This document shows, in pieces, positions 1 through 64,000 of a DNA stretch of 64,000 nucleotides. Source of the stretch: Porticoccus hydrocarbonoclasticus MCTG13d (GTDB lineage: Bacteria; Pseudomonadota; Gammaproteobacteria; Pseudomonadales; Porticoccaceae). The notes under the pieces are model-generated. The model was not told the DNA's origin. It saw only the letters and a list, made by a program, of their open reading frames with translations, and did no database searches. The position numbers and the translations under genes were made by a program. Each line of letters opens with the position of its first letter. The stretch's first letter is position 1. The stretch spans positions 124,001 to 188,000 of the forward strand of contig NZ_JQMM01000001.1 in the NCBI RefSeq assembly GCF_000744735.1, in the 5' to 3' direction.

Positions 1-1043
1 AACTCGGAGGTCACTATAGCCTGACCTATCGCTTTGAGCAAAACCAGACGAAGACTCCCATCCATGACTTTTTTATCCACCGCCATCAAATCGAGAAACC
101 TATCGGCACTCATCGTAGGGGGAGCCCATAGCGGCAGTTGACACCGACCAAGCAGTTCTCTGGCACGGAGGACATCATCGGAAGGCAACCACCCCAGTAA
201 CCTGGAGAGTTCAGCCGCCATAACCATTCCAGCGGCGATCGCCTCACCATGGAGCCAGTCTGTATACGACTGCGCCGTCTCTATGGCGTGCCCGAAGGTA
301 TGCCCAAGGTTAAGTATTGCCCGAATACCCGTCTCCCGCTCATCCTGGCTGACGATCCTTGCCTTGTTTTCACAGGAACGCATGATTGCAACTGCCAGCG
401 AGTCGGGACATTTACCCATCAATTGCTCCACATTGGTTTCAAGCCAGCAGAAAAAATCCTCATCGGCGATCAAACCATATTTGACCACTTCGGCGAGGCC
501 GGCATGGAGCTCTCTTTCAGGTAGGGTCTTCAGGGTAGCCGTATCGGCAATCACGCATTCAGGCTGGTAAAACGCGCCAATCATGTTTTTTCCCTGCGGG
601 TGATTGACGGCTGTTTTCCCCCCCACAGAAGAATCTACCTGGGCGAGCAGCGTGGTGGGAACCTGAATGAAATTCACACCACGCTGGTAAGTAGCTGCAG
701 CAAAACCAGTCATGTCGCCAATAACACCGCCACCGAGGGCAATCAGTGTAGTACTTCTGTTATGCCTTTTTTCAAGCAGCCGATCATAAATTTTATTGAG
801 ATACTGCAGCGTTTTGTAGCGCTCACCATCAGGCAGAACCAATGTATCGACCTGGTAACGGGAAAGACTTTTTTCAATCGAGCCAAGATAAAGGGGCGCA
901 ACCGTTTCATTGGTCACGATCAATACCTGCTCACCCTGGATATAAGGTACAAAAACGTCGCTTGTCTGGAGTAGCCCCTCACCAATATGTATTGGATAAC
1001 TACGATCACCTAGTTCGACAATGAGCTGATTGGCAGCGTCCAC
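1..1043 (-). CDS. aroB: 3-dehydroquinate synthase (3' end outside window)
   Basis: Second step of the shikimate pathway: NAD- and metal-dependent cyclisation of DAHP to 3-dehydroquinate in the cytoplasm. About 347 residues are visible and the family is usually about 360 long, so only a short C-terminal tail lies beyond base 1. The frame encodes the nucleotide-binding stretch [15 protein letters not shown], then [20 protein letters not shown], and near the edge [10 protein letters not shown] followed by LRLVLL, all conserved in AroB. The start is taken as GTG at 1043 ([21 protein letters not shown]), which matches the family N-terminus; no ATG fits. It follows aroK by about 48 bp on the same strand and is probably the last part of the pil-aroKB operon. 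Confidence 0.95.
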
Positions 1044-1091
1044 AATGTGTCACTCTTTAACAGTAAAAAAAGGGGTATAGAATTTATCACA

Positions 1092-1616
1092 TCAGCTGTT
1101 TAGCTGGCGAATAGTCCTTGCGATTTCATCAGCGACCAGCTGGGGCTTTTTCTGCTCGGTAGCAACCACCAAATCGGCTATTTCACGATAAAGAGGATCG
1201 CGTTCGTGAAGTAGGGAGTCAATGACAGCAGCGGGATCATCCACCTGCAGTAGTGGCCGATTCCGATCGTGTGCTGTCCTCTCCAGCAATTGATCCACCG
1301 AGGCCGTCAGATAAACGACATACCCCCTTTGCTGCAAAAGTGCTCTATTGTGCTCATTGAGCACAGCGCCGCCGCCCGTGGCGAGAAGGATATTTGTAGA
1401 TGCTGTAATTTCATTCAACAACTGGCTTTCACGTTTGCGAAAACCGACCTCACCCTCGACGTCGAATATCCAGGGGATATCGGCACCGCATCGTTTCTCT
1501 ATTTCGGTATCAAGGTCAATGAATTGAAGTTTCAGCGTCTTTGAAAGGAGTCGGCCAATGGTAGTCTTGCCGGCCCCCATAGGACCGACAAGGAAGATGT
1601 TGTGGGGTTTTGTCAT
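1092..1616 (-). CDS. aroK: Shikimate kinase
   Basis: Phosphorylates shikimate to shikimate 3-phosphate with ATP, the fifth step of the chorismate pathway, in the cytoplasm. The 174-residue product has the family's normal size. The Walker A loop GPMGAGKTT occupies residues 11-19. It is followed by the LDTEIEKRCG shikimate-binding segment, the TGGGAVL turn and the lid arginine in DRNRPLL. The ATG overlaps the pilQ stop codon by one base (TAATG), so translation is probably coupled to the secretin gene. aroB follows downstream. The pilQ-aroK-aroB linkage is conserved in pseudomonads and relatives. Confidence 0.97.
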   Translation of the reverse strand: MTKPHNIFLVGPMGAGKTTIGRLLSKTLKLQFIDLDTEIEKRCGADIPWIFDVEGEVGFRKRESQLLNEITASTNILLATGGGAVLNEHNRALLQQRGYVVYLTASVDQLLERTAHDRNRPLLQVDDPAAVIDSLLHERDPLYREIADLVVATEQKKPQLVADEIARTIRQLNS

Positions 1617-3763
1617 TAATCAAGCAAAGCTTCATTCAGTATTTTGGGAGTGATAAAAATCAGGATTTCACGCTTCTGAATATCCTCGATATCGTGACGG
1701 AACAGGCGACCCAGGTAGGGAACATCGCCCAGGAACGGGACTTTCTCCACATTGTCGACAGTCTGCATCTGGAACAGTCCGCCAAGCACCAGGGTCTGAC
1801 CATCGCCAACAATGGCTTTTGTCTCAACCTGGGTAATATCAATAACTGGCTCTCCGGTAGGCAGGAGGTCACCCACAGAATCCTGTGCCACATTAATGTC
1901 CATTACGATACGACCATCCGGCGTAATCTGCGGGGTCACTTCAAGCAAAAGCACCGCTTCCTTGAACTGGGTGGAGGTGGCACCACTTGATGTGGCATTC
2001 TGATAGGGAATTTCAGTACCGGTTTTGATCGAGGCCTGCTGCTTGTCGCCAGTCAACACCTTGGGTTGCGAAACAATTTCACCCTTGCCCTCGTTTTCCA
2101 GCGCGCTGAGCTCTAGGTCAATGAACGTATTGTTGGTCAAAAGCTCCAGCGCAAAGCTGCCATTGGGGTCTTCTACGCCAAGATCCACTCCCAACCCGGC
2201 ATCATTCACCAGAATGGAACCGATACCCGGTGTGCCATCAAAAGCATCAATCGGGTTCACCCCGCCATCAAAACCCTCCAATGAACCCGAGAAACCGAAC
2301 TGTGAATTACCTGGGTTGCGCAGGCCCTGCAAGCCCATCCGCGCACCGATCTCTTTTCTGAAATCACGGTTGGCAATGACGATCCTGGCTTCGATCAGAA
2401 CCTGCTTGACTGGAATATCAATTTGATCAATCAGCCGCTTGAACTCAAGGATCTTATCTTCTGTGTCAGTGAGAATAATCGTGTTGGTGCGGTTATCGAC
2501 AATCGCAGAACCCCGTTCGGACAGAATACTGTCAGTGGCTGTACGACTTCCGGAACTTCCGCCACTACTGCCTCCACGAACATCAAATAACTCATAAAGC
2601 GCTTTCGCATCAGCATACTTCACACGAATAAATTCAGTCCTGAGCGGTGCCAGTTCCTGAAGTTGCTTATTGGCCTCAACCTGAAGCCGTTCCCGCTCTG
2701 CAATTTCAGCCGCCGGGGCAACCATCAATACGTTGCCTTCCTGTCGTTTGTCCAACCCTTTCGCCTTTAGCACAATATCGAGGGCCTGATCCCAGGGAAC
2801 ATTTTCCAGACGGAGGGTGATGCTGCCTGACACCGTGTCACTGGCCACCAGGTTCAGATCGGTAAAGTCAGCAATCAACTGCAATACTGATCTGACTTCA
2901 ATGTCCTGAAAATTCAGCGACAGTTTTTCGCCGACATAGGCAAATTTGGATCTTTGGTTTTCCAGCTCTTCTTCTGACAGGGGTTTCAGGCTAACAATAT
3001 ATTGATCATCTGTCTGGTAAGCCATGTAATCATATTCACCAACGGCTTTTATCAACACCGTTGAGGTAGAGCCATCAAAGCTGGCATCAACTTCCTTTAC
3101 AGGTGTAGCGAAATCAACCACATCCAACCGGCGATCAAGAGACTCTGGCAGCATCGTGCGAAAGAAACGCAGTTTGACATCGCCACCAGACTGGGAAATA
3201 TCAATACTTGTGGCAGGGTTAGACAGATCAATGACCACCAATCCTTCACCTTCCTCGCCACGGCGGAAATCAACACCCTGAATACTATAAGTGGGGGCAC
3301 TGGTGCGATCTTCACTAGCCACAGCACCGACAATACTGGCCTTCCTGGGCGCACTTCTGGCAACACCGTCGTTTGCACCCACCAACAAAACAATGCTGTT
3401 TCCATCTATGTGGGTTTCATAGGGTGCCATTTTCAGCATATTCAGAATGACACGGGTACGGTCTGACGTGCCCAACACGACCGCACTTCTGGCATTTTCG
3501 AATGATAGAGCATATTTTTTTTGATCCAGCGCACTGGCTACACTGGGCAAATCCAGAACTATCCTGGCCGGATTATCTATCGTGTAACCGTCCGGTGCAG
3601 GGGGAGTATCGGAGAAGTCCATGCGGACTTCGAAGCGGCCGCCAGGCAAAGTTGCAAAGCTGATATCCTCGAGCACCACCTCAGCCAACACCTGTGATGA
3701 CAGGCCCAAATAGGCCAAACACCCGGCCAATACCAATATGCTCTTTTTCAGATAGCCTTTCAT
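1616..3763 (-). CDS. pilQ: Type IV pilus secretin PilQ
   Basis: Outer-membrane secretin through which the type IV pilus fibre exits. The 715-residue protein starts with a signal peptide (cleavage expected after VLA near residue 27). Two beta-rich AMIN peptidoglycan-binding regions follow in the first 260 residues. Next comes an STN/N0 domain (LNFQDIEVRSVLQLIADFTD) near residue 285, a NolW repeat, and a Gly/Ser-rich linker (GGSSGGSSGS). The C-terminal half is a secretin beta domain with the typical SQPKVLTGDKQQA and TGTEIPY segments. It is the last pil gene of the pilMNOPQ operon, 23 bp after pilP, and overlaps aroK by one base. Confidence 0.97.
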   Translation of the reverse strand: MKGYLKKSILVLAGCLAYLGLSSQVLAEVVLEDISFATLPGGRFEVRMDFSDTPPAPDGYTIDNPARIVLDLPSVASALDQKKYALSFENARSAVVLGTSDRTRVILNMLKMAPYETHIDGNSIVLLVGANDGVARSAPRKASIVGAVASEDRTSAPTYSIQGVDFRRGEEGEGLVVIDLSNPATSIDISQSGGDVKLRFFRTMLPESLDRRLDVVDFATPVKEVDASFDGSTSTVLIKAVGEYDYMAYQTDDQYIVSLKPLSEEELENQRSKFAYVGEKLSLNFQDIEVRSVLQLIADFTDLNLVASDTVSGSITLRLENVPWDQALDIVLKAKGLDKRQEGNVLMVAPAAEIAERERLQVEANKQLQELAPLRTEFIRVKYADAKALYELFDVRGGSSGGSSGSRTATDSILSERGSAIVDNRTNTIILTDTEDKILEFKRLIDQIDIPVKQVLIEARIVIANRDFRKEIGARMGLQGLRNPGNSQFGFSGSLEGFDGGVNPIDAFDGTPGIGSILVNDAGLGVDLGVEDPNGSFALELLTNNTFIDLELSALENEGKGEIVSQPKVLTGDKQQASIKTGTEIPYQNATSSGATSTQFKEAVLLLEVTPQITPDGRIVMDINVAQDSVGDLLPTGEPVIDITQVETKAIVGDGQTLVLGGLFQMQTVDNVEKVPFLGDVPYLGRLFRHDIEDIQKREILIFITPKILNEALLD

Positions 3764-3786
3764 CTCAGTTTCCCCAAACCTCTCGA

Positions 3787-4323
3787 TTAGTCTTTCTCAT
3801 TCAGACCCAGGGTGCGCGGACGCTCTACCCAGTTTCCTTTCCCGTCGGGAACAATTTCAATTACGTCTACCTTGGCATTCGATATGGCGGTGATCCGTCC
3901 GTAATTTTTTCCCAAATAGTTACCGACAGTAACTCGGTGAATACCACCACTCCCGTCATTAATCAACGACCACATTTGCCCTTTCCTGGAAAGAATCCCC
4001 ACCATGGATAACGCAGCAAAGTTGAAACTTTCGAGGTATTCTTTTTTCCGGTTTTCACTGGGCGGCTCTACCGTGCTCTTACCGGCAAAACTTTCCGCCG
4101 AACCAGCGAGCAGCGGGGCATCGAAAGGGCTCCGCATGGCGATAGCTCCGTATCGGAAAGTTTTGTGAGAACGAAAAGTAGGCAGAGGCTCAATTTCCCC
4201 GACAGGACGCGCCTTGATCTCCTGCATGTAATTTTGCAAATCGTTATAGCTTTTATCGCCAGAGCAACCCGATAGCAGAACACAGCCGGCAATCAGGAAA
4301 GTCAAACCTTTCAACTTGGTCAT
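3787..4323 (-). CDS. pilP: Type IV pilus inner-membrane lipoprotein PilP
   Basis: Periplasmic lipoprotein that links the PilMNO inner-membrane platform to the secretin PilQ. The 178-residue product begins with a lipoprotein signal whose lipobox LLSGC puts the lipidated Cys at residue 20. A flexible stretch and a C-terminal beta-sandwich (HRVTVGNYLGKNYGRI) follow, typical of PilP/HofP. It starts 3 bp after the pilO stop codon and is followed by pilQ after 23 bp, so the genes are almost certainly cotranscribed. Confidence 0.95.
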   Translation of the reverse strand: MTKLKGLTFLIAGCVLLSGCSGDKSYNDLQNYMQEIKARPVGEIEPLPTFRSHKTFRYGAIAMRSPFDAPLLAGSAESFAGKSTVEPPSENRKKEYLESFNFAALSMVGILSRKGQMWSLINDGSGGIHRVTVGNYLGKNYGRITAISNAKVDVIEIVPDGKGNWVERPRTLGLNEKD

Positions 4324-4326
4324 TTC

Positions 4327-4938
4327 CTAGTCTTCCTGTGTCTTGTAGCGGTAGGTTTTGGCTTGGATTTCCAACGCCAAAAGCCCTCCACTCCCTTTAG
4401 CTGACAAACTGTAGTCATGCAGAGTAACTATCCGTGGCAGGCCTGCCACACCACTGACAAAGGCACCCACATCATGATAACCACCCTCGGCAACAATTTT
4501 TATTGGCAACTCCACGTAAAACTCCGCTGACCGCTCGGGCTGAAGTGTAATACTGGAAATATTCAGGCTTGCACCGTGACCGATTTCTGTAATGTCCTCC
4601 AGCAATCCAGGCACTTCAGTATCACTTGGCAGCTGCGCCAGCAAGGCGTTAAAAAGCTTTTCCACTTCGGCCATCTGTATTCTGTATGCCTCAAGATTTG
4701 CCGCCTGGAATGCCTTTTGTTCAAAGTTACTCTTTAACTTGACCTCTTGAGATTTAGCTTGCTCCAGCTCTACACCAAGATCCTTGACATGAAAGTAATA
4801 GGTACCAGCCAACACCAGGGAAAAAATAACGATCAACAACAGCACTCTGACAGGAAGCGGCCATACGCCGATACTGTCAAAATCCAAGTCTGTGAAATCA
4901 AAATCCTTTAATTGCTGTAAGGAATCACTTAACGCCAT
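4327..4938 (-). CDS. pilO: Type IV pilus alignment protein PilO
   Basis: Bitopic inner-membrane protein that pairs with PilN to form the periplasmic alignment collar of the pilus machine. The 203-residue sequence has a short cytoplasmic N-terminus, one membrane span (about residues 30-49, VRVLLLIVIFSLVLAGTYYF), a coiled coil (ELEQAKSQEVKLKS) and a ferredoxin-like periplasmic domain. The fold, size and position between pilN and pilP make the call secure. Its start codon overlaps the pilN stop by one base. Confidence 0.95.
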   Translation of the reverse strand: MALSDSLQQLKDFDFTDLDFDSIGVWPLPVRVLLLIVIFSLVLAGTYYFHVKDLGVELEQAKSQEVKLKSNFEQKAFQAANLEAYRIQMAEVEKLFNALLAQLPSDTEVPGLLEDITEIGHGASLNISSITLQPERSAEFYVELPIKIVAEGGYHDVGAFVSGVAGLPRIVTLHDYSLSAKGSGGLLALEIQAKTYRYKTQED

Positions 4939-5525
4939 CAGGTATCTCCCTCGGCAGTCTCACCTGGAGACTCTTGCGCAACCGGTGTATTGACAATTTT
5001 GACTCTCATCTCAAACCGGCTTCCGTCCTCACCGAGGACATCATTGGCTTGCACTTTGGTAAGGTTTGGCTCAGTGAATTTGTAGGAGGCATCAAGCTGA
5101 CGCATCAGAGTAGAGACTCGGTTGTTTGACTCTGCATACCCTTCCAGTGAAATCTGATCATCCTTTCGGGTCATCTTGGTGAAATAAACACCGTCAGGCA
5201 CTGATCGAACGAACTCATCGTAAATTCTGACTATTTCCGGCCGGTTGCCCTGCAACTCCTGAATTACCTCCATGCGATCCAGTAAGTCCTGGCGACGCTT
5301 TTTCAGTTCTTTAATTTCAGTGACCTGTTTTTCAAGTCTGGCAATCTCTGTCTTCAACAGGGAGTTTCTGTCGTTTTGGGTCTGTATCTGACTGGAGAGC
5401 ATGCGATCCCAGCCAAATGCACTGATCACTGCAGCAACCAGAACCACACAAATAAGTGTAATAAATTCTTTTTTCTTTTCCGCGCGGAGTGCTTCGCGCC
5501 AAGGCAGTAAATTGATCTTGGCCAT
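4938..5525 (-). CDS. pilN: Type IV pilus assembly protein PilN
   Basis: Inner-membrane partner of PilO whose short cytoplasmic tail binds PilM. The start chosen is the ATG at 5525, because the protein then begins MAKINLLPWR, and INLLPWR is the conserved PilM-docking peptide. A longer frame-open extension upstream would run into pilM. The 195-residue product has one membrane span at about residues 22-40, a coiled coil rich in charged residues (ARLEKQVTEIKELKKRRQDL) and a small periplasmic domain. It starts one base after the pilM stop codon. Confidence 0.96.
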   Translation of the reverse strand: MAKINLLPWREALRAEKKKEFITLICVVLVAAVISAFGWDRMLSSQIQTQNDRNSLLKTEIARLEKQVTEIKELKKRRQDLLDRMEVIQELQGNRPEIVRIYDEFVRSVPDGVYFTKMTRKDDQISLEGYAESNNRVSTLMRQLDASYKFTEPNLTKVQANDVLGEDGSRFEMRVKIVNTPVAQESPGETAEGDT

Positions 5526-5526
5526 C

Positions 5527-6615
<1,089 letters not shown>

Positions 6616-6692
6616 TTACGCAAAGCAACTAAGTCAGGACTTTAACTATTTTTTGCAAGTTTGCAAGTAGTGTGTCCCTATTCTTTTGGCTC

Positions 6693-6698
6693 TATAAT
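6693..6698 (+). promoter_or_regulatory. Probable -10 element of the PBP1a gene
   Basis: A perfect TATAAT lies in the 133-bp spacer between divergent pilM and the PBP1a gene, about 30 bp before the ATG. No good -35 hexamer is seen 16-18 bp upstream, so the promoter may rely on an activator or on weak contacts. Just upstream on the same strand the octamer TTTGCAAG occurs twice in a row (about 6652-6668), a possible operator; this is inference only. Confidence 0.45.
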
Positions 6699-6727
6699 AG
6701 CATGCTGTTTTTTTAAACGGTCTCCAC

Positions 6728-9193
6728 ATGATTCACCGCTTTTACAAAATCACCGTCATACTAGTCTGGCTCGCTCTATCCGCTCTGGGCTGTACACTGA
6801 TTGCAACCGGGAGCCTGTATCTCTACCTTAGCCCCAAACTACCCTCCTCTGAAAGCCTCAGACAGGTAAAACTGCAGACACCTTTGAGAATTTACTCACA
6901 AGATTTGCATCTAATTGGTGAATTTGGTGAAAAAAGACGCAACCCGATCACCTTCGAGCAAATTCCCACCATTTATATACAAGCATTGTTATCCGCTGAG
7001 GATGATCGCTTTTATCAGCATTCCGGCGTGGATATTACCAGCCTGCTGCGGGCCGCCTCGGAGCTGATCAGCACTGGCGAGATCCAAACCGGCGGCAGCA
7101 CCATTACCATGCAGGTAGCCCGCAATTACTTCCTCACCCGTCAACAAACATTCACCCGAAAGTTCAATGAAATTCTGCTGGCATTGCGTATTGAGGACGA
7201 ACTCAGCAAAGACGAGATTCTCACGCTTTACGCCAACAAGATTTACCAGGGCAATCGCGCCTACGGCATTGAGGCCGCCGCCCAAGTTTACTATGGCACG
7301 ACGATTGATAACCTCAATCTGGCTCAAGTGGCCATGCTGGCGGGCTTACCAAAGGCACCTTCCGCCTTTAATCCCATTGCCAACCCAACCAGGGCCCTGA
7401 TTCGGCGCAACTGGATCCTGAAGCGAATGTTCGAACTGAATCATATTGATGAAGCGACTTACCTGTCGGCGCGAAACGAACCGGTCAGTGCCAGCTATCA
7501 CGGCTATCTGACTGAACTCGATGCACCCTACATCGCAGAAATGGCCCGCCGGGAGATCGTTGATATGGTGGGACTGTCCGCCTACACCGATGGCTACCGG
7601 GTAATAACGACCGTCAACAGCCAGCTGCAGCAAGCTGCCGAGCAGGCCGTTCAGGATGGGCTGATCGCCTACGATAGCCGGCACGGTTTTCGTGGCCCTG
7701 AAAAAAATCTACCCCAGCCTGAGGATTGGCAGACAACCTTGCGTCAGACGCAAACCTACGGAAACCTGGTTCCCGCCATTATCTCCGAGATAAAACCCCA
7801 GGCCCTGGTCGTTCAGACAGAATTCGCTGAGACGATTGAAATTGCCTGGGAAAACGGCCTCAAGGGACTTCGGCGCTATATAAGCCCCAGCAACCGCTCC
7901 GCACCCATAAAAACAGCAGATGAGCTGTTCTCTGTGGGCGACCTCATCAGAATTCGGCAACATCAGGAGTCGTGGCAACTGGGCCAGCTACCCAAAGCCC
8001 AAGCCGCCATTGTTGCCCTTGATCCCGAGAATGGCGCCATTCAGGCATTGATCGGAGGTTACGACTTCCGCCAGAGCAATTTCAACAGGGCAACCCAGGC
8101 TGAGCGCCAACCGGGCTCCAACTTCAAACCCTTTATCTACACGATTGCACTGGAAAACGGATTTACGCCGGCCAGCATCATCAATGATGCGCCAGTGGTA
8201 TTCGACGACGGGTCATTGGAAAAGAGTTGGCGCCCTGAAAATGATGGTGGCAAGTTTTTTGGGCCCACCCGTCTGCGCAAAGCGCTCTATCTTTCCCGAA
8301 ATCTGGTCTCTATCAGGTTGATGCGATCTATTGGCATCAACAAAGCCATCGATGGACTGAAACGTTTTGGTTTTGATGAAAGTAAACTTCCCAGGGACTT
8401 GTCACTGGCACTGGGCAGCCATGCCGTCACCCCATTGCAGATTGTCACCGGCTATGCAGCGCTGGCCAACGGTGGCTATCGGGTCGAACCCTACCTAGTG
8501 GATCGCGTGGAAGACTCTGCCGGCAAACTGCTATACAAGGCAGCACCCATGACCGTCTGCCGCAAGGATTGTGACCACAGACAACCCGATGCTTTGGACG
8601 ACAGGGATGTCACTCCACCCACGCAGCCCTCCGATAATGACGCAGCCAACGTCAACCCTCACGCGCCAGAACAATTGTATTTACCTCCACCCAATGCGCA
8701 AAGAATCATTGAGCCGGGGGTTGCCTACATCATGGACTCCATTCTCAAAGACGTTATTGTCAAGGGAACAGGCAGGCGGGCACTGGCACTAAAACGTACG
8801 GATCTGGCAGGAAAAACCGGCACGACAAATGGTCCGAGAGATGCTTGGTTTTCAGGCTATAGCCCACACATTGTCGCCACTGCATGGCTTGGTTTTGATC
8901 AAAACCTGTTATTGGGCAGAAATGAATATGGCGGCTCTGCGGCCCTGCCAATCTGGATGGACTTCATGCGGGTGGCACTGGCAGACAAACCGGAAATCAG
9001 TCGCCCACAACCGGAAGGTGTGGTGATGGTGAGAATTGATCCTGACACAGGGCTGCGGGTCGGGCCGGGCCACAGCAATGCTGTGTTTGAAATTTTCCGC
9101 GAGGAGGATGTCCCCCCTCTGATGGACAACCACAGGTCATCTGATGACGGCTTCGGTTCATCACAAGGCCCGAGACCTGAAGATCTATTCTAG
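6728..9193 (+). CDS. mrcA: Class A penicillin-binding protein 1A
   Basis: Bifunctional peptidoglycan synthase: glycan polymerisation and transpeptidation at the periplasmic face of the inner membrane. The 821-residue protein has an N-terminal membrane span (about residues 8-32). The GT51 glycosyltransferase domain carries catalytic Glu91 in AEDDRFYQHSGVD and the GGSTITMQ motif. An inserted OB-like region follows, then the transpeptidase domain with active Ser464 in SNFK, an SRN motif and KTGT at 696-699. Size and order match PonA/MrcA of pseudomonads, where the gene is also divergent from pilM. Its end overlaps the end of convergent cysQ by 9 bp. Confidence 0.97.
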   Translation: MIHRFYKITVILVWLALSALGCTLIATGSLYLYLSPKLPSSESLRQVKLQTPLRIYSQDLHLIGEFGEKRRNPITFEQIPTIYIQALLSAEDDRFYQHSGVDITSLLRAASELISTGEIQTGGSTITMQVARNYFLTRQQTFTRKFNEILLALRIEDELSKDEILTLYANKIYQGNRAYGIEAAAQVYYGTTIDNLNLAQVAMLAGLPKAPSAFNPIANPTRALIRRNWILKRMFELNHIDEATYLSARNEPVSASYHGYLTELDAPYIAEMARREIVDMVGLSAYTDGYRVITTVNSQLQQAAEQAVQDGLIAYDSRHGFRGPEKNLPQPEDWQTTLRQTQTYGNLVPAIISEIKPQALVVQTEFAETIEIAWENGLKGLRRYISPSNRSAPIKTADELFSVGDLIRIRQHQESWQLGQLPKAQAAIVALDPENGAIQALIGGYDFRQSNFNRATQAERQPGSNFKPFIYTIALENGFTPASIINDAPVVFDDGSLEKSWRPENDGGKFFGPTRLRKALYLSRNLVSIRLMRSIGINKAIDGLKRFGFDESKLPRDLSLALGSHAVTPLQIVTGYAALANGGYRVEPYLVDRVEDSAGKLLYKAAPMTVCRKDCDHRQPDALDDRDVTPPTQPSDNDAANVNPHAPEQLYLPPPNAQRIIEPGVAYIMDSILKDVIVKGTGRRALALKRTDLAGKTGTTNGPRDAWFSGYSPHIVATAWLGFDQNLLLGRNEYGGSAALPIWMDFMRVALADKPEISRPQPEGVVMVRIDPDTGLRVGPGHSNAVFEIFREEDVPPLMDNHRSSDDGFGSSQGPRPEDLF

Positions 9194-10024
9194 ATCATCC
9201 CCCAGCGTGGTTAACAGGTTCTGCCAGGGGAAAGCACCGTCACCCAATCCATAAAAAAAAGGATTGAGAAAGTCAGACTTGCTGTTATAGGCGAGAGGGC
9301 GAAAATCCAGTCCCACCACGCACCCGCCTGCGGCTTCAAGTATTGCCTGCCCTGCTGCGGTATCCCATTCGCTGGTGGGGGCAAAGCGCGGGTATAAATC
9401 GGCGTACCCCTCGGCGACATGACAAAACTTCAATGAGCTGCCAACCTCGGAAATCACCACATCACCGAGAGAGCACCTCAGCCTTTCTGCCAGCCGACTA
9501 ACCTCTGATATTCCGTGCCGACGGCTTGCCACCAACCTGAAAGGCTCCTCCAGCAGGCGACGCTGGGCCTCCGTCCGCACCTGAATCTCAGACCACTGCT
9601 GATTTTTATATTTGAATGCTCCAAGACCCGGGCCCCCGGCATAACCAATGCCCGTGACAGGGACATAGATCACCCCCAGGCTGGGCATCCCTGACTCAAC
9701 CAGTGCGATATTGACCGTAAACTCATCATTGCCATCCAGAAACTCCCGGGTACCGTCCAGTGGATCAACAAGCCAGTAGCTCCCCCAATGGACCCTGACA
9801 TCAAGCGAAGGGGGCTCGGACTCCTCCGACAGCACTGGAACAGCCAGCAAATCCGGCAACCCAGCCGCCAATACCCGGTGAGCGCTATAATCTGCCTCAG
9901 TCACCGGCGAACGGTCCTGTTTGGTCATCACCGGGAGAGGATCGCCTCTGTGATAAAATGACATTATGCTTTTACCTGCATCCACTGCGAGCGCCATGAT
10001 GTCTTTCAGAAAAGGGTGATTCAC
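9185..10024 (-). CDS. cysQ: 3'(2'),5'-bisphosphate nucleotidase CysQ
   Basis: Hydrolyses 3'-phosphoadenosine 5'-phosphate, the by-product of sulfate assimilation, to AMP. It is a Mg-dependent inositol-monophosphatase-fold enzyme. The 279-residue sequence shows the metal-binding SEES loop (around residue 67) and the signature DPLDGTREF beginning at Asp87, plus a C-terminal WDTAAGQAILEAAGG. The start used is GTG at 10024 (an in-frame ATG lies nine codons in). This GTG overlaps the stop of upstream nudE by 4 bp (GTGA), indicating coupling; the nudE-cysQ pair is common in gammaproteobacteria. Confidence 0.94.
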   Translation of the reverse strand: MNHPFLKDIMALAVDAGKSIMSFYHRGDPLPVMTKQDRSPVTEADYSAHRVLAAGLPDLLAVPVLSEESEPPSLDVRVHWGSYWLVDPLDGTREFLDGNDEFTVNIALVESGMPSLGVIYVPVTGIGYAGGPGLGAFKYKNQQWSEIQVRTEAQRRLLEEPFRLVASRRHGISEVSRLAERLRCSLGDVVISEVGSSLKFCHVAEGYADLYPRFAPTSEWDTAAGQAILEAAGGCVVGLDFRPLAYNSKSDFLNPFFYGLGDGAFPWQNLLTTLGDDLE

Positions 10025-10581
10025 AGCTTTATCGCTGCCCGATTGTTGAGTAAATCTCTGACCAAGAACAATGCAGCAATTGACCGTCCCTCCGTAAAAT
10101 CATCCCGGGACACCAATGCGGCCAGGTCGTCGAGCTTCCAGGGGATCACCTCAATAGTTTCTGGCTCATCGCCGGGCAATCGGCTCTCATAGAGCCCCTC
10201 TGCCAAAACCACCAGGATATCGTGCTCCATGTAAGCGGGTGACAGTGTCAGACTTTTGATGAGTTGCAGCTCGCGCGCACCATAGCCCACCTCCTCCATC
10301 AACTCCCTGTTGGCTGCCTGCAACGCATCCTCTCCGGGATCTATGGCGCCTTTTGGCAAGGCAATCTGATAATCACCGATGCCGGCACCATACTCCCGAA
10401 CCAGTAGGACTGTTTCATCGTCCAGCATGGGAACAATCAGTACCGCACCCTCCCCGAATCGCAGCAACCGCTCATAAACACGCCGAGCACCATTGGCAAA
10501 CTGCAGGTCCTGCTCTTCAATCTGGAACAACCGGGTTTTGGCCAGCTGTCGCCGCTTCAATATGAGGGGTTTTGTCGGCAT
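10021..10581 (-). CDS. nudE: ADP compounds hydrolase NudE (Nudix)
   Basis: Nudix hydrolase acting on ADP-ribose, NADH and diadenosine polyphosphates in the cytoplasm. The start is set at the ATG at 10581 (MPTKPLILKRRQLAKTRLF), which fits the family; a longer open frame upstream would run into the divergent gene. The 186-residue product has the Nudix box from Gly78, with RELMEEVG at about 92-99. It heads a two-gene unit with cysQ and is divergent from yrfG, only 40 bp away. Confidence 0.93.
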   Translation of the reverse strand: MPTKPLILKRRQLAKTRLFQIEEQDLQFANGARRVYERLLRFGEGAVLIVPMLDDETVLLVREYGAGIGDYQIALPKGAIDPGEDALQAANRELMEEVGYGARELQLIKSLTLSPAYMEHDILVVLAEGLYESRLPGDEPETIEVIPWKLDDLAALVSRDDFTEGRSIAALFLVRDLLNNRAAIKL

Positions 10582-10621
10582 ACTGAACAATACCTTGATA
10601 ACGTGGCAGACCATTATAGCT

Positions 10622-11284
10622 GTGAAGATCGACTGGAATACTATCGACACCGTACTACTCGACATGGACGGCACGCTGCTGGACCTGCATTTCGATAATT
10701 TTTTCTGGCTCACCCACCTACCCCGCCGCTATGCAGAACATCATGGACTCTGCGCGAGCAAGACAACACCCGAGCTGCACAAACGACTCAATGCAAAACG
10801 CGGTACGCTGGAGTGGTATTGCCTGGAACACTGGTCCCAGGAATTATCGCTGAATATTCGTCAGCTGAAAGAAGAGATTGATTACCTGATCACTGAGCGC
10901 CCCTTCGTGCAGGAGTTTCTCGAACAACTGGGCGCCCATGGTAAACAACGAATCCTGATCACCAATGCCCACCCCCAGAGCCTGGATCTCAAGCTGAAGC
11001 TCACCAGCATCAAACCCCTACTGGACCAAGTCTACAGCTCCCACGAATTCGGCCACCCCAAAGAATCCCCCATATTCTGGCAATTACTGGAACGCCGGCA
11101 ACATTTCAACCCGGCCAGAACATTGTTTATCGACGACTCTTTGCCAGTATTAAAAGCGGCAGCCGCCTATGGCATCGGCCACCTTTTGGCTATCAGCCAA
11201 CCGGATAGCCGAACAGCACCCATCATCATCCAAGAGTTTCCGTCTATCATTCACTTTGACGAGATATTGCCCGATGGCGAATGA
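10622..11284 (+). CDS. yrfG: GMP/IMP nucleotidase, HAD family (YrfG)
   Basis: HAD-superfamily 5'-nucleotidase that dephosphorylates purine nucleotides. The GTG at 10622 gives a 220-residue protein, almost the length of E. coli YrfG, with HAD motif I DMDGTLLD (nucleophile Asp14, acid/base Asp16), motif II ITNAHP and motif IV FIDDSLPVL. Longer open frame upstream overlaps divergent nudE and is not used. No clear ribosome binding site precedes the GTG, so the exact start is less certain. It overlaps hslR by 11 bp. Confidence 0.9.
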   Translation: MKIDWNTIDTVLLDMDGTLLDLHFDNFFWLTHLPRRYAEHHGLCASKTTPELHKRLNAKRGTLEWYCLEHWSQELSLNIRQLKEEIDYLITERPFVQEFLEQLGAHGKQRILITNAHPQSLDLKLKLTSIKPLLDQVYSSHEFGHPKESPIFWQLLERRQHFNPARTLFIDDSLPVLKAAAAYGIGHLLAISQPDSRTAPIIIQEFPSIIHFDEILPDGE

Positions 11285-11681
11285 AAAAATACCTGATCAG
11301 AAGGTCCGTCTGGATAAATGGCTGTGGGCTGCGAGATTCTTTAAAACACGCGCACTGGCGAAAGTGGCTATTGAAGGCGGCAAAGTCCACATTGATGGTC
11401 ATCGTGCAAAGCCCAGTAAAGAGATCACAGTGGGGACCGTCCTCGATATACGGCAGGGGTGGGATGAAAAAACCGTTCTGGTGGAGCAGCTCAGCACCCA
11501 GCGTCGGGGCGCCGACGACGCGGCGAAACTCTATACAGAAACGGAACAAAGCCGAGTCAGACGCGAGCAACAGGCGCTTCAACGCAAAGTCGCCCAACAG
11601 GGCATTCGCTTTTCCGACGAGCGGCCCAGCAAAAAGCAGCGCCGGCAAATCCACCGATTCAAGGAGCAGAACCAATCATGA
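11274..11681 (+). CDS. hslR: Ribosome-associated heat shock protein Hsp15 (S4 domain)
   Basis: RNA-binding protein that rescues stalled 50S subunits carrying nascent peptidyl-tRNA. The 135-residue product carries an S4 domain (VRLDKWLWAARFFKTR, then EGGKVHIDG) and a basic C-terminus. The ATG at 11274 is preferred because it gives the family N-terminus; upstream open frame lies inside yrfG. The unit yrfG-hslR-(DUF4124)-hslO resembles the yrfG-hslR-hslO order of enterics. Confidence 0.94.
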   Translation: MANEKIPDQKVRLDKWLWAARFFKTRALAKVAIEGGKVHIDGHRAKPSKEITVGTVLDIRQGWDEKTVLVEQLSTQRRGADDAAKLYTETEQSRVRREQQALQRKVAQQGIRFSDERPSKKQRRQIHRFKEQNQS

Positions 11682-12115
11682 AAGCACGCATCCTTGTCCT
11701 GCTGTTATGCCTGCCCCCCCTGAGCCAGGCGGCCATTTACCGCTGGGTTGACGAAAGTGGCAAAGTACATTTTTCGGATAAACAGCCAGAGAACAACGCT
11801 ACTGCGCAAGATATATCGGGGCAGTTGCGCCCCCTCAACAACGATTCCAGCACTACTGAAACCGAAAAGCTCAAGACTGTTTTCCCGGGAGAAACACCTG
11901 AAGAAAAAGCGTTTAACGCCCGACAAAAGGCTGAGCAGGAAAAACAGCATCTACATAAGCAAAGGGACTGCCAGAAAGCACGCAACCAGCTCCGTGTACT
12001 GCGTGGCAGGGTTGCTTTCGAAGATAGCGAAGGCAATGAAATCATCATTAGCGAAGAGGAACGACAACAACGGGCAAAACAGCTGGCACAACAAATCCAG
12101 ATCCATTGCTCGTAG
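11678..12115 (+). CDS. DUF4124-domain secreted protein
   Basis: A 145-residue exported protein of unknown function. It has a clear signal peptide (MKARILVLLLCLPPLSQA) followed at once by AIYRWVDESGKVHFSDKQP, the signature of the DUF4124 domain found in many gammaproteobacterial envelope proteins. The rest is polar, with a charged helical stretch that could form a coiled coil (EKAFNARQKAEQEKQHLHKQ). The ATG overlaps the hslR stop (ATGA), so it is probably cotranslated with hslR. Two cysteines (near residues 98 and 144) could pair. Function cannot be stated. Confidence 0.85.
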   Translation: MKARILVLLLCLPPLSQAAIYRWVDESGKVHFSDKQPENNATAQDISGQLRPLNNDSSTTETEKLKTVFPGETPEEKAFNARQKAEQEKQHLHKQRDCQKARNQLRVLRGRVAFEDSEGNEIIISEEERQQRAKQLAQQIQIHCS

Positions 12116-12209
12116 CCACCTACATTTGAACCCGGAAGAAACTTGACCACACTGGACAACTCTCCGGAACCACACTAAATTCCATCGCCCGTTTCAGAGG
12201 AGCCACCAA

Positions 12210-13100
12210 ATGCCCGACAGGGACAAACTGCAAGGATTTATCTTTGATCAATTTGATATTCGCGGCGAAATTTTAACCTTGAAACAAAGCTATGGCGAAG
12301 CCATCGCCCGTGGCAATTATCCTCAGTTGATCAAGCACCTGCTGGGGGAATTCATGGCGGCTGCAGGCATGCTCAGTGCAACACTCAAATTTGATGGCGT
12401 CCTGACACTTCAGGCCCAGGGGCCGGGTCCACTCTCGATGATCATGGCTGACTGTACCCGCCACCACAACCTGCGAGCGATTGCCAGTTTTGACCGCGCT
12501 TATGACTTTAATACCGATGAACCACTCGCAGCACTCGTGGGCATGGGAACCTTGAGCCTGACGATTGACCCCAGTAACGGCGAGCGCTACCAGGGTATTG
12601 TTCCACTGGAGTCAGAAAATCTCGCCAACTGTCTGGAGGATTACTTCACTCGCTCTGAACAACTCCGGACCCGGATCTGGCTGGCGGCCGACACTGAACT
12701 TGATTCACCAAGGGCTGCTGGCTTGCTGCTTCAGGCATTGCCCAGGCAGCTGGAAACGTCGGCGGAAGAAAATCTGCAGATGTGGGAACACACCACACAA
12801 CTGGCCAACACAATCACGGCCGAAGAGCAGCTAACGCTCGACCACGAACAACAACTTCACCGCCTTTTTCACCAGGAACCGCTGAGACTATTCGAAGCAA
12901 AAGCCGTCCAGTTTAACTGCAGCTGCTCAAAAGAGCGTATCTCTCAGGCACTGCTTTCCCTCGGAGAAAAAGAGCTCAACAGCATCCTTGATGAAGCCGG
13001 GCTGGTGGCCATTGATTGTCATTTCTGTGGCCAGCATTACACGTTTACCCGCGATGATATCCAACGGCTGTTCGACGAAAGTCCCCCGGTGCTCCACTAG
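12210..13100 (+). CDS. hslO: Redox-regulated chaperone Hsp33
   Basis: Cytoplasmic holdase activated by oxidation of a zinc-bound cysteine cluster. The 296-residue sequence has the N-terminal chaperone domain and a C-terminal redox switch with Cys237-x-Cys239 and Cys270-x-x-Cys273, the four conserved zinc ligands. An AGAGGAGCC ribosome binding site lies just before the ATG. It follows the DUF4124 gene by 94 bp on the same strand. Confidence 0.97.
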   Translation: MPDRDKLQGFIFDQFDIRGEILTLKQSYGEAIARGNYPQLIKHLLGEFMAAAGMLSATLKFDGVLTLQAQGPGPLSMIMADCTRHHNLRAIASFDRAYDFNTDEPLAALVGMGTLSLTIDPSNGERYQGIVPLESENLANCLEDYFTRSEQLRTRIWLAADTELDSPRAAGLLLQALPRQLETSAEENLQMWEHTTQLANTITAEEQLTLDHEQQLHRLFHQEPLRLFEAKAVQFNCSCSKERISQALLSLGEKELNSILDEAGLVAIDCHFCGQHYTFTRDDIQRLFDESPPVLH

Positions 13101-13187
13101 AGGAATTTTTTCTGGCATAATTGCCACCCCTTCGGCTCCAGCAGGGCCGACAACCTGACCGGAAACCCCTACAGGACGATATTACTG

Positions 13188-14747
13188 ATGACGCAAATCG
13201 AAGATTCTGCGGTGAACGTTTACACCGATCTTTGCTCCGCCGAGCTGATTGAACTGGCCCTCCAGCGCGGGGAAGGCCACCTGACCGATACAGGCGCCTT
13301 TCTCTCTGTCACCGGCAACCGAACCGGCCGATCACCGGCGGACCGCTTCATTGTAGATGAACCAAGCAGCCGGGATGACATCAACTGGGGCCCCGTAAAT
13401 CGCCCCTTTCCGCAAGAGGCATTCAATGCATTGTGGGATCGCGTGGAAACCCATCTGGCGGATCGTGATCGCTTTGTATCCCACCTGCACGTGGGCCAGG
13501 ATTCAGAGCACTATTTACCGGTCAAGGTCACTACCGAAACCGCCTGGCACAACCTGTTCGGGCACAACATGTTTATTCGTCCGGAAAAATACAACCCCTC
13601 CGGCAAAGAGCAATGGAAAATTCTCCATGCCGCCAATTTTGTCTGCGACCCGGAACGAGATGGCACCAACAGTGATGCCGTGGGCATTATCAATGTCGCA
13701 CAGCGCAAGGTACTGATTGCAGGACTGAAATACGCTGGCGAAATGAAAAAGGCCATGTTCTCGGTACAAAACTTCCTGTTGCCAGAAAAAGATGTCATGC
13801 CCATGCACTGTGCTGCCAACGTCGGCGCCGGCGGTGATGTCTGCCTGTTCTTCGGCCTCTCGGGCACCGGAAAAACCACCCTCTCTGCCGACCCGAATCG
13901 CTACCTTATCGGCGACGATGAACACGGCTGGGCAAAAGGCTCCGTGTTCAACATGGAGGGAGGCTGCTACGCCAAAACCATCAATCTGAGCCAAAAGAAT
14001 GAACCGGTCATCTGGGATGCGATTCGCTTTGGCGCCATAGTGGAAAACGTCGTCGTCAATGCCGGTCGCACGGCCGATTACGATGACACCAGCCTTTCAG
14101 AAAATGGCCGCTGCAGCTATCCGCTGGAGCATGTGGAGATGCGCTGCCTGGAAAACCGTGCCGGCGAACCGAAAAATGTCATCTTTCTGACCTGTGATGT
14201 ATCCGGCGTTTTACCACCGGTATCCATTCTTTCAAAAGAAGCTGCTGCCTATCACTTTCTAAGTGGCTATACAGCCAGAGTAGGCTCCACGGAAGTGGGC
14301 GGAAGTGCAGGCATTCAGCCAACCTTTTCCACCTGTTTCGGGGCCCCTTTTATGCCCCGCCCAGCTAATGTATACGCCGAGTTGCTGATGAAGCGTATCG
14401 ACGATTTCGACAGTCGTGTCTACCTGGTTAACACCGGATGGACGGCGGGCTCGGGAGCGCCGGGTGGCACAGGATCCAGGTTCCCGATCCCGGTGACACG
14501 AGGCATTATTGCCGCCATACAGAACGGCGACCTGGAGGATGTGGAAACCGTCCGGCTGCCACTGATCAACCTGGATATCCCCCTCACGGTGCCGGGCGTT
14601 GACACCCGCTACCTCAACCCCCGCGAAACCTGGGAAGACAAGGCTGCCTACGACGAACAGGCCAGCAAGCTCGCCGGACTTTTTATTGAAAATATCAAGC
14701 GATTTGAAGTCACTGACGCTGTTTTAAATGCGGGCCCCAAGCTTTAA
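13188..14747 (+). CDS. pckA: Phosphoenolpyruvate carboxykinase (ATP)
   Basis: Converts oxaloacetate and ATP to phosphoenolpyruvate and CO2, the entry step of gluconeogenesis. The 519-residue protein has the ATP-dependent PCK signature: kinase-1a loop GLSGTGKTT at residues 223-231, the metal-binding LIGDDEHGW that follows, and NTGWTAGSG near residue 410. It is slightly shorter than the E. coli enzyme (540). It stands alone, 87 bp after hslO, and is followed by a strong terminator shared with convergent hemY. Confidence 0.97.
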
Positions 14748-14762
14748 CGGCCCGTTAACCAG

Positions 14763-14802
14763 AACAGCAAAAAGGCGCCTCGAGAGGCGCCTTTTTGCTG
14801 TT
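14763..14802. terminator. Bidirectional rho-independent terminator (pckA / hemY)
   Basis: A perfect inverted repeat with 18-bp arms (AACAGCAAAAAGGCGCCT and its complement) and a CGAG loop. The GC-rich stem is flanked by an A-run on one side and a T-run on the other, so it can stop transcription from both convergent genes. Confidence 0.9.
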
Positions 14803-14813
14803 AGCTACTCAGA

Positions 14814-16028
14814 CTAGGTTCTGAGTGGCTGGCCTATGCCCGTAGTAAAAGATAACCCCTGCTGGTAGTAACGTGCACTTTTCTCATGCTCGCCCAGTCT
14901 GGCCATCAAACCGGCAAGTTCAGCATAAGTCTCGGGATCTGCTTTGAGCGACAAGGAGCTTTCCAGATAATCGCGGGCCTTGCCCCAAAGCTGATTACGA
15001 AGACAAAGCCTGCCCAGCGTGAGCATCAGAACAGCATCATTGGGACGTTCTCGCAACCAGCGCTCAGCGAGCAATAATTGTCGGCGCGGATCTCCGCCAT
15101 CCACCACACCGAACAACTTCACCAACTTCTCGTCCCACCTGGATTTGAGGGTTTTTCGCAGCAAATCCTCCACCCGAGCATAATCGCCCAATTGATACAA
15201 ACTGTTGATATAGGTATCCAGTATTAATGGCTTTGAACGCACATGACGGGGTATGTCCTGCCAGAGTTTGACCAGGCTTGCCGAACCACTATGTTGAGCC
15301 GGAGCCGCCATTCCGGCCAGGAGCGCAGCGTAAATATCCACTTCAATCTGCCCCAGTGTGCGCTCATCAAACACCCGGTAACGCTTGAAGTCCGGCAGCA
15401 GCTTTTCAAGGCTAGCCCAGTCCTCCAGCCCACTATAGGCTTGCTGCAATAAACGCAATACCAGAGGGTGGTCAGGCTCACCAGCGTAGAGGCGTTGCAG
15501 AATCGCCAATGCTTCTTCGTACTGCTCACTATGCAGGTGCATTCTTGCCTGAACCAACCCGATAGCCAGCTCACCGCCGGGGTCGGTTTGTTCTGCTTTC
15601 AAAAGCAGTCGATTGGCATCCAGACGGTCACCGAGTTCATGCGCTGCATTTGCAGCAGCCAGATAGTTGATCAGCGGCATATCGGAATGTCGGGCTGCGC
15701 GCTTGAGATTGCGACGAGCCAGATCCCAGCGACCTTCGATAAATTGTAACAACCCTTTTGCAGTCCGTGCACGAAAACGCGATTGTCTGGAGGTCACACG
15801 CTGACGAACAAGCTGTCTACCGGGCTCTACCAGCAATCGAAAAAAATAGCCCCCCGTTCTGAGCAGAAACCACACCAGCAGCAGTAAAAACAGCAGCGTC
15901 CAGAGGCTCATTTCAACGGTATAGTTACCGACGGCTATCAACACATAACCACTGGTTTCCAGCATTTGCCACGCTACGACCCCGCCAATCAGGGCAATCA
16001 ATACGATAAACAACAGCAACTTTCTCAC
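14814..16028 (-). CDS. hemY: HemY, inner-membrane TPR protein of the heme operon
   Basis: Inner-membrane protein encoded with the heme genes; its precise role is still debated, but it is thought to help coordinate late heme synthesis. The 404-residue product has two N-terminal membrane spans (about residues 2-20 and 40-60), the HemY_N region and then TPR-like helical repeats (for example GRLCLRNQLWGKARDYLESS). It overlaps hemX by 4 bp at its start and ends at the shared terminator. Confidence 0.92.
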   Translation of the reverse strand: MRKLLLFIVLIALIGGVVAWQMLETSGYVLIAVGNYTVEMSLWTLLFLLLLVWFLLRTGGYFFRLLVEPGRQLVRQRVTSRQSRFRARTAKGLLQFIEGRWDLARRNLKRAARHSDMPLINYLAAANAAHELGDRLDANRLLLKAEQTDPGGELAIGLVQARMHLHSEQYEEALAILQRLYAGEPDHPLVLRLLQQAYSGLEDWASLEKLLPDFKRYRVFDERTLGQIEVDIYAALLAGMAAPAQHSGSASLVKLWQDIPRHVRSKPLILDTYINSLYQLGDYARVEDLLRKTLKSRWDEKLVKLFGVVDGGDPRRQLLLAERWLRERPNDAVLMLTLGRLCLRNQLWGKARDYLESSLSLKADPETYAELAGLMARLGEHEKSARYYQQGLSFTTGIGQPLRT

Positions 16029-17251
16029 CGCTGTTGACCTCCCCGGGAATCCAGATCATGACGTTGACGCCAACTATCGATGTAATCACGCAGCGCGTTG
16101 AGCCCAGCTGAAATATCCGTGCGCGGTTGAACCACTGATCGCTGCTGCAGCTCACTTAACTGCTCAACCAAAGCCATTGAACGCGCTTCATTGAGCTTAA
16201 AATAATCAGCCAGCAATTGTTGGGCTAGAGCCAGACTCTCGTCGTAAACCACCTGTTGCTCACGCAACATGGCCAACTGAGCCAACTCCAGAACCGTCAC
16301 AAGCCGCAGGCGGATCAGTTGCTCCTGCTGAGGAGACAGTATTGGCTCGACCACTTCGTCGCGATGCGTGACGCGAACGATCTGACCGAGCTGGTTCAAG
16401 GTACTGTGAAATACCCTGACCAACGGCGCATACCAGGTATCAGCCTGATCAGTAGCGGCCTCAACTGGCACGACCTGCCCTGTCAATTCCGGCATCTGGG
16501 GTGCCAATATCGGTAAATCGCCCACCTCCCCGGCAATCGCTTTTAATTCAAGATAGAGTCCGTCTGTATCGACTACGGGGGCAGACTTGAGGGCGACGAT
16601 ATTTTTTGCCAGCACCTCACGAACCGGCAATAACTCGACTTCATCAAGGTCGCGAAGAATACTGTCGGCGGACTGCAACAAGGCCAGCGCACCATCACTG
16701 TCCCGCTCGGTCAGCAGTCGCTGATTACCCAGTCTGAGCAGATACTCGGCCTCGGCCAGTTTCCAGTCCTTTCTGGAGGGCGTCGAAATTTCCTCGAGCC
16801 GGCTGGCCTGACGATTCATTCTGAGCGTCAGCTCCTGGTCAGCCTGACTTGAACCCGCAGCAAGATCACTTCGCAAACGCCTTTCCTCAGTCAGACTCTG
16901 CCGCAGACGTTCAACATCAGCTCGCAGGACAGTCAAATCCTCCTGGATGCCCGGTTGACGCTGTTGCTGATGATAAAGCCACCAGCCACCGGCCCCACCT
17001 GCGGCAATGGTGAGTATCAGGAGGATCATCAGAAAAATCAGCATTGGCCTGCCCGATGAAGCTTTGACCGGTTTTTCAGGGGTCGTGCTTTTCGTCGAAC
17101 TGGAGGTTTTAGAAGGTTTTGCGGGAGGTAGGTCGTACATCTCCCCGGAAGGCGTCAATACCGAATCACCTGCTTGAGCAGACTGTCGGTTTGCAGACTT
17201 TTCCGGATTTACTGGCTGTTTGTTGTCATCTGGCTGCTTGTCATTATCCAC
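16025..17251 (-). CDS. hemX: HemX, putative uroporphyrinogen-III C-methyltransferase-like membrane protein
   Basis: Member of the HemX family found downstream of hemCD. It is often annotated as a methyltransferase but lacks a recognisable SAM-binding fold; its role is unproven. A polar, proline/lysine-rich N-terminus precedes one membrane span (LIFLMILLILTIAAGGAGGW), then a long periplasmic helical domain with coiled coil. The GTG at 17251 is favoured: AGGA lies upstream and the N-terminus then resembles HemX. A TTG at 17359 would add 36 residues. About 120 bp separate it from hemD with that choice. Confidence 0.88.
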   Translation of the reverse strand: MDNDKQPDDNKQPVNPEKSANRQSAQAGDSVLTPSGEMYDLPPAKPSKTSSSTKSTTPEKPVKASSGRPMLIFLMILLILTIAAGGAGGWWLYHQQQRQPGIQEDLTVLRADVERLRQSLTEERRLRSDLAAGSSQADQELTLRMNRQASRLEEISTPSRKDWKLAEAEYLLRLGNQRLLTERDSDGALALLQSADSILRDLDEVELLPVREVLAKNIVALKSAPVVDTDGLYLELKAIAGEVGDLPILAPQMPELTGQVVPVEAATDQADTWYAPLVRVFHSTLNQLGQIVRVTHRDEVVEPILSPQQEQLIRLRLVTVLELAQLAMLREQQVVYDESLALAQQLLADYFKLNEARSMALVEQLSELQQRSVVQPRTDISAGLNALRDYIDSWRQRHDLDSRGGQQR

Positions 17252-17374
17252 TGACTCGATTCCTGGCGATGGTGACTGGAGTTCATTATAACGATTGGCC
17301 TGGGCTTTGAGACTGACGGTGTAATTAACTGTCTTCTGTAGCCAAGCTATCCACGGCAAACGTGTAACACAGAT

Positions 17375-18136
17375 CTAGATTTTATTACTGTACCACTCAA
17401 GGATAGTCGAGACCATGTCCTCTGGCGCCGCCGATGGGGCAGTGAGAACCCGATCAAACGACAGGTCTCTCGCAATGGTTGCAACCCGCTCACCCGGCAC
17501 AACGACAGGCAACCGGCAGAGTGCGCCATGGAGTTCGGCGGGAACGACTGCAAGCAGATTATGAACCAACTCTCCACTATGGGCAGCCACCAGATCCAAC
17601 TTTTTATCTGTCAGCAGTCTGGCAATTTTACCGGCGGAGTCTTTCATTATGCAGCGCCGGTATAACTCACAGCGATCCACTGTCGCACCACGTTTCTGTA
17701 GCTCTTCGGCCAACAGCGTACGACCACCTTTTCCGGCAAAAATCAGCGCTTTCTGGCCGGCAACGGACCGAAGAGAGTCCAATGCCAATAGCGCTTCACT
17801 GTTAAAGGTTGTCTGGGGCGACTCAGCGCAAATTCCACGCTCTGCAAGTTCCGTCGCTGTGGCTTTACCTACCGCATAATAGCGTACACCCACCGGTAAC
17901 ATCGGCCAGTAATTTTCCAGCCAATCAACACCCAACCGGACTGCAGTGCGGCTGACAAATATCGCTATCTGATAGTGATCGAAGTCCAGGATTTTCGATT
18001 TGGCATGCGGAGCGAGTACGGGTTCTATTTTCATTACCGGATAGCGGTAAATCTGTATCCCTGCCAGCTCCAGCGATGTCACTAGCTCATCCTGCTCCAG
18101 AAGCGGCCTTATCAACAATACATTCAACCGGCTCAT
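17375..18136 (-). CDS. hemD: Uroporphyrinogen-III synthase
   Basis: Cyclises hydroxymethylbilane to uroporphyrinogen III with inversion of ring D. The family is poorly conserved; the 253-residue length, two-domain alternating alpha/beta pattern and the YAVGKATA and KGGRTLLAEEL segments support the call, and the position right after hemC makes it firm. The ATG at 18136 (MSRLNVLLIRP) is the natural start; the longer open frame upstream lies within hemC. About 10 bp separate it from the hemC stop. Confidence 0.94.
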   Translation of the reverse strand: MSRLNVLLIRPLLEQDELVTSLELAGIQIYRYPVMKIEPVLAPHAKSKILDFDHYQIAIFVSRTAVRLGVDWLENYWPMLPVGVRYYAVGKATATELAERGICAESPQTTFNSEALLALDSLRSVAGQKALIFAGKGGRTLLAEELQKRGATVDRCELYRRCIMKDSAGKIARLLTDKKLDLVAAHSGELVHNLLAVVPAELHGALCRLPVVVPGERVATIARDLSFDRVLTAPSAAPEDMVSTILEWYSNKI

Positions 18137-18146
18137 TGCGCTCGAC

Positions 18147-19079
18147 TCAATGATTCTCGTAGACCTCACGCAGAATGACACCGGCACCCCGCTGCAGGAG
18201 CCGCTCGGCCAGCTCAATACCCAATGCTTCGGCGTCGTTTACACTGCCGCTGATATCGTCTCGTATGATCCGGGTACCATCGGGAGAGCCGACCAGGCCC
18301 CTCAGCCAAATCTGCTGTTCTCCACGGTGAATGGCATAGCAGGCAATCGGCACCTGGCAGCCTCCTTCCAGACGTCGATTCATGGCGCGCTCTGCCATGA
18401 CACACTCCGCTGTGGCCTCATCATGTAGCGGCTTCAGCAACACCTGAACCCAGTCATCGCCAACACGACTTTCAATGCCCACGGCCCCCTGTCCACCTGC
18501 AGGCAAGCACTGCTCCGGCGCCAGCCGGAGGCTGATACGCGCTTCCATTTTCAGCCTTACCAGCCCGGCCGTCGCCAGCAAAATAGCATCGAATTCACCA
18601 CTGTCCAGCCTGCCGAGACGCGTCTGGACATTGCCTCGCAGATCGCCGACCAACAGCTCGGGAAAAGCCTCCCGGAGCTGGCACTGGCGACGCAGACTCG
18701 ATGTTCCGACCCGGCTGCCGGACGGCAGCTCTTCCAGTCGCGCAAAATGATTGGACACGAAAGCATCGGTGGGGTCCTCTCGTTCACAGATCACACTGAG
18801 ACCCAAACCCTGCGGAAACTCCATGGGCACATCTTTCATCGAGTGAACCGCAATATCTGCCCGATCCTCCAGCATGGCAACTTCCAGCTCTTTGACAAAA
18901 AGCCCTTTGCCGCCAACCTTCGCCAATGGCACATCCAGTATCTTGTCACCTTTAGTGGTAAAGGTGACAAGACTCACTTCGAGATCCGGATGGAGTTGCA
19001 GCAGCCGCTCTTTGACATACTCTGCCTGCCAGAGCGCCAGGGGGCTTTTACGGGTTGCGATACGAAGGTGTTTTGACAT
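18147..19079 (-). CDS. hemC: Porphobilinogen deaminase (hydroxymethylbilane synthase)
   Basis: Polymerises four porphobilinogens into hydroxymethylbilane using a covalent dipyrromethane cofactor. In the 310-residue product the attachment cysteine is Cys241 in [22 protein letters not shown] at the N-terminus and VHSMKDVP around residue 78 are also conserved. The ATG at 19079 ([11 protein letters not shown]) is chosen over upstream in-frame codons, which add nonconserved sequence. It is the first gene of hemCDXY and lies 100 bp downstream of algR on the same strand, an arrangement known from Pseudomonas. Confidence 0.97.
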
Positions 19080-19179
19080 GATAGTAACGACCATTGCCTG
19101 CAAACGGCGCATCATAACAGATTGGGTTGGGATCTTTGTCGGCAGACAACGCAACCCCAGCTACATGCAGTTAACTGCC

Positions 19180-19917
19180 CTACATCTGCTCGAGCAGTTT
19201 ACGCAACGGCGCCACATGACGCCTGCTAACCTGTGGGCGAATATCCATTCCCTGAAGGCGGACAAAAAACTGTCCTTCAAGATTGCGTTCCAGGCCTTCA
19301 ATATGCGGGATTGAAATCAGTGCATTGCGATGAATGCGAAAAAACCGGTTCTCGAACTCATCCTCAAGTTCTTTCAGTGTTTCGTCGAGGAGTGCTTCGC
19401 CCTGGGTATGATAGGCCGTTACATATTTATGATCTGCCTGAAACAGCCGCACATCAGCAATGGCAACCAGGTCGATACCCCGACGATTTTTGGCCGCAAT
19501 ATGGCTCCTACCATCTGTCTGATAGACAGGCGAATCCTGCAACTCGATTAATTGTGCTTTATTGATTCGCTTGGTGCGCAGAATGGCATTTTCCAAATCC
19601 ACCTGTTTAACCGGCTTGAGCAGGTAACCGATCGCCTGAGATGAAAAAGCCTCGACGGCATAATCGTCGTAAGCGGTACAGAAGATAACCGCCGGCGGCG
19701 GCTCAAAATCCGACAGATACTGGGCAGCTGCAAGGCCATCCATCCCCGGCATCCGCACATCCATAAACACCAGATCCGGGCTGAACTTCTCAGCCACCTC
19801 AAGGGCCTGTTCACCGCTGCCGGCTTCACCGACATGCATGCAACTATCAATCACCGACAACATTCTTTTCAGACGGTCACGGGCGAGTGGTTCATCATCA
19901 ACGATCAGTATTCTCAT
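19180..19917 (-). CDS. algR: LytTR-family response regulator AlgR
   Basis: Response regulator with an N-terminal receiver (MRILIVDDEPLARDRL, phosphoacceptor Asp53 in FMDVRMPGMDG) and a C-terminal LytTR DNA-binding domain (RFFRIHRNALISI). In Pseudomonas the orthologue controls type IV pili and alginate genes, and it sits in the same place between algZ and hemC. The ATG at 19917 is two codons inside a TTG. It follows algZ by about 11 bp, so sensor and regulator are cotranscribed. The link to the pil genes in this window is plausible but not shown. Confidence 0.93.
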   Translation of the reverse strand: MRILIVDDEPLARDRLKRMLSVIDSCMHVGEAGSGEQALEVAEKFSPDLVFMDVRMPGMDGLAAAQYLSDFEPPPAVIFCTAYDDYAVEAFSSQAIGYLLKPVKQVDLENAILRTKRINKAQLIELQDSPVYQTDGRSHIAAKNRRGIDLVAIADVRLFQADHKYVTAYHTQGEALLDETLKELEDEFENRFFRIHRNALISIPHIEGLERNLEGQFFVRLQGMDIRPQVSRRHVAPLRKLLEQM

Positions 19918-19928
19918 CGCCAAGCCTA

Positions 19929-21029
19929 CTATCCGATTGGGTAGCTAATGCGAGTAATATAGCAACTTTCACCGGATTCCGCAGTGACGCTGGCCCCGGA
20001 ACCAAAATGCGCCTGCAGGCGTTGCCGGACATTCTGCAGTGCAATTTTATTACCCCGGTGCTGTTGGAGCGCTCGGTGCAATGGATTGGAGACGACAATT
20101 TCAATACAGTCCCGGATTCGCTGGACAGAAATAGTGATTTCACCACCCTCCTGTAACAACTGAATTCCATGGTAAATTGCATTCTCCAGAATTGGCTGAA
20201 GTGTCAGACAGGGAATCTGTACGCCTTCCCCATAATCACCAATTTCCCACCGCGCCGAGAGTCGATCACCCAATCGCAGCTTCTCCAGCGCCATGTAACG
20301 GCGGCAAAGAGATAACTCCTCGCGCAACGGAACCAGCGTTTGCGCATCCGTCAGGGCATAGCGGTAGAGGTCCGACAGATCTTCCACGACGCGCTCAGCT
20401 TTTTCGGGGTCAGAACCAATCAGGCTGGCAATCATGTTCATACTGTTAAACAGAAAGTGGGGCCGGATTCTCGATTGCAATGCCTGAATCCGCGCTTCCA
20501 GTTCAGCTCGCTGGCGCAACCGCAACTGTTGCTGAAGATACAGATAACGAAGCAGAATACCGGCGGGTATCGCCACCAGAAGCAAATACTCGGCAATATT
20601 CCAAGTGTTGTAACTGCGCTCAGCCAAAGGTGCTGAGTACCACCACATAATACCTTCGGATACAGCACCACAAAACAGGGTGACCATCAGAATAAGCAGA
20701 AAAGATAGGGTTGCTGCAGTCACCAGCCGTACGCCGGACAGCAATCGATTGGCGAAACAGAGCACGACTGCACTGAGCAGTGCGATCCAAAGGGACAGCA
20801 GGGACACTTTTGCCAGCTTGACCCAGTCAAAGTTTTGCAGACCACTGTCAGCGACACTAATCATCAGTGCCAGCAATTCGGAGATAACAATCACGGTCAA
20901 CAACCCCTGACCGCGGCAAAAGTTAGGCAGGAAAGTATCCCCTTCCCGGAGAAACAGTTGTGCAGCCCCGGATTTATTCGCCTTCCACCGATCCACGATT
21001 CCCATCAACGCCAACCCATCCTGTTTCAC
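19929..21029 (-). CDS. algZ: LytS-type sensor histidine kinase AlgZ (FimS)
   Basis: Inner-membrane partner of AlgR. The 366-residue protein has four or more membrane spans in the first 165 residues, then the His_kinase domain with phosphoacceptor His191 in RIRPHFLFNSMN and an N box LQPILENAIYHGI. The D-x-G-x-G loop normally following the N box is not recognisable (VSNPLHRAL stands there), while the distal G box GNKIALQNVRQRL is degenerate. The start is GTG at 21029; an in-frame ATG at 21005 is equally possible. It is divergent from argH, as in Pseudomonas. Confidence 0.92.
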   Translation of the reverse strand: MKQDGLALMGIVDRWKANKSGAAQLFLREGDTFLPNFCRGQGLLTVIVISELLALMISVADSGLQNFDWVKLAKVSLLSLWIALLSAVVLCFANRLLSGVRLVTAATLSFLLILMVTLFCGAVSEGIMWWYSAPLAERSYNTWNIAEYLLLVAIPAGILLRYLYLQQQLRLRQRAELEARIQALQSRIRPHFLFNSMNMIASLIGSDPEKAERVVEDLSDLYRYALTDAQTLVPLREELSLCRRYMALEKLRLGDRLSARWEIGDYGEGVQIPCLTLQPILENAIYHGIQLLQEGGEITISVQRIRDCIEIVVSNPLHRALQQHRGNKIALQNVRQRLQAHFGSGASVTAESGESCYITRISYPIG

Positions 21030-21050
21030 TCGCGTTTCACGCGGCTTTGC

Positions 21051-21056
21051 TATAAT
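21051..21056 (+). promoter_or_regulatory. Extended -10 promoter element for argH
   Basis: TGCTATAAT, a consensus extended -10 (TG at 21048-21049, hexamer at 21051-21056), lies 67 bp before the argH ATG in the argH/algZ spacer. A clear -35 is not seen, as is normal for extended -10 promoters. Confidence 0.6.
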
Positions 21057-21122
21057 CAGGTTTTTCCTGCACCCGCAGTACTTTATCTGTGGTCCGACAA
21101 GTTATAAAGGTTCAGTTTACCG

Positions 21123-22523
21123 ATGAGCAATTCAAAAGATACCAATCTATCCTGGGGCGGCCGCTTCAATGAGGCCACGGATGCATTCGTGGCCAGATTT
21201 ACGGCCTCTGTCGACTTTGACCAACGCCTCGCCCCACAGGATATTCAGGGCTCTATCGCCCACGCCACCATGCTGACCAAAGTCGGGGTACTAGATGAAA
21301 ATGAACTTGAGTCGATCAAAAATGGCCTGACGACTATTCTGACGGACATTGAAAACGGTACATTCGAGTGGAGCCTGGCACTGGAAGATGTCCACATGAA
21401 TGTGGAGGCAGCGCTCACCTCACAAATCGGCATCACCGGCAAAAAGCTCCATACCGGACGCTCAAGAAATGATCAGGTGGCCACAGATATCAGACTCTGG
21501 CTGAGACATGAAATTGACGCCATCGGTGCGGAGTTGACCCGTCTGCAACAGGGTATTCTGGGCCTGGCAAAAGCCCAGGCAGAGACTATCATGCCCGGAT
21601 TCACTCACCTCCAGACAGCTCAGCCAGTCACTTTTGGTCACCACCTGATGGCTTGGTTTGAAATGCTGGAACGCGATTACGGCAGATTGCTCGACTGCAG
21701 AAAACGCCTCAACCAATCACCTCTGGGTGCTGCAGCCCTGGCAGGGACCACCTACCCCATTGATCGATATATGACCGCAGATTTACTGGGGTTTGATGGC
21801 CCCACCCGAAATTCCCTGGATTCCGTCAGCGACAGGGACTTTGCCATTGAATTTTGTGCATTTGCCAGCATCCTGCTCACCCATCTGTCCCGCGCTTCCG
21901 AAGAACTGATCCTATGGACCTCCGCACAGTTTGATTTTATTGAGCTGCCGGATCGCTTTTGTACGGGTTCTTCCATCATGCCACAGAAGAAAAACCCCGA
22001 TGTACCCGAACTGGTTCGGGGTAAAACGGGCCGGGTTAATGGCCATTTAGTTGCATTGTTGACCCTTATGAAGTCGCAACCATTGGCCTACAATAAGGAT
22101 AATCAGGAAGACAAGGAGCCGCTGTTTGATACCGTGGATACCGTCAAGGATTGCCTGCGGGCCTTTGCCGACATGATCCCGGCTATTCAACCGAAGAAAG
22201 AGTCCATGCGTGAAGCTGCACGCCGCGGCTTTTCAACCGCCACCGATCTCGCTGATTATCTGGTTCGCAAAGGCATTCCCTTCCGCGATTCCCATGAAAT
22301 TGTCGGCAAATCCGTGGCATTCGGCATTGCTGAAAACAAGGACCTCTCGGATATGTCATTGGAAGAGCTGAGACAATTCTCGACTGTCATTGAAACCGAT
22401 GTGTTCGATGTATTGACACTCGAAGGCTCTGTTGCCGCCAGAAACCACATTGGGGGCACAGCACCCGAACAAGTAAGAATTGCCGTCCAATCTGCGGCCG
22501 AGCGACTCAGCAATCGAACCTGA
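21123..22523 (+). CDS. argH: Argininosuccinate lyase
   Basis: Last step of arginine synthesis: argininosuccinate to arginine and fumarate. The 466-residue protein belongs to the fumarase/aspartase superfamily and has the signature [12 protein letters not shown] starting at Gly282, with catalytic Ser283, plus [12 protein letters not shown] near residue 110. Normal length. It is divergent from algZ and followed by a 196-bp spacer before the Anbu-type cluster. Confidence 0.98.
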
Positions 22524-22636
22524 CTGCGGAGCAGTGCTACACCACTATGACTGTGTCAGCTCCGCAATAAAGGCGCAGTCGACAACCGTTTTACAGAAGA
22601 GAGCTGCTGCCTGTTCTCTCCGTCGGCAATTATTGT

Positions 22637-22652
22637 TGGCATAGCGATTGCT
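22637..22652 (+). promoter_or_regulatory. Sigma-54 promoter of the ATP-grasp/alpha-E/peptidase operon
   Basis: TGGCATAGCGATTGCT matches the -24/-12 consensus TGGCACGNNNNTTGCW, with GG at 22638-22639 and GC at 22650-22651, the required 12-base step. Transcription would start near 22663, leaving a leader of about 57 nt. Upstream (about 22525-22580) nested inverted repeats, TGCGGAGC/GCTCCGCA and an imperfect GCTACAC/GTGTCAGC dyad, could be an activator site. Confidence 0.75.
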
Positions 22653-22719
22653 AATTTGTCATTAATTGGGCTGCCTTCAGGACGGCCGACATGCCATAAC
22701 GGGAGGTGCGTGACAATTT

Positions 22720-24165
22720 ATGAATAAAACCTGGCAAGGCTATAACTCCAGCTTGTTTTATGACGAGCTGCTAACCAGTTCAGGAAATCCAAGAACTGCC
22801 GCACGGGGCATGATCAATTTTCTGCAGCGCCTGCCAGAGGAGGAGATTAATGAACGACGCTCTGCCGCAGAGCTGGCGATCCGGGATATGGGCATCTCTT
22901 TCACGGTTTACACAGAGGGCGGCAACATTGACCGAAACTGGCCATTCGACATCATCCCCCGGACCATCACGGCAAAGGAGTGGTCGAAAATCAGTCTTGG
23001 ATTACAACAGCGCACCCGTGCCCTTAACTGCTTTATCGATGATATTTATAATAAACAGAGTATCCTTGCTGACCAGTTGATGCCTGCAGACATTGTCCTT
23101 GAATCCACCAATTACAAACCCCAGTGCAGAGGGGTTTCGCCTCGTTATGGCGCATGGGCCCATATTTGTGGCTCCGATCTGGTGCGCAACAGCAATGGAA
23201 AATTCTATGTGCTTGAGGACAATCTGCGAGTGCCCTCCGGTGTATCTTATATGCTCGAAAACAGGGAGATCACTAAACGTGTTCTGCCGGAGCTTTTTGA
23301 AAACTACAGCATCCAGCCGGTAGACGACTATCCTTCCAAGCTTTATCAAACCCTCGCTTCCCTCTCTCCTCAAAAAATGGGTAAACCGTGCATTGTGGTC
23401 CTGACGCCCGGGATCTATAACTCCGCCTATTTTGAACATGCATTTCTTGCCCAAAGTATGGGCGCGGAACTGGTAGAGGGTAACGATCTGCACACCGATG
23501 ATGACGACTGCGTGTATATGCGCACCGTGGACGGGCCAGTGAAAGTGGATGTGGTCTATCGGCGCATAGACGAAGACTTTATTGACCCGGAAGCATTTCG
23601 CCAGGACTCCATGTTAGGGGTTCCGGGAATCATGCGGGCCTGGAAGGCGGGGAATGTTGCCATTGCCAATGCCCCGGGAAGCGGTGTAGCGGATGACAAG
23701 GTCATTTACGCCTATGTACCCGATATGATCCGCTATTACCTCAAACAGGAGCCGTTGATTGATAGCGTAAAAACCTATCTTTGCATGATCGAAAAAGACC
23801 GTGAGTATGTGCTGGCCAACCTCGACAAACTGGTGGTAAAGCCCGCCAATGAATCCGGTGGTTACGGCATCATGGTTGGCCCCCATGCCAGCACCCAGAC
23901 GCGCAGAGAGTTTGCCGCGCTGATTGAAAATAATCCACGCAACTATATTGCTCAGCCCACCCTGTCATTATCGACTGCGCCGACCTATATCGACGACACT
24001 GTTGAACCGCGCCACCTGGATCTGCGCCCCTTTATCCTGCAGGGCAAAGATACCTGGGTCACACCGGGCGGACTGACAAGAGTCGCCATGACGAAAGGCT
24101 CTCTCGTAGTCAACTCATCTCAGGGCGGCGGCAGCAAAGACACTTGGATTGTGGAGGGGAACTGA
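22720..24165 (+). CDS. Circularly permuted type 2 ATP-grasp protein
   Basis: A 481-residue cytoplasmic protein of the DUF404/DUF407 (circularly permuted ATP-grasp type 2) family. Members are presumed to form a peptide-like carboxylate-amine bond, but no substrate is proven. Family features include the N-terminal YDELLTSSGNPR, FYVLEDNLRVPSGVSYMLENR, and KPANESGGYGI in the nucleotide-binding half. It is the first gene behind the sigma-54 promoter and overlaps the alpha-E gene by one base (TGATG). In many bacteria this gene, alpha-E and a transglutaminase-like gene travel with the proteasome-like peptidase Anbu, also present here. Confidence 0.93.
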   Translation: MNKTWQGYNSSLFYDELLTSSGNPRTAARGMINFLQRLPEEEINERRSAAELAIRDMGISFTVYTEGGNIDRNWPFDIIPRTITAKEWSKISLGLQQRTRALNCFIDDIYNKQSILADQLMPADIVLESTNYKPQCRGVSPRYGAWAHICGSDLVRNSNGKFYVLEDNLRVPSGVSYMLENREITKRVLPELFENYSIQPVDDYPSKLYQTLASLSPQKMGKPCIVVLTPGIYNSAYFEHAFLAQSMGAELVEGNDLHTDDDDCVYMRTVDGPVKVDVVYRRIDEDFIDPEAFRQDSMLGVPGIMRAWKAGNVAIANAPGSGVADDKVIYAYVPDMIRYYLKQEPLIDSVKTYLCMIEKDREYVLANLDKLVVKPANESGGYGIMVGPHASTQTRREFAALIENNPRNYIAQPTLSLSTAPTYIDDTVEPRHLDLRPFILQGKDTWVTPGGLTRVAMTKGSLVVNSSQGGGSKDTWIVEGN

Positions 24166-25103
24166 TGACGATGCTGTCCCGCGTTGCCGAACGACTCTAC
24201 TGGATGGCCCGCTATCTGGAACGCGCAGAGAACACGGCCAGACTGACCAATGCCTACACTCACCTGATAATGGATTTACCCCGTGACACCCAGGTTGGCT
24301 GGGAGGTACTCATTCAGATGCTGGATGCAGAGCCTGTTTATTCAAAGCGGTACCGGGTCTTTAATGAGCAGAATGTGCTCCGCTTCCTGATTGCGGATCA
24401 GGAAAATGCTTCGAGCATCAGCAACTCGGTAAAGGCAGCTCGAGAGAATGTCCGCACCACCCGCGATGTGCTACCCGAGGAGACCTGGGAGCATGTCAAT
24501 GAACTGTTCATCTACACGCAGGAGACGGCAGAGAAGTCGATTGGTCGACGTCACCGCTACGAATTTCTGGAACAGATTATTTCCCGCTGCCAGATGGTCA
24601 ATGGCCTGCTGATGACCACCCTCTTCAGGGAACACTCACACCGCTTTATAAAATTGGGGCACCTGTTGGAACGAGCCGACATGAGCACCCGCATTATCGA
24701 CGTGGGTGCAGGTGCTATTCTGGGCAGGGCAGAGACCAATCAGGCAATCGATCCCCTGCTGTGGGGCAGCATGCTGAAATCGCTCTCGGCGATGAGCGCC
24801 TATCGCCACAAAATTGGCCCACTGGTGGAACCAAACGCTGTGGTCAATTTTATTTTCAAGGAAGCCAGGCTACCCCGTACCGTTTACTTTTGCCTGACAG
24901 GAATCCTTGAAGAACTGCAGCCACTGAGCAACAATGACGACGCGATCCAGATAGTGGAATCGGCACTGCAAAAGCTGACCCGGTTTGATGCAGAAAAAAT
25001 GACTCTGGCACAACTGCACCAATTTATCGATCAGCTGCAAATATCACTCAATCAACTTGATGATGCCATCAATACAGCCTGGTTTTTGCCCATGCAATCA
25101 TGA
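24165..25103 (+). CDS. Alpha-E domain-containing protein
   Basis: A 312-residue all-helical protein of the alpha-E family (DUF403), predicted partner of the preceding ATP-grasp protein. The start ATG at 24165 gives MTMLSRVAERLYWMARYLER, the typical family N-terminus, and overlaps the upstream stop by one base; an open extension upstream is ignored. The biochemical role is unknown. It overlaps the next gene by 4 bp (ATGA), making a three-gene translationally coupled unit. Confidence 0.93.
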   Translation: MTMLSRVAERLYWMARYLERAENTARLTNAYTHLIMDLPRDTQVGWEVLIQMLDAEPVYSKRYRVFNEQNVLRFLIADQENASSISNSVKAARENVRTTRDVLPEETWEHVNELFIYTQETAEKSIGRRHRYEFLEQIISRCQMVNGLLMTTLFREHSHRFIKLGHLLERADMSTRIIDVGAGAILGRAETNQAIDPLLWGSMLKSLSAMSAYRHKIGPLVEPNAVVNFIFKEARLPRTVYFCLTGILEELQPLSNNDDAIQIVESALQKLTRFDAEKMTLAQLHQFIDQLQISLNQLDDAINTAWFLPMQS

Positions 25104-26143
25104 AGAAATTTTTCTGCCACTGTGGCAATCAGGTTTTTTTTGAAAGTCGTCAATGCCTTTACTGCAAAACCAATCTGGGTTTTGACCCCGGCAATATGGA
25201 AATGCGGACGCTGACCGCCGTTCATGGCCAATTGTTCGAGGCCAGCGATCAGCAGCTCTTCCGCTTCTGCAGCAACGAAATGGAATTTGGTGTCTGTAAC
25301 TGGTTACTCCCTAAAGAAAGCAACGACTCACTTTGCACAGCCTGTCAATTCAACCGCACTGTTCCCAACCAGAGCCAACCCGAAAACAGGGCTCGCTGGT
25401 TGCGACTGGAACAGGGCAAAAAACGCCTGTTTTTCACTTTGATTCAGCTGGGCCTACCCTTTGAAAATGGCTGGGCAGAACCCGAACGCGGCCTGCTACT
25501 GGATTTTATTGAAGATGGTCGTACACAGCCGCTTTTTGCAGAGACATTTGTCACCACAGGTTATCTCGGTGGGGTCATTACGATCAACGTGATGGAAGCG
25601 GACGACATCGCCCGTGTGACCGTCAAGTCCGAGCTGAAAGAATCCTATCGCACTGTACTTGGACACCTGCGCCATGAATCCGGGCACTATTACTGGTCAA
25701 GGCTCAACCCGGATGACGACATGAAGCGGGCCTTCAGAAACGTCTTCGGTGATGAACGCCAGGATTACCGCAGTGCGCTGGATGACTACTACAGGCATGG
25801 ACCGGCACCGGACTGGGCCGATCACTTTATCAGTAGTTATGCCAGTGCCCATCCATCTGAAGACTGGGCTGAAAGCTGGGGTCATTACCTGCACATCTAT
25901 GATGCACTGGAAACGGCAGCGGCTCACGGCGTGATCAATCACGGGCCCTCAGCCATGGACATGCAAACGCGCATTGATATCTGGCGACAACTGAGCATCA
26001 CCCTGAATGAACTCAATCGAAGTGTCGGGCGGCAAGATGCTTACCCTTTTATCATCAACCACCAAGTAGAGAACAAGCTGGTATTTGTTGACCGGGTTAT
26101 AAGTCAGCTCCAAACACTTGGCTCAACGATGGCAATTCACTGA
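25100..26143 (+). CDS. Zinc-ribbon putative metallopeptidase (Peptidase_Mx-like)
   Basis: A 347-residue cytoplasmic protein with an N-terminal zinc-ribbon region (Cys6, Cys8, Cys19, Cys22, then Cys57, Cys66, Cys79, Cys82). A central metalloprotease-like HESGH motif follows at residues 192-196, inside LRHESGHYYW. This matches the putative zinc-binding metallopeptidase family seen near bacterial ATP-grasp/alpha-E genes. Proteolysis is inferred from the motif only. It occupies the slot in which Anbu-type operons usually encode a transglutaminase-like protein. Its last 47 bp overlap the end of the convergent Anbu gene. Confidence 0.88.
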   Translation: MKKFFCHCGNQVFFESRQCLYCKTNLGFDPGNMEMRTLTAVHGQLFEASDQQLFRFCSNEMEFGVCNWLLPKESNDSLCTACQFNRTVPNQSQPENRARWLRLEQGKKRLFFTLIQLGLPFENGWAEPERGLLLDFIEDGRTQPLFAETFVTTGYLGGVITINVMEADDIARVTVKSELKESYRTVLGHLRHESGHYYWSRLNPDDDMKRAFRNVFGDERQDYRSALDDYYRHGPAPDWADHFISSYASAHPSEDWAESWGHYLHIYDALETAAAHGVINHGPSAMDMQTRIDIWRQLSITLNELNRSVGRQDAYPFIINHQVENKLVFVDRVISQLQTLGSTMAIH

Positions 26144-26843
26144 ACGCCTTGCGTATATTTTCATCCCAACTCTGCCGCAACATCACCAGGTAGGGATCAT
26201 TATCTTCAAATTTATAATATTTGTTCGGGCTGCTAAGGCTGTCTGCTTCATAGTAGAGCAGCTCAATGGGTGGCCCCACAGTGGCGTTACTGCGCATCGT
26301 TGAATCCAGCGACACCAGAGCACAGCGCATGGCTGTCTCATGGGGCGTTTCGGGGCGGATAATCCGGTCCAGTATCGGTTTGCCGTATTTGGTTTCACCG
26401 ATCTGCAAAAACGGATATTGTTCCGAGGAGGTGATGTGGTTGCCCTCGGGGTAGACCAAGTAAAGCTCGGTATCCACTCCCTTGATTTGTCCACCCAGAA
26501 TAAAGGTTGCCTCGGCGTTGAAGCCGGTCTTGACCCCATTCTGTTTGTGTTTGCTTTGCTCCCTGACACTCAGTTCACCAATATAATCAGCCACTTCAGA
26601 CAGATAGCAGGCCTTGCGCAAATTGAATTCGGCATCCTCTTTGAGATCCCGCTCAATCTGGGCCATCACTGCCTGACTCGTGGCCAGATTACCTGCTGAC
26701 ATCATCATCATCTGGCGGTCACCGTGGATGGAAAAACGATGCAACTTGCTGTAGGTACTGACCCTGTCCGGACCAGCATTGGTGCGTGAATCAGAACAAA
26801 AAACCAGTCCTTCATTCAATCTTATCGAAACGCAATACGTCAT
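26097..26843 (-). CDS. Proteasome-type peptidase Anbu
   Basis: Bacterial proteasome-beta/HslV homologue of the Anbu type, an Ntn-hydrolase forming cytoplasmic oligomers. The start at ATG 26843 is fixed by the mechanism: Met is followed by the catalytic Thr (MTYCVSIRLNEGLVFCSDSRTNAG). Counting Thr as 1, Asp17 and Lys32 fall where Anbu proteins have their catalytic partners. The open frame upstream adds 26 nonconserved residues and is rejected. 248 residues is normal. The gene is convergent with the ATP-grasp/alpha-E/metallopeptidase operon, whereas Anbu is commonly co-directional with it. Confidence 0.93.
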   Translation of the reverse strand: MTYCVSIRLNEGLVFCSDSRTNAGPDRVSTYSKLHRFSIHGDRQMMMMSAGNLATSQAVMAQIERDLKEDAEFNLRKACYLSEVADYIGELSVREQSKHKQNGVKTGFNAEATFILGGQIKGVDTELYLVYPEGNHITSSEQYPFLQIGETKYGKPILDRIIRPETPHETAMRCALVSLDSTMRSNATVGPPIELLYYEADSLSSPNKYYKFEDNDPYLVMLRQSWDENIRKAFSELPSLSQVFGADL

Positions 26844-26960
26844 ATAACCACAAACCGATTCATGTAAACGCAGAGGGGAGCCAACCGCGAGACTGAGAAG
26901 GATAAAGGCTCCGGTCCGCAAAAGCCATTAGCTTGTTCCTGGTGCCTGAAACCAATTTGA

Positions 26961-27293
26961 CTAGCCATTCGAGTGATCAAAAACCCTCTGCTCGCCCGTG
27001 CCTTGCTCCCGGCAAACACGGTTCAACAGGGTCTCAAAAGTTTCACCCGTCGTGGTGCAGCGCCAGTTTTGATCGTGGTAACTCAGATGGAATCCACCGG
27101 ACCTGGCGGCCAACCATATCTGGTACATCGCCGGCTGCCGGGAAATAATCACTTTGGAGTTTTCTGCCTCAATGGTGAGTGTCAGCACGCCGCCGGCACT
27201 CTCATAATCAATATCCAAGCCGCTGTCTTCGATCGCATCCTCAACGGACAGCATCAGCTCGTCTGCCAATTGGGCGAACTCAATTTCAGTCAT
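26961..27293 (-). CDS. cyaY: Iron-sulfur cluster assembly protein CyaY (frataxin)
   Basis: Bacterial frataxin, a small iron-binding regulator of the ISC machinery. The 110-residue sequence has the acidic first helix (ELMLSVEDAIEDSGLDIDYE), the GVLTLTIE strand, ISRQPAMYQIWLA and the C-terminal helix of the family. It is divergent from lptM-lysA-dapF, the arrangement seen in Pseudomonas and enterics. Confidence 0.95.
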   Translation of the reverse strand: MTEIEFAQLADELMLSVEDAIEDSGLDIDYESAGGVLTLTIEAENSKVIISRQPAMYQIWLAARSGGFHLSYHDQNWRCTTTGETFETLLNRVCREQGTGEQRVFDHSNG

Positions 27294-27411
27294 AGGGTAG
27301 AACTCATGAAGGCATCACCGAACTAATTGAAGAGTATACGCGATTGAGTGTTTAGGGTGACAGCCGCTATACTCGCAGGAATTCCCGGAATCAGAATACA
27401 GGCTTCCCCAC

Positions 27412-27585
27412 ATGCAACGTTTTTTTGCACTGATACTGCTCAGCGCGGTTTTTATCGGCTTGTCCGCCTGCGGCAATAAAGGTCCGCTATACCTTCCACC
27501 CGAGCCGGTACAGCAGGCCCCTGCCGAACAACAAACCCAACCAGCGGAAGAGGAAGAAGGCCAGCCTTCGGACACCGACGCATAA
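27412..27585 (+). CDS. lptM: LPS-assembly lipoprotein LptM (YifL/LppL)
   Basis: A 57-residue lipoprotein (MQRFFALILLSAVFIGLSAC, lipidated Cys20) followed by GNKGPLYLPP, the conserved LptM core. In E. coli LptM helps mature the LptDE translocon. The C-terminus is a Gln/Glu/Pro-rich tail (QPAEEEEGQPSDTDA). It lies 23 bp before lysA on the same strand, the standard cyaY-lptM-lysA-dapF context. Confidence 0.92.
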   Translation: MQRFFALILLSAVFIGLSACGNKGPLYLPPEPVQQAPAEQQTQPAEEEEGQPSDTDA

Positions 27586-27608
27586 TTCACCAGGGGTTGC
27601 GGCCAGTC

Positions 27609-28856
27609 ATGAACTATTTTGATTACCGAGACGGCAGATTGTGCGCCGAAGGCGTTGCACTCACCAGAATTGCCGAGCGCTACGGCACACCCACTTACGT
27701 CTATAGCCGGGCGGCGCTCACAGAACATTTTATGGCTTATCAGGACGCACTGGCCGATAGACACCACCTGATTTGCTATGCTGTAAAAGCCAATTCCAAC
27801 CTCGCCGTGTTAAATGTATTGGCCCAGCTCGGAGCGGGATTCGACATTGTCTCGGTGGGTGAACTGGAGCGCGTTCTGGCAGCAGGAGGAGATCCCGCGA
27901 AAGTCATTTTTTCCGGTGTGGGCAAACAGCCATCAGAGATGGCCCGGGCATTACAGGTCGGGATCCACTGTTTCAATGTTGAATCCGAAGCCGAGCTCGC
28001 AGTACTCAACCGGGTGGCAGGCGAATCCGGCAAAAAGGCAAATATTTCCCTGCGGGTCAACCCCGACGTGGATGCAAAAACCCATCCCTATATTTCCACC
28101 GGCCTGCGCGACAATAAATTTGGCATCGATATCAGCCAGGCGCTGGATGTCTATCTCGCCGCCAGCGAAATGCCGCACTTGACCATTACCGGTATTGATT
28201 GTCACATCGGCTCCCAATTGACCGAGATTGCACCTTTTATCGATGCGCTGAATCGGGTACTGAAACTGGTAGAACAACTGTCCGCCAACGGTATCAATCT
28301 GGAACACCTGGATCTGGGGGGCGGACTCGGCGTGTGCTACCAGAACGAGCAACCGCCTCATCCGTCGGAATACATCGCGGCTATTCGACAACAGCTCGAC
28401 CAATCGCCAATGACACTGGTGCTCGAACCCGGACGATCGATAGCGGCAAACGCCGGCATCCTGCTAACCCGGGTGGAATACCTGAAGCCGGGGAAAGACA
28501 AAAACTTTGCCATTGTCGATGCAGCTATGAACGATATGATTCGGCCGGCACTTTACGAGGCATGGATGGCCATCGAACCGGTATCCCCCCATGCTGGCAC
28601 GCCCCACAACTGGGACATTGTCGGCCCAGTGTGCGAAACCGGCGACTTTCTGGGAAAAAATCGACCGCTGGTGCTTGAGCAGGGAGATCTGCTGTGCGTT
28701 TATTCAGCCGGAGCCTATGGCTTTACCATGAGCTCGAACTACAACAGTCGGGGCCGGGCGGCAGAAATCATGGTGGATGGCAACCGGGCCCACCAGGTCA
28801 GGGCTCGGGAAACAGTTGAAGACCTCATTCGCGGAGAGACCCTGCTACCCACCTGA
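27609..28856 (+). CDS. lysA: Diaminopimelate decarboxylase
   Basis: PLP enzyme converting meso-diaminopimelate to lysine, the last step of lysine synthesis. The 415-residue protein carries the Schiff-base lysine Lys60 in YAVKANSN, the LDLGGGLG phosphate-binding loop and the C-terminal CETGDFLGK with the cross-subunit active-site Cys. The ATG at 27609 is preferred over a TTG 12 bp upstream. It is followed by dapF after 58 bp. Confidence 0.97.
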
Positions 28857-28914
28857 ACCTGCAGCGAAACCGAACTATCCTGGGATCAAACCATTAAAAC
28901 AAGATAACTGCGCT

Positions 28915-29745
28915 ATGCTGTTACGTTTCACCAAAATGCACGGACTGGGTAATGATTTCGTCGTCATTGACGGCGTCTCTCAGGCTATTGCCATGACCCC
29001 GGTGCTAGCCCGCAAGCTGGCAGACCGCCACTTTGGTATTGGCTGTGATCAAGTCCTGGTGGTAGAACCACCCAGCCGCCATGATGTGGATTTTCGCTAC
29101 CGGATTTTCAATCAGGATGGCAATGAAGTTGAGCAATGCGGCAACGGTGCCCGCTGTTTTGCCAAATTTGTCCGGGACCGGCACCTCACCGGAAAAAGTA
29201 CGTTACGGGTGGAAACCGCGACGGGCGTTATCATGCTGCGGGTTAAAGCCAACAATCTGATCGAAGTAAATATGGGCGTGCCCATTCTGACCCCGCCGGA
29301 TATTCCGTTCGTTGCCGACAGGAAGGCTATCAGCTACCCCCTGTCAGTTGATGGCAAAGAACTGTCGATCAGCGCAGTATCGATGGGCAACCCCCACGCT
29401 GTCCTCACCGTCAGCGACATACAAACAGCACCGGTCGACACACTGGGACCTGCGATAGAGTGCCATCATTGTTTTCCCCAGAGAGTCAACGTGGGCTTTA
29501 TGCAGATTCTAAACCGCCAGCAGATCAACCTGAGGGTTTTTGAACGGGGCGCTGGCGAGACACTAGCCTGTGGAAGCGGAGCCTGCGCTGCAGTAGTGGC
29601 GGGCCACTTGCAAGACCTGCTAGACTCGTCCGTAACCGTCAACCTCCCGGGCGGCAGTCTCCAGATAGAGTGGCCAGGCGAGAATCAGCCGGTAATCATG
29701 TCCGGACCGGCCACCACCGTTTTTCATGGACGGATAAAGATATGA
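28915..29745 (+). CDS. dapF: Diaminopimelate epimerase
   Basis: Converts LL- to meso-diaminopimelate for lysine and peptidoglycan without a cofactor. The 276-residue sequence has the [14 protein letters not shown]-terminus and the two catalytic cysteines, Cys75 in EQCGNGARC and Cys219 in ACGSGAC. The ATG at 28915 begins the conserved part; a longer frame upstream lies in lysA. Its stop overlaps the DUF484 start (ATGA). Confidence 0.97.
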
Positions 29746-30440
29746 GTACAGAGCAAAAAACCCCGCATACTGAAGAATTGCTGACCCCCGCCCAGATTAA
29801 AAACTACCTGGAAACGAACCCGTGTTTTTTTGAAGATCACCCAGACCTGCTTGAACTCATAGAGCTGCCACACGACAGTGGGCCAGCCATCTCGTTGATT
29901 GAACGGCAAGTAGCCGTTTTACGGGAACGCAACCTGGAAATGCGACAGCGGCTCAATGCCATGCTGGATTCAGCAAAAATCAATGACAAACTCTTCGAAA
30001 AAACCAAACGGCTCATTCTGACCCTTTTGGAAGCAGAGGATCTCGCAACCATTGTCAACGCCACCTCCAACAGTCTCAGCACAGACTTCCAGGTTCAATT
30101 CCACAGCATGCTCCTGTTTGGTGACGACCAAACCTCTGAACTGAACCCCCATGTGCGGATGGTTAGTGTTGAACAGGCCAATAGTCATATCGGGACACTA
30201 CTGCGCACCAATCGGGCAATCTGCGGGGTTCTGGGTAGTGACGAGCTGGCCTTTCTGTTTGGCAATGAAGCTAAAAATGTGGGCTCTGTGGCTGCTGTAC
30301 CCCTGACACACGGCTCTGTTTTCGGCGTGCTGGCTATCGGCCATACTGATCCAAACTACTATCGGAGCAGCATGGGGACGCTGTTCCTCAGCTATATTGC
30401 AGAGGTACTGAATCGCATTATTCCCCGCCTGCTACCCTAG
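29742..30440 (+). CDS. DUF484 family protein
   Basis: A 232-residue cytoplasmic protein with an N-terminal helical segment ([22 protein letters not shown]), a coiled coil ([20 protein letters not shown]) and a C-terminal GAF-like domain ending [14 protein letters not shown]. The family is almost always encoded between dapF and xerC, as here, but its function is not established. ATG overlaps the dapF stop by 4 bp. Confidence 0.9.
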
Positions 30441-30456
30441 CCAAGGGGCCGAACCG

Positions 30457-31353
30457 ATGCTGCCCGACTGCACTGACCCAATCCAGCAATTTGAGCAGCA
30501 CTTACGCAGCGAGCGCAGGCTTTCCACTCACACCATCAAGGGCTATCTTCGTGACCTGCACAAACTGGACGGCTGGTGTGAAAAGCAATCCCTGTCGTTG
30601 TTACAGCTGGACAGTCAACATATTCGCAGTTGCCTGACCACCCTTCATCGCAAGGGATTGGGCGGACGCAGCCTGGATCGCTGGCTCGCTTCACTGAGGA
30701 CTTTCTTTAACTACGCGCTCAAACAACAGTGGCTGAAAGCCAATCCGGCGATGGCGATCAGTGCACCAAAGTCTGCGAAAAAACTGCCAAAAACCCTCGA
30801 TACCGACCAGGTGGCCAGCTATCTGGCTTTCTCGGCGGAAAGCTGGATCGACTGCAGGGATCTGGCTATCATCGAGCTGTTCTACTCCTCCGGCCTGCGG
30901 CTATCGGAATTAACAGCCCTGAACCTGGGAGATATCGACCTGAATGATCAACTGGTGACGGTTACCGGGAAGGGAAACAAATCGCGGCAACTTCCCGTGG
31001 GCAGCCATGCAATAAGAGCCTTGAAAGCCTGGCTAACAAGGCGCCGTGAATTTGCCAACAACGACACACGAGCGATTTTCGTCAGCCGTCAGGGCAAACG
31101 CATTTCTACTCGCACCATTCAGGAACGGCTCCGACTGATCGGTCTCAAGCAAAATATGGACGGGAAAATACATCCCCACATGCTGCGCCACTCATTTGCA
31201 AGCCACCTGCTGGAGTCCAGCGGCGATCTTCGCGCAGTACAGGAACTGTTGGGCCATGCCAACTTATCCACGACTCAAGTTTACACTCACCTAGACTTCC
31301 AGCACCTTGCCAAAATTTATGATCAGTCTCATCCTCGCGCCCAAAAAAAGTGA
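30457..31353 (+). CDS. xerC: Tyrosine recombinase XerC
   Basis: Site-specific recombinase that with XerD resolves chromosome dimers at dif. The 298-residue protein has the SAM-like N-terminal domain and all catalytic residues: Arg148 (SGLRLSEL), Lys172, His241 and Arg244 (HMLRHSF), His267 (LLGHANLSTTQ) and Tyr276. It starts 16 bp after DUF484, in the conserved dapF-DUF484-xerC operon. It is the housekeeping XerC by context, not an element integrase. Confidence 0.96.
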   Translation: MLPDCTDPIQQFEQHLRSERRLSTHTIKGYLRDLHKLDGWCEKQSLSLLQLDSQHIRSCLTTLHRKGLGGRSLDRWLASLRTFFNYALKQQWLKANPAMAISAPKSAKKLPKTLDTDQVASYLAFSAESWIDCRDLAIIELFYSSGLRLSELTALNLGDIDLNDQLVTVTGKGNKSRQLPVGSHAIRALKAWLTRRREFANNDTRAIFVSRQGKRISTRTIQERLRLIGLKQNMDGKIHPHMLRHSFASHLLESSGDLRAVQELLGHANLSTTQVYTHLDFQHLAKIYDQSHPRAQKK

Positions 31354-31441
31354 GCGGTTGCTGAGGCTATCCGGTTACAGACATCCATTGCCTGACCCAC
31401 TTTTGTTAAGGTTTCTCAACATACACCAACGGAGTTTTATT

Positions 31442-32155
31442 GTGCGCAACGTCCTATTGTTACCTTTACTGTTTCTGTCTCTGTCCTGCCAGGCCCATGA
31501 TGAAAGTGATAGAAGACTGATTTCCACCAATGGCTACGGTGAAATAACCGTTCCCGCAGATACCGCCATCGTTGATTTGAGCGTCCGGGCCACCCGCAAA
31601 TCCGGCCAGGAAGCGAAGCGCGATGTGGATGACCGGGTAAATGCCTTTATTGATCGACTCAAAGCCATCTCTATCTCACAGGACGATCTGGTAGCCTCAT
31701 CCATTCGCATTTACCCTCGCTACGAGCACACCAACAGTAATCGGTTGTTCAGTGGTTACGAAGCGATCCGCCGACTCACTGTCACGTTAAATGATATGAC
31801 ACAACTCACCGAAGTGATGGACGAAGCACTGGCCCAACGGCTGGAGGGTATTGATAACGTACGTTACGAAAACAGCGAAATGGCCAAACACATTCAGGCC
31901 GCCCATCTGCTGGCAATTTCAGACTCAAAGAGCAAGGCTGAAGCGCTCGCAAAAGCCTACGGTGCAGAACTTGGGCCTGTCGTGCGAATCGATTACCATC
32001 GCAATACGCCGCCCTCTGGCGACATGATGAAGGCATCCGGGATGGAGACAATGATGGTGCGCAGCAGCGCTGCTCGACCGGGAACCTATCTACCCGATGA
32101 AATCACCTACAGCGATAATATTCAGGTGAGCTTTGACCTGATCATCAACCCCTGA
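31442..32155 (+). CDS. SIMPL-domain (DUF541) periplasmic protein
   Basis: A 237-residue exported protein of the SIMPL/YggE family, predicted periplasmic or outer-membrane associated and linked in other bacteria to oxidative-stress tolerance. The start GTG at 31442 has a CGGAG ribosome binding site and gives a signal peptide (VRNVLLLPLLFLSLSCQA). The SIMPL core then begins STNGYGEITVPADTAIVDLSV. In other genomes a HAD hydrolase gene often follows xerC; here this gene takes that place. Confidence 0.88.
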   Translation: MRNVLLLPLLFLSLSCQAHDESDRRLISTNGYGEITVPADTAIVDLSVRATRKSGQEAKRDVDDRVNAFIDRLKAISISQDDLVASSIRIYPRYEHTNSNRLFSGYEAIRRLTVTLNDMTQLTEVMDEALAQRLEGIDNVRYENSEMAKHIQAAHLLAISDSKSKAEALAKAYGAELGPVVRIDYHRNTPPSGDMMKASGMETMMVRSSAARPGTYLPDEITYSDNIQVSFDLIINP

Positions 32156-32239
32156 GCCAATAAAAAATCCGGTAGAGGCACGATCAATCTGACAACGTGC
32201 GAAAGAAGAAAAAGAAATAGGACAGGGAGATTGTGGGTT

Positions 32240-32258
32240 GCCGGGCGTTCAGCCCGGC
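32240..32258 (-). terminator. GC-rich hairpin after the second PII gene
   Basis: Perfect GCCGGGC/GCCCGGC stem with a 5-base loop, 8 bp past the PII stop codon. It lacks a following U-run on either strand, so it may be a weak or factor-assisted terminator, or only a transcript-stabilising stem. Confidence 0.4.
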
Positions 32259-32265
32259 CATCCAT

Positions 32266-32622
<357 letters not shown>

Positions 32623-32705
32623 TTATTTAGAACGAACAATTGACGGCAAAAGATACACCTTCCCATCAATAATTGCACCCCGGTTACCCGCTTTTCAGGT
32701 CAAAC

Positions 32706-32743
32706 ATAAAAACAGGGGGCCAGTCATCTCGACCGGCCCCCTG
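32706..32743 (-). terminator. Rho-independent terminator after amtB
   Basis: Nine-bp perfect stem (CAGGGGGCC and complement, 32713-32743), followed on the minus strand by TTTTTATG. It lies 17 bp past the amtB stop codon and separates amtB from the second PII gene. Confidence 0.8.
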
Positions 32744-32759
32744 GAAGTGGGAAGAAGAA

Positions 32760-34007
32760 TCAGCTTTTAGTGAACTCGGGATAGGCTTCAATGCCACACT
32801 CGGACACATCAACACCTTCGTATTCTGCCTGTTCACTGACGCGAATACCCATGGCGACCTTGATAATACCCCAGACAATCAGGCTCATCACAAAGACCCA
32901 AAGGAAAATCACCACGATGCCATAGATCTGAGAGCCCCATGAGGCGTCGCTATTGGTGAATGGCACAGCCAGAACACCCCAGATACCTACCACACCATGA
33001 ACAGAGATGGCCCCTACGGGATCATCAATCTTCATCTTGTCCAGGCCAACGATGGAAAACACCACAATGATACCGCCAATGGCCCCGATCAATGTTGCCA
33101 CCACAGGACTCGGTGCCAGAGGACCGGCAGTAATGGCGACCAGACCAGCCAGAGCACCGTTCAGCGCCATGGTGAGATCCGCTTTTCCAAAGAGGATATG
33201 ACCCAGCAACAGGGCAGCGATCAAACCACCGCAGGCTGACGCATTGGTGTTGACGAAGACACTGGCCACGTTATTGGCGGAACTGACATCTGAAACGACC
33301 AGCTCAGAGCCACCGTTGAAGCCGAACCAACCCATCCAGAGGATGAAGGTACCCAGTGTTGCCAGGGGCATATTTGCACCCGGAATAGCGTTGATCTGTC
33401 CGTTGGCACCGTATTTCCCCTTGCGGGCACCGAGCAGCAACACACCTGCCAGGGCAGCGGCAGCACCGGCCATGTGGACAATACCGGAGCCGGCATAATC
33501 GGAGTAACCGGCTTCGCTAAGGAAACCGCCACCCCAGGTCCACATTCCCTGAATCGGGTAGATTACACCCGTCATGACCACGGCGAAAATCAGGAAGGCC
33601 CAGAGCTTCATCCGCTCTGCAACAGCACCGGATACGATCGACATTGCAGTTGCCACAAATACCACCTGGAAGAAGAAATCCGACGCGCCGGAGTAATAAG
33701 TGTCTCCGTCGCTGGCCAGCACCTCTTCGAGGGAAGCATTTGCAATACTGTTACCAAACCAGCCATCAGGCAGGAAACCACCCGCGCTGCCGCCATACAT
33801 GATGGTATAACCCACAAACAGATACATGGTGCAGGCAACGGCAAACAGTGCGACGTTTTTGGTAAGAATTTCAGTGGTGTTTTTGGCACGAACCAGGCCG
33901 GCCTCCAACATGGCGAAACCTGCCGCCATCCACATCACGAACGCGCCGGCGATCAGAAAGTAAAATGTATCGAGCGCGTATTTAACTTCAATAATTTCAG
34001 GACTCAT
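32760..34007 (-). CDS. amtB: Ammonium transporter AmtB
   Basis: Inner-membrane ammonium channel with about 11 spans. The 415-residue protein has the conserved Asp170 (YSDYAGSGIVHMAG), the twin histidines His178 and His337 (ISVHGVVGIWG) and the GFAMLEAGLVRAKN signature. It is encoded 20 bp after a PII gene, the classic glnK-amtB pair in which GlnK plugs the channel when nitrogen is sufficient. The length suggests no separate signal peptide; the first span starts near residue 12. Confidence 0.97.
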   Translation of the reverse strand: MSPEIIEVKYALDTFYFLIAGAFVMWMAAGFAMLEAGLVRAKNTTEILTKNVALFAVACTMYLFVGYTIMYGGSAGGFLPDGWFGNSIANASLEEVLASDGDTYYSGASDFFFQVVFVATAMSIVSGAVAERMKLWAFLIFAVVMTGVIYPIQGMWTWGGGFLSEAGYSDYAGSGIVHMAGAAAALAGVLLLGARKGKYGANGQINAIPGANMPLATLGTFILWMGWFGFNGGSELVVSDVSSANNVASVFVNTNASACGGLIAALLLGHILFGKADLTMALNGALAGLVAITAGPLAPSPVVATLIGAIGGIIVVFSIVGLDKMKIDDPVGAISVHGVVGIWGVLAVPFTNSDASWGSQIYGIVVIFLWVFVMSLIVWGIIKVAMGIRVSEQAEYEGVDVSECGIEAYPEFTKS

Positions 34008-34026
34008 TGTCGTAGTCTCCCGTGTC

Positions 34027-34419
<393 letters not shown>

Positions 34420-35196
34420 TTACATGCTTTTACTAATGGAAAACAACAACGTGCTGTCACACCAGGAAGTATTGAAGCACTCTTCATCGTCCAGCGTGGT
34501 ATCAATCCAGCTCAGTGCGAAATCCAGACCTTCCCAGGACTTGCCGAGGGTAATGGAGTAGTCGGTATAGCTGTCTTCCCCGTCTGTCAGGAAGGCTTCT
34601 TCAGCATCCTTGGGGTCACTGTCGGTACTTTTGTGTTCGAAGTCGTTGTAGCCGGCATGGAAGCCCAGAGTAAACCCGTGGGGCAGCTCAAATCCATAGT
34701 CCGCGTAGAGATACCAGAATTCACCGGTTTCCAGGAAATAGTCATCAGAATAGGCGAAACCCAACGTGCCACCCAAGTAGGACAGGCTGCCATAAAATTC
34801 CTGGTAGTCGAGATCACGCTTGCCGGTCAGATCAAATTCAGTTGCATCGGAACCGGGATAGTCGTAGTAAAGATAACCGATGTCATAACTAATCTCTTCA
34901 GTGAGATTGCCACCGTAACCAAAGTAGTAATCGAGTTCGAGCCCGGCATCGGAACTGTCCGGATCATTGAAGTCGACTTGGGAACCCCAGGTACCCACAT
35001 ACAGTCCGTTATCAAACGCGATATCGAAACCACCTTGCAGGGCAATCTCCGTATCATTTTGTGAAATCCCACGGAACCTGTAATCCGAAGCGATTGTGAC
35101 GTTGGCAGAGACCTCGTAGGCCTGCGCAACATTTGAAGCCAGGGGGAAGGTCAGCGCCATAGAGGTAACGACCAGAGACTTTTTAAATGCGTTCAT
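34420..35196 (-). CDS. TorF family putative outer-membrane porin
   Basis: A 258-residue beta-barrel-like exported protein. The ATG at 35196 follows GGAG by 6 bases and gives a signal peptide ending NVAQA, then YEVSANVTIASDYRFRGISQ, the signature of the family (TIGR02001/TorF) often encoded beside glnK-amtB. Alternating aromatic and polar residues and many Asp/Gly turns fit a barrel. A role in passing small nitrogen compounds is inferred from context. First gene of the torF-glnK-amtB unit. Confidence 0.88.
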   Translation of the reverse strand: MNAFKKSLVVTSMALTFPLASNVAQAYEVSANVTIASDYRFRGISQNDTEIALQGGFDIAFDNGLYVGTWGSQVDFNDPDSSDAGLELDYYFGYGGNLTEEISYDIGYLYYDYPGSDATEFDLTGKRDLDYQEFYGSLSYLGGTLGFAYSDDYFLETGEFWYLYADYGFELPHGFTLGFHAGYNDFEHKSTDSDPKDAEEAFLTDGEDSYTDYSITLGKSWEGLDFALSWIDTTLDDEECFNTSWCDSTLLFSISKSM

Positions 35197-35273
35197 ATGC
35201 TTCTCCAAAATATAAACAACAGCGAAAAATTAAACATGCAATCACGGTTTGCAATTGGTACATCAGCACTTAA

Positions 35274-35289
35274 TGCATTTGGCATGCCA
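35274..35289 (-). promoter_or_regulatory. Sigma-54 promoter of the porin-glnK-amtB operon
   Basis: On the minus strand TGGCATGCCAAATGCA fits TGGCACGNNNNTTGCW, with GG and GC exactly 12 bases apart. Predicted transcript start is near 35263, about 67 nt before the porin ATG. This is typical of NtrC-controlled glnK-amtB operons. Confidence 0.75.
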
Positions 35290-35341
35290 ACCTTCAAAAA
35301 GCGGTAATTGAACTCCTGCAAAGCGGACACCAACCTTTCAA

Positions 35342-35358
35342 TGCACCTTTTTTGTGCA
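35342..35358. promoter_or_regulatory. NtrC-like enhancer site
   Basis: TGCACC-TTTTT-TGTGCA is a dyad one base away from the NtrC consensus TGCACC-N5-GGTGCA. It is centred about 87 bp upstream of the predicted sigma-54 start of the porin-glnK-amtB operon, a sensible place for an NtrC enhancer. Confidence 0.6.
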
Positions 35359-35452
35359 CAAATGGACTAACCAAATCGGTCATCGCACCAAAAAACTTCG
35401 CTGAAAGCCCCCACTGCTTACTGCTGCCCGGAAGCAGCCGTAACCTAAAGTG

Positions 35453-35490
35453 CTCTGTACATACAGAGTGATCTCCTTAAAATAGATCAC
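35453..35490. promoter_or_regulatory. Two adjoining palindromes upstream of ubiK
   Basis: CTCTGTA-CA-TACAGAG (35453-35468) abuts GTGATCT-N9-AGATCAC (35468-35490). Both have perfect 7-bp arms. They lie 24-60 bp before ubiK and look like operators or promoter-overlapping regulator sites; no known regulator fits clearly. Confidence 0.4.
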
Positions 35491-35513
35491 CACTTATTCG
35501 GAGCGGCCCATCA

Positions 35514-35771
35514 ATGCGACCTAACGAGTTCATTAACCAGTTTTTGCACCAACTCAACAATGTCATTACCCCAGGCGCAGAGGCCCTGGGTAGTGACATG
35601 CAACAGAAGCTGCGGGCGGCCGCGCTGGCTGCTTTCGACAAGCTGGATCTGGTAACCCGGGATGAGTTCGACGCGCAGCAGGCTGTCCTGAAGCGCAGCC
35701 GGGAAAAGCTGGAACAGCTCGAGCAACAGCTCGCCAGACTTGAAGTACAACTGGAAGATCGGCAAGACTAA
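35514..35771 (+). CDS. ubiK: Ubiquinone biosynthesis accessory factor UbiK
   Basis: Small (85-residue) accessory protein that assists the aerobic ubiquinone-synthesis complex with UbiJ. It starts MRPNEFINQFLHQLNNV, continues with a hydrophobic helix and LVTRDEFDAQQAVLKR, and ends in a strong coiled coil (EKLEQLEQQLARLEVQLE), all typical of the former YqiC family. It is followed by comM after 65 bp, an arrangement found in pseudomonads. Confidence 0.93.
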   Translation: MRPNEFINQFLHQLNNVITPGAEALGSDMQQKLRAAALAAFDKLDLVTRDEFDAQQAVLKRSREKLEQLEQQLARLEVQLEDRQD

Positions 35772-35836
35772 ACGGCCCGACTGCCCCCATACAAAAAAGC
35801 ACCACCAGATCGACATGCCAGCCAAGGAGGGCCTCC

Positions 35837-37330
35837 ATGTCACTTGCTATCGTCCATACCCGCGCAAAATACGGCATTGATGCTCCCGCTGTGACCGTGG
35901 AAGTTCATCTGTCCAACGGACTCCCCGGGCTGTCAATTGTGGGCATGCCTGAAACTGCAGTGAAAGAAAGCAAGGACCGGGTTCGCAGCGCCCTGCTGAA
36001 TACTCACTTCGATTTCCCCGCCCGTCGCATCACGATTAATCTGGCTCCCGCCGACCTGCCCAAGGAAGGGGGGCGCTTCGATTTGGCGATTGCGCTGGGG
36101 GTACTGGCCGCGTCGGCACAAATCCCCGCTGACCGGCTCGATCGATACGAAGTCATCGGTGAACTGGCGCTGTCGGGAGACCTGCGTCCCGTGGAGGGGG
36201 TGCTGCCAACCTCACTGGCCTGCGGAAAGTCGGGGAGATCCCTGATCTTGCCGGCCATGAACGCGGAGGAAGCGGCCCTGAGCAGCAAAACCCGGGTTAT
36301 CGCCGCCACCCATCTGCTCGAAGTCTGTGCACACCTGAATGGCAATCAGCCGATTGAGCCCCTTTCCTGCGGCACCAGGGCAAGTATTGGTGAAACTGGG
36401 GGAGATATGGCCGACATCATCGGTCAGCACCAGGCCAAACGGGCACTGGAAATCGCTGCTGCCGGCGGGCACAACCTGCTTTTCAGCGGTTCTCCGGGGA
36501 CGGGCAAAACCATGCTGGCCAGCCGGCTCACCAGTATATTGCCGCCATTGCAGGAGCGGGAAATGCTCGAGGTCGCCGCCATTCATTCAGTCGCAGGTCG
36601 CGGCTTGCGGGATACGCTTTACAACCCGCCTTTTCGCTCGCCCCATCATACGGCATCTGCAACAGCACTGGTGGGTGGCGGCAGTGTGCCCAGGCCGGGG
36701 GAAATCTCCCTCGCCCATCACGGCGTATTGTTTCTGGATGAATTGCCTGAATTTCCCCGACGGGTCCTCGAAGTACTGCGTGAGCCACTGGAATCCGGCG
36801 AAATCATGATTTCAAGGGTCCAGGCCCAGACTCGATTTCCGGCGGCATTCCAACTGATTGCGGCAATGAACCCCTGCCCCTGCGGCTACTACGGCAGCCA
36901 ACGCTGTCGCTGCACCCCCGACCAGATACACCGCTACTCCGATCGCATCTCCGGGCCATTGCTGGATCGCATCGACTTACAGATAGAAGTCCCGCCTCTG
37001 CCGGGCGACCGGCTGGTTGAAGGAAAAACCGACGGCGACTGCAGCACGGATATCCGCAACAGGGTCATGGCGGCCCGCCAGCGGCAGCTGACCCGGGCGG
37101 GAACAATCAATGCCCGCCTCTCCAGTCGGGATGTGGCTGCCTTTTGCGCACTTGACCAGTCACAAAAAACCCTGCTCAATCGGGCGGTAGAGCAGCTCGG
37201 TTTATCACCCAGAGCATTTCATCGTATATTAAAAGTGACCCGAACCATTGCAGACCTCGACAACAGTGCCGCAATCACTATGGACCACCTCACTGAAGCC
37301 CTCGGCTACAGGCTCAGACTGAGTCATTGA
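35837..37330 (+). CDS. comM: ComM/YifB family AAA+ ATPase (Mg chelatase-like)
   Basis: Hexameric helicase that promotes branch migration during natural transformation in other gammaproteobacteria. The 497-residue protein has an N-terminal Lon-S16-like domain (GLSIVGMPETAVKESKDRVRSA), Walker A GSPGTGKT at 218-225, Walker B LFLDELPEF and a C-terminal Mg-chelatase domain with CPCGYYG and CRCTP cysteines. Complete. With the pil operon it is compatible with competence, but the DNA-uptake genes are outside the window. Confidence 0.95.
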   Translation: MSLAIVHTRAKYGIDAPAVTVEVHLSNGLPGLSIVGMPETAVKESKDRVRSALLNTHFDFPARRITINLAPADLPKEGGRFDLAIALGVLAASAQIPADRLDRYEVIGELALSGDLRPVEGVLPTSLACGKSGRSLILPAMNAEEAALSSKTRVIAATHLLEVCAHLNGNQPIEPLSCGTRASIGETGGDMADIIGQHQAKRALEIAAAGGHNLLFSGSPGTGKTMLASRLTSILPPLQEREMLEVAAIHSVAGRGLRDTLYNPPFRSPHHTASATALVGGGSVPRPGEISLAHHGVLFLDELPEFPRRVLEVLREPLESGEIMISRVQAQTRFPAAFQLIAAMNPCPCGYYGSQRCRCTPDQIHRYSDRISGPLLDRIDLQIEVPPLPGDRLVEGKTDGDCSTDIRNRVMAARQRQLTRAGTINARLSSRDVAAFCALDQSQKTLLNRAVEQLGLSPRAFHRILKVTRTIADLDNSAAITMDHLTEALGYRLRLSH

Positions 37331-37409
37331 TTTGCCATCAACAAACGGCTGCCACAAAAATGACCTCTGGGCAGTGGTATACTGGCAAGACTTAACCAAG
37401 GAGCAATAC

Positions 37410-39197
37410 ATGGCGGAAAAACCGGACAGAACAGTTTCCAGTGTGATTGATGAACTGGATAATCTCATCGCCGAAATCCCCCGATTAAACGATGCGTCTG
37501 TCGAGAAAATAGACTCACGGATACGGTCAATCATCGGCAAGGCATCCCAGGGGCTGTCTCCTGTTCAGTTATTGCTGGCCTACACAGATTGGCTGGCCCA
37601 CCTGTCTATTTCTCCCGCCAGACGCGTGAGGTTATTGCAGAACTTCTCTGAGAAACTGCTGCGACTATCCACGTTTACCGCCCGGGCCATCACCGAAAAA
37701 AGCGAGAACCCACCCCCCAAAAAATACCCTTATTTCATGAATGATCTCTGGAGAAAAGTCCCTTTCAGTGTCATGGCCAAGGGCCACAGCATGGCGGTGG
37801 AATGGCTGAAGGAAGCGGATACGGATCTGCCGGGTATGGGGCCATTCAGCAAGGAACTGGTGGACTTCATTAATGGTCACGCCCTAGAAGTCATCTCACC
37901 GACCAATTTGCCGCAAACCAACCCCGAGGTTCTTAAGGCCACCTGGGAAAACAAAGGCCGGAATCTGCTGGAAGGCATCGGCAATATGCAACGGGACATT
38001 CAAAAGAAACTGCTCAGGGATAACCGGCCCGAGATGGGTGATTTCAAGGTGGGGGAAAATCTGGCCATTACCCCGGGCCAGGTCATCTACCAGAACAATC
38101 TCATCGAACTGATTCAATATACTCCAACCACGGAAACCGTGGCCAGAGAGCCGGTGCTGATCGTACCCGCCTGGATCATGAAATATTACATCCTTGATCT
38201 GGTGCCGGAAAAATCACTGGTCAATTATCTGGTTGCCCAGGGAAAGACCGTGTTCATGATTTCCTGGAAAAATCCCGATAAAGATGATCGCGAACTGGAT
38301 ATTGATGATTACATCAAATCAGGCATTTTGGACGCATTGAATGCCGTCAAAACGGTGGTACCAAAGGCCAAAATCAATGCTACCGGCTATTGTATTGGCG
38401 GAACACTGCTGGCAATAACGGCAGCTTATCTGGCCAGAGAGCAGGACGACATTCTCAATAGCATCACCCTGCTGGCAGCCCAGACGGACTTCACCGAGCC
38501 CGGCGAAATCAAACTGTTCCTGGGTGCCAGCCAATTGGCTTTTCTCGATAGCATGATGTGGACCGACGGCTACCTGGAAGCCGCCAGCATGGGCGGCGCC
38601 TTCAAGGCACTGCGCACCCAGGAACTGGTATGGAACCCGGCTGTGGAGCGCTACTATCTGGGCCGGGAGACGAAACCCGTCGCCTTGATGGCCTGGAATG
38701 CCGATGGCACTAGAATGCCCGCAGCCATGCACAGCCGCTACCTGCACGAACTGTTCGTTGAAAACCGGTTGGCCAGCTGCAAATTTCTGGTGGAAGGCAA
38801 ACCTGTCGCAATTCAGGATATTCGCGTACCTTTCTTTGTGGTGGGCACCTCAGCCGACCATGTGGCACCGTGGAAATCCGTCTACAAAATCCACCATATG
38901 GCCCGCTCGGATATCACCTTCCTGCTCACCAGTGGTGGCCACAATGCCGGTATCGTATCCGGCCCGGAGCATCCCCACCGCCGCTACCAGATCAAGTCAC
39001 AGGACCCCATGGCACCTTACATTGACCCGGACAGCTGGGTGGAGTCGGTAGAGAGTCACTCCGGCTCCTGGTGGCCGGCCTGGAATCTCTGGCTGGATGA
39101 TCAATCCTCCGAGCAGGTTGCCCCGCCAACCATGGGTGCCGAAGGCACGGATTATGAGGTGCTTTGGCCCGCCCCCGGTAAATACGTTTTTGGTTGA
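37410..39197 (+). CDS. phaC: Class I poly(3-hydroxyalkanoate) synthase PhaC
   Basis: Polymerises (R)-3-hydroxyacyl-CoA into polyhydroxyalkanoate storage granules. The 595-residue length is that of class I single-subunit synthases. The active Cys328 sits in the lipase-like GYCIGG box; the catalytic Asp and His are in VVGTSADHVAPW and TSGGHNAGIVSGP. The ATG at 37410 has AAGGAG nine bases upstream. It appears to stand alone; phaA/phaB are not in the window. An N-terminal Ser/Ile-rich stretch precedes the PhaC_N domain. Confidence 0.96.
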   Translation: MAEKPDRTVSSVIDELDNLIAEIPRLNDASVEKIDSRIRSIIGKASQGLSPVQLLLAYTDWLAHLSISPARRVRLLQNFSEKLLRLSTFTARAITEKSENPPPKKYPYFMNDLWRKVPFSVMAKGHSMAVEWLKEADTDLPGMGPFSKELVDFINGHALEVISPTNLPQTNPEVLKATWENKGRNLLEGIGNMQRDIQKKLLRDNRPEMGDFKVGENLAITPGQVIYQNNLIELIQYTPTTETVAREPVLIVPAWIMKYYILDLVPEKSLVNYLVAQGKTVFMISWKNPDKDDRELDIDDYIKSGILDALNAVKTVVPKAKINATGYCIGGTLLAITAAYLAREQDDILNSITLLAAQTDFTEPGEIKLFLGASQLAFLDSMMWTDGYLEAASMGGAFKALRTQELVWNPAVERYYLGRETKPVALMAWNADGTRMPAAMHSRYLHELFVENRLASCKFLVEGKPVAIQDIRVPFFVVGTSADHVAPWKSVYKIHHMARSDITFLLTSGGHNAGIVSGPEHPHRRYQIKSQDPMAPYIDPDSWVESVESHSGSWWPAWNLWLDDQSSEQVAPPTMGAEGTDYEVLWPAPGKYVFG

Positions 39198-39280
39198 CCC
39201 CGTCGGGCAGCAGTGGACGGCAGCTATTCACTTGCTACAATCCGCAGCTCACTGATCATCCTCCAATCCGGCAAATCGAC

Positions 39281-41314
39281 TTGAACAAACTCAATAGCCA
39301 GCAACGCGCTGCAGTAAATTACATTGATGGCCCACTGCTGGTACTGGCCGGTGCCGGCAGTGGCAAAACCAGTGTCATCACCAGCAAGATCGCCCACCTG
39401 ATTCAGCAATGCGGCATTAGTGCCCGTCATATTGCGGCCGTCACTTTCACCAATAAAGCCGCCCGGGAGATGAAGGCGCGAGCAGCCAAGCTGGTCAGCG
39501 GCCAACAGGCCAAGGGGCTAACCGTCTCCACTTTTCACAATCTCGGCCTGCACATTATCCGCAGCGAAATCGTCCAGATCGGCTTTAAGCCAGGGTTTTC
39601 CATTTTCGATGCAGAGGATGCAAAAAGCCTGTTGCGAGAGCTGATGCTGAAGAAGTCCGACCTGGATGCCGATCACCTGGACAGGGTGCAACACCAGATT
39701 TCCAGCTGGAAAAATGATCTCCTGACGCCATCCCAAACCCTTGTAAATGCCGCCAGTAGTGAAGAACAGACAATAGCGTTGGTCTATCAGCGTTATACGG
39801 ACGCCCTGCGGGCCTACAACGCAGTGGACTTCGATGACCTGATCCTGATCCCGTCACTGCTGTTTCAGCAATCGCCGGAGATCCTCGGCAAATGGCAGAA
39901 TCGCATTCGTTACCTGCTGGTGGATGAGTATCAGGACACCAACTTTGCCCAGTATCAACTGGTTAAATTGCTGGTGGGAGCAAGACGATCACTGACCGTG
40001 GTGGGTGACGACGATCAGTCCATTTATGCCTGGCGCGGCGCCAGGCCGGAAAACCTGCAGCAACTGCAGGAGGATTTTCCGGAACTCCACGTCATCAAAC
40101 TGGAGCAAAACTACCGTTCAACTGGCCGCATTCTAAGGGCGGCCAACCGGCTGATCGACAACAACCCTCACCTGTTCAGCAAGTCTCTCTGGAGTGAATT
40201 GGGCCCTGGGGCCCCCTTGCGGATTATCCTCACCGCCAACGAGGAGGCGGAAACCGAACGAATCGTCAATGAAATTCTCGATACGAAATTACGCAAAAGT
40301 TGTCACTTCCGCGATTTTGCCGTGCTCTACCGGGGTAATCACCAGGCCAGATTGTTGGAGTTGAAACTACAGGCCCAGGGCGTGCCCTATCAGCTCAGCG
40401 GCGGCACCTCGTTTTACGCCCGAACCGAGATCAAGGACATCATGGCCTATCTTCGCCTGATGGTGAACGGCGACGACGACAATGCCTTCTTGCGAATCAT
40501 CAACACGCCGCGCCGTCAAATCGGCACCTCGACACTGGAAAAACTGGGACGCTACGCCAACGAACGGCAGATGTCCCTGATGGATTGTATTGATGAGCTC
40601 GGTCTACAGTGCCAGCTGGCGCCCAACAACCTGGAACGACTGCAACGTTTCAGGCACTGGATTGGCCAGGTGGCCAGCCACTGCAGCAATGGCGACCCGA
40701 TTGCTGCCATCCGAGAGATGGTCAACGATATGGACTATGAAGGCTGGCTGCACCAGAACGCCAGCAGTGGCAAGGTCGCAGAAAAGCGCATGGAAAATGT
40801 CAACTTTCTGATCGAGCAAATCCGACAACTGCTGACCAGGGATGAACTGGCCATTACCGGAGAACGGGAACAGCAGGATACCGCGGTGGAGGATGCAATT
40901 GCCAAACTGGTGCTGCGGGACATTCTCGACCGTCAGGAGGAGGATTCCGCCGATGACAAGGTACAACTGATGACCCTGCACGCCGCCAAGGGACTGGAAT
41001 TCCCCCACGTGTTCATGATCGGCATGGAGGAAGGCCTACTACCCCACCGCAACAGTATTGATGGGGATACCATCGAAGAGGAGCGGCGGCTGGCCTACGT
41101 CGGCATTACCCGGGCCAGACAAACCCTGACCATGACCATGGCCGCCAAGCGAAAACTGTTCGGCGAGATCGCCGAGACAACACCGAGCCGCTTTATCGAT
41201 GAACTGCCGCAGGAGGATCTGGAAAAGGAAGGCATGGGACAGCCGAGCGATCCGGAGGTGGCCCGACAAAAAGGGCGCAACTCACTGGATGCCCTGAAAG
41301 GCTTGTTTGCCTAG
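39281..41314 (+). CDS. rep: ATP-dependent DNA helicase Rep
   Basis: UvrD-family 3'-5' helicase that helps replication forks past proteins. With TTG at 39281 the 677-residue product begins NKLNSQQRAAVNYIDGP like E. coli Rep, with Walker A GAGSGKT at 24-30. Motifs DEYQDTN, VVGDDDQSIYAWRGA and TLHAAKGLEFPHV follow in order. A TTG at 39194 would add 29 nonconserved residues overlapping phaC. The stop codon TAG is formed by TA plus the first G of the downstream inverted-repeat element, so the element may have reset the C-terminus. Confidence 0.95.
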   Translation: MNKLNSQQRAAVNYIDGPLLVLAGAGSGKTSVITSKIAHLIQQCGISARHIAAVTFTNKAAREMKARAAKLVSGQQAKGLTVSTFHNLGLHIIRSEIVQIGFKPGFSIFDAEDAKSLLRELMLKKSDLDADHLDRVQHQISSWKNDLLTPSQTLVNAASSEEQTIALVYQRYTDALRAYNAVDFDDLILIPSLLFQQSPEILGKWQNRIRYLLVDEYQDTNFAQYQLVKLLVGARRSLTVVGDDDQSIYAWRGARPENLQQLQEDFPELHVIKLEQNYRSTGRILRAANRLIDNNPHLFSKSLWSELGPGAPLRIILTANEEAETERIVNEILDTKLRKSCHFRDFAVLYRGNHQARLLELKLQAQGVPYQLSGGTSFYARTEIKDIMAYLRLMVNGDDDNAFLRIINTPRRQIGTSTLEKLGRYANERQMSLMDCIDELGLQCQLAPNNLERLQRFRHWIGQVASHCSNGDPIAAIREMVNDMDYEGWLHQNASSGKVAEKRMENVNFLIEQIRQLLTRDELAITGEREQQDTAVEDAIAKLVLRDILDRQEEDSADDKVQLMTLHAAKGLEFPHVFMIGMEEGLLPHRNSIDGDTIEEERRLAYVGITRARQTLTMTMAAKRKLFGEIAETTPSRFIDELPQEDLEKEGMGQPSDPEVARQKGRNSLDALKGLFA

Positions 41315-41316
41315 GG

Positions 41317-41337
41317 CCTGTTAACACCCATTGAATA
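41317..41337 (+). repeat. Left terminal inverted repeat core of the MITE-like element
   Basis: 21-bp sequence CCTGTTAACACCCATTGAATA, perfectly repeated in inverted orientation at 41457-41477. Confidence 0.9.
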
Positions 41338-41456
41338 ATTGCTGCTGGAGGTCAGTTTTGTCCTCAACAAGGTAGAGGGAGGGAGAATAGTGGTTCTATT
41401 TGAGCGACTGAGAGCCTGCCCCATGAACGTGCTTTGGGTATAAACACAACAGCGGC

Positions 41457-41477
41457 TATTCAATGGGTGTTAACAGG
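41457..41477 (-). repeat. Right terminal inverted repeat core of the MITE-like element
   Basis: Exact reverse complement of 41317-41337, ending 10 bp before the sfsA stop codon. Confidence 0.9.
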
Positions 41478-41487
41478 TCCTAAAGAA

Positions 41488-42198
41488 TCAACGGATGACA
41501 AAAGGCAGGCGGTGGTCAATGACGATTTCATCCTCAGCCAGCCTGCATCCGTAGACCAGCACTTCAACACCGGCGGCAATCGCCTGTCTCAGAGTCGCAC
41601 CATAAACCGGATCGATCTCATCGGCCGGCCCTGCGCAATCGGCACCACTGTGCTGCACACAAAACACCAGTACCGCACGATGCCCCTGCTGGACCATACT
41701 GATCAATTCCCGAAGATGCTTGGTACCGCGCTCGGTGACCGCATCGGGAAACAGCACCCGGCCACCACCTGCGCCCAGGGTCGTGTTCTTGACCTCCACA
41801 TAGCAGGGCGCAAGCTCCTCCCCCGTCAGCAACAGATCAATGCGACTGTTCTCGGCACCGTATTTCACTTCCGCGCGAATTGACTCATAACCCTGCAGCT
41901 CTGCAATAACACCGTCTTCAATCGCTTCGCGAACCAGCTTGTTGGGCCGGTTGGTATTGACGCCGGTCAGAAAGCCATCCGGGGTAGTAGTGATTTCCAG
42001 GGTTCCCGACAATTTTCGCCGGGGATCATCAGAGCGGGAAAACCAGCACGGTGTCTCCGCTTGCCAACAGTTTTTCATGGAGCCGGTATTCGGACAGTGG
42101 ATCGTCATTTCTTCACCACTGGACAGCCGAATATCGGCGAGAAACCGCTTGTAGCGTTTAATCAATGTGGCACGTTCAAACGGCGGAATAATCTTCAT
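41488..42198 (-). CDS. sfsA: SfsA family protein (sugar fermentation stimulation protein)
   Basis: A 236-residue protein with an OB-like N-terminal domain and a restriction-endonuclease-like fold. Known sequence blocks are HCPNTGSMKNCW, SRSDDPRRKLSGT, GVNTNRPNKLVREAI and YVEVKNTTLG with a PD-(D/E)xK-like core. The physiological role is unclear; it was named from maltose phenotypes in E. coli. Its start overlaps the upstream aminotransferase stop by 4 bp. Its 3' end abuts the MITE-like element. Confidence 0.94.
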   Translation of the reverse strand: MKIIPPFERATLIKRYKRFLADIRLSSGEEMTIHCPNTGSMKNCWQAETPCWFSRSDDPRRKLSGTLEITTTPDGFLTGVNTNRPNKLVREAIEDGVIAELQGYESIRAEVKYGAENSRIDLLLTGEELAPCYVEVKNTTLGAGGGRVLFPDAVTERGTKHLRELISMVQQGHRAVLVFCVQHSGADCAGPADEIDPVYGATLRQAIAAGVEVLVYGCRLAEDEIVIDHRLPFVIR

Positions 42199-43355
42199 GG
42201 CTGCAACGCCCGCTCAATCCGCTGCACGGCCAACTGTAATCGGGATAGTGGTTCAGTATAGGTAAAACGCACATGCTGACTGGCACGGTGCTCACCAAAG
42301 TCCGTCCCAGGGGTACAGGCCACACCGTGCTCATTCAACAACTGCCAGCAGAAATCTTCACAATCATCGGTCAAGGCAGACACATCTGCATAGACATAGA
42401 AGGCACCCTCGGGCAACCCGGCAACAGTAAACCCGAGTTTCTGCAGTGCCGGCACCAGATAGTCCCGGCGCTTTTGAAACTCCGCACAGCGGCCATCCAG
42501 TATCGGCAGGGTCTCCGGTTGAAGTGCCGCGAGTGCGGCATACTGCGACAGGGTGGGACTGGCAATATAAAAATTCTGCGCCATCACCGTAAACAGATCG
42601 ACAAATGCCTCGGGCACAACCATCCAGCCCAACCGCCAGCCGGTCATCCCAAAATACTTGGAGAAGCTGTTTACCACCAGCACATCCTCCGCCACCTCAA
42701 GGGCGGAACAGAGCGGCTCAGCCGTGTAGGTCAGGCCGTGATAAATCTCATCCACCACCAGTGTTCCACCCTGGGAGGCAACGGCCCGATACAACTCCGA
42801 CATCTGATCCCGGTCAATAACTGACCCGGTAGGGTTACTGGGGGTCGCGACCATTGCGCCGACCGTATTCGCCTGCCAGTGGCGATTGACCAGTTCTGCG
42901 GTCAACTGATAATTATGCTCAGGGCTCACCGGTACAAGCTGGGGTTCAGCATCCAGTCGCCGTACAAAATTGGCATTACAGGGATAACCGGGGTCCGCTA
43001 GCAAAAATCCATCACCGGGATTCAGTAACAACTCAAAAATCATCCCCAGTGCAGCACTGCTACCGGTGGTGACAATCACGCGCTCAGGATCAACCGTTAC
43101 ACCGTAGCGCTGCCGGTAATAATCACTGATGGCATGACGCAGTTCGGGAATACCGCAGGACGGCGTATACGCCGTTTTACCCTGATCCAGCGCCAAGCGG
43201 GCCGCCTCTACAATAGGTGCTGCGGTAGCGAAGCAGGGTTCACCGATTTCCATGTGAATGATATCCCGGCCCTCTGCCTCAAGCCGCCTTGCAGCTTCAA
43301 GAAAATCCACTACCTTGAAGGAGGTTAGCTTGCGGGTTCTTTTCGCTGTCTGCAT
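42195..43355 (-). CDS. Class I/II PLP-dependent aminotransferase
   Basis: Fold-type I aminotransferase, 386 residues, with the PLP lysine Lys233 in NSFSKYFGMTGWRLG, ATPSNPTGSVI and VDEIYHGLTY. It resembles the aspartate/alanine aminotransferase subgroup; the substrate cannot be read from sequence. The orthologue in Pseudomonas sits in the same place between sfsA and dksA, on the opposite strand to dksA. Confidence 0.9.
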   Translation of the reverse strand: MQTAKRTRKLTSFKVVDFLEAARRLEAEGRDIIHMEIGEPCFATAAPIVEAARLALDQGKTAYTPSCGIPELRHAISDYYRQRYGVTVDPERVIVTTGSSAALGMIFELLLNPGDGFLLADPGYPCNANFVRRLDAEPQLVPVSPEHNYQLTAELVNRHWQANTVGAMVATPSNPTGSVIDRDQMSELYRAVASQGGTLVVDEIYHGLTYTAEPLCSALEVAEDVLVVNSFSKYFGMTGWRLGWMVVPEAFVDLFTVMAQNFYIASPTLSQYAALAALQPETLPILDGRCAEFQKRRDYLVPALQKLGFTVAGLPEGAFYVYADVSALTDDCEDFCWQLLNEHGVACTPGTDFGEHRASQHVRFTYTEPLSRLQLAVQRIERALQP

Positions 43356-43469
43356 GATATTCTGCCCTCAAGCCACAACAAGATACACCAGTGACATAAT
43401 CAACATTTATTATACTCCCCAGCATTATGCGATTATTTCTCCGTCAACCAAACAGGTGGCGCAAATTGC

Positions 43470-43475
43470 TATACT
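43470..43475 (+). promoter_or_regulatory. Putative extended -10 promoter upstream of dksA
   Basis: TGCTATACT, an extended -10, lies about 130 bp before dksA. A perfect 12-bp palindrome TTGCAATTGCAA (43482-43493) covers the predicted transcription start and may be an operator. No good -35 is visible. Confidence 0.45.
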
Positions 43476-43607
43476 CTGGCCTTGCAATTGCAACGTCCCG
43501 TACACGTCAATCATGGCTTAATACCCGGAAAACAGTTTTTTTACTTGAAAAATTTTCCCGCTGGCACTATAAACGCGGGTCTCGCAAATTACCGAGAATG
43601 GAAAAAA

Positions 43608-44054
43608 ATGCCTAAGAAAGCAGAAACTGTCACCATTGCCTCACTTCATGGCTTCACCCCCTACAAGGAAAAGAAGGGTGAGGAGTTCATGAACGACAAT
43701 CAGCGCAGCCACTTCAAGCAGATTCTGCTGGCTTGGAAACGCGAGCTGATGGAAGAAGTTGATCGAACCGTATCCCATATGAAGGATGAGGCGGCCAATT
43801 TCCCGGATCCTGCCGACCGCGCCACGCAGGAAGAGGAGTTCAGCCTGGAGCTCAGAACCCGCGACCGGGAGCGCAAACTGATCAGGAAAATTGACAGCAC
43901 CATTGAGCGAATCGAAGCCAACGACTACGGCTTTTGTGATCAGTGTGGTGTTGAGATCGGTATTCGGCGCCTGGAAGCACGCCCCACGGCAAACCTTTGT
44001 GTCGACTGTAAAACCCTTGATGAAATAAGGGAAAAGCAACTGACCGGTGGTTGA
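43608..44054 (+). CDS. dksA: RNA polymerase-binding transcription factor DksA
   Basis: Secondary-channel factor that works with ppGpp in the stringent response. The 148-residue protein has the coiled-coil tip DPADRATQEEE near residues 67-77 and the zinc finger Cys110, Cys113, Cys131, Cys134. The ATG at 43608 (MPKKAETVTIASLHG) is used; a longer open frame upstream is not conserved. It is followed by gluQ after 44 bp. Confidence 0.96.
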   Translation: MPKKAETVTIASLHGFTPYKEKKGEEFMNDNQRSHFKQILLAWKRELMEEVDRTVSHMKDEAANFPDPADRATQEEEFSLELRTRDRERKLIRKIDSTIERIEANDYGFCDQCGVEIGIRRLEARPTANLCVDCKTLDEIREKQLTGG

Positions 44055-44098
44055 CGCGCCTTGAGGGAAATGGCAATTTGCCACTTTCCTCAGTTGCT

Positions 44099-44995
44099 AT
44101 GGCCTCTCCCCGTAATCACCCCGCCTACACAGGGCGCTTTGCGCCTTCTCCCACCGGCCCATTGCATTTTGGTTCACTGGTTACCGCGCTGGCCAGTTAT
44201 CTTGATGCAAAAGCGCAGGGTGGAACTTGGCTGGTACGTATGGAGGATATTGATCCCCCCCGCCAACTGCCAGGTGCCGAAGATACCATTCTCCGGCAAC
44301 TAGAAGCCCACAGCCTGCTCTGGGATGGACAGCCCCTCTACCAGAGCCAGCGCAGCGAGGCTTACGTTGCCGCACTGGAAGAACTCAGCCACAGCGGCCT
44401 CGCGTATCCCTGCCATTGCAGTCGCCAAGTCCTGCAAGATACCGGCGGCCTGCATCAACGCAGCTGCGTTCCCGGCGACCTCGAGCAACCACACGCTCTC
44501 CGACTGTCGGTTCCCAACAACTGTTTTATCGCATTCACCGATCTATTTCAGGGCCGTCAACAACAATGGGTCAAGCAAACCGCTGGCGATTTCGTGCTAC
44601 TTCGCAAAGATGGCCTGTTTGCCTACCAACTGGCGGTTGTCATAGATGACGCATACCAGGGTATCAGCCACATTATCCGCGGCAGCGATTTACTCGACTC
44701 GACCGCGAGGCAGGTCTGTCTGCAGCAACTGTTAACCCTGCCAACTCCCGTGTACGGGCATCTCCCGATCGCTGTCAATGAACAGGGGCACAAACTCAGC
44801 AAGCAAAACCTGGCACCGCCGGTGGACAACCGACAGCCTGGCGCCAACCTGCTCGCGGCCATGCACTGGCTGGGTATGCAACCGCCCGCTGACCTGCCGG
44901 CCACCAGTCCGGAAGCATTGCTTGAGTGGGGCGTACGCAACTGGCAGCGGACTCAATTACCCCAATTGATACAAATACCGGCGCCGGCACTGTAG
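44099..44995 (+). CDS. gluQ: Glutamyl-Q tRNA(Asp) synthetase
   Basis: Truncated glutamyl-tRNA synthetase that attaches glutamate to queuosine of tRNA-Asp. The 298-residue protein has the class I HIGH-type motif in GRFAPSPTGPLHFGSL and a KLSKQ motif near the C-terminus, and lacks the anticodon-binding domain. Zinc ligands appear as CHCSR with a later Cys. The ATG at 44099 starts the conserved part. The dksA-gluQ pair is widespread in gammaproteobacteria. Confidence 0.95.
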   Translation: MASPRNHPAYTGRFAPSPTGPLHFGSLVTALASYLDAKAQGGTWLVRMEDIDPPRQLPGAEDTILRQLEAHSLLWDGQPLYQSQRSEAYVAALEELSHSGLAYPCHCSRQVLQDTGGLHQRSCVPGDLEQPHALRLSVPNNCFIAFTDLFQGRQQQWVKQTAGDFVLLRKDGLFAYQLAVVIDDAYQGISHIIRGSDLLDSTARQVCLQQLLTLPTPVYGHLPIAVNEQGHKLSKQNLAPPVDNRQPGANLLAAMHWLGMQPPADLPATSPEALLEWGVRNWQRTQLPQLIQIPAPAL

Positions 44996-45100
44996 AATGA
45001 ACAACGCCCGCCGCATTGCCTAAATTGTCTGACTGACTCTTATAGAGCATTACCCCCGGGTCGGCAAGCAAACCAGATCGCTTATTGATACAGGTTAGCC

Positions 45101-46471
45101 ATGAACAAGATTCTGATTGTTGAAGACGAAGATATTTTTCGCACTTCACTGAGAAGGCTGCTTGAACATCACCATTTCGAGACCCGTGAAGCAAAAAATA
45201 TCGAAGACGCGCTCAATCGTTTTGAGCTCACTGACTTTTCAATGATCATCAGCGATCTGAGACTTCCCGGCGCACCGGGCACCGACCTGATTCAGCTGGC
45301 CGGCGCAGTACCCGTATTGATCATGACCAGCTACGCCAGCCTGAAATGCGCCGTGGAAACCATGCGCATGGGTGCAGTCGATTATATCCCCAAGCCCTTC
45401 GATCATGCGGAGCTGTTGGAAGCTGTGACCCGCATCATGGACAAGCCACGTCCTGTCGGACAGCGCCATGCCCCCGACCTGTCCAATCGCGGCATGATCG
45501 GCTCAAGTCCCGCCATGAAAACCGTTTACAATATTATTCAAAAAGTGGCCCGAACCGATGCAACAGTTCTGATCCACGGGGAAACCGGCACCGGCAAAGA
45601 ACTGGCTGCCAGCGCCATTCACAATGAGAGTCCCCGGGCAAAGAAACAACTCATCTGTGTTAACTGCGCCGCGATCCCGGAAACACTGATTGAAGCGGAA
45701 TTGTTTGGTCATGAGAAAGGGGCATTCACCGGCGCCACTGAAGCACGCAAAGGTCTTGTCGCAGCTGCCGATGGCGGCACACTGTTCCTGGATGAAGTGG
45801 GCGAACTGCCACTGGAAGCCCAGGCAAGACTGCTACGGGTCATACAGGAAAAAGAGGTTCGCGCCATCGGCTCGGTCAAGTCGCGCAAGGTGGATGTCCG
45901 TCTCGTCGCAGCGACTCACCGCAACCTGAAAAAACTCTGCGAACAGGGTCGCTTTCGCGAAGACCTGTTTTACCGGATCAACGTGGTTAACCTGAACCTG
46001 CCACCATTGCGGGAACGGGGCAAGGATATCCTGGAAATTGCTGATATGTTGCTGGCCAAACAGGGCCAAAAGCTCGACAGGCATCATCTCAAGCTGGCAC
46101 CGGATGCCATCCAGGCCATCACCATGTATAACTGGCCGGGCAATATCCGTGAACTGGAAAACTCCCTGGAACGGGCCAGTATTCTGTGTGATGAAAATCA
46201 GCAGATCAGCCATGACTTGCTGGGCATTGAACTGTCATTGGTAGAGATTGGAGATCAACCAAGCCGTCTCCGTTCGACTCCGGCAAACATCAAGCATATC
46301 GACACAGACCCCCCGGAGGGATTGTCGCTCGAGGATTATTTCACCCGCTTTGTACTGGAACACCAGGAAGCCATGAGCGAGACCGAGCTAGCCAGAAAAC
46401 TGGGTATCAGTCGCAAATGTCTATGGGAACGACGCCAGAAGCTGGGTATTCCCCGTCAAAAAAACGATTAG
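45101..46471 (+). CDS. cbrB: Sigma-54-dependent response regulator CbrB
   Basis: NtrC-family activator. Receiver with phosphoacceptor Asp52 ([15 protein letters not shown]), AAA+ domain with Walker A GETGTGK at 160-166 and an intact sigma-54-contacting GAFTGA at 207-212, and a C-terminal helix-turn-helix ([19 protein letters not shown]). It resembles Pseudomonas CbrB closely and lies in the same context (dksA, gluQ, pcnB). The kinase gene cbrA, normally directly upstream, is absent: only 105 bp separate gluQ and cbrB. CbrB controls carbon-nitrogen balance and catabolite repression in pseudomonads. Confidence 0.94.
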
Positions 46472-46494
46472 CCAGCTGTTTCACCAGAACCAAC

Positions 46495-46580
46495 TGTTAC
46501 CTTATTAACCAGCCCGTCGTGTAGATAGGTAACAAAACTGATGAATTTATGTGCGACACGTCACAAAAAAATACGTAACA
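46495..46580 (+). promoter_or_regulatory. Candidate CbrB activator half-sites
   Basis: TGTTACC (46495-46501) and GGTAACA (46528-46534) form an inverted pair, and another GTAACA stands at 46575-46580. All lie upstream of the sigma-54 promoter at 46607. TGTTAC/GTAACA halves resemble those reported for CbrB at the Pseudomonas crcZ promoter (recalled knowledge). Confidence 0.6.
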
Positions 46581-46606
46581 CTTTGTTTATAAAGGCTTTA
46601 ATTTTC

Positions 46607-46622
46607 TGGCACGCTTCATGCT
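46607..46622 (+). promoter_or_regulatory. Sigma-54 promoter of the candidate CrcZ-like RNA
   Basis: TGGCACGCTTCATGCT has the full -24 TGGCACG and a -12 ATGCT with the required 12-base GG-to-GC step (46608 and 46620). Predicted start is about 46631. It lies 136 bp after cbrB, itself a sigma-54 activator. Confidence 0.85.
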
Positions 46623-46630
46623 CATCTATA

Positions 46631-46773
46631 GACACAATAAAAACAGCAACTATTAAAAAAATAAACAATAAAAATAATACAGGATGGATTGCTAGGAGGT
46701 TGACAAGGGGGGTAGACCCATCGACCAATAGCCTATGGGATACAGGGGGAAGCTTGAATGCTTCCCCTTTTTT
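46631..46773 (+). ncRNA. Candidate CrcZ-like Hfq/Crc-sequestering small RNA
   Basis: About 143 nt from the predicted sigma-54 start to the U-tract of a rho-independent terminator. The first 50 nt are very A-rich with at least five partly overlapping AANAANAA matches (46636-46643, 46657-46664, 46664-46671, 46667-46674, 46670-46677), the motif that Hfq with Crc binds on CrcZ. A short CCCAT/ATGGG stem precedes the terminator. AGGAGG occurs at 46694 but no ATG/GTG is suitably placed after it, so it appears noncoding. Same locus (cbrB-pcnB) as crcZ in Pseudomonas, but much shorter than the about 400-nt CrcZ. The function is inferred. Confidence 0.7.
46746..46773 (+). terminator. Rho-independent terminator of the CrcZ-like RNA
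   Basis: Eight-bp perfect stem GGGGAAGC/GCTTCCCC with a 6-base loop, followed by six Ts. Confidence 0.9.
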
Positions 46774-46786
46774 AATGTCCCCCAGA

Positions 46787-46808
46787 ATTGATCTGATCCC
46801 AGATCAAT
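46787..46808. repeat. Perfect palindrome upstream of pcnB
   Basis: ATTGATCT-GATCCC-AGATCAAT, 8-bp arms, with no following T-run. It lies 78 bp before the pcnB ATG and could be an operator or an mRNA-leader hairpin. Confidence 0.5.
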
Positions 46809-46885
46809 ATCAGCGTGACTGCCAACAGTCTTTTTGTCATACCCTGTGCTAGAATCGCCAGTTTACGGGTCTACGCCACCACAAC

Positions 46886-48253
46886 ATGCTAAAAAAGCTT
46901 TCCAAATATTTCAGGAGACACGCTCTCCCAGTTATCAGCGAACCCCATATTGTCCGCTCCGGAGGGCACCCGCTCTCCGCCAGGCAGATTACCAGTGGTG
47001 CGAGAAAGGTTGTCGAACAATTGGTCAGCGATGGCTTTCAGGCCTACCTGGTCGGTGGTTGTGTCCGCGACCTGATGCTGGGATTGAGTCCCAAGGATTT
47101 CGACGTAGCCACCGATGCCACACCGGAGCAGGTCAACAAACTGTTCCGGCGAGCCCGAATAGTCGGCCGCCGCTTCCAGATTGTGCATGTCCGCATGGGC
47201 GCCGAAGTTATCGAGGTAACCACCTTTCGGGCCCATCACACCGAACAGGGCTCAAACACCCGGGATGAATCACACCGATCCGCCAAGGGCCTGCTGCTGA
47301 GAGACAACCTCTTCGGCTCTATCAACGAAGATGCCAGTCGTCGTGATTTCACCATGAACGCCCTCTACTATCACCCGCAGGATAATAGCGTTTATGACTA
47401 CGCCAATGGCCTGGCAGACATAGAGCGACGCATAATCAGGATCATCGGCGACCCAGAGGTACGCTATCGGGAAGATCCGGTCAGGATGCTTCGAGCCATT
47501 CGCTTTGCCGGAAAACTCGGTTTCAGTATTGAGGAAAAAAGTGCCGCCGCTATCAGTAAAATGGCACACCTGCTGGCAGATATTCCACCGGCCCGGCTGT
47601 TTGATGAAGTCCTCAAGCTACTGATGCACGGTCAGGCCCTGGTCACTTTCCGACTACTCCGGGAATATGATCTGTTTCGTCTACTGTTTCCCGCGACCGA
47701 AGACGCCCTGAATGAAGACCCCGGCTGGTATCTTGAGTTTATTGAGCAGGCCCTGACCAATACCGACAAACGCATTCGCTCGGGCAAACGGGTGACACCG
47801 GCATTTTTGTTTGCCGCACTGCTCTGGCCGGCGGCCAAACAGGCCAACAAAAAATTTGAGCGCTCCAACATTTCTCCGGTCTACGCCTTGCAACAGGCCA
47901 CCGCAGACGTGCTGCACAGAGCCTGCCAGCGGGTAGCCATTCCCCGCCGCTTCAGTATGCCAATGCGAGAGATCTGGGAGATGCAATTGCGCCTCCCCCG
48001 TCGCAATGGCAGCCAAGCCTTCCGCCTGATGGAAAATAAACGGTTTCGTGCCGGTTATGACTTCCTGTTATTGCGAGAAGATGCCGGCGAACTGGAACCT
48101 GGTCTGGGAGTCTGGTGGACCCGCTTTCAGGAAATGGACGAAGATCAGCGACTCAAGATGGTCAGCACTCTGGCCGAGCCGACACCCACCAAAAAACGTC
48201 GTCGGCGGCGGCCGCGCCGGTCACCGGCCACAACCCAGCCAGACCATGACTGA
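46886..48253 (+). CDS. pcnB: Poly(A) polymerase I
   Basis: Adds 3' poly(A) tails that destabilise RNA. The 455-residue protein has the class II nucleotidyltransferase head LVGGCVRDLMLGLSPKDFDV (catalytic Asp71 and Asp73), GRRFQIVHVR, and a strongly basic tail (KKRRRRRPRRS). The poly(A)-polymerase rather than CCA-enzyme identity is supported by the basic tail and the pcnB-folK context. It overlaps folK by 8 bp. Confidence 0.95.
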   Translation: MLKKLSKYFRRHALPVISEPHIVRSGGHPLSARQITSGARKVVEQLVSDGFQAYLVGGCVRDLMLGLSPKDFDVATDATPEQVNKLFRRARIVGRRFQIVHVRMGAEVIEVTTFRAHHTEQGSNTRDESHRSAKGLLLRDNLFGSINEDASRRDFTMNALYYHPQDNSVYDYANGLADIERRIIRIIGDPEVRYREDPVRMLRAIRFAGKLGFSIEEKSAAAISKMAHLLADIPPARLFDEVLKLLMHGQALVTFRLLREYDLFRLLFPATEDALNEDPGWYLEFIEQALTNTDKRIRSGKRVTPAFLFAALLWPAAKQANKKFERSNISPVYALQQATADVLHRACQRVAIPRRFSMPMREIWEMQLRLPRRNGSQAFRLMENKRFRAGYDFLLLREDAGELEPGLGVWWTRFQEMDEDQRLKMVSTLAEPTPTKKRRRRRPRRSPATTQPDHD

Positions 48254-48755
48254 AATCACCTATATCGGGCTGGGCAGCAACCTCGACCAACCACTGCAAC
48301 AACTCCGGGACGCAGTTATCGAACTGGCATCTCTACCGGACACCAGCCTGATAACGACATCCAGCTGGTACCGGAGCGCGCCAATGGGGCCACAGGACCA
48401 GCCAGACTTCATCAATGGCGTCGCCAGGCTTCAGACATCACTGCCCCCCCGAAAACTGCTTGAGGCGCTACAAGCCATCGAACAGGCACACCTGCGCAAA
48501 AAGGACAGACACTGGGGTCCGCGCACCCTCGATCTGGACATTCTGCTGTATGGCGGGCAGATTATTGACGACACCGACCTGCAGATTCCCCACCCCGGAC
48601 TCCATCTCAGAAACTTTGTCCTGTTGCCATTGGCGGAGATCACGGAACAGCTGATTTTTCCCGATGGAACTCCACTGGTTTTACACTTGGAAAACTGCCC
48701 ATCTGACGGTATCGTTCGCCTCTCGTCTGGAGATCCCTGTGGAACAACTGACTAA
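48246..48755 (+). CDS. folK: 6-hydroxymethyl-7,8-dihydropterin pyrophosphokinase
   Basis: Transfers pyrophosphate from ATP in folate synthesis. The 169-residue protein has GLGSNLDQPLQQL at the N-terminus and the signature DRHWGPRTLDLDILLY with its Asp metal ligands. The ATG at 48246 overlaps the pcnB stop by 8 bp; open frame upstream lies in pcnB. The 3' end overlaps the deoxynucleoside kinase gene by 17 bp. Confidence 0.96.
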   Translation: MTEITYIGLGSNLDQPLQQLRDAVIELASLPDTSLITTSSWYRSAPMGPQDQPDFINGVARLQTSLPPRKLLEALQAIEQAHLRKKDRHWGPRTLDLDILLYGGQIIDDTDLQIPHPGLHLRNFVLLPLAEITEQLIFPDGTPLVLHLENCPSDGIVRLSSGDPCGTTD

Positions 48756-49422
48756 CGATCTGAAGCCCGGGCACGCACACCAGAAGCTGCCAGGGTTTAT
48801 TGCGGTAGAAGGGCCGATTGGCGTGGGTAAAACCACGCTGGCCAAGCGACTGGCGGGCAGTTTTAACTACGACACACTGCTGGAGGAACCCGAACAAAAC
48901 CCCTTCCTCGAACGTTTTTACGAAGATCGGCGCTCGGGTGCGCTGCCGGCACAACTTTTCTTCCTGTTCCACCGCGCCCGGCAAATTCAGGAAATGCGAC
49001 AAGGCGATATCTTCCAGCAGGTTCGAGTGGCAGATTTTCTGATCGACAAAGACCAACTGTTCGCCCAAATCACGCTGGACGACGATGAATTAAAGCTGTA
49101 TCAGACGGTGTACCAGCAGCTCACCATAGATGCCCCCACACCGGATCTGGTGATTTATCTCCAGGCACCCACCGAAGTATTGCTCGACCGGGTTCAGCGC
49201 CGCGGGACCGAAGCAGAGAAATCCATAGACGCAGCCTATCTCCATCAGCTCAACGATGCCTACACCCGTTTTTTTTACTATTACGATGAGGCCCCGCTGT
49301 TGATTGTCAACGCAGCAGATATCGATCTCGCCAATAATGAGCTGGACTACCAAAACCTGCTGGCCTATTTGCTGAACATCAAGACCGGACGCCACTACTA
49401 CAATCCACAAGCCCATTTGTGA
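48739..49422 (+). CDS. Deoxynucleoside kinase (deoxyadenosine/deoxyguanosine kinase type)
   Basis: Salvage kinase that phosphorylates deoxynucleosides with ATP. The GTG at 48739 is chosen because GGAG stands 6 bases before it and it gives a 227-residue protein of normal size. Walker [10 protein letters not shown] is at 25-33. The usual dNK features follow: [18 protein letters not shown], a Gln/Arg-rich substrate segment, and a lid [15 protein letters not shown]. Substrate choice (dA, dG or others) cannot be decided. It overlaps folK and ends 14 bp before panB. Confidence 0.88.
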
Positions 49423-49436
49423 CAGGACCATCACCC

Positions 49437-50225
49437 ATGAAAACGGTCACCATCAACACCCTCTACAAACTCAAGCAGCAGGGTGACAAATTCCCGGTAA
49501 TCACCGCTTATGACGCCGCCTTTTCGCGACTGATAGAACAGGTGGGTATTGAAGTTGTGCTGGTAGGCGACTCACTGGGCAACGTTATACAGGGACAGGA
49601 CAGCACGCTTCCCGTCACCATGGAGCACATGGCCTACCACGTCAGCGCTGTGCGACGGGGTAACAGTAAATCCCTGATTGTTGCGGACCTGCCTTTTATG
49701 GCCTACGCGACGGAACAACAGGCGATGGACAATGCCGCACGGATCATGCAGGCCGGCGCCCATGTGGTCAAACTGGAGGGCGGGGCTTGGCTGGCAAGGA
49801 CAGTCGCTATGCTGACCGAGAGGGGCATCCCGGTATGCGGCCACCTCGGCCTTACGCCCCAGTCCGTCAACAAACTCGGTGGCTATCGCGTTCAGGGCAG
49901 AGACGAAGCAGCAGCCGAGCAGATGATTAACGACGCCATAGCGCTGGAAAAAGCCGGCATCGACTTACTGGTGCTGGAGTGCGTGCCCGCCACCCTGGCA
50001 AAAACGATTACCGAAGTGCTGGCCGCGCCAGTGATCGGGATCGGTGCAGGTGCAGACACAGACGCCCAGGTGCTAGTGCTCTACGACATGCTCGGCCTGT
50101 CACCTCATCAGCTCAGCTTCGCCAAAAACTTTCTCGCAGAAACCGGTGATGTGACGGCCGCACTGAACGCCTACGCCGAGGCTGTGCGCACGGGTCTTTT
50201 TCCACAAAGCGAGCAAAGCTTCTAG
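49437..50225 (+). CDS. panB: 3-methyl-2-oxobutanoate hydroxymethyltransferase
   Basis: First dedicated step of pantothenate synthesis: ketoisovalerate plus methylene-THF to ketopantoate. The 262-residue barrel has the metal-binding [20 protein letters not shown] block, EGG (KLEGGAW), GHLGLTPQ and LVLECVP. The ATG at 49437 follows ACAGGACC. panC, which follows panB in most relatives, is absent here; the next gene is a GST on the other strand. Confidence 0.97.
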
Positions 50226-50231
50226 TCGTTT

Positions 50232-50876
50232 TCAGCGGTGCAGCCAAAATAGCTGCGCAGCGGCACCCTCCTGCCAGACCGGATATTTTTCCATAACAGA
50301 GGTAAACAGAGGGGATTCAAGCCAGTGGTTTAACCAATGCCGCAATCTGGGGTAGGGCGCACTGGAAAACCAGTCAGGATCCACCAGGGAAAACTGCCGC
50401 ACAAACGGAAAAATGGCTACATCCGCAAAGCCCGGTTGATGACCGAGCAAGAACGGCTGCTGCTGCAAACGGGCCTCCAGCGTCTGTAAAAAAGCCTCTC
50501 CTTCGGCACGATAATGCGCCGGGGTTTGCTCAGGGTAACGGTCCGCATACTTATAATGGTCCAGATGAGTTTTGAAAGACCCGTCATTCTCCGCAATCAG
50601 CCGGGAGGCTTCCCGGCTTACAGCTGGATTTATCCAATTGTCCGGATCGTGAACAGCCAGAGCCCAGCACATCACATCACAGCTTTCATCCAGCACACGG
50701 CCGTCGGGCAGCACCAGCACGGGTACCGTGCCTTTCGGCGAAACCGCCAGCATGCTCGGGGGCTTGTTCTTCAACAAAATTTCCCGCAACTCCACGGGGA
50801 CACCGGCATAGCAAATGGCCATGCGTGCCCGGATGGCATAGGGACAGCGGCGGAAGGAATACAATACAGGCAACAT
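50232..50876 (-). CDS. Glutathione S-transferase family protein
   Basis: A 214-residue protein with an N-terminal thioredoxin-fold GST domain (LYSFRRCPYAIRARMAICYAGV, GTVPVLVLPDGRVLDES) and an all-helical C-terminal domain. A CPYA stretch suggests an omega- or glutaredoxin-like GST using Cys rather than Ser/Tyr as nucleophile. Substrate unknown. Convergent with panB, 6 bp apart. Confidence 0.87.
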   Translation of the reverse strand: MLPVLYSFRRCPYAIRARMAICYAGVPVELREILLKNKPPSMLAVSPKGTVPVLVLPDGRVLDESCDVMCWALAVHDPDNWINPAVSREASRLIAENDGSFKTHLDHYKYADRYPEQTPAHYRAEGEAFLQTLEARLQQQPFLLGHQPGFADVAIFPFVRQFSLVDPDWFSSAPYPRLRHWLNHWLESPLFTSVMEKYPVWQEGAAAQLFWLHR

Positions 50877-50988
50877 CAGAACCTACCCGCTAAAAAATAA
50901 CCGAAGTCAGCGTAGCAAACTTTCCGCACCGGTCGCCAGCAGGCTTTATACTGGCCGCCCAGCTATAAAAACAGGAGTTCAGGCAAAG

Positions 50989-51651
50989 ATGAAACCGCTA
51001 CTACCCGGGGTCGAAATAGAACCCTCATCACCGGCAAACGCCGCTGTCATTTGGCTACACGGGCTGGGTGCCAACGGCCACGATTTTGAACCCGTGGTAC
51101 CGGAATTAAAGCTACCCACCACTTTACCGGTCCGCTTTATCTTTCCCCACGCGCCGCAGCTTCCAGTGACCATCAATGGTGGCTTTATGATGCCAGCCTG
51201 GTACGACATTCTGGAGATGGAGCTGGATCGCAAGGTGGATCTGACTCAACTGCGACACTCTGCTCTCCAAATCCAGCAGCTCATTGACCGGGAAATCGAA
51301 CGGGGTATCGACAGCAGGAGGATTGTCGTTGCCGGATTCTCCCAGGGCGGAGCCGTCGGCTTTGAAGCAGCCCTCAGCTACCCCAAACCCCTGGCGGGCT
51401 TACTGGCTTTATCCACCTATTTTGCCACCGCAGATTCAATCGACATTCATCCCGCTAACAGGCAACTCCCCGTGCAGATATTCCACGGCAACAGCGACGA
51501 TGTAGTGCCGGAACAGCTGGGCCGGAAAAGTGTCACCTTTTTGCGCAAACAGGGCTTTACACCCGGCTACCAAACCTTCCCAATGGGACATTCGGTCTGC
51601 CTGGGAGAAATTCAGGCAATCTCCGGCTGGTTGCAGCAGGTATTGGCCTAG
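50989..51651 (+). CDS. Alpha/beta-hydrolase carboxylesterase/phospholipase
   Basis: A 220-residue cytoplasmic esterase of the acyl-protein-thioesterase/carboxylesterase family. The nucleophile is Ser118 in GFSQGGAVG; the Asp (GNSDDVVPE) and His (MGHSVC) complete the triad. The N-terminal VIWLHGLGANGHDF forms the oxyanion region. No signal peptide. An AGGAG lies upstream of the ATG. Natural substrate unknown. Confidence 0.92.
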   Translation: MKPLLPGVEIEPSSPANAAVIWLHGLGANGHDFEPVVPELKLPTTLPVRFIFPHAPQLPVTINGGFMMPAWYDILEMELDRKVDLTQLRHSALQIQQLIDREIERGIDSRRIVVAGFSQGGAVGFEAALSYPKPLAGLLALSTYFATADSIDIHPANRQLPVQIFHGNSDDVVPEQLGRKSVTFLRKQGFTPGYQTFPMGHSVCLGEIQAISGWLQQVLA

Positions 51652-51717
51652 TCATGGGAATTGTCGCGTTGTGCTTTGTTAGTATGGTCCAATTCCGCAT
51701 CCCAAATGTGAACGCTT

Positions 51718-52752
51718 ATGAACACTGCTACAAAACCCCAGTATCCGTTTTCCGAAGCTCCCCCGCTGGGGACTTTTAAAGAGATTGCCGACGGCGTCCA
51801 CTGGCTGCGCATGCCGCTACCCTTCCGGCTCGACCATATCAACCTGTGGCTACTCGAAGAAAGTGATGGCTGGACGATAGTCGATACCGGGCTGGCCACC
51901 GAGGACACTACTGAGCTGTGGTTAAAACTCTCGCCGATTGTGTCATCAAAAAAACCGGTAAAACGCCTGATTGCCACCCACATGCACCCGGATCATATCG
52001 GACTCGCCGCCTGGCTGTGCCGTCACAGCGGCGCCGAATTCTGGATGTCCCGCAGCGAGTATATGCATTGTCGGATCCTGCTGGCCGACAGTAACCGCGA
52101 AGCACCGGAAGAGGCGATCAGCTTCTATCGAGCCGCCGGTTTCAGCGATCAACAACTGCGTTACTATCGCGCCAAATTTGGCTCTTTCGGGAGCATGGTA
52201 CGCGGGATGCCGGCCACTTATCACCGACTGCAGCACGGCGACAGCTTCATCATCGGGGGACGTCGCTGGCAGCTGGTCATGGGCGAGGGACACTCCCCCG
52301 AGCACGCCTGCCTGCACTGCCCCGAACTGGACCTGTTTATCGCCGGCGACCAGCTGCTGCCGACTATTTCCTCCAACGTCAGCGTCTGGCCCATGGAACC
52401 GGCCGGCAACCCACTGCAGGCATGGATCGACAGCTGCCACAGGCTCAAGGCCCTGCTACCGGAAAAGACGCTGGTGTTGCCCTCCCACGGCCTGCCCTTC
52501 ACCGGTGCGCAGCCGAGATTGCAGGCTCTGATCGACGGCCACCAACGGGACCTGGAAAGGGTTATGCAAAACTGCGACGAGCCAAAACGGGTGGTTGATC
52601 TGTTTCCGCTGCTTTTCAAGGCACCGATCAGCAACTCGATGCTGGTTCTGGCCACGGGCGAAAGTTACGCCCACCTACATTATCTGATGGCACGGGGGAA
52701 AGTCGCCATGCAGACCGACAACACCGGGGTGAACTGGTATCAGCGCGCCTGA
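51718..52752 (+). CDS. MBL-fold metallo-hydrolase
   Basis: A 344-residue metallo-beta-lactamase-fold enzyme of unknown substrate. The metal-binding motif is HMHPDH beginning at His88, followed by GEGHSPEHACL, AGDQLLPT and a distant His (SHGLPF). A C-terminal helical extension (HQRDLERVMQNCDEPKR, SYAHLHYLMARGKV) is typical of a subgroup found in lipid-degrading proteobacteria. No signal peptide. It lies 66 bp after the esterase gene and may be cotranscribed. Confidence 0.9.
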   Translation: MNTATKPQYPFSEAPPLGTFKEIADGVHWLRMPLPFRLDHINLWLLEESDGWTIVDTGLATEDTTELWLKLSPIVSSKKPVKRLIATHMHPDHIGLAAWLCRHSGAEFWMSRSEYMHCRILLADSNREAPEEAISFYRAAGFSDQQLRYYRAKFGSFGSMVRGMPATYHRLQHGDSFIIGGRRWQLVMGEGHSPEHACLHCPELDLFIAGDQLLPTISSNVSVWPMEPAGNPLQAWIDSCHRLKALLPEKTLVLPSHGLPFTGAQPRLQALIDGHQRDLERVMQNCDEPKRVVDLFPLLFKAPISNSMLVLATGESYAHLHYLMARGKVAMQTDNTGVNWYQRA

Positions 52753-52765
52753 ACCAGGATCGGAA

Positions 52766-53389
52766 TCAACGCCCGGTCGCCGCAGCGACTACCGCCATCT
52801 GCCGGTCATGCCAACCACCCAGCAGCAATTGGGCACTTATCGCACCGAGCAACGCGATAAACATATCCCACTGGGCATCCCAGACATCCCCCTGGGTGCC
52901 GAGGAACTCGACAGAACCGTCGCCACCAACCACCGCAGTCAACCACTCCAGCAATTCATAAAAGGCACTGAACGCCAGACAAAAACAGGTCACCAGAAAG
53001 AACAGCCAATAGCGCCCCACCACAACCCGGTTGCGCCAGAGGACTTCTCTCGCCAGAATCGCGGGCACGAAGCCCTGGGCAAGATGCCCAAAACGATCAT
53101 AGTGGTTGCGGGTAAAATCAAACCAGTCTGCCACAAAAAAACCCAATGGCACCCTGGCATAGGTATAGTGGGCACCCACCAGCAAAATGACGGCGTGCAG
53201 AAAAATCAGGTAATAACTGAGTCGCGTCAACGGGAAACCCCGTCGGGTGATGTACAGCACCGGCAAGGCCACCAGTACGGGGATCGCCTCAAGCCACCAG
53301 GTAGCGCGATCAAACGGCGCGATCCAGGACCAGACCAGCACGGCCAGCAGAACAGCCAGCAACCACAACAGTTCCCGGTTAGCGGCCAT
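52766..53389 (-). CDS. DUF2238 family membrane protein
   Basis: A 207-residue inner-membrane protein with about six spans (for example LLAVLLAVLVWSW, LIFLHAVILLVGAHYTYA, YWLFFLVTCFCLAFSAF). The family signature DRFGHLAQGFVPAILAREVL and the WDAQWDMF stretch identify the YjdF/DUF2238 family. Function is unknown. Its start overlaps the ubiX stop by one base, so it is the third gene of mpl-ubiX-DUF2238. Confidence 0.88.
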   Translation of the reverse strand: MAANRELLWLLAVLLAVLVWSWIAPFDRATWWLEAIPVLVALPVLYITRRGFPLTRLSYYLIFLHAVILLVGAHYTYARVPLGFFVADWFDFTRNHYDRFGHLAQGFVPAILAREVLWRNRVVVGRYWLFFLVTCFCLAFSAFYELLEWLTAVVGGDGSVEFLGTQGDVWDAQWDMFIALLGAISAQLLLGGWHDRQMAVVAAATGR

Positions 53390-53997
53390 TATCCGCCCCA
53401 GCGGGGCAACAGGCTCTGTTCAATATTCAGATGATCGAGCAACCTCGCCACCAGAAAATCCACCAGATCATCAATCGTCTGCGGGTTCTGGTAAAAACCC
53501 GGCATCGCCGGCATCACGGTAACACCCAACCGGGCCAGTTTCAGCAGATTTTCGAGATGCAATTCTGACAGGGGCGTCTCTCTGGGCACCACAATCAGCT
53601 GCTGTTTTTCCTTGATCACCACATCTGCCGCACGCTCGATCAGATTATTGCTGGCGCCACAGGCAATTGCAGAAATAGTGCCGCCACTGGCGGGACAAAT
53701 CACCATGGAACGGGGTGCAGCAGAGCCAGACGCCACGGGCGAGAACCAGTCGCGGGACGTATTGACAAGAATCTGGTCTGGCTCCGCGTCAAAGTTGAGG
53801 GTGAGAAAATCCTCCAGCGCCTCATCCCCGGGCAACGTCAGTTCTGTCTCGGTTTCCACCACAACCCGCGCTGCCTCGGATATCAGAAACTGGATCTGGC
53901 AGTTGGCCTGAACCAGACACTCCAGCAGACGCAGGCCATACTGAGCACCGGATGCCCCGGTCATTGCCAGGGTTATCGAACGATCAAATTCGGCCAT
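53389..53997 (-). CDS. ubiX: Flavin prenyltransferase UbiX
   Basis: Makes prenylated FMN for the decarboxylase UbiD in ubiquinone synthesis. The 202-residue protein has the FMN-binding [14 protein letters not shown] and [25 protein letters not shown], plus [22 protein letters not shown] at 53997 follows AGGAG by 7 bases. Overlaps mpl by 14 bp and the DUF2238 gene by 1 bp. It complements ubiK elsewhere in the window. Confidence 0.96.
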
Positions 53998-55354
53998 GGG
54001 CACGCTCCTCAAGTGCGGTCACCAACTTGCTGTGCAAGCCGCCAAAACCGCCATTACTCATAATCAGCACATGGGTGCCGTCCACCGTCAACTGTAAAAT
54101 CCGCCCGACCAACTCATCAATCGTCCCGAGCACTTCAGCGGGAACCGGCCCGGCAGCCACCTCTTCCACCAGCGACCAACTCGCGCTATCCGGCTGGAAC
54201 CAGAGCACCTGATCGGCATCGGCAGTGGCCACGGCAAGGTGACCGCGATGAATACCCAACTTCATGGTATTTGAGCGCGGCTCAATGACTGCGAGGATTT
54301 TTTCGCTGTTCACCCGATGGCGCAAACCGGCCAGGGTCGTCGCGATGGCAGTGGGATGGTGGGCAAAATCGTCGTAGACCGAGACACCATCAATGGTCGC
54401 CAGCTTTTCCATACGGCGTTTGACGCCACTGAACTGGCATAGCGCTTCACAGGACACCTCTGGCGTGACACCAACATGATGTGCGGCCGCGATGGCGGCC
54501 ATGCCGTTGGCAATGTTGTGATCTCCAGTCTGCGTCCACTGGACAACCCCGCGCGGCTTACCCTGATAACTGATCCGGAAAACAGAACCATCCTGTTGTA
54601 CGGCCTCCACATCCCAACTATCGGGATCACCCAAAGGCTGATACTCCGACCAGTTCCCCATTGCCAGCACCGCCTGCAGGGAGACATCCCTGACCGGGGC
54701 GACAATCAGACCATGGCCGGGAATAGTGCGGACAAAATGGTGGAACTGGGTCTGGATGGCAGCCAGGTTAGCAAAAATATCGGCGTGATCAAATTCAAGG
54801 TTATTGAGAATGGCCGTGCGCGGACGGTAGTGAACAAACTTAGAACGCTTGTCAAAGAACGCACTGTCGTATTCATCCGCCTCCACCACAAAGAAGGCCG
54901 AATGACCCAACCGTGCAGAAACACCGAAATTGTTTGGCACCCCACCGATCAGAAATCCTGGCTGCATACCGGCATATTCCAGAATCCACGCCAGCATACT
55001 GGCGGTGGTGGTTTTACCGTGGGTCCCCGCCACCGCCAGCACCCAGCGGTCGCGGAGGCAATAATCCCCCAACCACTGCGGACCGGATGTATAGGGAATG
55101 CCGTTATCCAGCACATATTCCACTGCGGGGTTGCCGCGGGACAGTGCATTGCCGATAACCACCAGATCCGGTGCGGGATGAAGCTGAGCGGGGTCGTAGC
55201 CTTCCGTCAGGGTAATACCGGCATTTTCCAGCTGGGTGCTCATCGGTGGGTAGACGTTACTGTCGCAGCCGGACACCTCATGCCCCATGGCTTTGGCCAG
55301 CTGCGCGAGCGAGCCCATAAATGTGCCGCAAATACCTAGGATATGAATATGCAT
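53984..55354 (-). CDS. mpl: UDP-N-acetylmuramate:L-alanyl-gamma-D-glutamyl-meso-diaminopimelate ligase
   Basis: Murein-recycling ligase attaching recovered tripeptide to UDP-MurNAc. The 456-residue Mur-ligase protein starts [20 protein letters not shown] (ATG 55354, preferred over 14 upstream residues). It has the ATP loop [25 protein letters not shown] and [10 protein letters not shown]. It heads the mpl-ubiX-DUF2238 unit. Confidence 0.96.
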
Positions 55355-55544
55355 ACTGTCTCGATAGCCTGTCTCTGTTGTAGCACTCCAGCACAAGAAT
55401 CGACCGGCAAACTCACGGGCGGATTCAATTACCCTGCAAGTCTAGTCGGAGCCGGTGCTGCAACGCCACCATAAAAAATGAAATCCACAACGCTTTCCAG
55501 TATGATTCGCCGCTGCTGAAAATTGCGGTCCAACGGGGGAACCC

Positions 55545-56807
55545 ATGCCGAAAAAAAATGCCTTCTATGCACAATCCGGCGGAGTTACAGCGGTCATTAA
55601 TGCGAGCGCCTGCGGTGTCATTGAAACCGCACGCCGACACAGTGATAAGATCGGCAAGGTCTACGCGGGTCACAATGGTATTATCGGTGCCCTGCGGGAA
55701 GACATGATTGATACCAGCAGGGAATCGGATGAAGCCATTGCAGCCCTACGCCATACCCCCTCCGGTGCATTCGGTTCATGCCGCTACAAACTGAAAAGTC
55801 TGGAAGAAAACCGCGTGGAGTACGAGCGCCTGATCCAGGTATTCAAAGCTCACAATATCGGCTACTTTTTCTACAATGGCGGTGGCGACTCTGCCGACAC
55901 CTGCCTGAAAGTCTCCCAGCTCTCGGAAAAAATGGGTTATCCAATCCAGGCCATCCATATCCCGAAAACCGTGGATAACGATCTGCCCTTCACCGACAAT
56001 TGCCCGGGCTTTGGCTCCGTTGCAAAATACGTGGCAATCTCTACCAAAGAAGCAAGCCTCGATGTCGCGGCAATGTGCGAGTCCTCCACCAAAGTCTTCA
56101 TCCTGGAAGTAATGGGGCGCCACGCCGGATGGATTGCTGCTGCCAGTGCCATGGCGGCGGAACAGGCAGGCGACCCGCCCCACATTATTCTGTTCCCCGA
56201 GATCCCCTTCGCCCAGGAGGAGTTCATTGCCAAAGTCGAACAGACCGTCCAGCAACGGGGCTACTGTGTCATCGTCGCCTCGGAGGGAGTCCAGTACTCC
56301 GACGGCACCATGATTGCCGGATCCGTCACCACCGATGCATTCGGGCATCAGCAGTTGGGCGGACTGGCACCCACCCTGGCGAGTATGATCAAGCATGAGC
56401 TTGGCTACAAATACCACTGGGCGGTGGCCGACTACCTGCAGCGCTCGGCACGGCATATCGCTTCCGCCACGGATGTAGAACAGGCTTATGCGGTCGGCCA
56501 GGCCGCGGTGGAATATGCGCTGGCCGGCAAAAACTCTGTGATGGTCACCATTGAACGGCTGGCCGGGGACAATTACAGCTGGCGACTGGGGGAAGTCGGG
56601 CTGGACAAAGTGGCCAATATCGAAAAGAAGATGCCCAGTGATTTTATTTCACGCGACGGTTTCGGCATCACCCAACTGGCAAGGACCTACCTTGCGCCGC
56701 TGATTGAAGGCGAGGACTACCCACCCTATCTCAACGGTGTGCCGAACTATGCCAGACTCGCCAAACTTCCAGTGAAGAAAAAGCTCAACACGCCCTTTGA
56801 TATTTGA
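55545..56807 (+). CDS. pfp: 6-phosphofructokinase, PPi-dependent type
   Basis: Phosphofructokinase of 420 residues that from its motifs uses pyrophosphate. The N-terminal loop reads GGVTAVINASACG, the phosphate-donor region GGGDSADTCLKVSQ, and the substrate loop PKTVDNDLPFTDNCPGFGS; Lys in PKTVDND is typical of PPi-type enzymes, where ATP enzymes have PGTIDND. MGRHAGWIAA is the fructose-6-phosphate region. The 190-bp spacer before the gene separates it from divergent mpl. It may work in both directions in central carbon metabolism, near pckA in function if not in position. Confidence 0.93.
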   Translation: MPKKNAFYAQSGGVTAVINASACGVIETARRHSDKIGKVYAGHNGIIGALREDMIDTSRESDEAIAALRHTPSGAFGSCRYKLKSLEENRVEYERLIQVFKAHNIGYFFYNGGGDSADTCLKVSQLSEKMGYPIQAIHIPKTVDNDLPFTDNCPGFGSVAKYVAISTKEASLDVAAMCESSTKVFILEVMGRHAGWIAAASAMAAEQAGDPPHIILFPEIPFAQEEFIAKVEQTVQQRGYCVIVASEGVQYSDGTMIAGSVTTDAFGHQQLGGLAPTLASMIKHELGYKYHWAVADYLQRSARHIASATDVEQAYAVGQAAVEYALAGKNSVMVTIERLAGDNYSWRLGEVGLDKVANIEKKMPSDFISRDGFGITQLARTYLAPLIEGEDYPPYLNGVPNYARLAKLPVKKKLNTPFDI

Positions 56808-56865
56808 TTAAATGAGCCCTTCTTCACATTATCTGATCTCATGACTCATTAAAGAGGGAGCTCTC

Positions 56866-57537
56866 ATGATCACCTATTGCCCACTACTCCGCCGCCCCAC
56901 TGCTTTGCTGATTGCATGCACACTTGCATTGGGTGTCACTACAGCGTCAGCGGGCCAGAAACCCTGCATTGCCATTGCCCCCCCTCAAGCCCAACTGGGA
57001 CAAGGCGCCAGCGGGCAGGACGTATCCAGCCCGGTACAAAACATGCTGATTTCCTACCTCAGCGGCCCAATGCTTGAGGTGGTCGCCCTGCAGTCCCGGC
57101 TGCCAGCCCAGCTAGAAGCTGAGGCCAAGCAGTCCGGGTGCGATTACATACTTACCGCCGACGTGGACTATCAAAAAAAGAAGAGCTGGGGCAAGGCACT
57201 TTCCATCGGGGCCGGCGTGATCTCCTCGGCGCTGCCCTACGCCGGTGTGGGTGGAAGCATGGGTAGTTTTGTCGCCGCCACCACCGCGGCCAATGTAGCC
57301 AATACTGCCGCCAGCGTACAAATGCAACAGGAATCCATGGAAAAGCTGACGGCGGCTCAGGGGACCATCCGCAAAGGGGATTCCATTGCCCTCAACTACA
57401 ACTTGAAGAGCATCACCGACGGCAAGAAAATCGCCGGCAATGACTTTAACACCAAGGCTGAACAGGACGGTCAAGACCTGCTGATCCCGATGATTGAACA
57501 GACCGCCACCGAAGTGTTCAACAAGGTCACCCAATAA
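56866..57537 (+). CDS. Secreted protein of unknown function
   Basis: A 223-residue exported protein with no family I can name. It has a signal peptide (LIACTLALGVTTASAG), then CIAIAPPQAQLGQGASG. A glycine/alanine-rich hydrophobic middle (SIGAGVISSALPYAGVGGSM, FVAATTAANVANTAASVQ) could enter or cross a membrane, and a C-terminal helical part follows (LIPMIEQTATEVFNKVTQ). Two Cys (near residues 37 and 92) could form a disulfide. GGGAG precedes the ATG. It stands alone after pfp. Confidence 0.8.
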   Translation: MITYCPLLRRPTALLIACTLALGVTTASAGQKPCIAIAPPQAQLGQGASGQDVSSPVQNMLISYLSGPMLEVVALQSRLPAQLEAEAKQSGCDYILTADVDYQKKKSWGKALSIGAGVISSALPYAGVGGSMGSFVAATTAANVANTAASVQMQQESMEKLTAAQGTIRKGDSIALNYNLKSITDGKKIAGNDFNTKAEQDGQDLLIPMIEQTATEVFNKVTQ

Positions 57538-57638
57538 GAGCCACCCAATAACAAACCATGGGCCCCTCTGGGCCCTTCACCGGAAGACGCAATAGCGCTG
57601 CCACCTCAAAGGAACAGCGCTGTTTTCTACCCTCCACT

Positions 57639-58076
57639 TTACCCTTCCAGCATAAAGGTCACCGGGCCGTCATTGCACAGACTCACTTGCATATTGGCGC
57701 CAAAAATTCCCGAAGCCACATCCGAATAGAGGTGCTCAGCCCTGCTCAGGAAATAATCGTAAAGCGCCTCTGCCCGCTCTGGCGGCGCGGCATTGCTGAA
57801 CCCCGGCCGCAACCCCTTGCCGGTATCGGCGGCCAGCGTGAACTGGGAAACAACCATCAGGCCACCGCCCATCTGCTGAAGATTGAGGTTCATCCTGTTC
57901 CCATCATCGGGAAAGATACGGTAATTGAGCACCTTGTGAAGTAATCGGGCAGCAGTTTCCTCACTGTCACCGGCCTGAACACCCAGCAACAGCAGGAGAC
58001 CCGGACCAATTTCACCCACTCTGTCGCCGTTGACCTCGACAGTGGCATAGCTGACACGCTGTATCAGTCCTAACAT
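57639..58076 (-). CDS. dtd: D-aminoacyl-tRNA deacylase
   Basis: Removes D-amino acids mistakenly attached to tRNA. The 145-residue protein has the MLGLIQRVSYATV start, the catalytic SQFTLAADTGKGLRPGFSNAA and the C-terminal NDGPVTFMLE, all DTD hallmarks. It lies 9 bp downstream of the hydroxyacid dehydrogenase gene on the same strand. Confidence 0.96.
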   Translation of the reverse strand: MLGLIQRVSYATVEVNGDRVGEIGPGLLLLLGVQAGDSEETAARLLHKVLNYRIFPDDGNRMNLNLQQMGGGLMVVSQFTLAADTGKGLRPGFSNAAPPERAEALYDYFLSRAEHLYSDVASGIFGANMQVSLCNDGPVTFMLEG

Positions 58077-58085
58077 GATGCCCCC

Positions 58086-59036
58086 CTACAGAACCTGGTT
58101 TGCTGGCGAGCCCGCCAGATAAGATCGCAGATTGTCTGCTGCCAACATGACCAAACGCTGCCTGGCTTCACGAGCCACCCATGCACTGTGGGGTGTGACA
58201 ATCAGGTTGGGCAGATCGGGATTGAGCAGCGGATTGCCATCGACAGGGGGCTCTTCGGTAAGCACATCCACCCCCGCACCGGCAATCTCCCCAGCTTCCA
58301 ACGCATCCGCCAGCGCCTGCTCTTCCACCAGACCACCTCTGGCACAGTTAATCAACAATGCCGACCGCTTCATCATAGCCAGCTCGCGCCGACCAATCAG
58401 GTGGCGGGTTTTCGCTGTGAGCGGGCAATGCAGACTGACCACATCGGCTTCGCGAAGCAATCTGTCCAGCGGTATTCGCGTGTCGCCGCCGCTCTGTCGC
58501 CATGGTAGGGAGGCGATGTCCACCCGCATAGAAAATGCCCGGCCAATTTCGGCTACCCCCTGACCCAGTCGCCCGTATCCGATAATGCCGAGGGTCTTTC
58601 CCGCCAGCTCTGAAACCGGGTAGTCCAGCAGACAAAAGGTAGAGCTATTGGCCCAACGCCCATCCAGTGCGGCAATATTGTAATCAGCCAGACGCGTTGT
58701 CAGCGCCAGAATCATGGCCCAGGTGTGCTGAACCACCGAACCGGTACCATAGCCAGTCACATTGGTGACCACCACACCACTCGCCCTCGCAGCACTGATG
58801 TCCACCACATTGGTGCCGGTGGCCAGTACACCGATATAACGCAGCTCGGGTGTCAGATCCGCCGGCCCGATCAAGACCTTATTGGTCAGCACCACGTCGA
58901 CACCGGCGATGCGTTCGACAAGCTCTGCCGGCTCGGTATTGCCGTAGACTGCCCACGACAACGGCAGGTCCGTAATCGGTCGCAAATCCACACCCTCTGA
59001 TCCAAGGCTGTCGGCGTCGAGAATTACCCCTTTCAT
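58086..59036 (-). CDS. D-2-hydroxyacid dehydrogenase
   Basis: NAD(P)-dependent D-isomer-specific 2-hydroxyacid dehydrogenase of 316 residues, most like the glycerate dehydrogenase/hydroxypyruvate reductase group. It has the dinucleotide motif GYGRLG (residues 153-158), catalytic Arg233 (NCARGGLV), Glu261/262 (LTEEP) and His283 (TPHSAW). The true substrate is not readable from sequence. Cotranscribed with dtd. Confidence 0.9.
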   Translation of the reverse strand: MKGVILDADSLGSEGVDLRPITDLPLSWAVYGNTEPAELVERIAGVDVVLTNKVLIGPADLTPELRYIGVLATGTNVVDISAARASGVVVTNVTGYGTGSVVQHTWAMILALTTRLADYNIAALDGRWANSSTFCLLDYPVSELAGKTLGIIGYGRLGQGVAEIGRAFSMRVDIASLPWRQSGGDTRIPLDRLLREADVVSLHCPLTAKTRHLIGRRELAMMKRSALLINCARGGLVEEQALADALEAGEIAGAGVDVLTEEPPVDGNPLLNPDLPNLIVTPHSAWVAREARQRLVMLAADNLRSYLAGSPANQVL

Positions 59037-59092
59037 ATTCGCTGCCCGAAAGTTATCTTGCCATCCAACGTCATAACACTGGAGTGTACCCG

Positions 59093-59374
59093 ATGTCCCC
59101 GAAACCGCGCATCGTCATCACCTATTGTTCGCGCTGTCAGTGGCTGCTGCGCTCAGCCTGGCTGGCACAGGAGCTGCTGACCACTTTTGCCGATGATCTT
59201 GCAGAAGTTGCCCTGAGACCGGCAGAAACCAGCGGCACCTTCGAAATTTTTCTCGATGAGCAGTCGCTCTGGGAGCGCACTCGGGACGGCGGTTTCCCGG
59301 AGGCAAAAATACTCAAGCAACGGGTGCGCAACCTGATTGATCCCGATCGCCCGCTGGGCCATACCGACCGGTAA
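59093..59374 (+). CDS. SelT/SelW/SelH (Rdx) family protein, cysteine form
   Basis: A 93-residue thioredoxin-like protein of the Rdx family. The redox motif is Cys12-x-x-Cys15 (YCSRCQWLLRSAWLAQELL) where selenoprotein W has CxxU. The family segment GTFEIFLDEQSLWERTRDGGFPEAKILKQRVRNLIDP follows (in shorter blocks: WERTRDGGFPE, KQRVRNLIDP). GGAG stands 8 bases before ATG 59093, which beats the GTG three codons upstream. Role unknown, probably redox. Confidence 0.9.
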   Translation: MSPKPRIVITYCSRCQWLLRSAWLAQELLTTFADDLAEVALRPAETSGTFEIFLDEQSLWERTRDGGFPEAKILKQRVRNLIDPDRPLGHTDR

Positions 59375-59465
59375 ATACTTCACCAACGACTGACGTGCGG
59401 CGCGCCAGTTTCTTCTGGCATAATGTGCCGCTTGTGCCTACCCACCAGAAGAATAAGGAACACTC

Positions 59466-62012
59466 ATGTCAGCAAGGTTACTGAGAATTTACCAATCCAT
59501 CGTTCTTCGACATCCTCTGGCTGTCTTGTTAGCGGTACTATTATTGGCAGTGGGCATGGCTTTCGGGTTGCCGAACTTCAAGTTGGACGCCTCTGCTGAC
59601 TCCCTAACCCTGGAACACGACACAGACCTGGATTACTACCGAAAAACACTGCAACACTACGGTAGCAGTGACTTTCTGGTTGTCACCTACACCCCCAAAG
59701 AAGGGGATCTTTTTGACGATGCATCGCTGGCAACACTGGCGGAAATTCGCGATGAACTGAAGCAAATCGAGGGCGTCGCCAATGTTACCTCCATGCTCGA
59801 CGTCCCCCTGCTCTACAGCCCCAAGGTCAAGATATCTCAACTCAAGGATGAGCCTCGCACGCTCTTGGACGAAGACACCAACCGAGATATGGCCCGCAAG
59901 GAGTTTCTCGAAAGTCCCATCTATCGCAACCTGATCCTCAGCCCGGATGGCCAAACTACGGCGCTGTTGGCCACCATGGAGCTGGACCGGAAATACCTCG
60001 ACCTGGTTCGCAAACGGGACGCCCTGCGGCTGAAGCGGGATACCGAAGGGCTGACACCAGAGGAAGAAATCGAACTGGAACGGGTGAGCGAAGAATTCCT
60101 CAACTACCGTACCGAACGCGCTGCCATTGAGCACCAAAGGGTGGATGAGGTGCGTAAGAAAATGGCGGCCTTCGAGGACCGCGCAGAGCTGTTCCTCGGT
60201 GGACCCAGTATGATTACCGCCGACATGATTGACTTTATCAAAAGCGATCTGCGAATTTTTGGCACCGGTATTGTGCTGTTTATTATCCTGACCCTGGCCA
60301 TCATTTTCCGGCAAATTCGCTGGGTCGTTCTGCCACTGCTGACCTGTCTGCTATCGGTGGAAATCATGCTCGGTTACCTGAGCTGGATTGACTGGCGATT
60401 GACCGTGATCTCTTCGAACTTTGTAGCGCTACTGTTGATTATCACCCTCGCGCTGACCATTCATCTGATTGTTCGCTACCGCGAAATCCTGGCCGAATCT
60501 CCTGAGCGCAGCCAAATGGAACTGGTCAGTGAAACCGTTAATTACATGGCCCGCCCCTGCCTGTACACCGTGCTCACCACCGTGGTGGCTTTTGTCTCCC
60601 TTGTGGTCAGTGACATCCGACCAGTAATCGATTTTGGCTGGATGATGACCATGGGGATTACCCTGGCACTGGCACTGGCATTTCTGGTGATTCCCGCCGG
60701 CATGATGCTGCTGGGCAAGGGCCATAACAACGACAGTGGTGACAACTCGGCGGCCTATACCCTGTATTTTTCACGGTTCACCGAAAATCACGGCGGACTG
60801 GTTCTGGGCCTGGCCTTGCTGGCTGCAGTGATCAGCGGCTGGGGGATCTCCCAGTTGCAGGTGGAGAACCGGTTTATAGACTATTTCCGCTCTGACACCG
60901 AAATTCATCAGGGGCTCTCCGTTATCGATGAAAAGCTGGGGGGCACCACGCCACTGGATATCATTCTGGATGCACCCGACACAGCCACGTCACACGCCAG
61001 CGGTGACAATAGTGCCGGTGCGGGTGAAGAAGATCCGTTTGCTGCGGAAGATCCGTTTGCGGCAGAGGACCCCTTCGCTGCAGAAGACCCCTTTGCCGAC
61101 GATGGCAGCACCGGTAAAGAGACTTCGACCAACAGTTACTGGTTCACAGGGGTCGGGATTCAGAAGCTGAACCAGATACATGATTACCTGGAGTCACTTC
61201 CTGAAGTGGGCAAGGTCAACTCTCTCGCAATGATCACCGACGTCGCCGAAGACCTGATGGGCCACCGCCTGAACGATCTGGAACTGGCCTTTCTCCGCAA
61301 CAGTTTGTCCCGGGACAATGCCGCTTTTCTGGTTGACCCCTACATTGACGACGAACTGAACCAGGCCCGCATTACGCTGCGAATCCGGGAAACCGGCGGC
61401 GAACTGAAACGACCGGAACTACTGAAAAATATTCGCCAGTTTGCCGTGGACGAGCTGGGATTGCAGGAGGATCAGGTGCATCTGACCAGCCTGCTGGTAC
61501 TTTACAACAATATGCTTCAAAGCCTGTTCCGCTCCCAGATTTTGACCCTGGGAGCCGTTTTTATCGGCATCATGGCCATGTTTATTGTGCTGTTCCGCTC
61601 ACTGTCGATTTCCCTTATTGCTATCTTGCCGAACATGCTTGCCGCCACCGTGGTACTGGGCGGCATGGGGCTTGCCAGAATCCCCCTGGACATGATGACC
61701 ATTACCATCGCGGCCATCACTGTGGGTATTGGTGTGGATCACGCGATTCACTACATCACCCGTTTCCGGCGGGAATTTGCCGTGGATCGCGACTACATCG
61801 CCACCATGCACCGGGCTCATGCCAGCATAGGGCGGGCACTGTTTTACACGGCCATCACCATTATCATTGGTTTCTCCATTCTGGCTCTGTCGAACTTCAT
61901 CCCTTCCGTCTATTTCGGTCTGCTCACCGGTCTGGCCATGCTGGCAGCGTTGCTCGGATCCATGACCCTGCTGCCAAAACTGATTCTGATCTTCAAGCCT
62001 TTCGGCAAGTAA
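59466..62012 (+). CDS. RND superfamily (MMPL-type) exporter
   Basis: An 848-residue inner-membrane transporter with two halves of about six spans each, of the kind in which a short soluble loop follows the first span. It has the sterol-sensing/MMPL pattern: LALTIHLIVRYREI in one half and ITVGIGVDHAIHYITRFRRE in the other. No periplasmic-adaptor or outer-membrane gene is nearby, so it is probably a lipid- or hydrophobe-exporting member rather than a tripartite drug pump. Between the halves is a tandem EDPFAA repeat (residues 522-545). Followed by a good terminator. Confidence 0.9.
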   Translation: MSARLLRIYQSIVLRHPLAVLLAVLLLAVGMAFGLPNFKLDASADSLTLEHDTDLDYYRKTLQHYGSSDFLVVTYTPKEGDLFDDASLATLAEIRDELKQIEGVANVTSMLDVPLLYSPKVKISQLKDEPRTLLDEDTNRDMARKEFLESPIYRNLILSPDGQTTALLATMELDRKYLDLVRKRDALRLKRDTEGLTPEEEIELERVSEEFLNYRTERAAIEHQRVDEVRKKMAAFEDRAELFLGGPSMITADMIDFIKSDLRIFGTGIVLFIILTLAIIFRQIRWVVLPLLTCLLSVEIMLGYLSWIDWRLTVISSNFVALLLIITLALTIHLIVRYREILAESPERSQMELVSETVNYMARPCLYTVLTTVVAFVSLVVSDIRPVIDFGWMMTMGITLALALAFLVIPAGMMLLGKGHNNDSGDNSAAYTLYFSRFTENHGGLVLGLALLAAVISGWGISQLQVENRFIDYFRSDTEIHQGLSVIDEKLGGTTPLDIILDAPDTATSHASGDNSAGAGEEDPFAAEDPFAAEDPFAAEDPFADDGSTGKETSTNSYWFTGVGIQKLNQIHDYLESLPEVGKVNSLAMITDVAEDLMGHRLNDLELAFLRNSLSRDNAAFLVDPYIDDELNQARITLRIRETGGELKRPELLKNIRQFAVDELGLQEDQVHLTSLLVLYNNMLQSLFRSQILTLGAVFIGIMAMFIVLFRSLSISLIAILPNMLAATVVLGGMGLARIPLDMMTITIAAITVGIGVDHAIHYITRFRREFAVDRDYIATMHRAHASIGRALFYTAITIIIGFSILALSNFIPSVYFGLLTGLAMLAALLGSMTLLPKLILIFKPFGK
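61029..61100 (+). repeat. Four tandem 18-bp units coding EDPFAA
   Basis: Four in-frame copies, residues 522-545 of the RND exporter; the last unit ends in Asp (EDPFAD). Copies differ mainly at synonymous positions (GATCCGTTT, GACCCCTTC, GACCCCTTT), so the repeat is not brand new. Confidence 0.95.
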
Positions 62013-62022
62013 CAGGGGCTCT

Positions 62023-62058
62023 AAAAACCGCAACGGATCATCGTCTGTTGCGGTTTTT
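62023..62058. terminator. Rho-independent terminator after the RND gene
   Basis: Twelve-bp perfect stem AAAAACCGCAAC/GTTGCGGTTTTT with a 12-base loop and terminal T-run; lies 10 bp after the stop codon and could act on both strands. Confidence 0.85.
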
Positions 62059-62136
62059 GGTCCTGTCAATTGATTCCCTGCTACACTTTTTACACAACAA
62101 CCTATAAGTACAAACCTGCCGGAGAGCATTCCAACT

Positions 62137-63768
62137 ATGCCGTTTCAACCCTGGGAACTGGTGGCCGGACTGGGTATTTTCCTTTACGGAATGATGGTTC
62201 TGGAGCAGGCGTTACGCACACTCGGCACCCGAGCCTTCCGTCACATACTGAGGGATTACACCAATACGCCGGTACGCGGGGTCATGATGGGTATCATCAG
62301 CACCGCCTGCCTGCAGAGCAGCTCCATGGTCGGTCTTATCGTGCTGGCCTTTGTGGGGGCGGGCATCCTCACCATGGCCAACGCACTGGGGGTCATTTTC
62401 GGCGCCAGTCTGGGAACCACCTTCACCGGATGGATTGTCGCCACCATCGGTTTCAAACTCAGTCTCACAGAATATGCCTTGCCGCTACTGGCAGTGGGGA
62501 CTCTCGGCACCGTATTTATCAGCACTGAACATCGACGCCACAGTCAGGCCAGATTACTACTCGGACTGGGATTGCTGCTGATGGGACTCGACTTTATGAA
62601 AACCAGCATGGGGACGCTGGTCGAGCAGAGTGTTCCGGGGGTATTTGCCGATTACCCGATCCTTTTCTATGCACTGGGGGGTCTGCTATTTACGGCATTG
62701 GTTCAGTCCAGCTCAGCCACCATGATGATTGTACTAAGCGCTATTCACGCCGGGATTATGCCACTCACTACCGCGGCAGCCATCATGGCAGGTGCAAATC
62801 TGGGCACCACCGTCACGGTTGTTATGGGGAGCTTGAAAGGTTCCCCGGACAAACACCGGGTGGCGCTGGCCCACTTTATCTTCCACCTGCTGTCCAGCCT
62901 GATCGGGCTGGCGCTCTTGTACCCGATCCTGCAGCTGATTACCGACACCCTGACAGTACAGGACCCCATGTACGCCGTGGTGTTGTTCCACTCCCTGTTT
63001 AACCTGTTTGCGATTATCCTGTTCCTGCCCTTCATCTCACCATTCGCCCGCTGGCTGCAAAACCGCTTTGCCGACGAAGATGGCAGTGGTTGTCAATTCA
63101 TCACCAAGGTTCCGGCCAGCGTCAGCGATGCCGCCAGTGAGGCCATACACCAGGAAGTGATCCGGCTGTTTTACCGGGTCATCATCCTCAATCTTCGGGT
63201 TCTGAAAATACGTCCGCAAGAACTGCTACAGGAATACGAGGGCTATCGGGTATATCGTGATATCAGCCTCAAAAATCCCAGCTACGATGACCAGTACGCG
63301 GATATCAAACACACCGAACAGCAAATCCTGCACTACGCCAACCGGGTCTTGCAGGAAAAGGCCAGTAGCGATGAAGCACAGATTGTTTCCGGGCTGCTGC
63401 ACGCGGCCAGGGATATGGTATTCAGTGCCAAAAGCTTCAAGGACATACGACTCAACATCGTGGAGTTGCGGATGCAGTCCGACGATGAGGAAATGATAGA
63501 AACCATCCGTCACGATACCCGTGTCATTTACCGGCACCTGCTCAACCTGCTGGAAAAAACCGACCCCATATTGATTGCCGAAAAGCGCGAGCAACTGGAC
63601 ACTGAAATCAATTTGTCTCACGACCGCCTCCATCAAATGATTACCCGCTACAGCGACGGCGATGGTATTGGTGTCCCTCTCTCGACACTACTCAATGTCA
63701 ACCGGGAAATGCTGGTATCCAACCAGATGCTGGCAACGGCCCTTAGGGATCTGGTCGAGGCCAGGTAG
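62137..63768 (+). CDS. Na/Pi cotransporter family protein with PhoU-like domain
   Basis: A 543-residue inner-membrane protein. The N-terminal half has two repeats of the Na/Pi-cotransporter QSSS signature (TACLQSSSMVGLIVLA and ALVQSSSATMMIVLSA) among about eight spans. The C-terminal half is a soluble PhoU-like helical domain (HTEQQILHYANRVLQEK, IRHDTRVIYRHLLNLLEKTD). It resembles the NptA/YjbB group, which moves phosphate out or in. Gene 125 bp after the RND gene, separated by its terminator. Confidence 0.92.
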   Translation: MPFQPWELVAGLGIFLYGMMVLEQALRTLGTRAFRHILRDYTNTPVRGVMMGIISTACLQSSSMVGLIVLAFVGAGILTMANALGVIFGASLGTTFTGWIVATIGFKLSLTEYALPLLAVGTLGTVFISTEHRRHSQARLLLGLGLLLMGLDFMKTSMGTLVEQSVPGVFADYPILFYALGGLLFTALVQSSSATMMIVLSAIHAGIMPLTTAAAIMAGANLGTTVTVVMGSLKGSPDKHRVALAHFIFHLLSSLIGLALLYPILQLITDTLTVQDPMYAVVLFHSLFNLFAIILFLPFISPFARWLQNRFADEDGSGCQFITKVPASVSDAASEAIHQEVIRLFYRVIILNLRVLKIRPQELLQEYEGYRVYRDISLKNPSYDDQYADIKHTEQQILHYANRVLQEKASSDEAQIVSGLLHAARDMVFSAKSFKDIRLNIVELRMQSDDEEMIETIRHDTRVIYRHLLNLLEKTDPILIAEKREQLDTEINLSHDRLHQMITRYSDGDGIGVPLSTLLNVNREMLVSNQMLATALRDLVEAR

Positions 63769-63873
63769 CCACCAGGATCCCATTTGGCGATTTGTCACTC
63801 ATGCCCCGTTTGCCACCCCGCAAGCAACTGACTATAGTCGTGAGCGAACTTCTGAAGACGGAGAACATGACGG

Positions 63874-64000
63874 ATGAAAACACGAGCAGCGGTCGCTTTT
63901 GGCGCAGGAAAACCCCTAGAAGTGGTTGAGGTTGACCTGCAGGGACCGAAAGCCGGGGAAGTGCTGGTGGAGATCAAAGCCACCGGCGTTTGTCACACCG
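63874..64000 (+). CDS. adhC: S-(hydroxymethyl)glutathione/class III alcohol dehydrogenase (5' end only)
   Basis: Only 42 codons are in the window: [20 protein letters not shown], then [19 protein letters not shown]. This matches the N-terminus of zinc-containing class III alcohol dehydrogenases, which oxidise formaldehyde-derived S-hydroxymethylglutathione; the Cys of GVCHT is the first zinc ligand. Call is by recognition of the N-terminus; the rest lies beyond the window. A GGAGA stands 10-15 bases upstream of the ATG. Confidence 0.85.

Follow-up and report, generated by a model that had tools for sequence, protein, structure and literature searches.

A predicted compact CrcZ-like RNA between cbrB and pcnB in Porticoccus hydrocarbonoclasticus and its relatives

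The CbrAB-CrcZ system is described as exclusive to Pseudomonadaceae, with CbrAB and CrcZ placed in Pseudomonas and Azotobacter alone, in PMC8871633 and PMC6296734. A 64,000-nucleotide stretch of the Porticoccus hydrocarbonoclasticus MCTG13d genome, referred to here as the window, raises the question of whether a CrcZ-like RNA is also encoded outside this family. An earlier note on this DNA had proposed such an RNA in the gap between cbrB and pcnB. The gap is 414 bp long, as that note had given it, and runs from the stop of a response regulator gene at 46471 to the start of pcnB at 46886. Upstream on the same forward strand lie gluQ (GluQRS; 44051 to 44995; NCBIfam NF004314, 382 bits against a cut-off of 256; start codon uncertain) and the response regulator gene, cbrB (45101 to 46471); downstream is pcnB, for poly(A) polymerase (46886 to 48253; TIGR01942, 534.9 bits). 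An extended -10-like element recognized by eye, TGTGCTAGAAT (46845 to 46855, forward strand), recurs 5' of pcnB in many relatives and suggests that pcnB probably has its own promoter.

The CbrB of the CbrAB system is a sigma-54 activator with a receiver, a GAFTGA motif, and a helix-turn-helix (HTH), and the window protein has all of these. A motif check found the receiver aspartate D52, an AAA+ domain with Walk A (GETGTGKE) and Walk B, the sigma-54 loop GAFTGA, and a Fis-type HTH. In a comparison limited to the 80 best of at least 591 candidates, the regulators of loci L002 to L009 are 57 to 64% identical to the window protein, and those from L010 onwards are at most 45% identical. Both gluQ and pcnB flank the regulator in seven of these eight loci; L005 has neither inside the fetched DNA. 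On position, identity, and domain layout, we identify the response regulator at 45101 to 46471 as the CbrB orthologue.

Promoter elements for a CbrB-activated transcript are present in the gap. The sigma-54 promoter claimed by the earlier note at 46607 to 46622 on the forward strand (TGGCACGCTTCATGCT, of the GG-N10-GC form) held up, scoring 15 on an in-house 16-point scale. This score was reached in 16 of 2,000 mononucleotide shuffles of the gap, counting either strand, and five sites in the 64-kb window score at least 15 on the two strands together. The half-sites reported upstream of the promoter were likewise found. They comprise one CbrB-type F subsite, TGTTAC (46495 to 46500), and two R subsites, GTAACA (46529 to 46534 and 46575 to 46580), all on the forward strand and following the definition in PMC6296734; three or more such subsites occurred in 4 of 2,000 dinucleotide shuffles of the upstream part of the gap. 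The proposed transcript start near 46631 shifts slightly, because the C of the -12 element is at 46621 and the start is therefore best placed at approximately 46633; the proposed length of approximately 143 nt stands.

The predicted RNA thus extends from 46633, a 5' end deduced from the -12 element, to 46775 on the forward strand. It begins with an A-rich tract (46636 to 46678) that contains two runs of five A-R-N repeats (46636 to 46650 and 46664 to 46678) and presumably serves as one or more sites for the distal face of Hfq. As the note had stated, the A-rich stretch has at least five AANAANAA matches: the RNA contains five overlapping or three non-overlapping copies, counts that were reached in 5 and 13, respectively, of 2,000 dinucleotide shuffles of the gap. 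A run of five A-R-N repeats arose in 87 of 2,000 dinucleotide shuffles and is weak evidence alone. Only two places on either strand of the window have a cluster of at least three overlapping AANAANAA motifs. The one at 46657 is the larger; the other cluster of this CA motif, at 32203, was set aside as a purine-rich stretch between two genes. Beyond the tract, alignments revealed a conserved box, GGATGGATTGC (46682 to 46692), followed by a core hairpin (46691 to 46732) with GCUA/UAGC, GGUUGA/UCGACC, and GGG/CCC helices and a G-rich, UAG-containing loop. The RNA ends in an intrinsic terminator (46744 to 46773) consisting of a 10-pair stem (46744 to 46769) and a T run to 46773. Its folding energy of -18.2 kcal/mol (z -4.7) bears out the description of the terminator as strong. 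The predicted RNA as a whole (46631 to 46775) folds with a z of -3.8, driven by the terminator; the core alone gives -1.5. A 103-aa open reading frame across the RNA (46541 to 46852) was considered and rejected. Among 14 relatives it is whole only in the near-identical L084, and in the others the start is missing, stops intervene, or there is little or no match.

We made twelve pairwise comparisons of the window RNA and its flanks, with shuffled backgrounds. Against the sister species G085 and G071, RNA identity is 83% and 85%, compared with 60% in both upstream flanks, 58% and 61% downstream, and a shuffled background of 48 to 52%. Against G074 and G073, the RNA is 72% and 76% identical and the flanks are 52 to 60% identical. 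In the more distant genomes G066, G095, G094, G070, and G097, RNA identity is 60 to 65%, and the flanks are within 6 points of background. Two genomes, G072 (RNA 96%, flanks 94% and 87%) and G083 (97%, 85%, and 86%), are too close to discriminate, and the comparison with G005 (RNA 59%, upstream flank 60%) gives no excess. This contrast between RNA and flanks shows that the compact RNA is a unit under selection.

The predicted structure was then examined on two alignments of relatives, A4, which was fitted to the structure, and A5, an unfitted MAFFT alignment of 22 sequences from g1, g8, g5, and g11. The outer core helices were taken from single-sequence folds and then counted on the alignments. 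On A4, 87.9% of cells pair (shuffle mean, 71.7%; reached by 0 of 500 shuffles; slid versions, at most 58.7%), and each of the 21 pairs shows a two-sided change at least once. On A5, 96.3% of cells pair (shuffle mean, 88.8%; again reached by 0 of 500). Two-sided changes on A5 occur in 9 of 19 pairs, seven of them in the terminator, two in helix 2, and none in helices 1 and 3, and the number of pair types was reached by 52 of 500 shuffles. When RNAalifold was run on MAFFT alignments, it returned the terminator and the inner GGG/CCC helix and missed the outer core helices. Covariation of the terminator is thus clear; for the core, which is conserved and consistent, it leans on the fitted alignment.

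The earlier note had called this RNA CrcZ-like, a claim that stood for its locus, promoter, subsites, repeats, and terminator and did not extend to the Rfam CrcZ family. Against RF01675, the RNA scores 17.6 bits in a search of 551 bases (E 0.013), short of the gathering score of 95 bits, and the whole window has no Rfam match at gathering score. As a control, the Pseudomonadaceae loci L004 and L008 match Rfam CrcZ between cbrB and pcnB with 349.6 and 272.1 bits. The L004 gap also contains a match to the Rfam P36 sRNA (6477 to 6537; 42 bits, threshold 36) just 5' of CrcZ. In the other direction, we searched with two covariance models of the compact RNA, R1, built from 14 family sequences and used at E <= 0.01, and R2, built from 58 matches and used across the order. 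R1 matches Pseudomonas CrcZ at E 6.8 in L004 and 3.9 in L008, and R2 does so at E 0.63 in L008, with L004 absent up to E 5; these values are not significant. The loci L002, L003, and L007 are matched by R1 and R2 at E 0.0006 to 0.0065, and in the R2 alignments to them most of the match comes from the A-rich tract and terminator. Taking Rfam score, length, and number of A-rich stretches together, we classify the window RNA as a compact CrcZ-like RNA, not a member of CrcZ.

The compact RNA is widespread in the family. R1 found it in 75 of 112 family genomes and 13 of 14 genera; 15 of these 75 genomes are in, or identical to, the training set, and 60 of the 97 genomes outside it have a match. Across 390 genomes of the order, R2 matched 13, of which 12 belong to the family itself and one (G442) does not; in G442 the match falls within a longer A-rich stretch of the cbrB-pcnB gap. 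One locus was examined in each of 90 family genomes, the other 22 of the 112 having neither a CbrB match at 1e-140 nor an R1 match; 79 loci have the RNA, 8 have none, and 3 are cut by contig ends (G049, G052, and G069). At 15 cbrB-bearing family loci the RNA is 134 to 166 nt long by the end rule of our script, which gives 369, 402, and 309 nt for L002, L003, and L007, respectively. The compact RNA is also present in lineages that retain CbrA (G004, G005, G066, G070, G094, G095, and G097). The window's genome has no paralogues of the CrcY or CrcX kind, either by DNA comparison or by model at E <= 0.01. In six of seven g11 genomes (L182, L183, L184, L186, L187, and L188), the RNA occurs as tandem copies, spaced by approximately 270 to 330 bp from start to start, each complete with its own terminator; these genomes have no cbrAB at the locus and keep Crc. 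Within the window's genus, L107 (L203), L109 (L204), L201, and L202 have lost cbrA and cbrB, and their RNA keeps the A-rich tract and terminator with the sigma-54 site gone and the loop altered, which could represent early decay or rewiring.

CbrA is missing at the locus in the window's genus. In other lineages cbrA sits between gluQ and cbrB; here there is no space for it between the gluQ end at 44995 and the cbrB start at 45101, and it is absent from all 13 loci of the genus that were examined. A search with the Gilvimarinus CbrA reading frame found no CbrA elsewhere in the window's genome. All 13 matches, the best at 1.4e-21, fall within query residues 629 to 993, the histidine kinase part, and none covers the SLC5-type transporter domain to which the kinase of CbrA is fused. 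The earlier note had remarked on neither this absence nor the conserved hairpin core of the RNA. Ten sister genomes encode a protein of approximately 1,200 aa with 30 to 33% identity over the CbrA transporter part, which we take to be another kinase. The window CbrB thus looks like an orphan, and because no CbrA was found in its genome, it must act without CbrA. It might require little phosphorylation, as reported for Pseudomonas putida CbrB, which is barely phosphorylation dependent according to PMC6296734, or it might be served by another kinase. A low need for phosphorylation may be the reason that the loss of CbrA is tolerated.

The other partners of a CrcZ-type system are present. RpoN and Hfq were each found in 107 of the 112 family genomes, including that of the window. 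The window Hfq matches Pseudomonas aeruginosa Hfq over 79 residues, with Phe at the Tyr25 position of the distal site (L261). A search for Crc with one query at E <= 1e-20 detected it in 38 of 112 family genomes, including the window's (47% identity), where the protein has Crc 4jg3 as its best PDB match (8.6e-67). Crc was detected in g5, g7, g11, G078, G079, G084, and G096, and with this single query and threshold it was undetected in g6, g9, g14, and G080. The RNA persists in g6, g9, and g14 without detected Crc, which suggests that Crc may not be an essential partner. A second Crc/ExoIII-like protein, 28 to 32% identical, is encoded in all six g5 genomes, all seven g11 genomes, and G063 (G006 to G011, G063, and G087 to G093).

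Taken together, we consider it likely, with a probability of roughly two in three, that 46633 to 46775 encodes a compact CrcZ-like regulatory RNA driven by CbrB and sigma-54. CbrB bound to its subsites would activate RNA polymerase containing sigma-54, so that the RNA would be made when good carbon sources run out; Hfq would bind its A-R-N repeats, and the RNA would relieve repression by Hfq and Crc, by analogy with P. aeruginosa CrcZ, which titrates Hfq and competes with other RNAs (PMC4063720 and PMC5501646). Hfq titration is in our judgment the likeliest function. Weighing against the CrcZ-like reading are the undetected CbrA, the Rfam score, the frequency of A-R-N runs in shuffles, the Phe at the Tyr25 position of the window Hfq, the lack of excess conservation against G005, and the persistence of the RNA where Crc was undetected. 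This short RNA would have room for one or two Hfq hexamers, and a pure Hfq sponge leaves the conserved hairpin core unexplained. Because few hexamers fit and the core hairpin has no role in titration, an Hfq-dependent base-pairing sRNA is a serious rival, although we regard it as clearly less probable than the CrcZ-like reading. Such an sRNA would share the locus and control of CrcZ and not its decoy mechanism, with the A-rich tract and U-tail binding Hfq and the G-rich UAG core loop acting as the seed. Its size fits, as 143 nt with a terminator is typical of sRNAs, and one to two Hfq sites suit a complex of one RNA with one hexamer. The family-wide conservation of the core, where two-sided changes are seen on A4 and, for two pairs, also on A5, and the retention of the RNA in genomes without detected Crc also fit. 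However, the loop letters vary between genera (GGGGGGUAGACCC, GGGGGGUUAGGACCC, GGGUGGGUUAGAUCC), and a seed is usually constant.

Two further explanations seem to us very improbable. The structure and terminator could form a leader or attenuator that governs read-through into pcnB, as the terminator ends 112 bp 5' of pcnB on the same strand and this arrangement is kept in most loci examined. Many loci, however, have a separate extended -10-like element 5' of pcnB (by eye), the g11 genomes with two complete tandem copies have a terminator on each, and in eight g6 loci without detected RNA only 89 to 166 bp precede pcnB. Alternatively, the element could be a decaying relic of CrcZ in a genome without CbrA, transcribed at most. 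Its shortness and the missing CbrA at the 13 genus loci would agree with decay, as would the four genus members without cbrB, whose RNA no longer has the sigma-54 site and is missing much of its loop. Yet the window's clade keeps the promoter, subsites, A-rich tract, and core while the flanks diverge, the CbrA-retaining lineages have the same compact form, and the pairwise comparisons suggest that substitution rates in the RNA are below those of neutral intergenic DNA.

A sigma-54-competent CbrB is encoded at 16 of the 90 family loci, with GAFTGA or, in G005, GSFTGA (in the record, the G004 gene carries a frameshift). Every one of these loci has a sigma-54 site scoring 14 to 16, and Crc was detected in each of the 16 genomes. 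A further 36 loci, in g6 and g9, encode a longer CbrB with a degenerate AAA+ domain that lacks GAFTGA by motif search; an alignment of 12 of these showed a deleted loop and an altered Walk B. Elsewhere, in g14 (G099, G107, and G111), G022, G025, G040, G059, G060, and G096, the AAA+ domain is gone, leaving a receiver and HTH of 176 to 191 aa; this deletion appears in four separate places of the PcnB tree (by eye), G096 being one. Finally, 24 loci (five in g5, four in g7, seven in g11, four in g1, and four in g6) have no cbrB between gluQ and pcnB. At L215, L216, L217, L214, L221, L225, L241, and L245, a receiver fused directly to a Fis-type HTH is encoded 3' of a cbrA match.

A GG-N10-GC site scoring at least 13 is found near the start of 15 of 15 RNAs with a competent CbrB, plus that of G076. 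In the other classes it is found in 1 of 28 RNAs with a degenerate AAA+ domain (G016, with a score of 13 at another distance), in 1 of 9 receiver-HTH RNAs, where the G096 site is a true one, and in none of the 30 CbrB-less RNAs (24 genomes) or the 2 unclassified ones. Formal matches therefore occur in 2 of 67 RNAs with a degenerate, AAA+-less, or absent CbrB, and one of them is genuine. At that locus (L254 of G096, 3706 to 4720), the sigma-54 promoter is intact and two CbrB subsites are present beside an AAA+-less CbrB, which may reflect recent domain loss before promoter change or an assembly effect. Of the competent loci, 15 of 16 have one or more CbrB subsites, on average 1.9 where shuffles would give 0.10. 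One or more subsites also occur in 14 of 28 loci with a degenerate AAA+ domain (mean, 0.68 against 0.09), 3 of 24 loci without CbrB (0.125 against 0.12), and 1 of 9 receiver-HTH loci, namely G096. Half of the degenerate CbrBs thus still face a CbrB-type site. The AANAANAA motif is kept in every CbrB class, with 1 to 8 overlapping matches per RNA.

Other promoter patterns appear where the sigma-54 site is missing. The pattern TTGNNN-16-TANAAT, chosen after inspection of the data and a consensus match only, is found close to the start of the RNA in 18 of the 28 loci with a degenerate AAA+ domain and in 5 of the 9 receiver-HTH loci, and in 0 of 15 competent-CbrB and 0 of 30 CbrB-less ones. Among CbrB-less loci, three of four in g7 have TTGCCA-17-TAGCAT or TAATAT, and some g5 and g11 copies have TTTGCA or TTTACA-18-TATTAT, again as consensus matches only. 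A general -35/-10 score of at least 9 was tried as a marker of AAA+ loss and discarded, as it was reached in 11 of 30 CbrB-less, 1 of 28 degenerate, 0 of 9 receiver-HTH, and 0 of 15 competent cases. A PcnB tree of 92 rows, built by a quick method, has 4 changes of the sigma-54 site, 9 of CbrB class, and 2 of Crc. The joint loss of competent CbrB and the sigma-54 site is not significant by a sign test on three supported independent pairs (two the same, none opposite, and one with no difference); the tree backs only about four promoter losses.

We lean, by a narrow margin over even odds, toward the view that the constant part of this system is the RNA and not its regulators, and that the RNA was handed from sigma-54 and CbrB to -35/-10-type promoters several times. 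CbrB would have taken several routes, losing the loop and Walk B in g9 and most of g6, losing the AAA+ domain in g14, two g6 groups, and G096, and vanishing with CbrA in g5, g7, g11, and some of g1 and g6. In g6, g9, and g14, Crc would be gone too, while Hfq is kept, as is the RNA in most loci. If so, the family would offer a natural series in which an RNA gene passes from enhancer dependence to ordinary promoters, natural intermediates between a sigma-54 enhancer-binding protein and a plain response regulator, and an Hfq-directed RNA working without Crc. The needs of the RNA (Hfq, a terminator, and a hairpin core) would then be separable from features thought to define the system.

The search of related genomes that the earlier note had called for found the cbrB-RNA-pcnB arrangement in the window's family, in Halomonadaceae, and in Gilvimarinus and Cellvibrionaceae, and thus also beyond Pseudomonadaceae. 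In the open-access literature searched, including PMC6296734, PMC8871633, PMC4063720, PMC12533007, PMC5501646, and PMC5715377, no report was found of the compact RNA, of a CbrB without GAFTGA, or of CrcZ beyond Pseudomonas and Azotobacter.

How, then, does the window locus compare with known systems? Like CrcZ of Pseudomonas and Azotobacter (RF01675), the predicted RNA lies between cbrB and pcnB on the same strand, has a sigma-54 promoter with TGTTAC and GTAACA subsites, A-rich repeats of the Hfq type, and a terminator, and is accompanied by genes for Hfq, Crc, and RpoN in its genome. Unlike CrcZ, it has its own hairpin core, and its genome has no detected CbrA. It is also much shorter, as the earlier note had remarked: its approximately 143 nt are a third of the 407 nt of CrcZ, and it has two (A-R-N)5 runs where CrcZ has six A-rich stretches (both CrcZ values from PMC4063720). 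A second comparison is with the long CrcZ-like RNAs of Gilvimarinus (L002 and L003), a Cellvibrionaceae MAG (L007), and Halomonadaceae (L006 and L009), whose loci share the order gluQ, cbrB, RNA region, and pcnB, a sigma-54 score of 15 of 16, and many AANAANAA motifs. None of the five passes the Rfam CrcZ threshold. They have room for cbrA between gluQ and cbrB (cbrA itself was read in L002 only), and L002, L003, and L007 differ from the window in their length of 309 to 402 nt and their 17 to 29 overlapping AANAANAA matches. The cbrB-pcnB gaps of L006 and L009 are approximately 1 kb long, with a sigma-54 site and 10 to 18 overlapping AANAANAA matches, and probably hold unannotated CrcZ-like RNAs. 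With CbrAB, the window shares a CbrB that is orthologous by position, identity, and domain layout, and it differs in that CbrA was not found in its genome or at 13 of 13 genus loci. What sets the window's family apart is an RNA a third as long as CrcZ, found without CbrA in the window's genus and, in relatives, outliving its sigma-54 activator and apparently Crc; relative to the known CrcZ systems, this rewiring around the RNA is the newest part.
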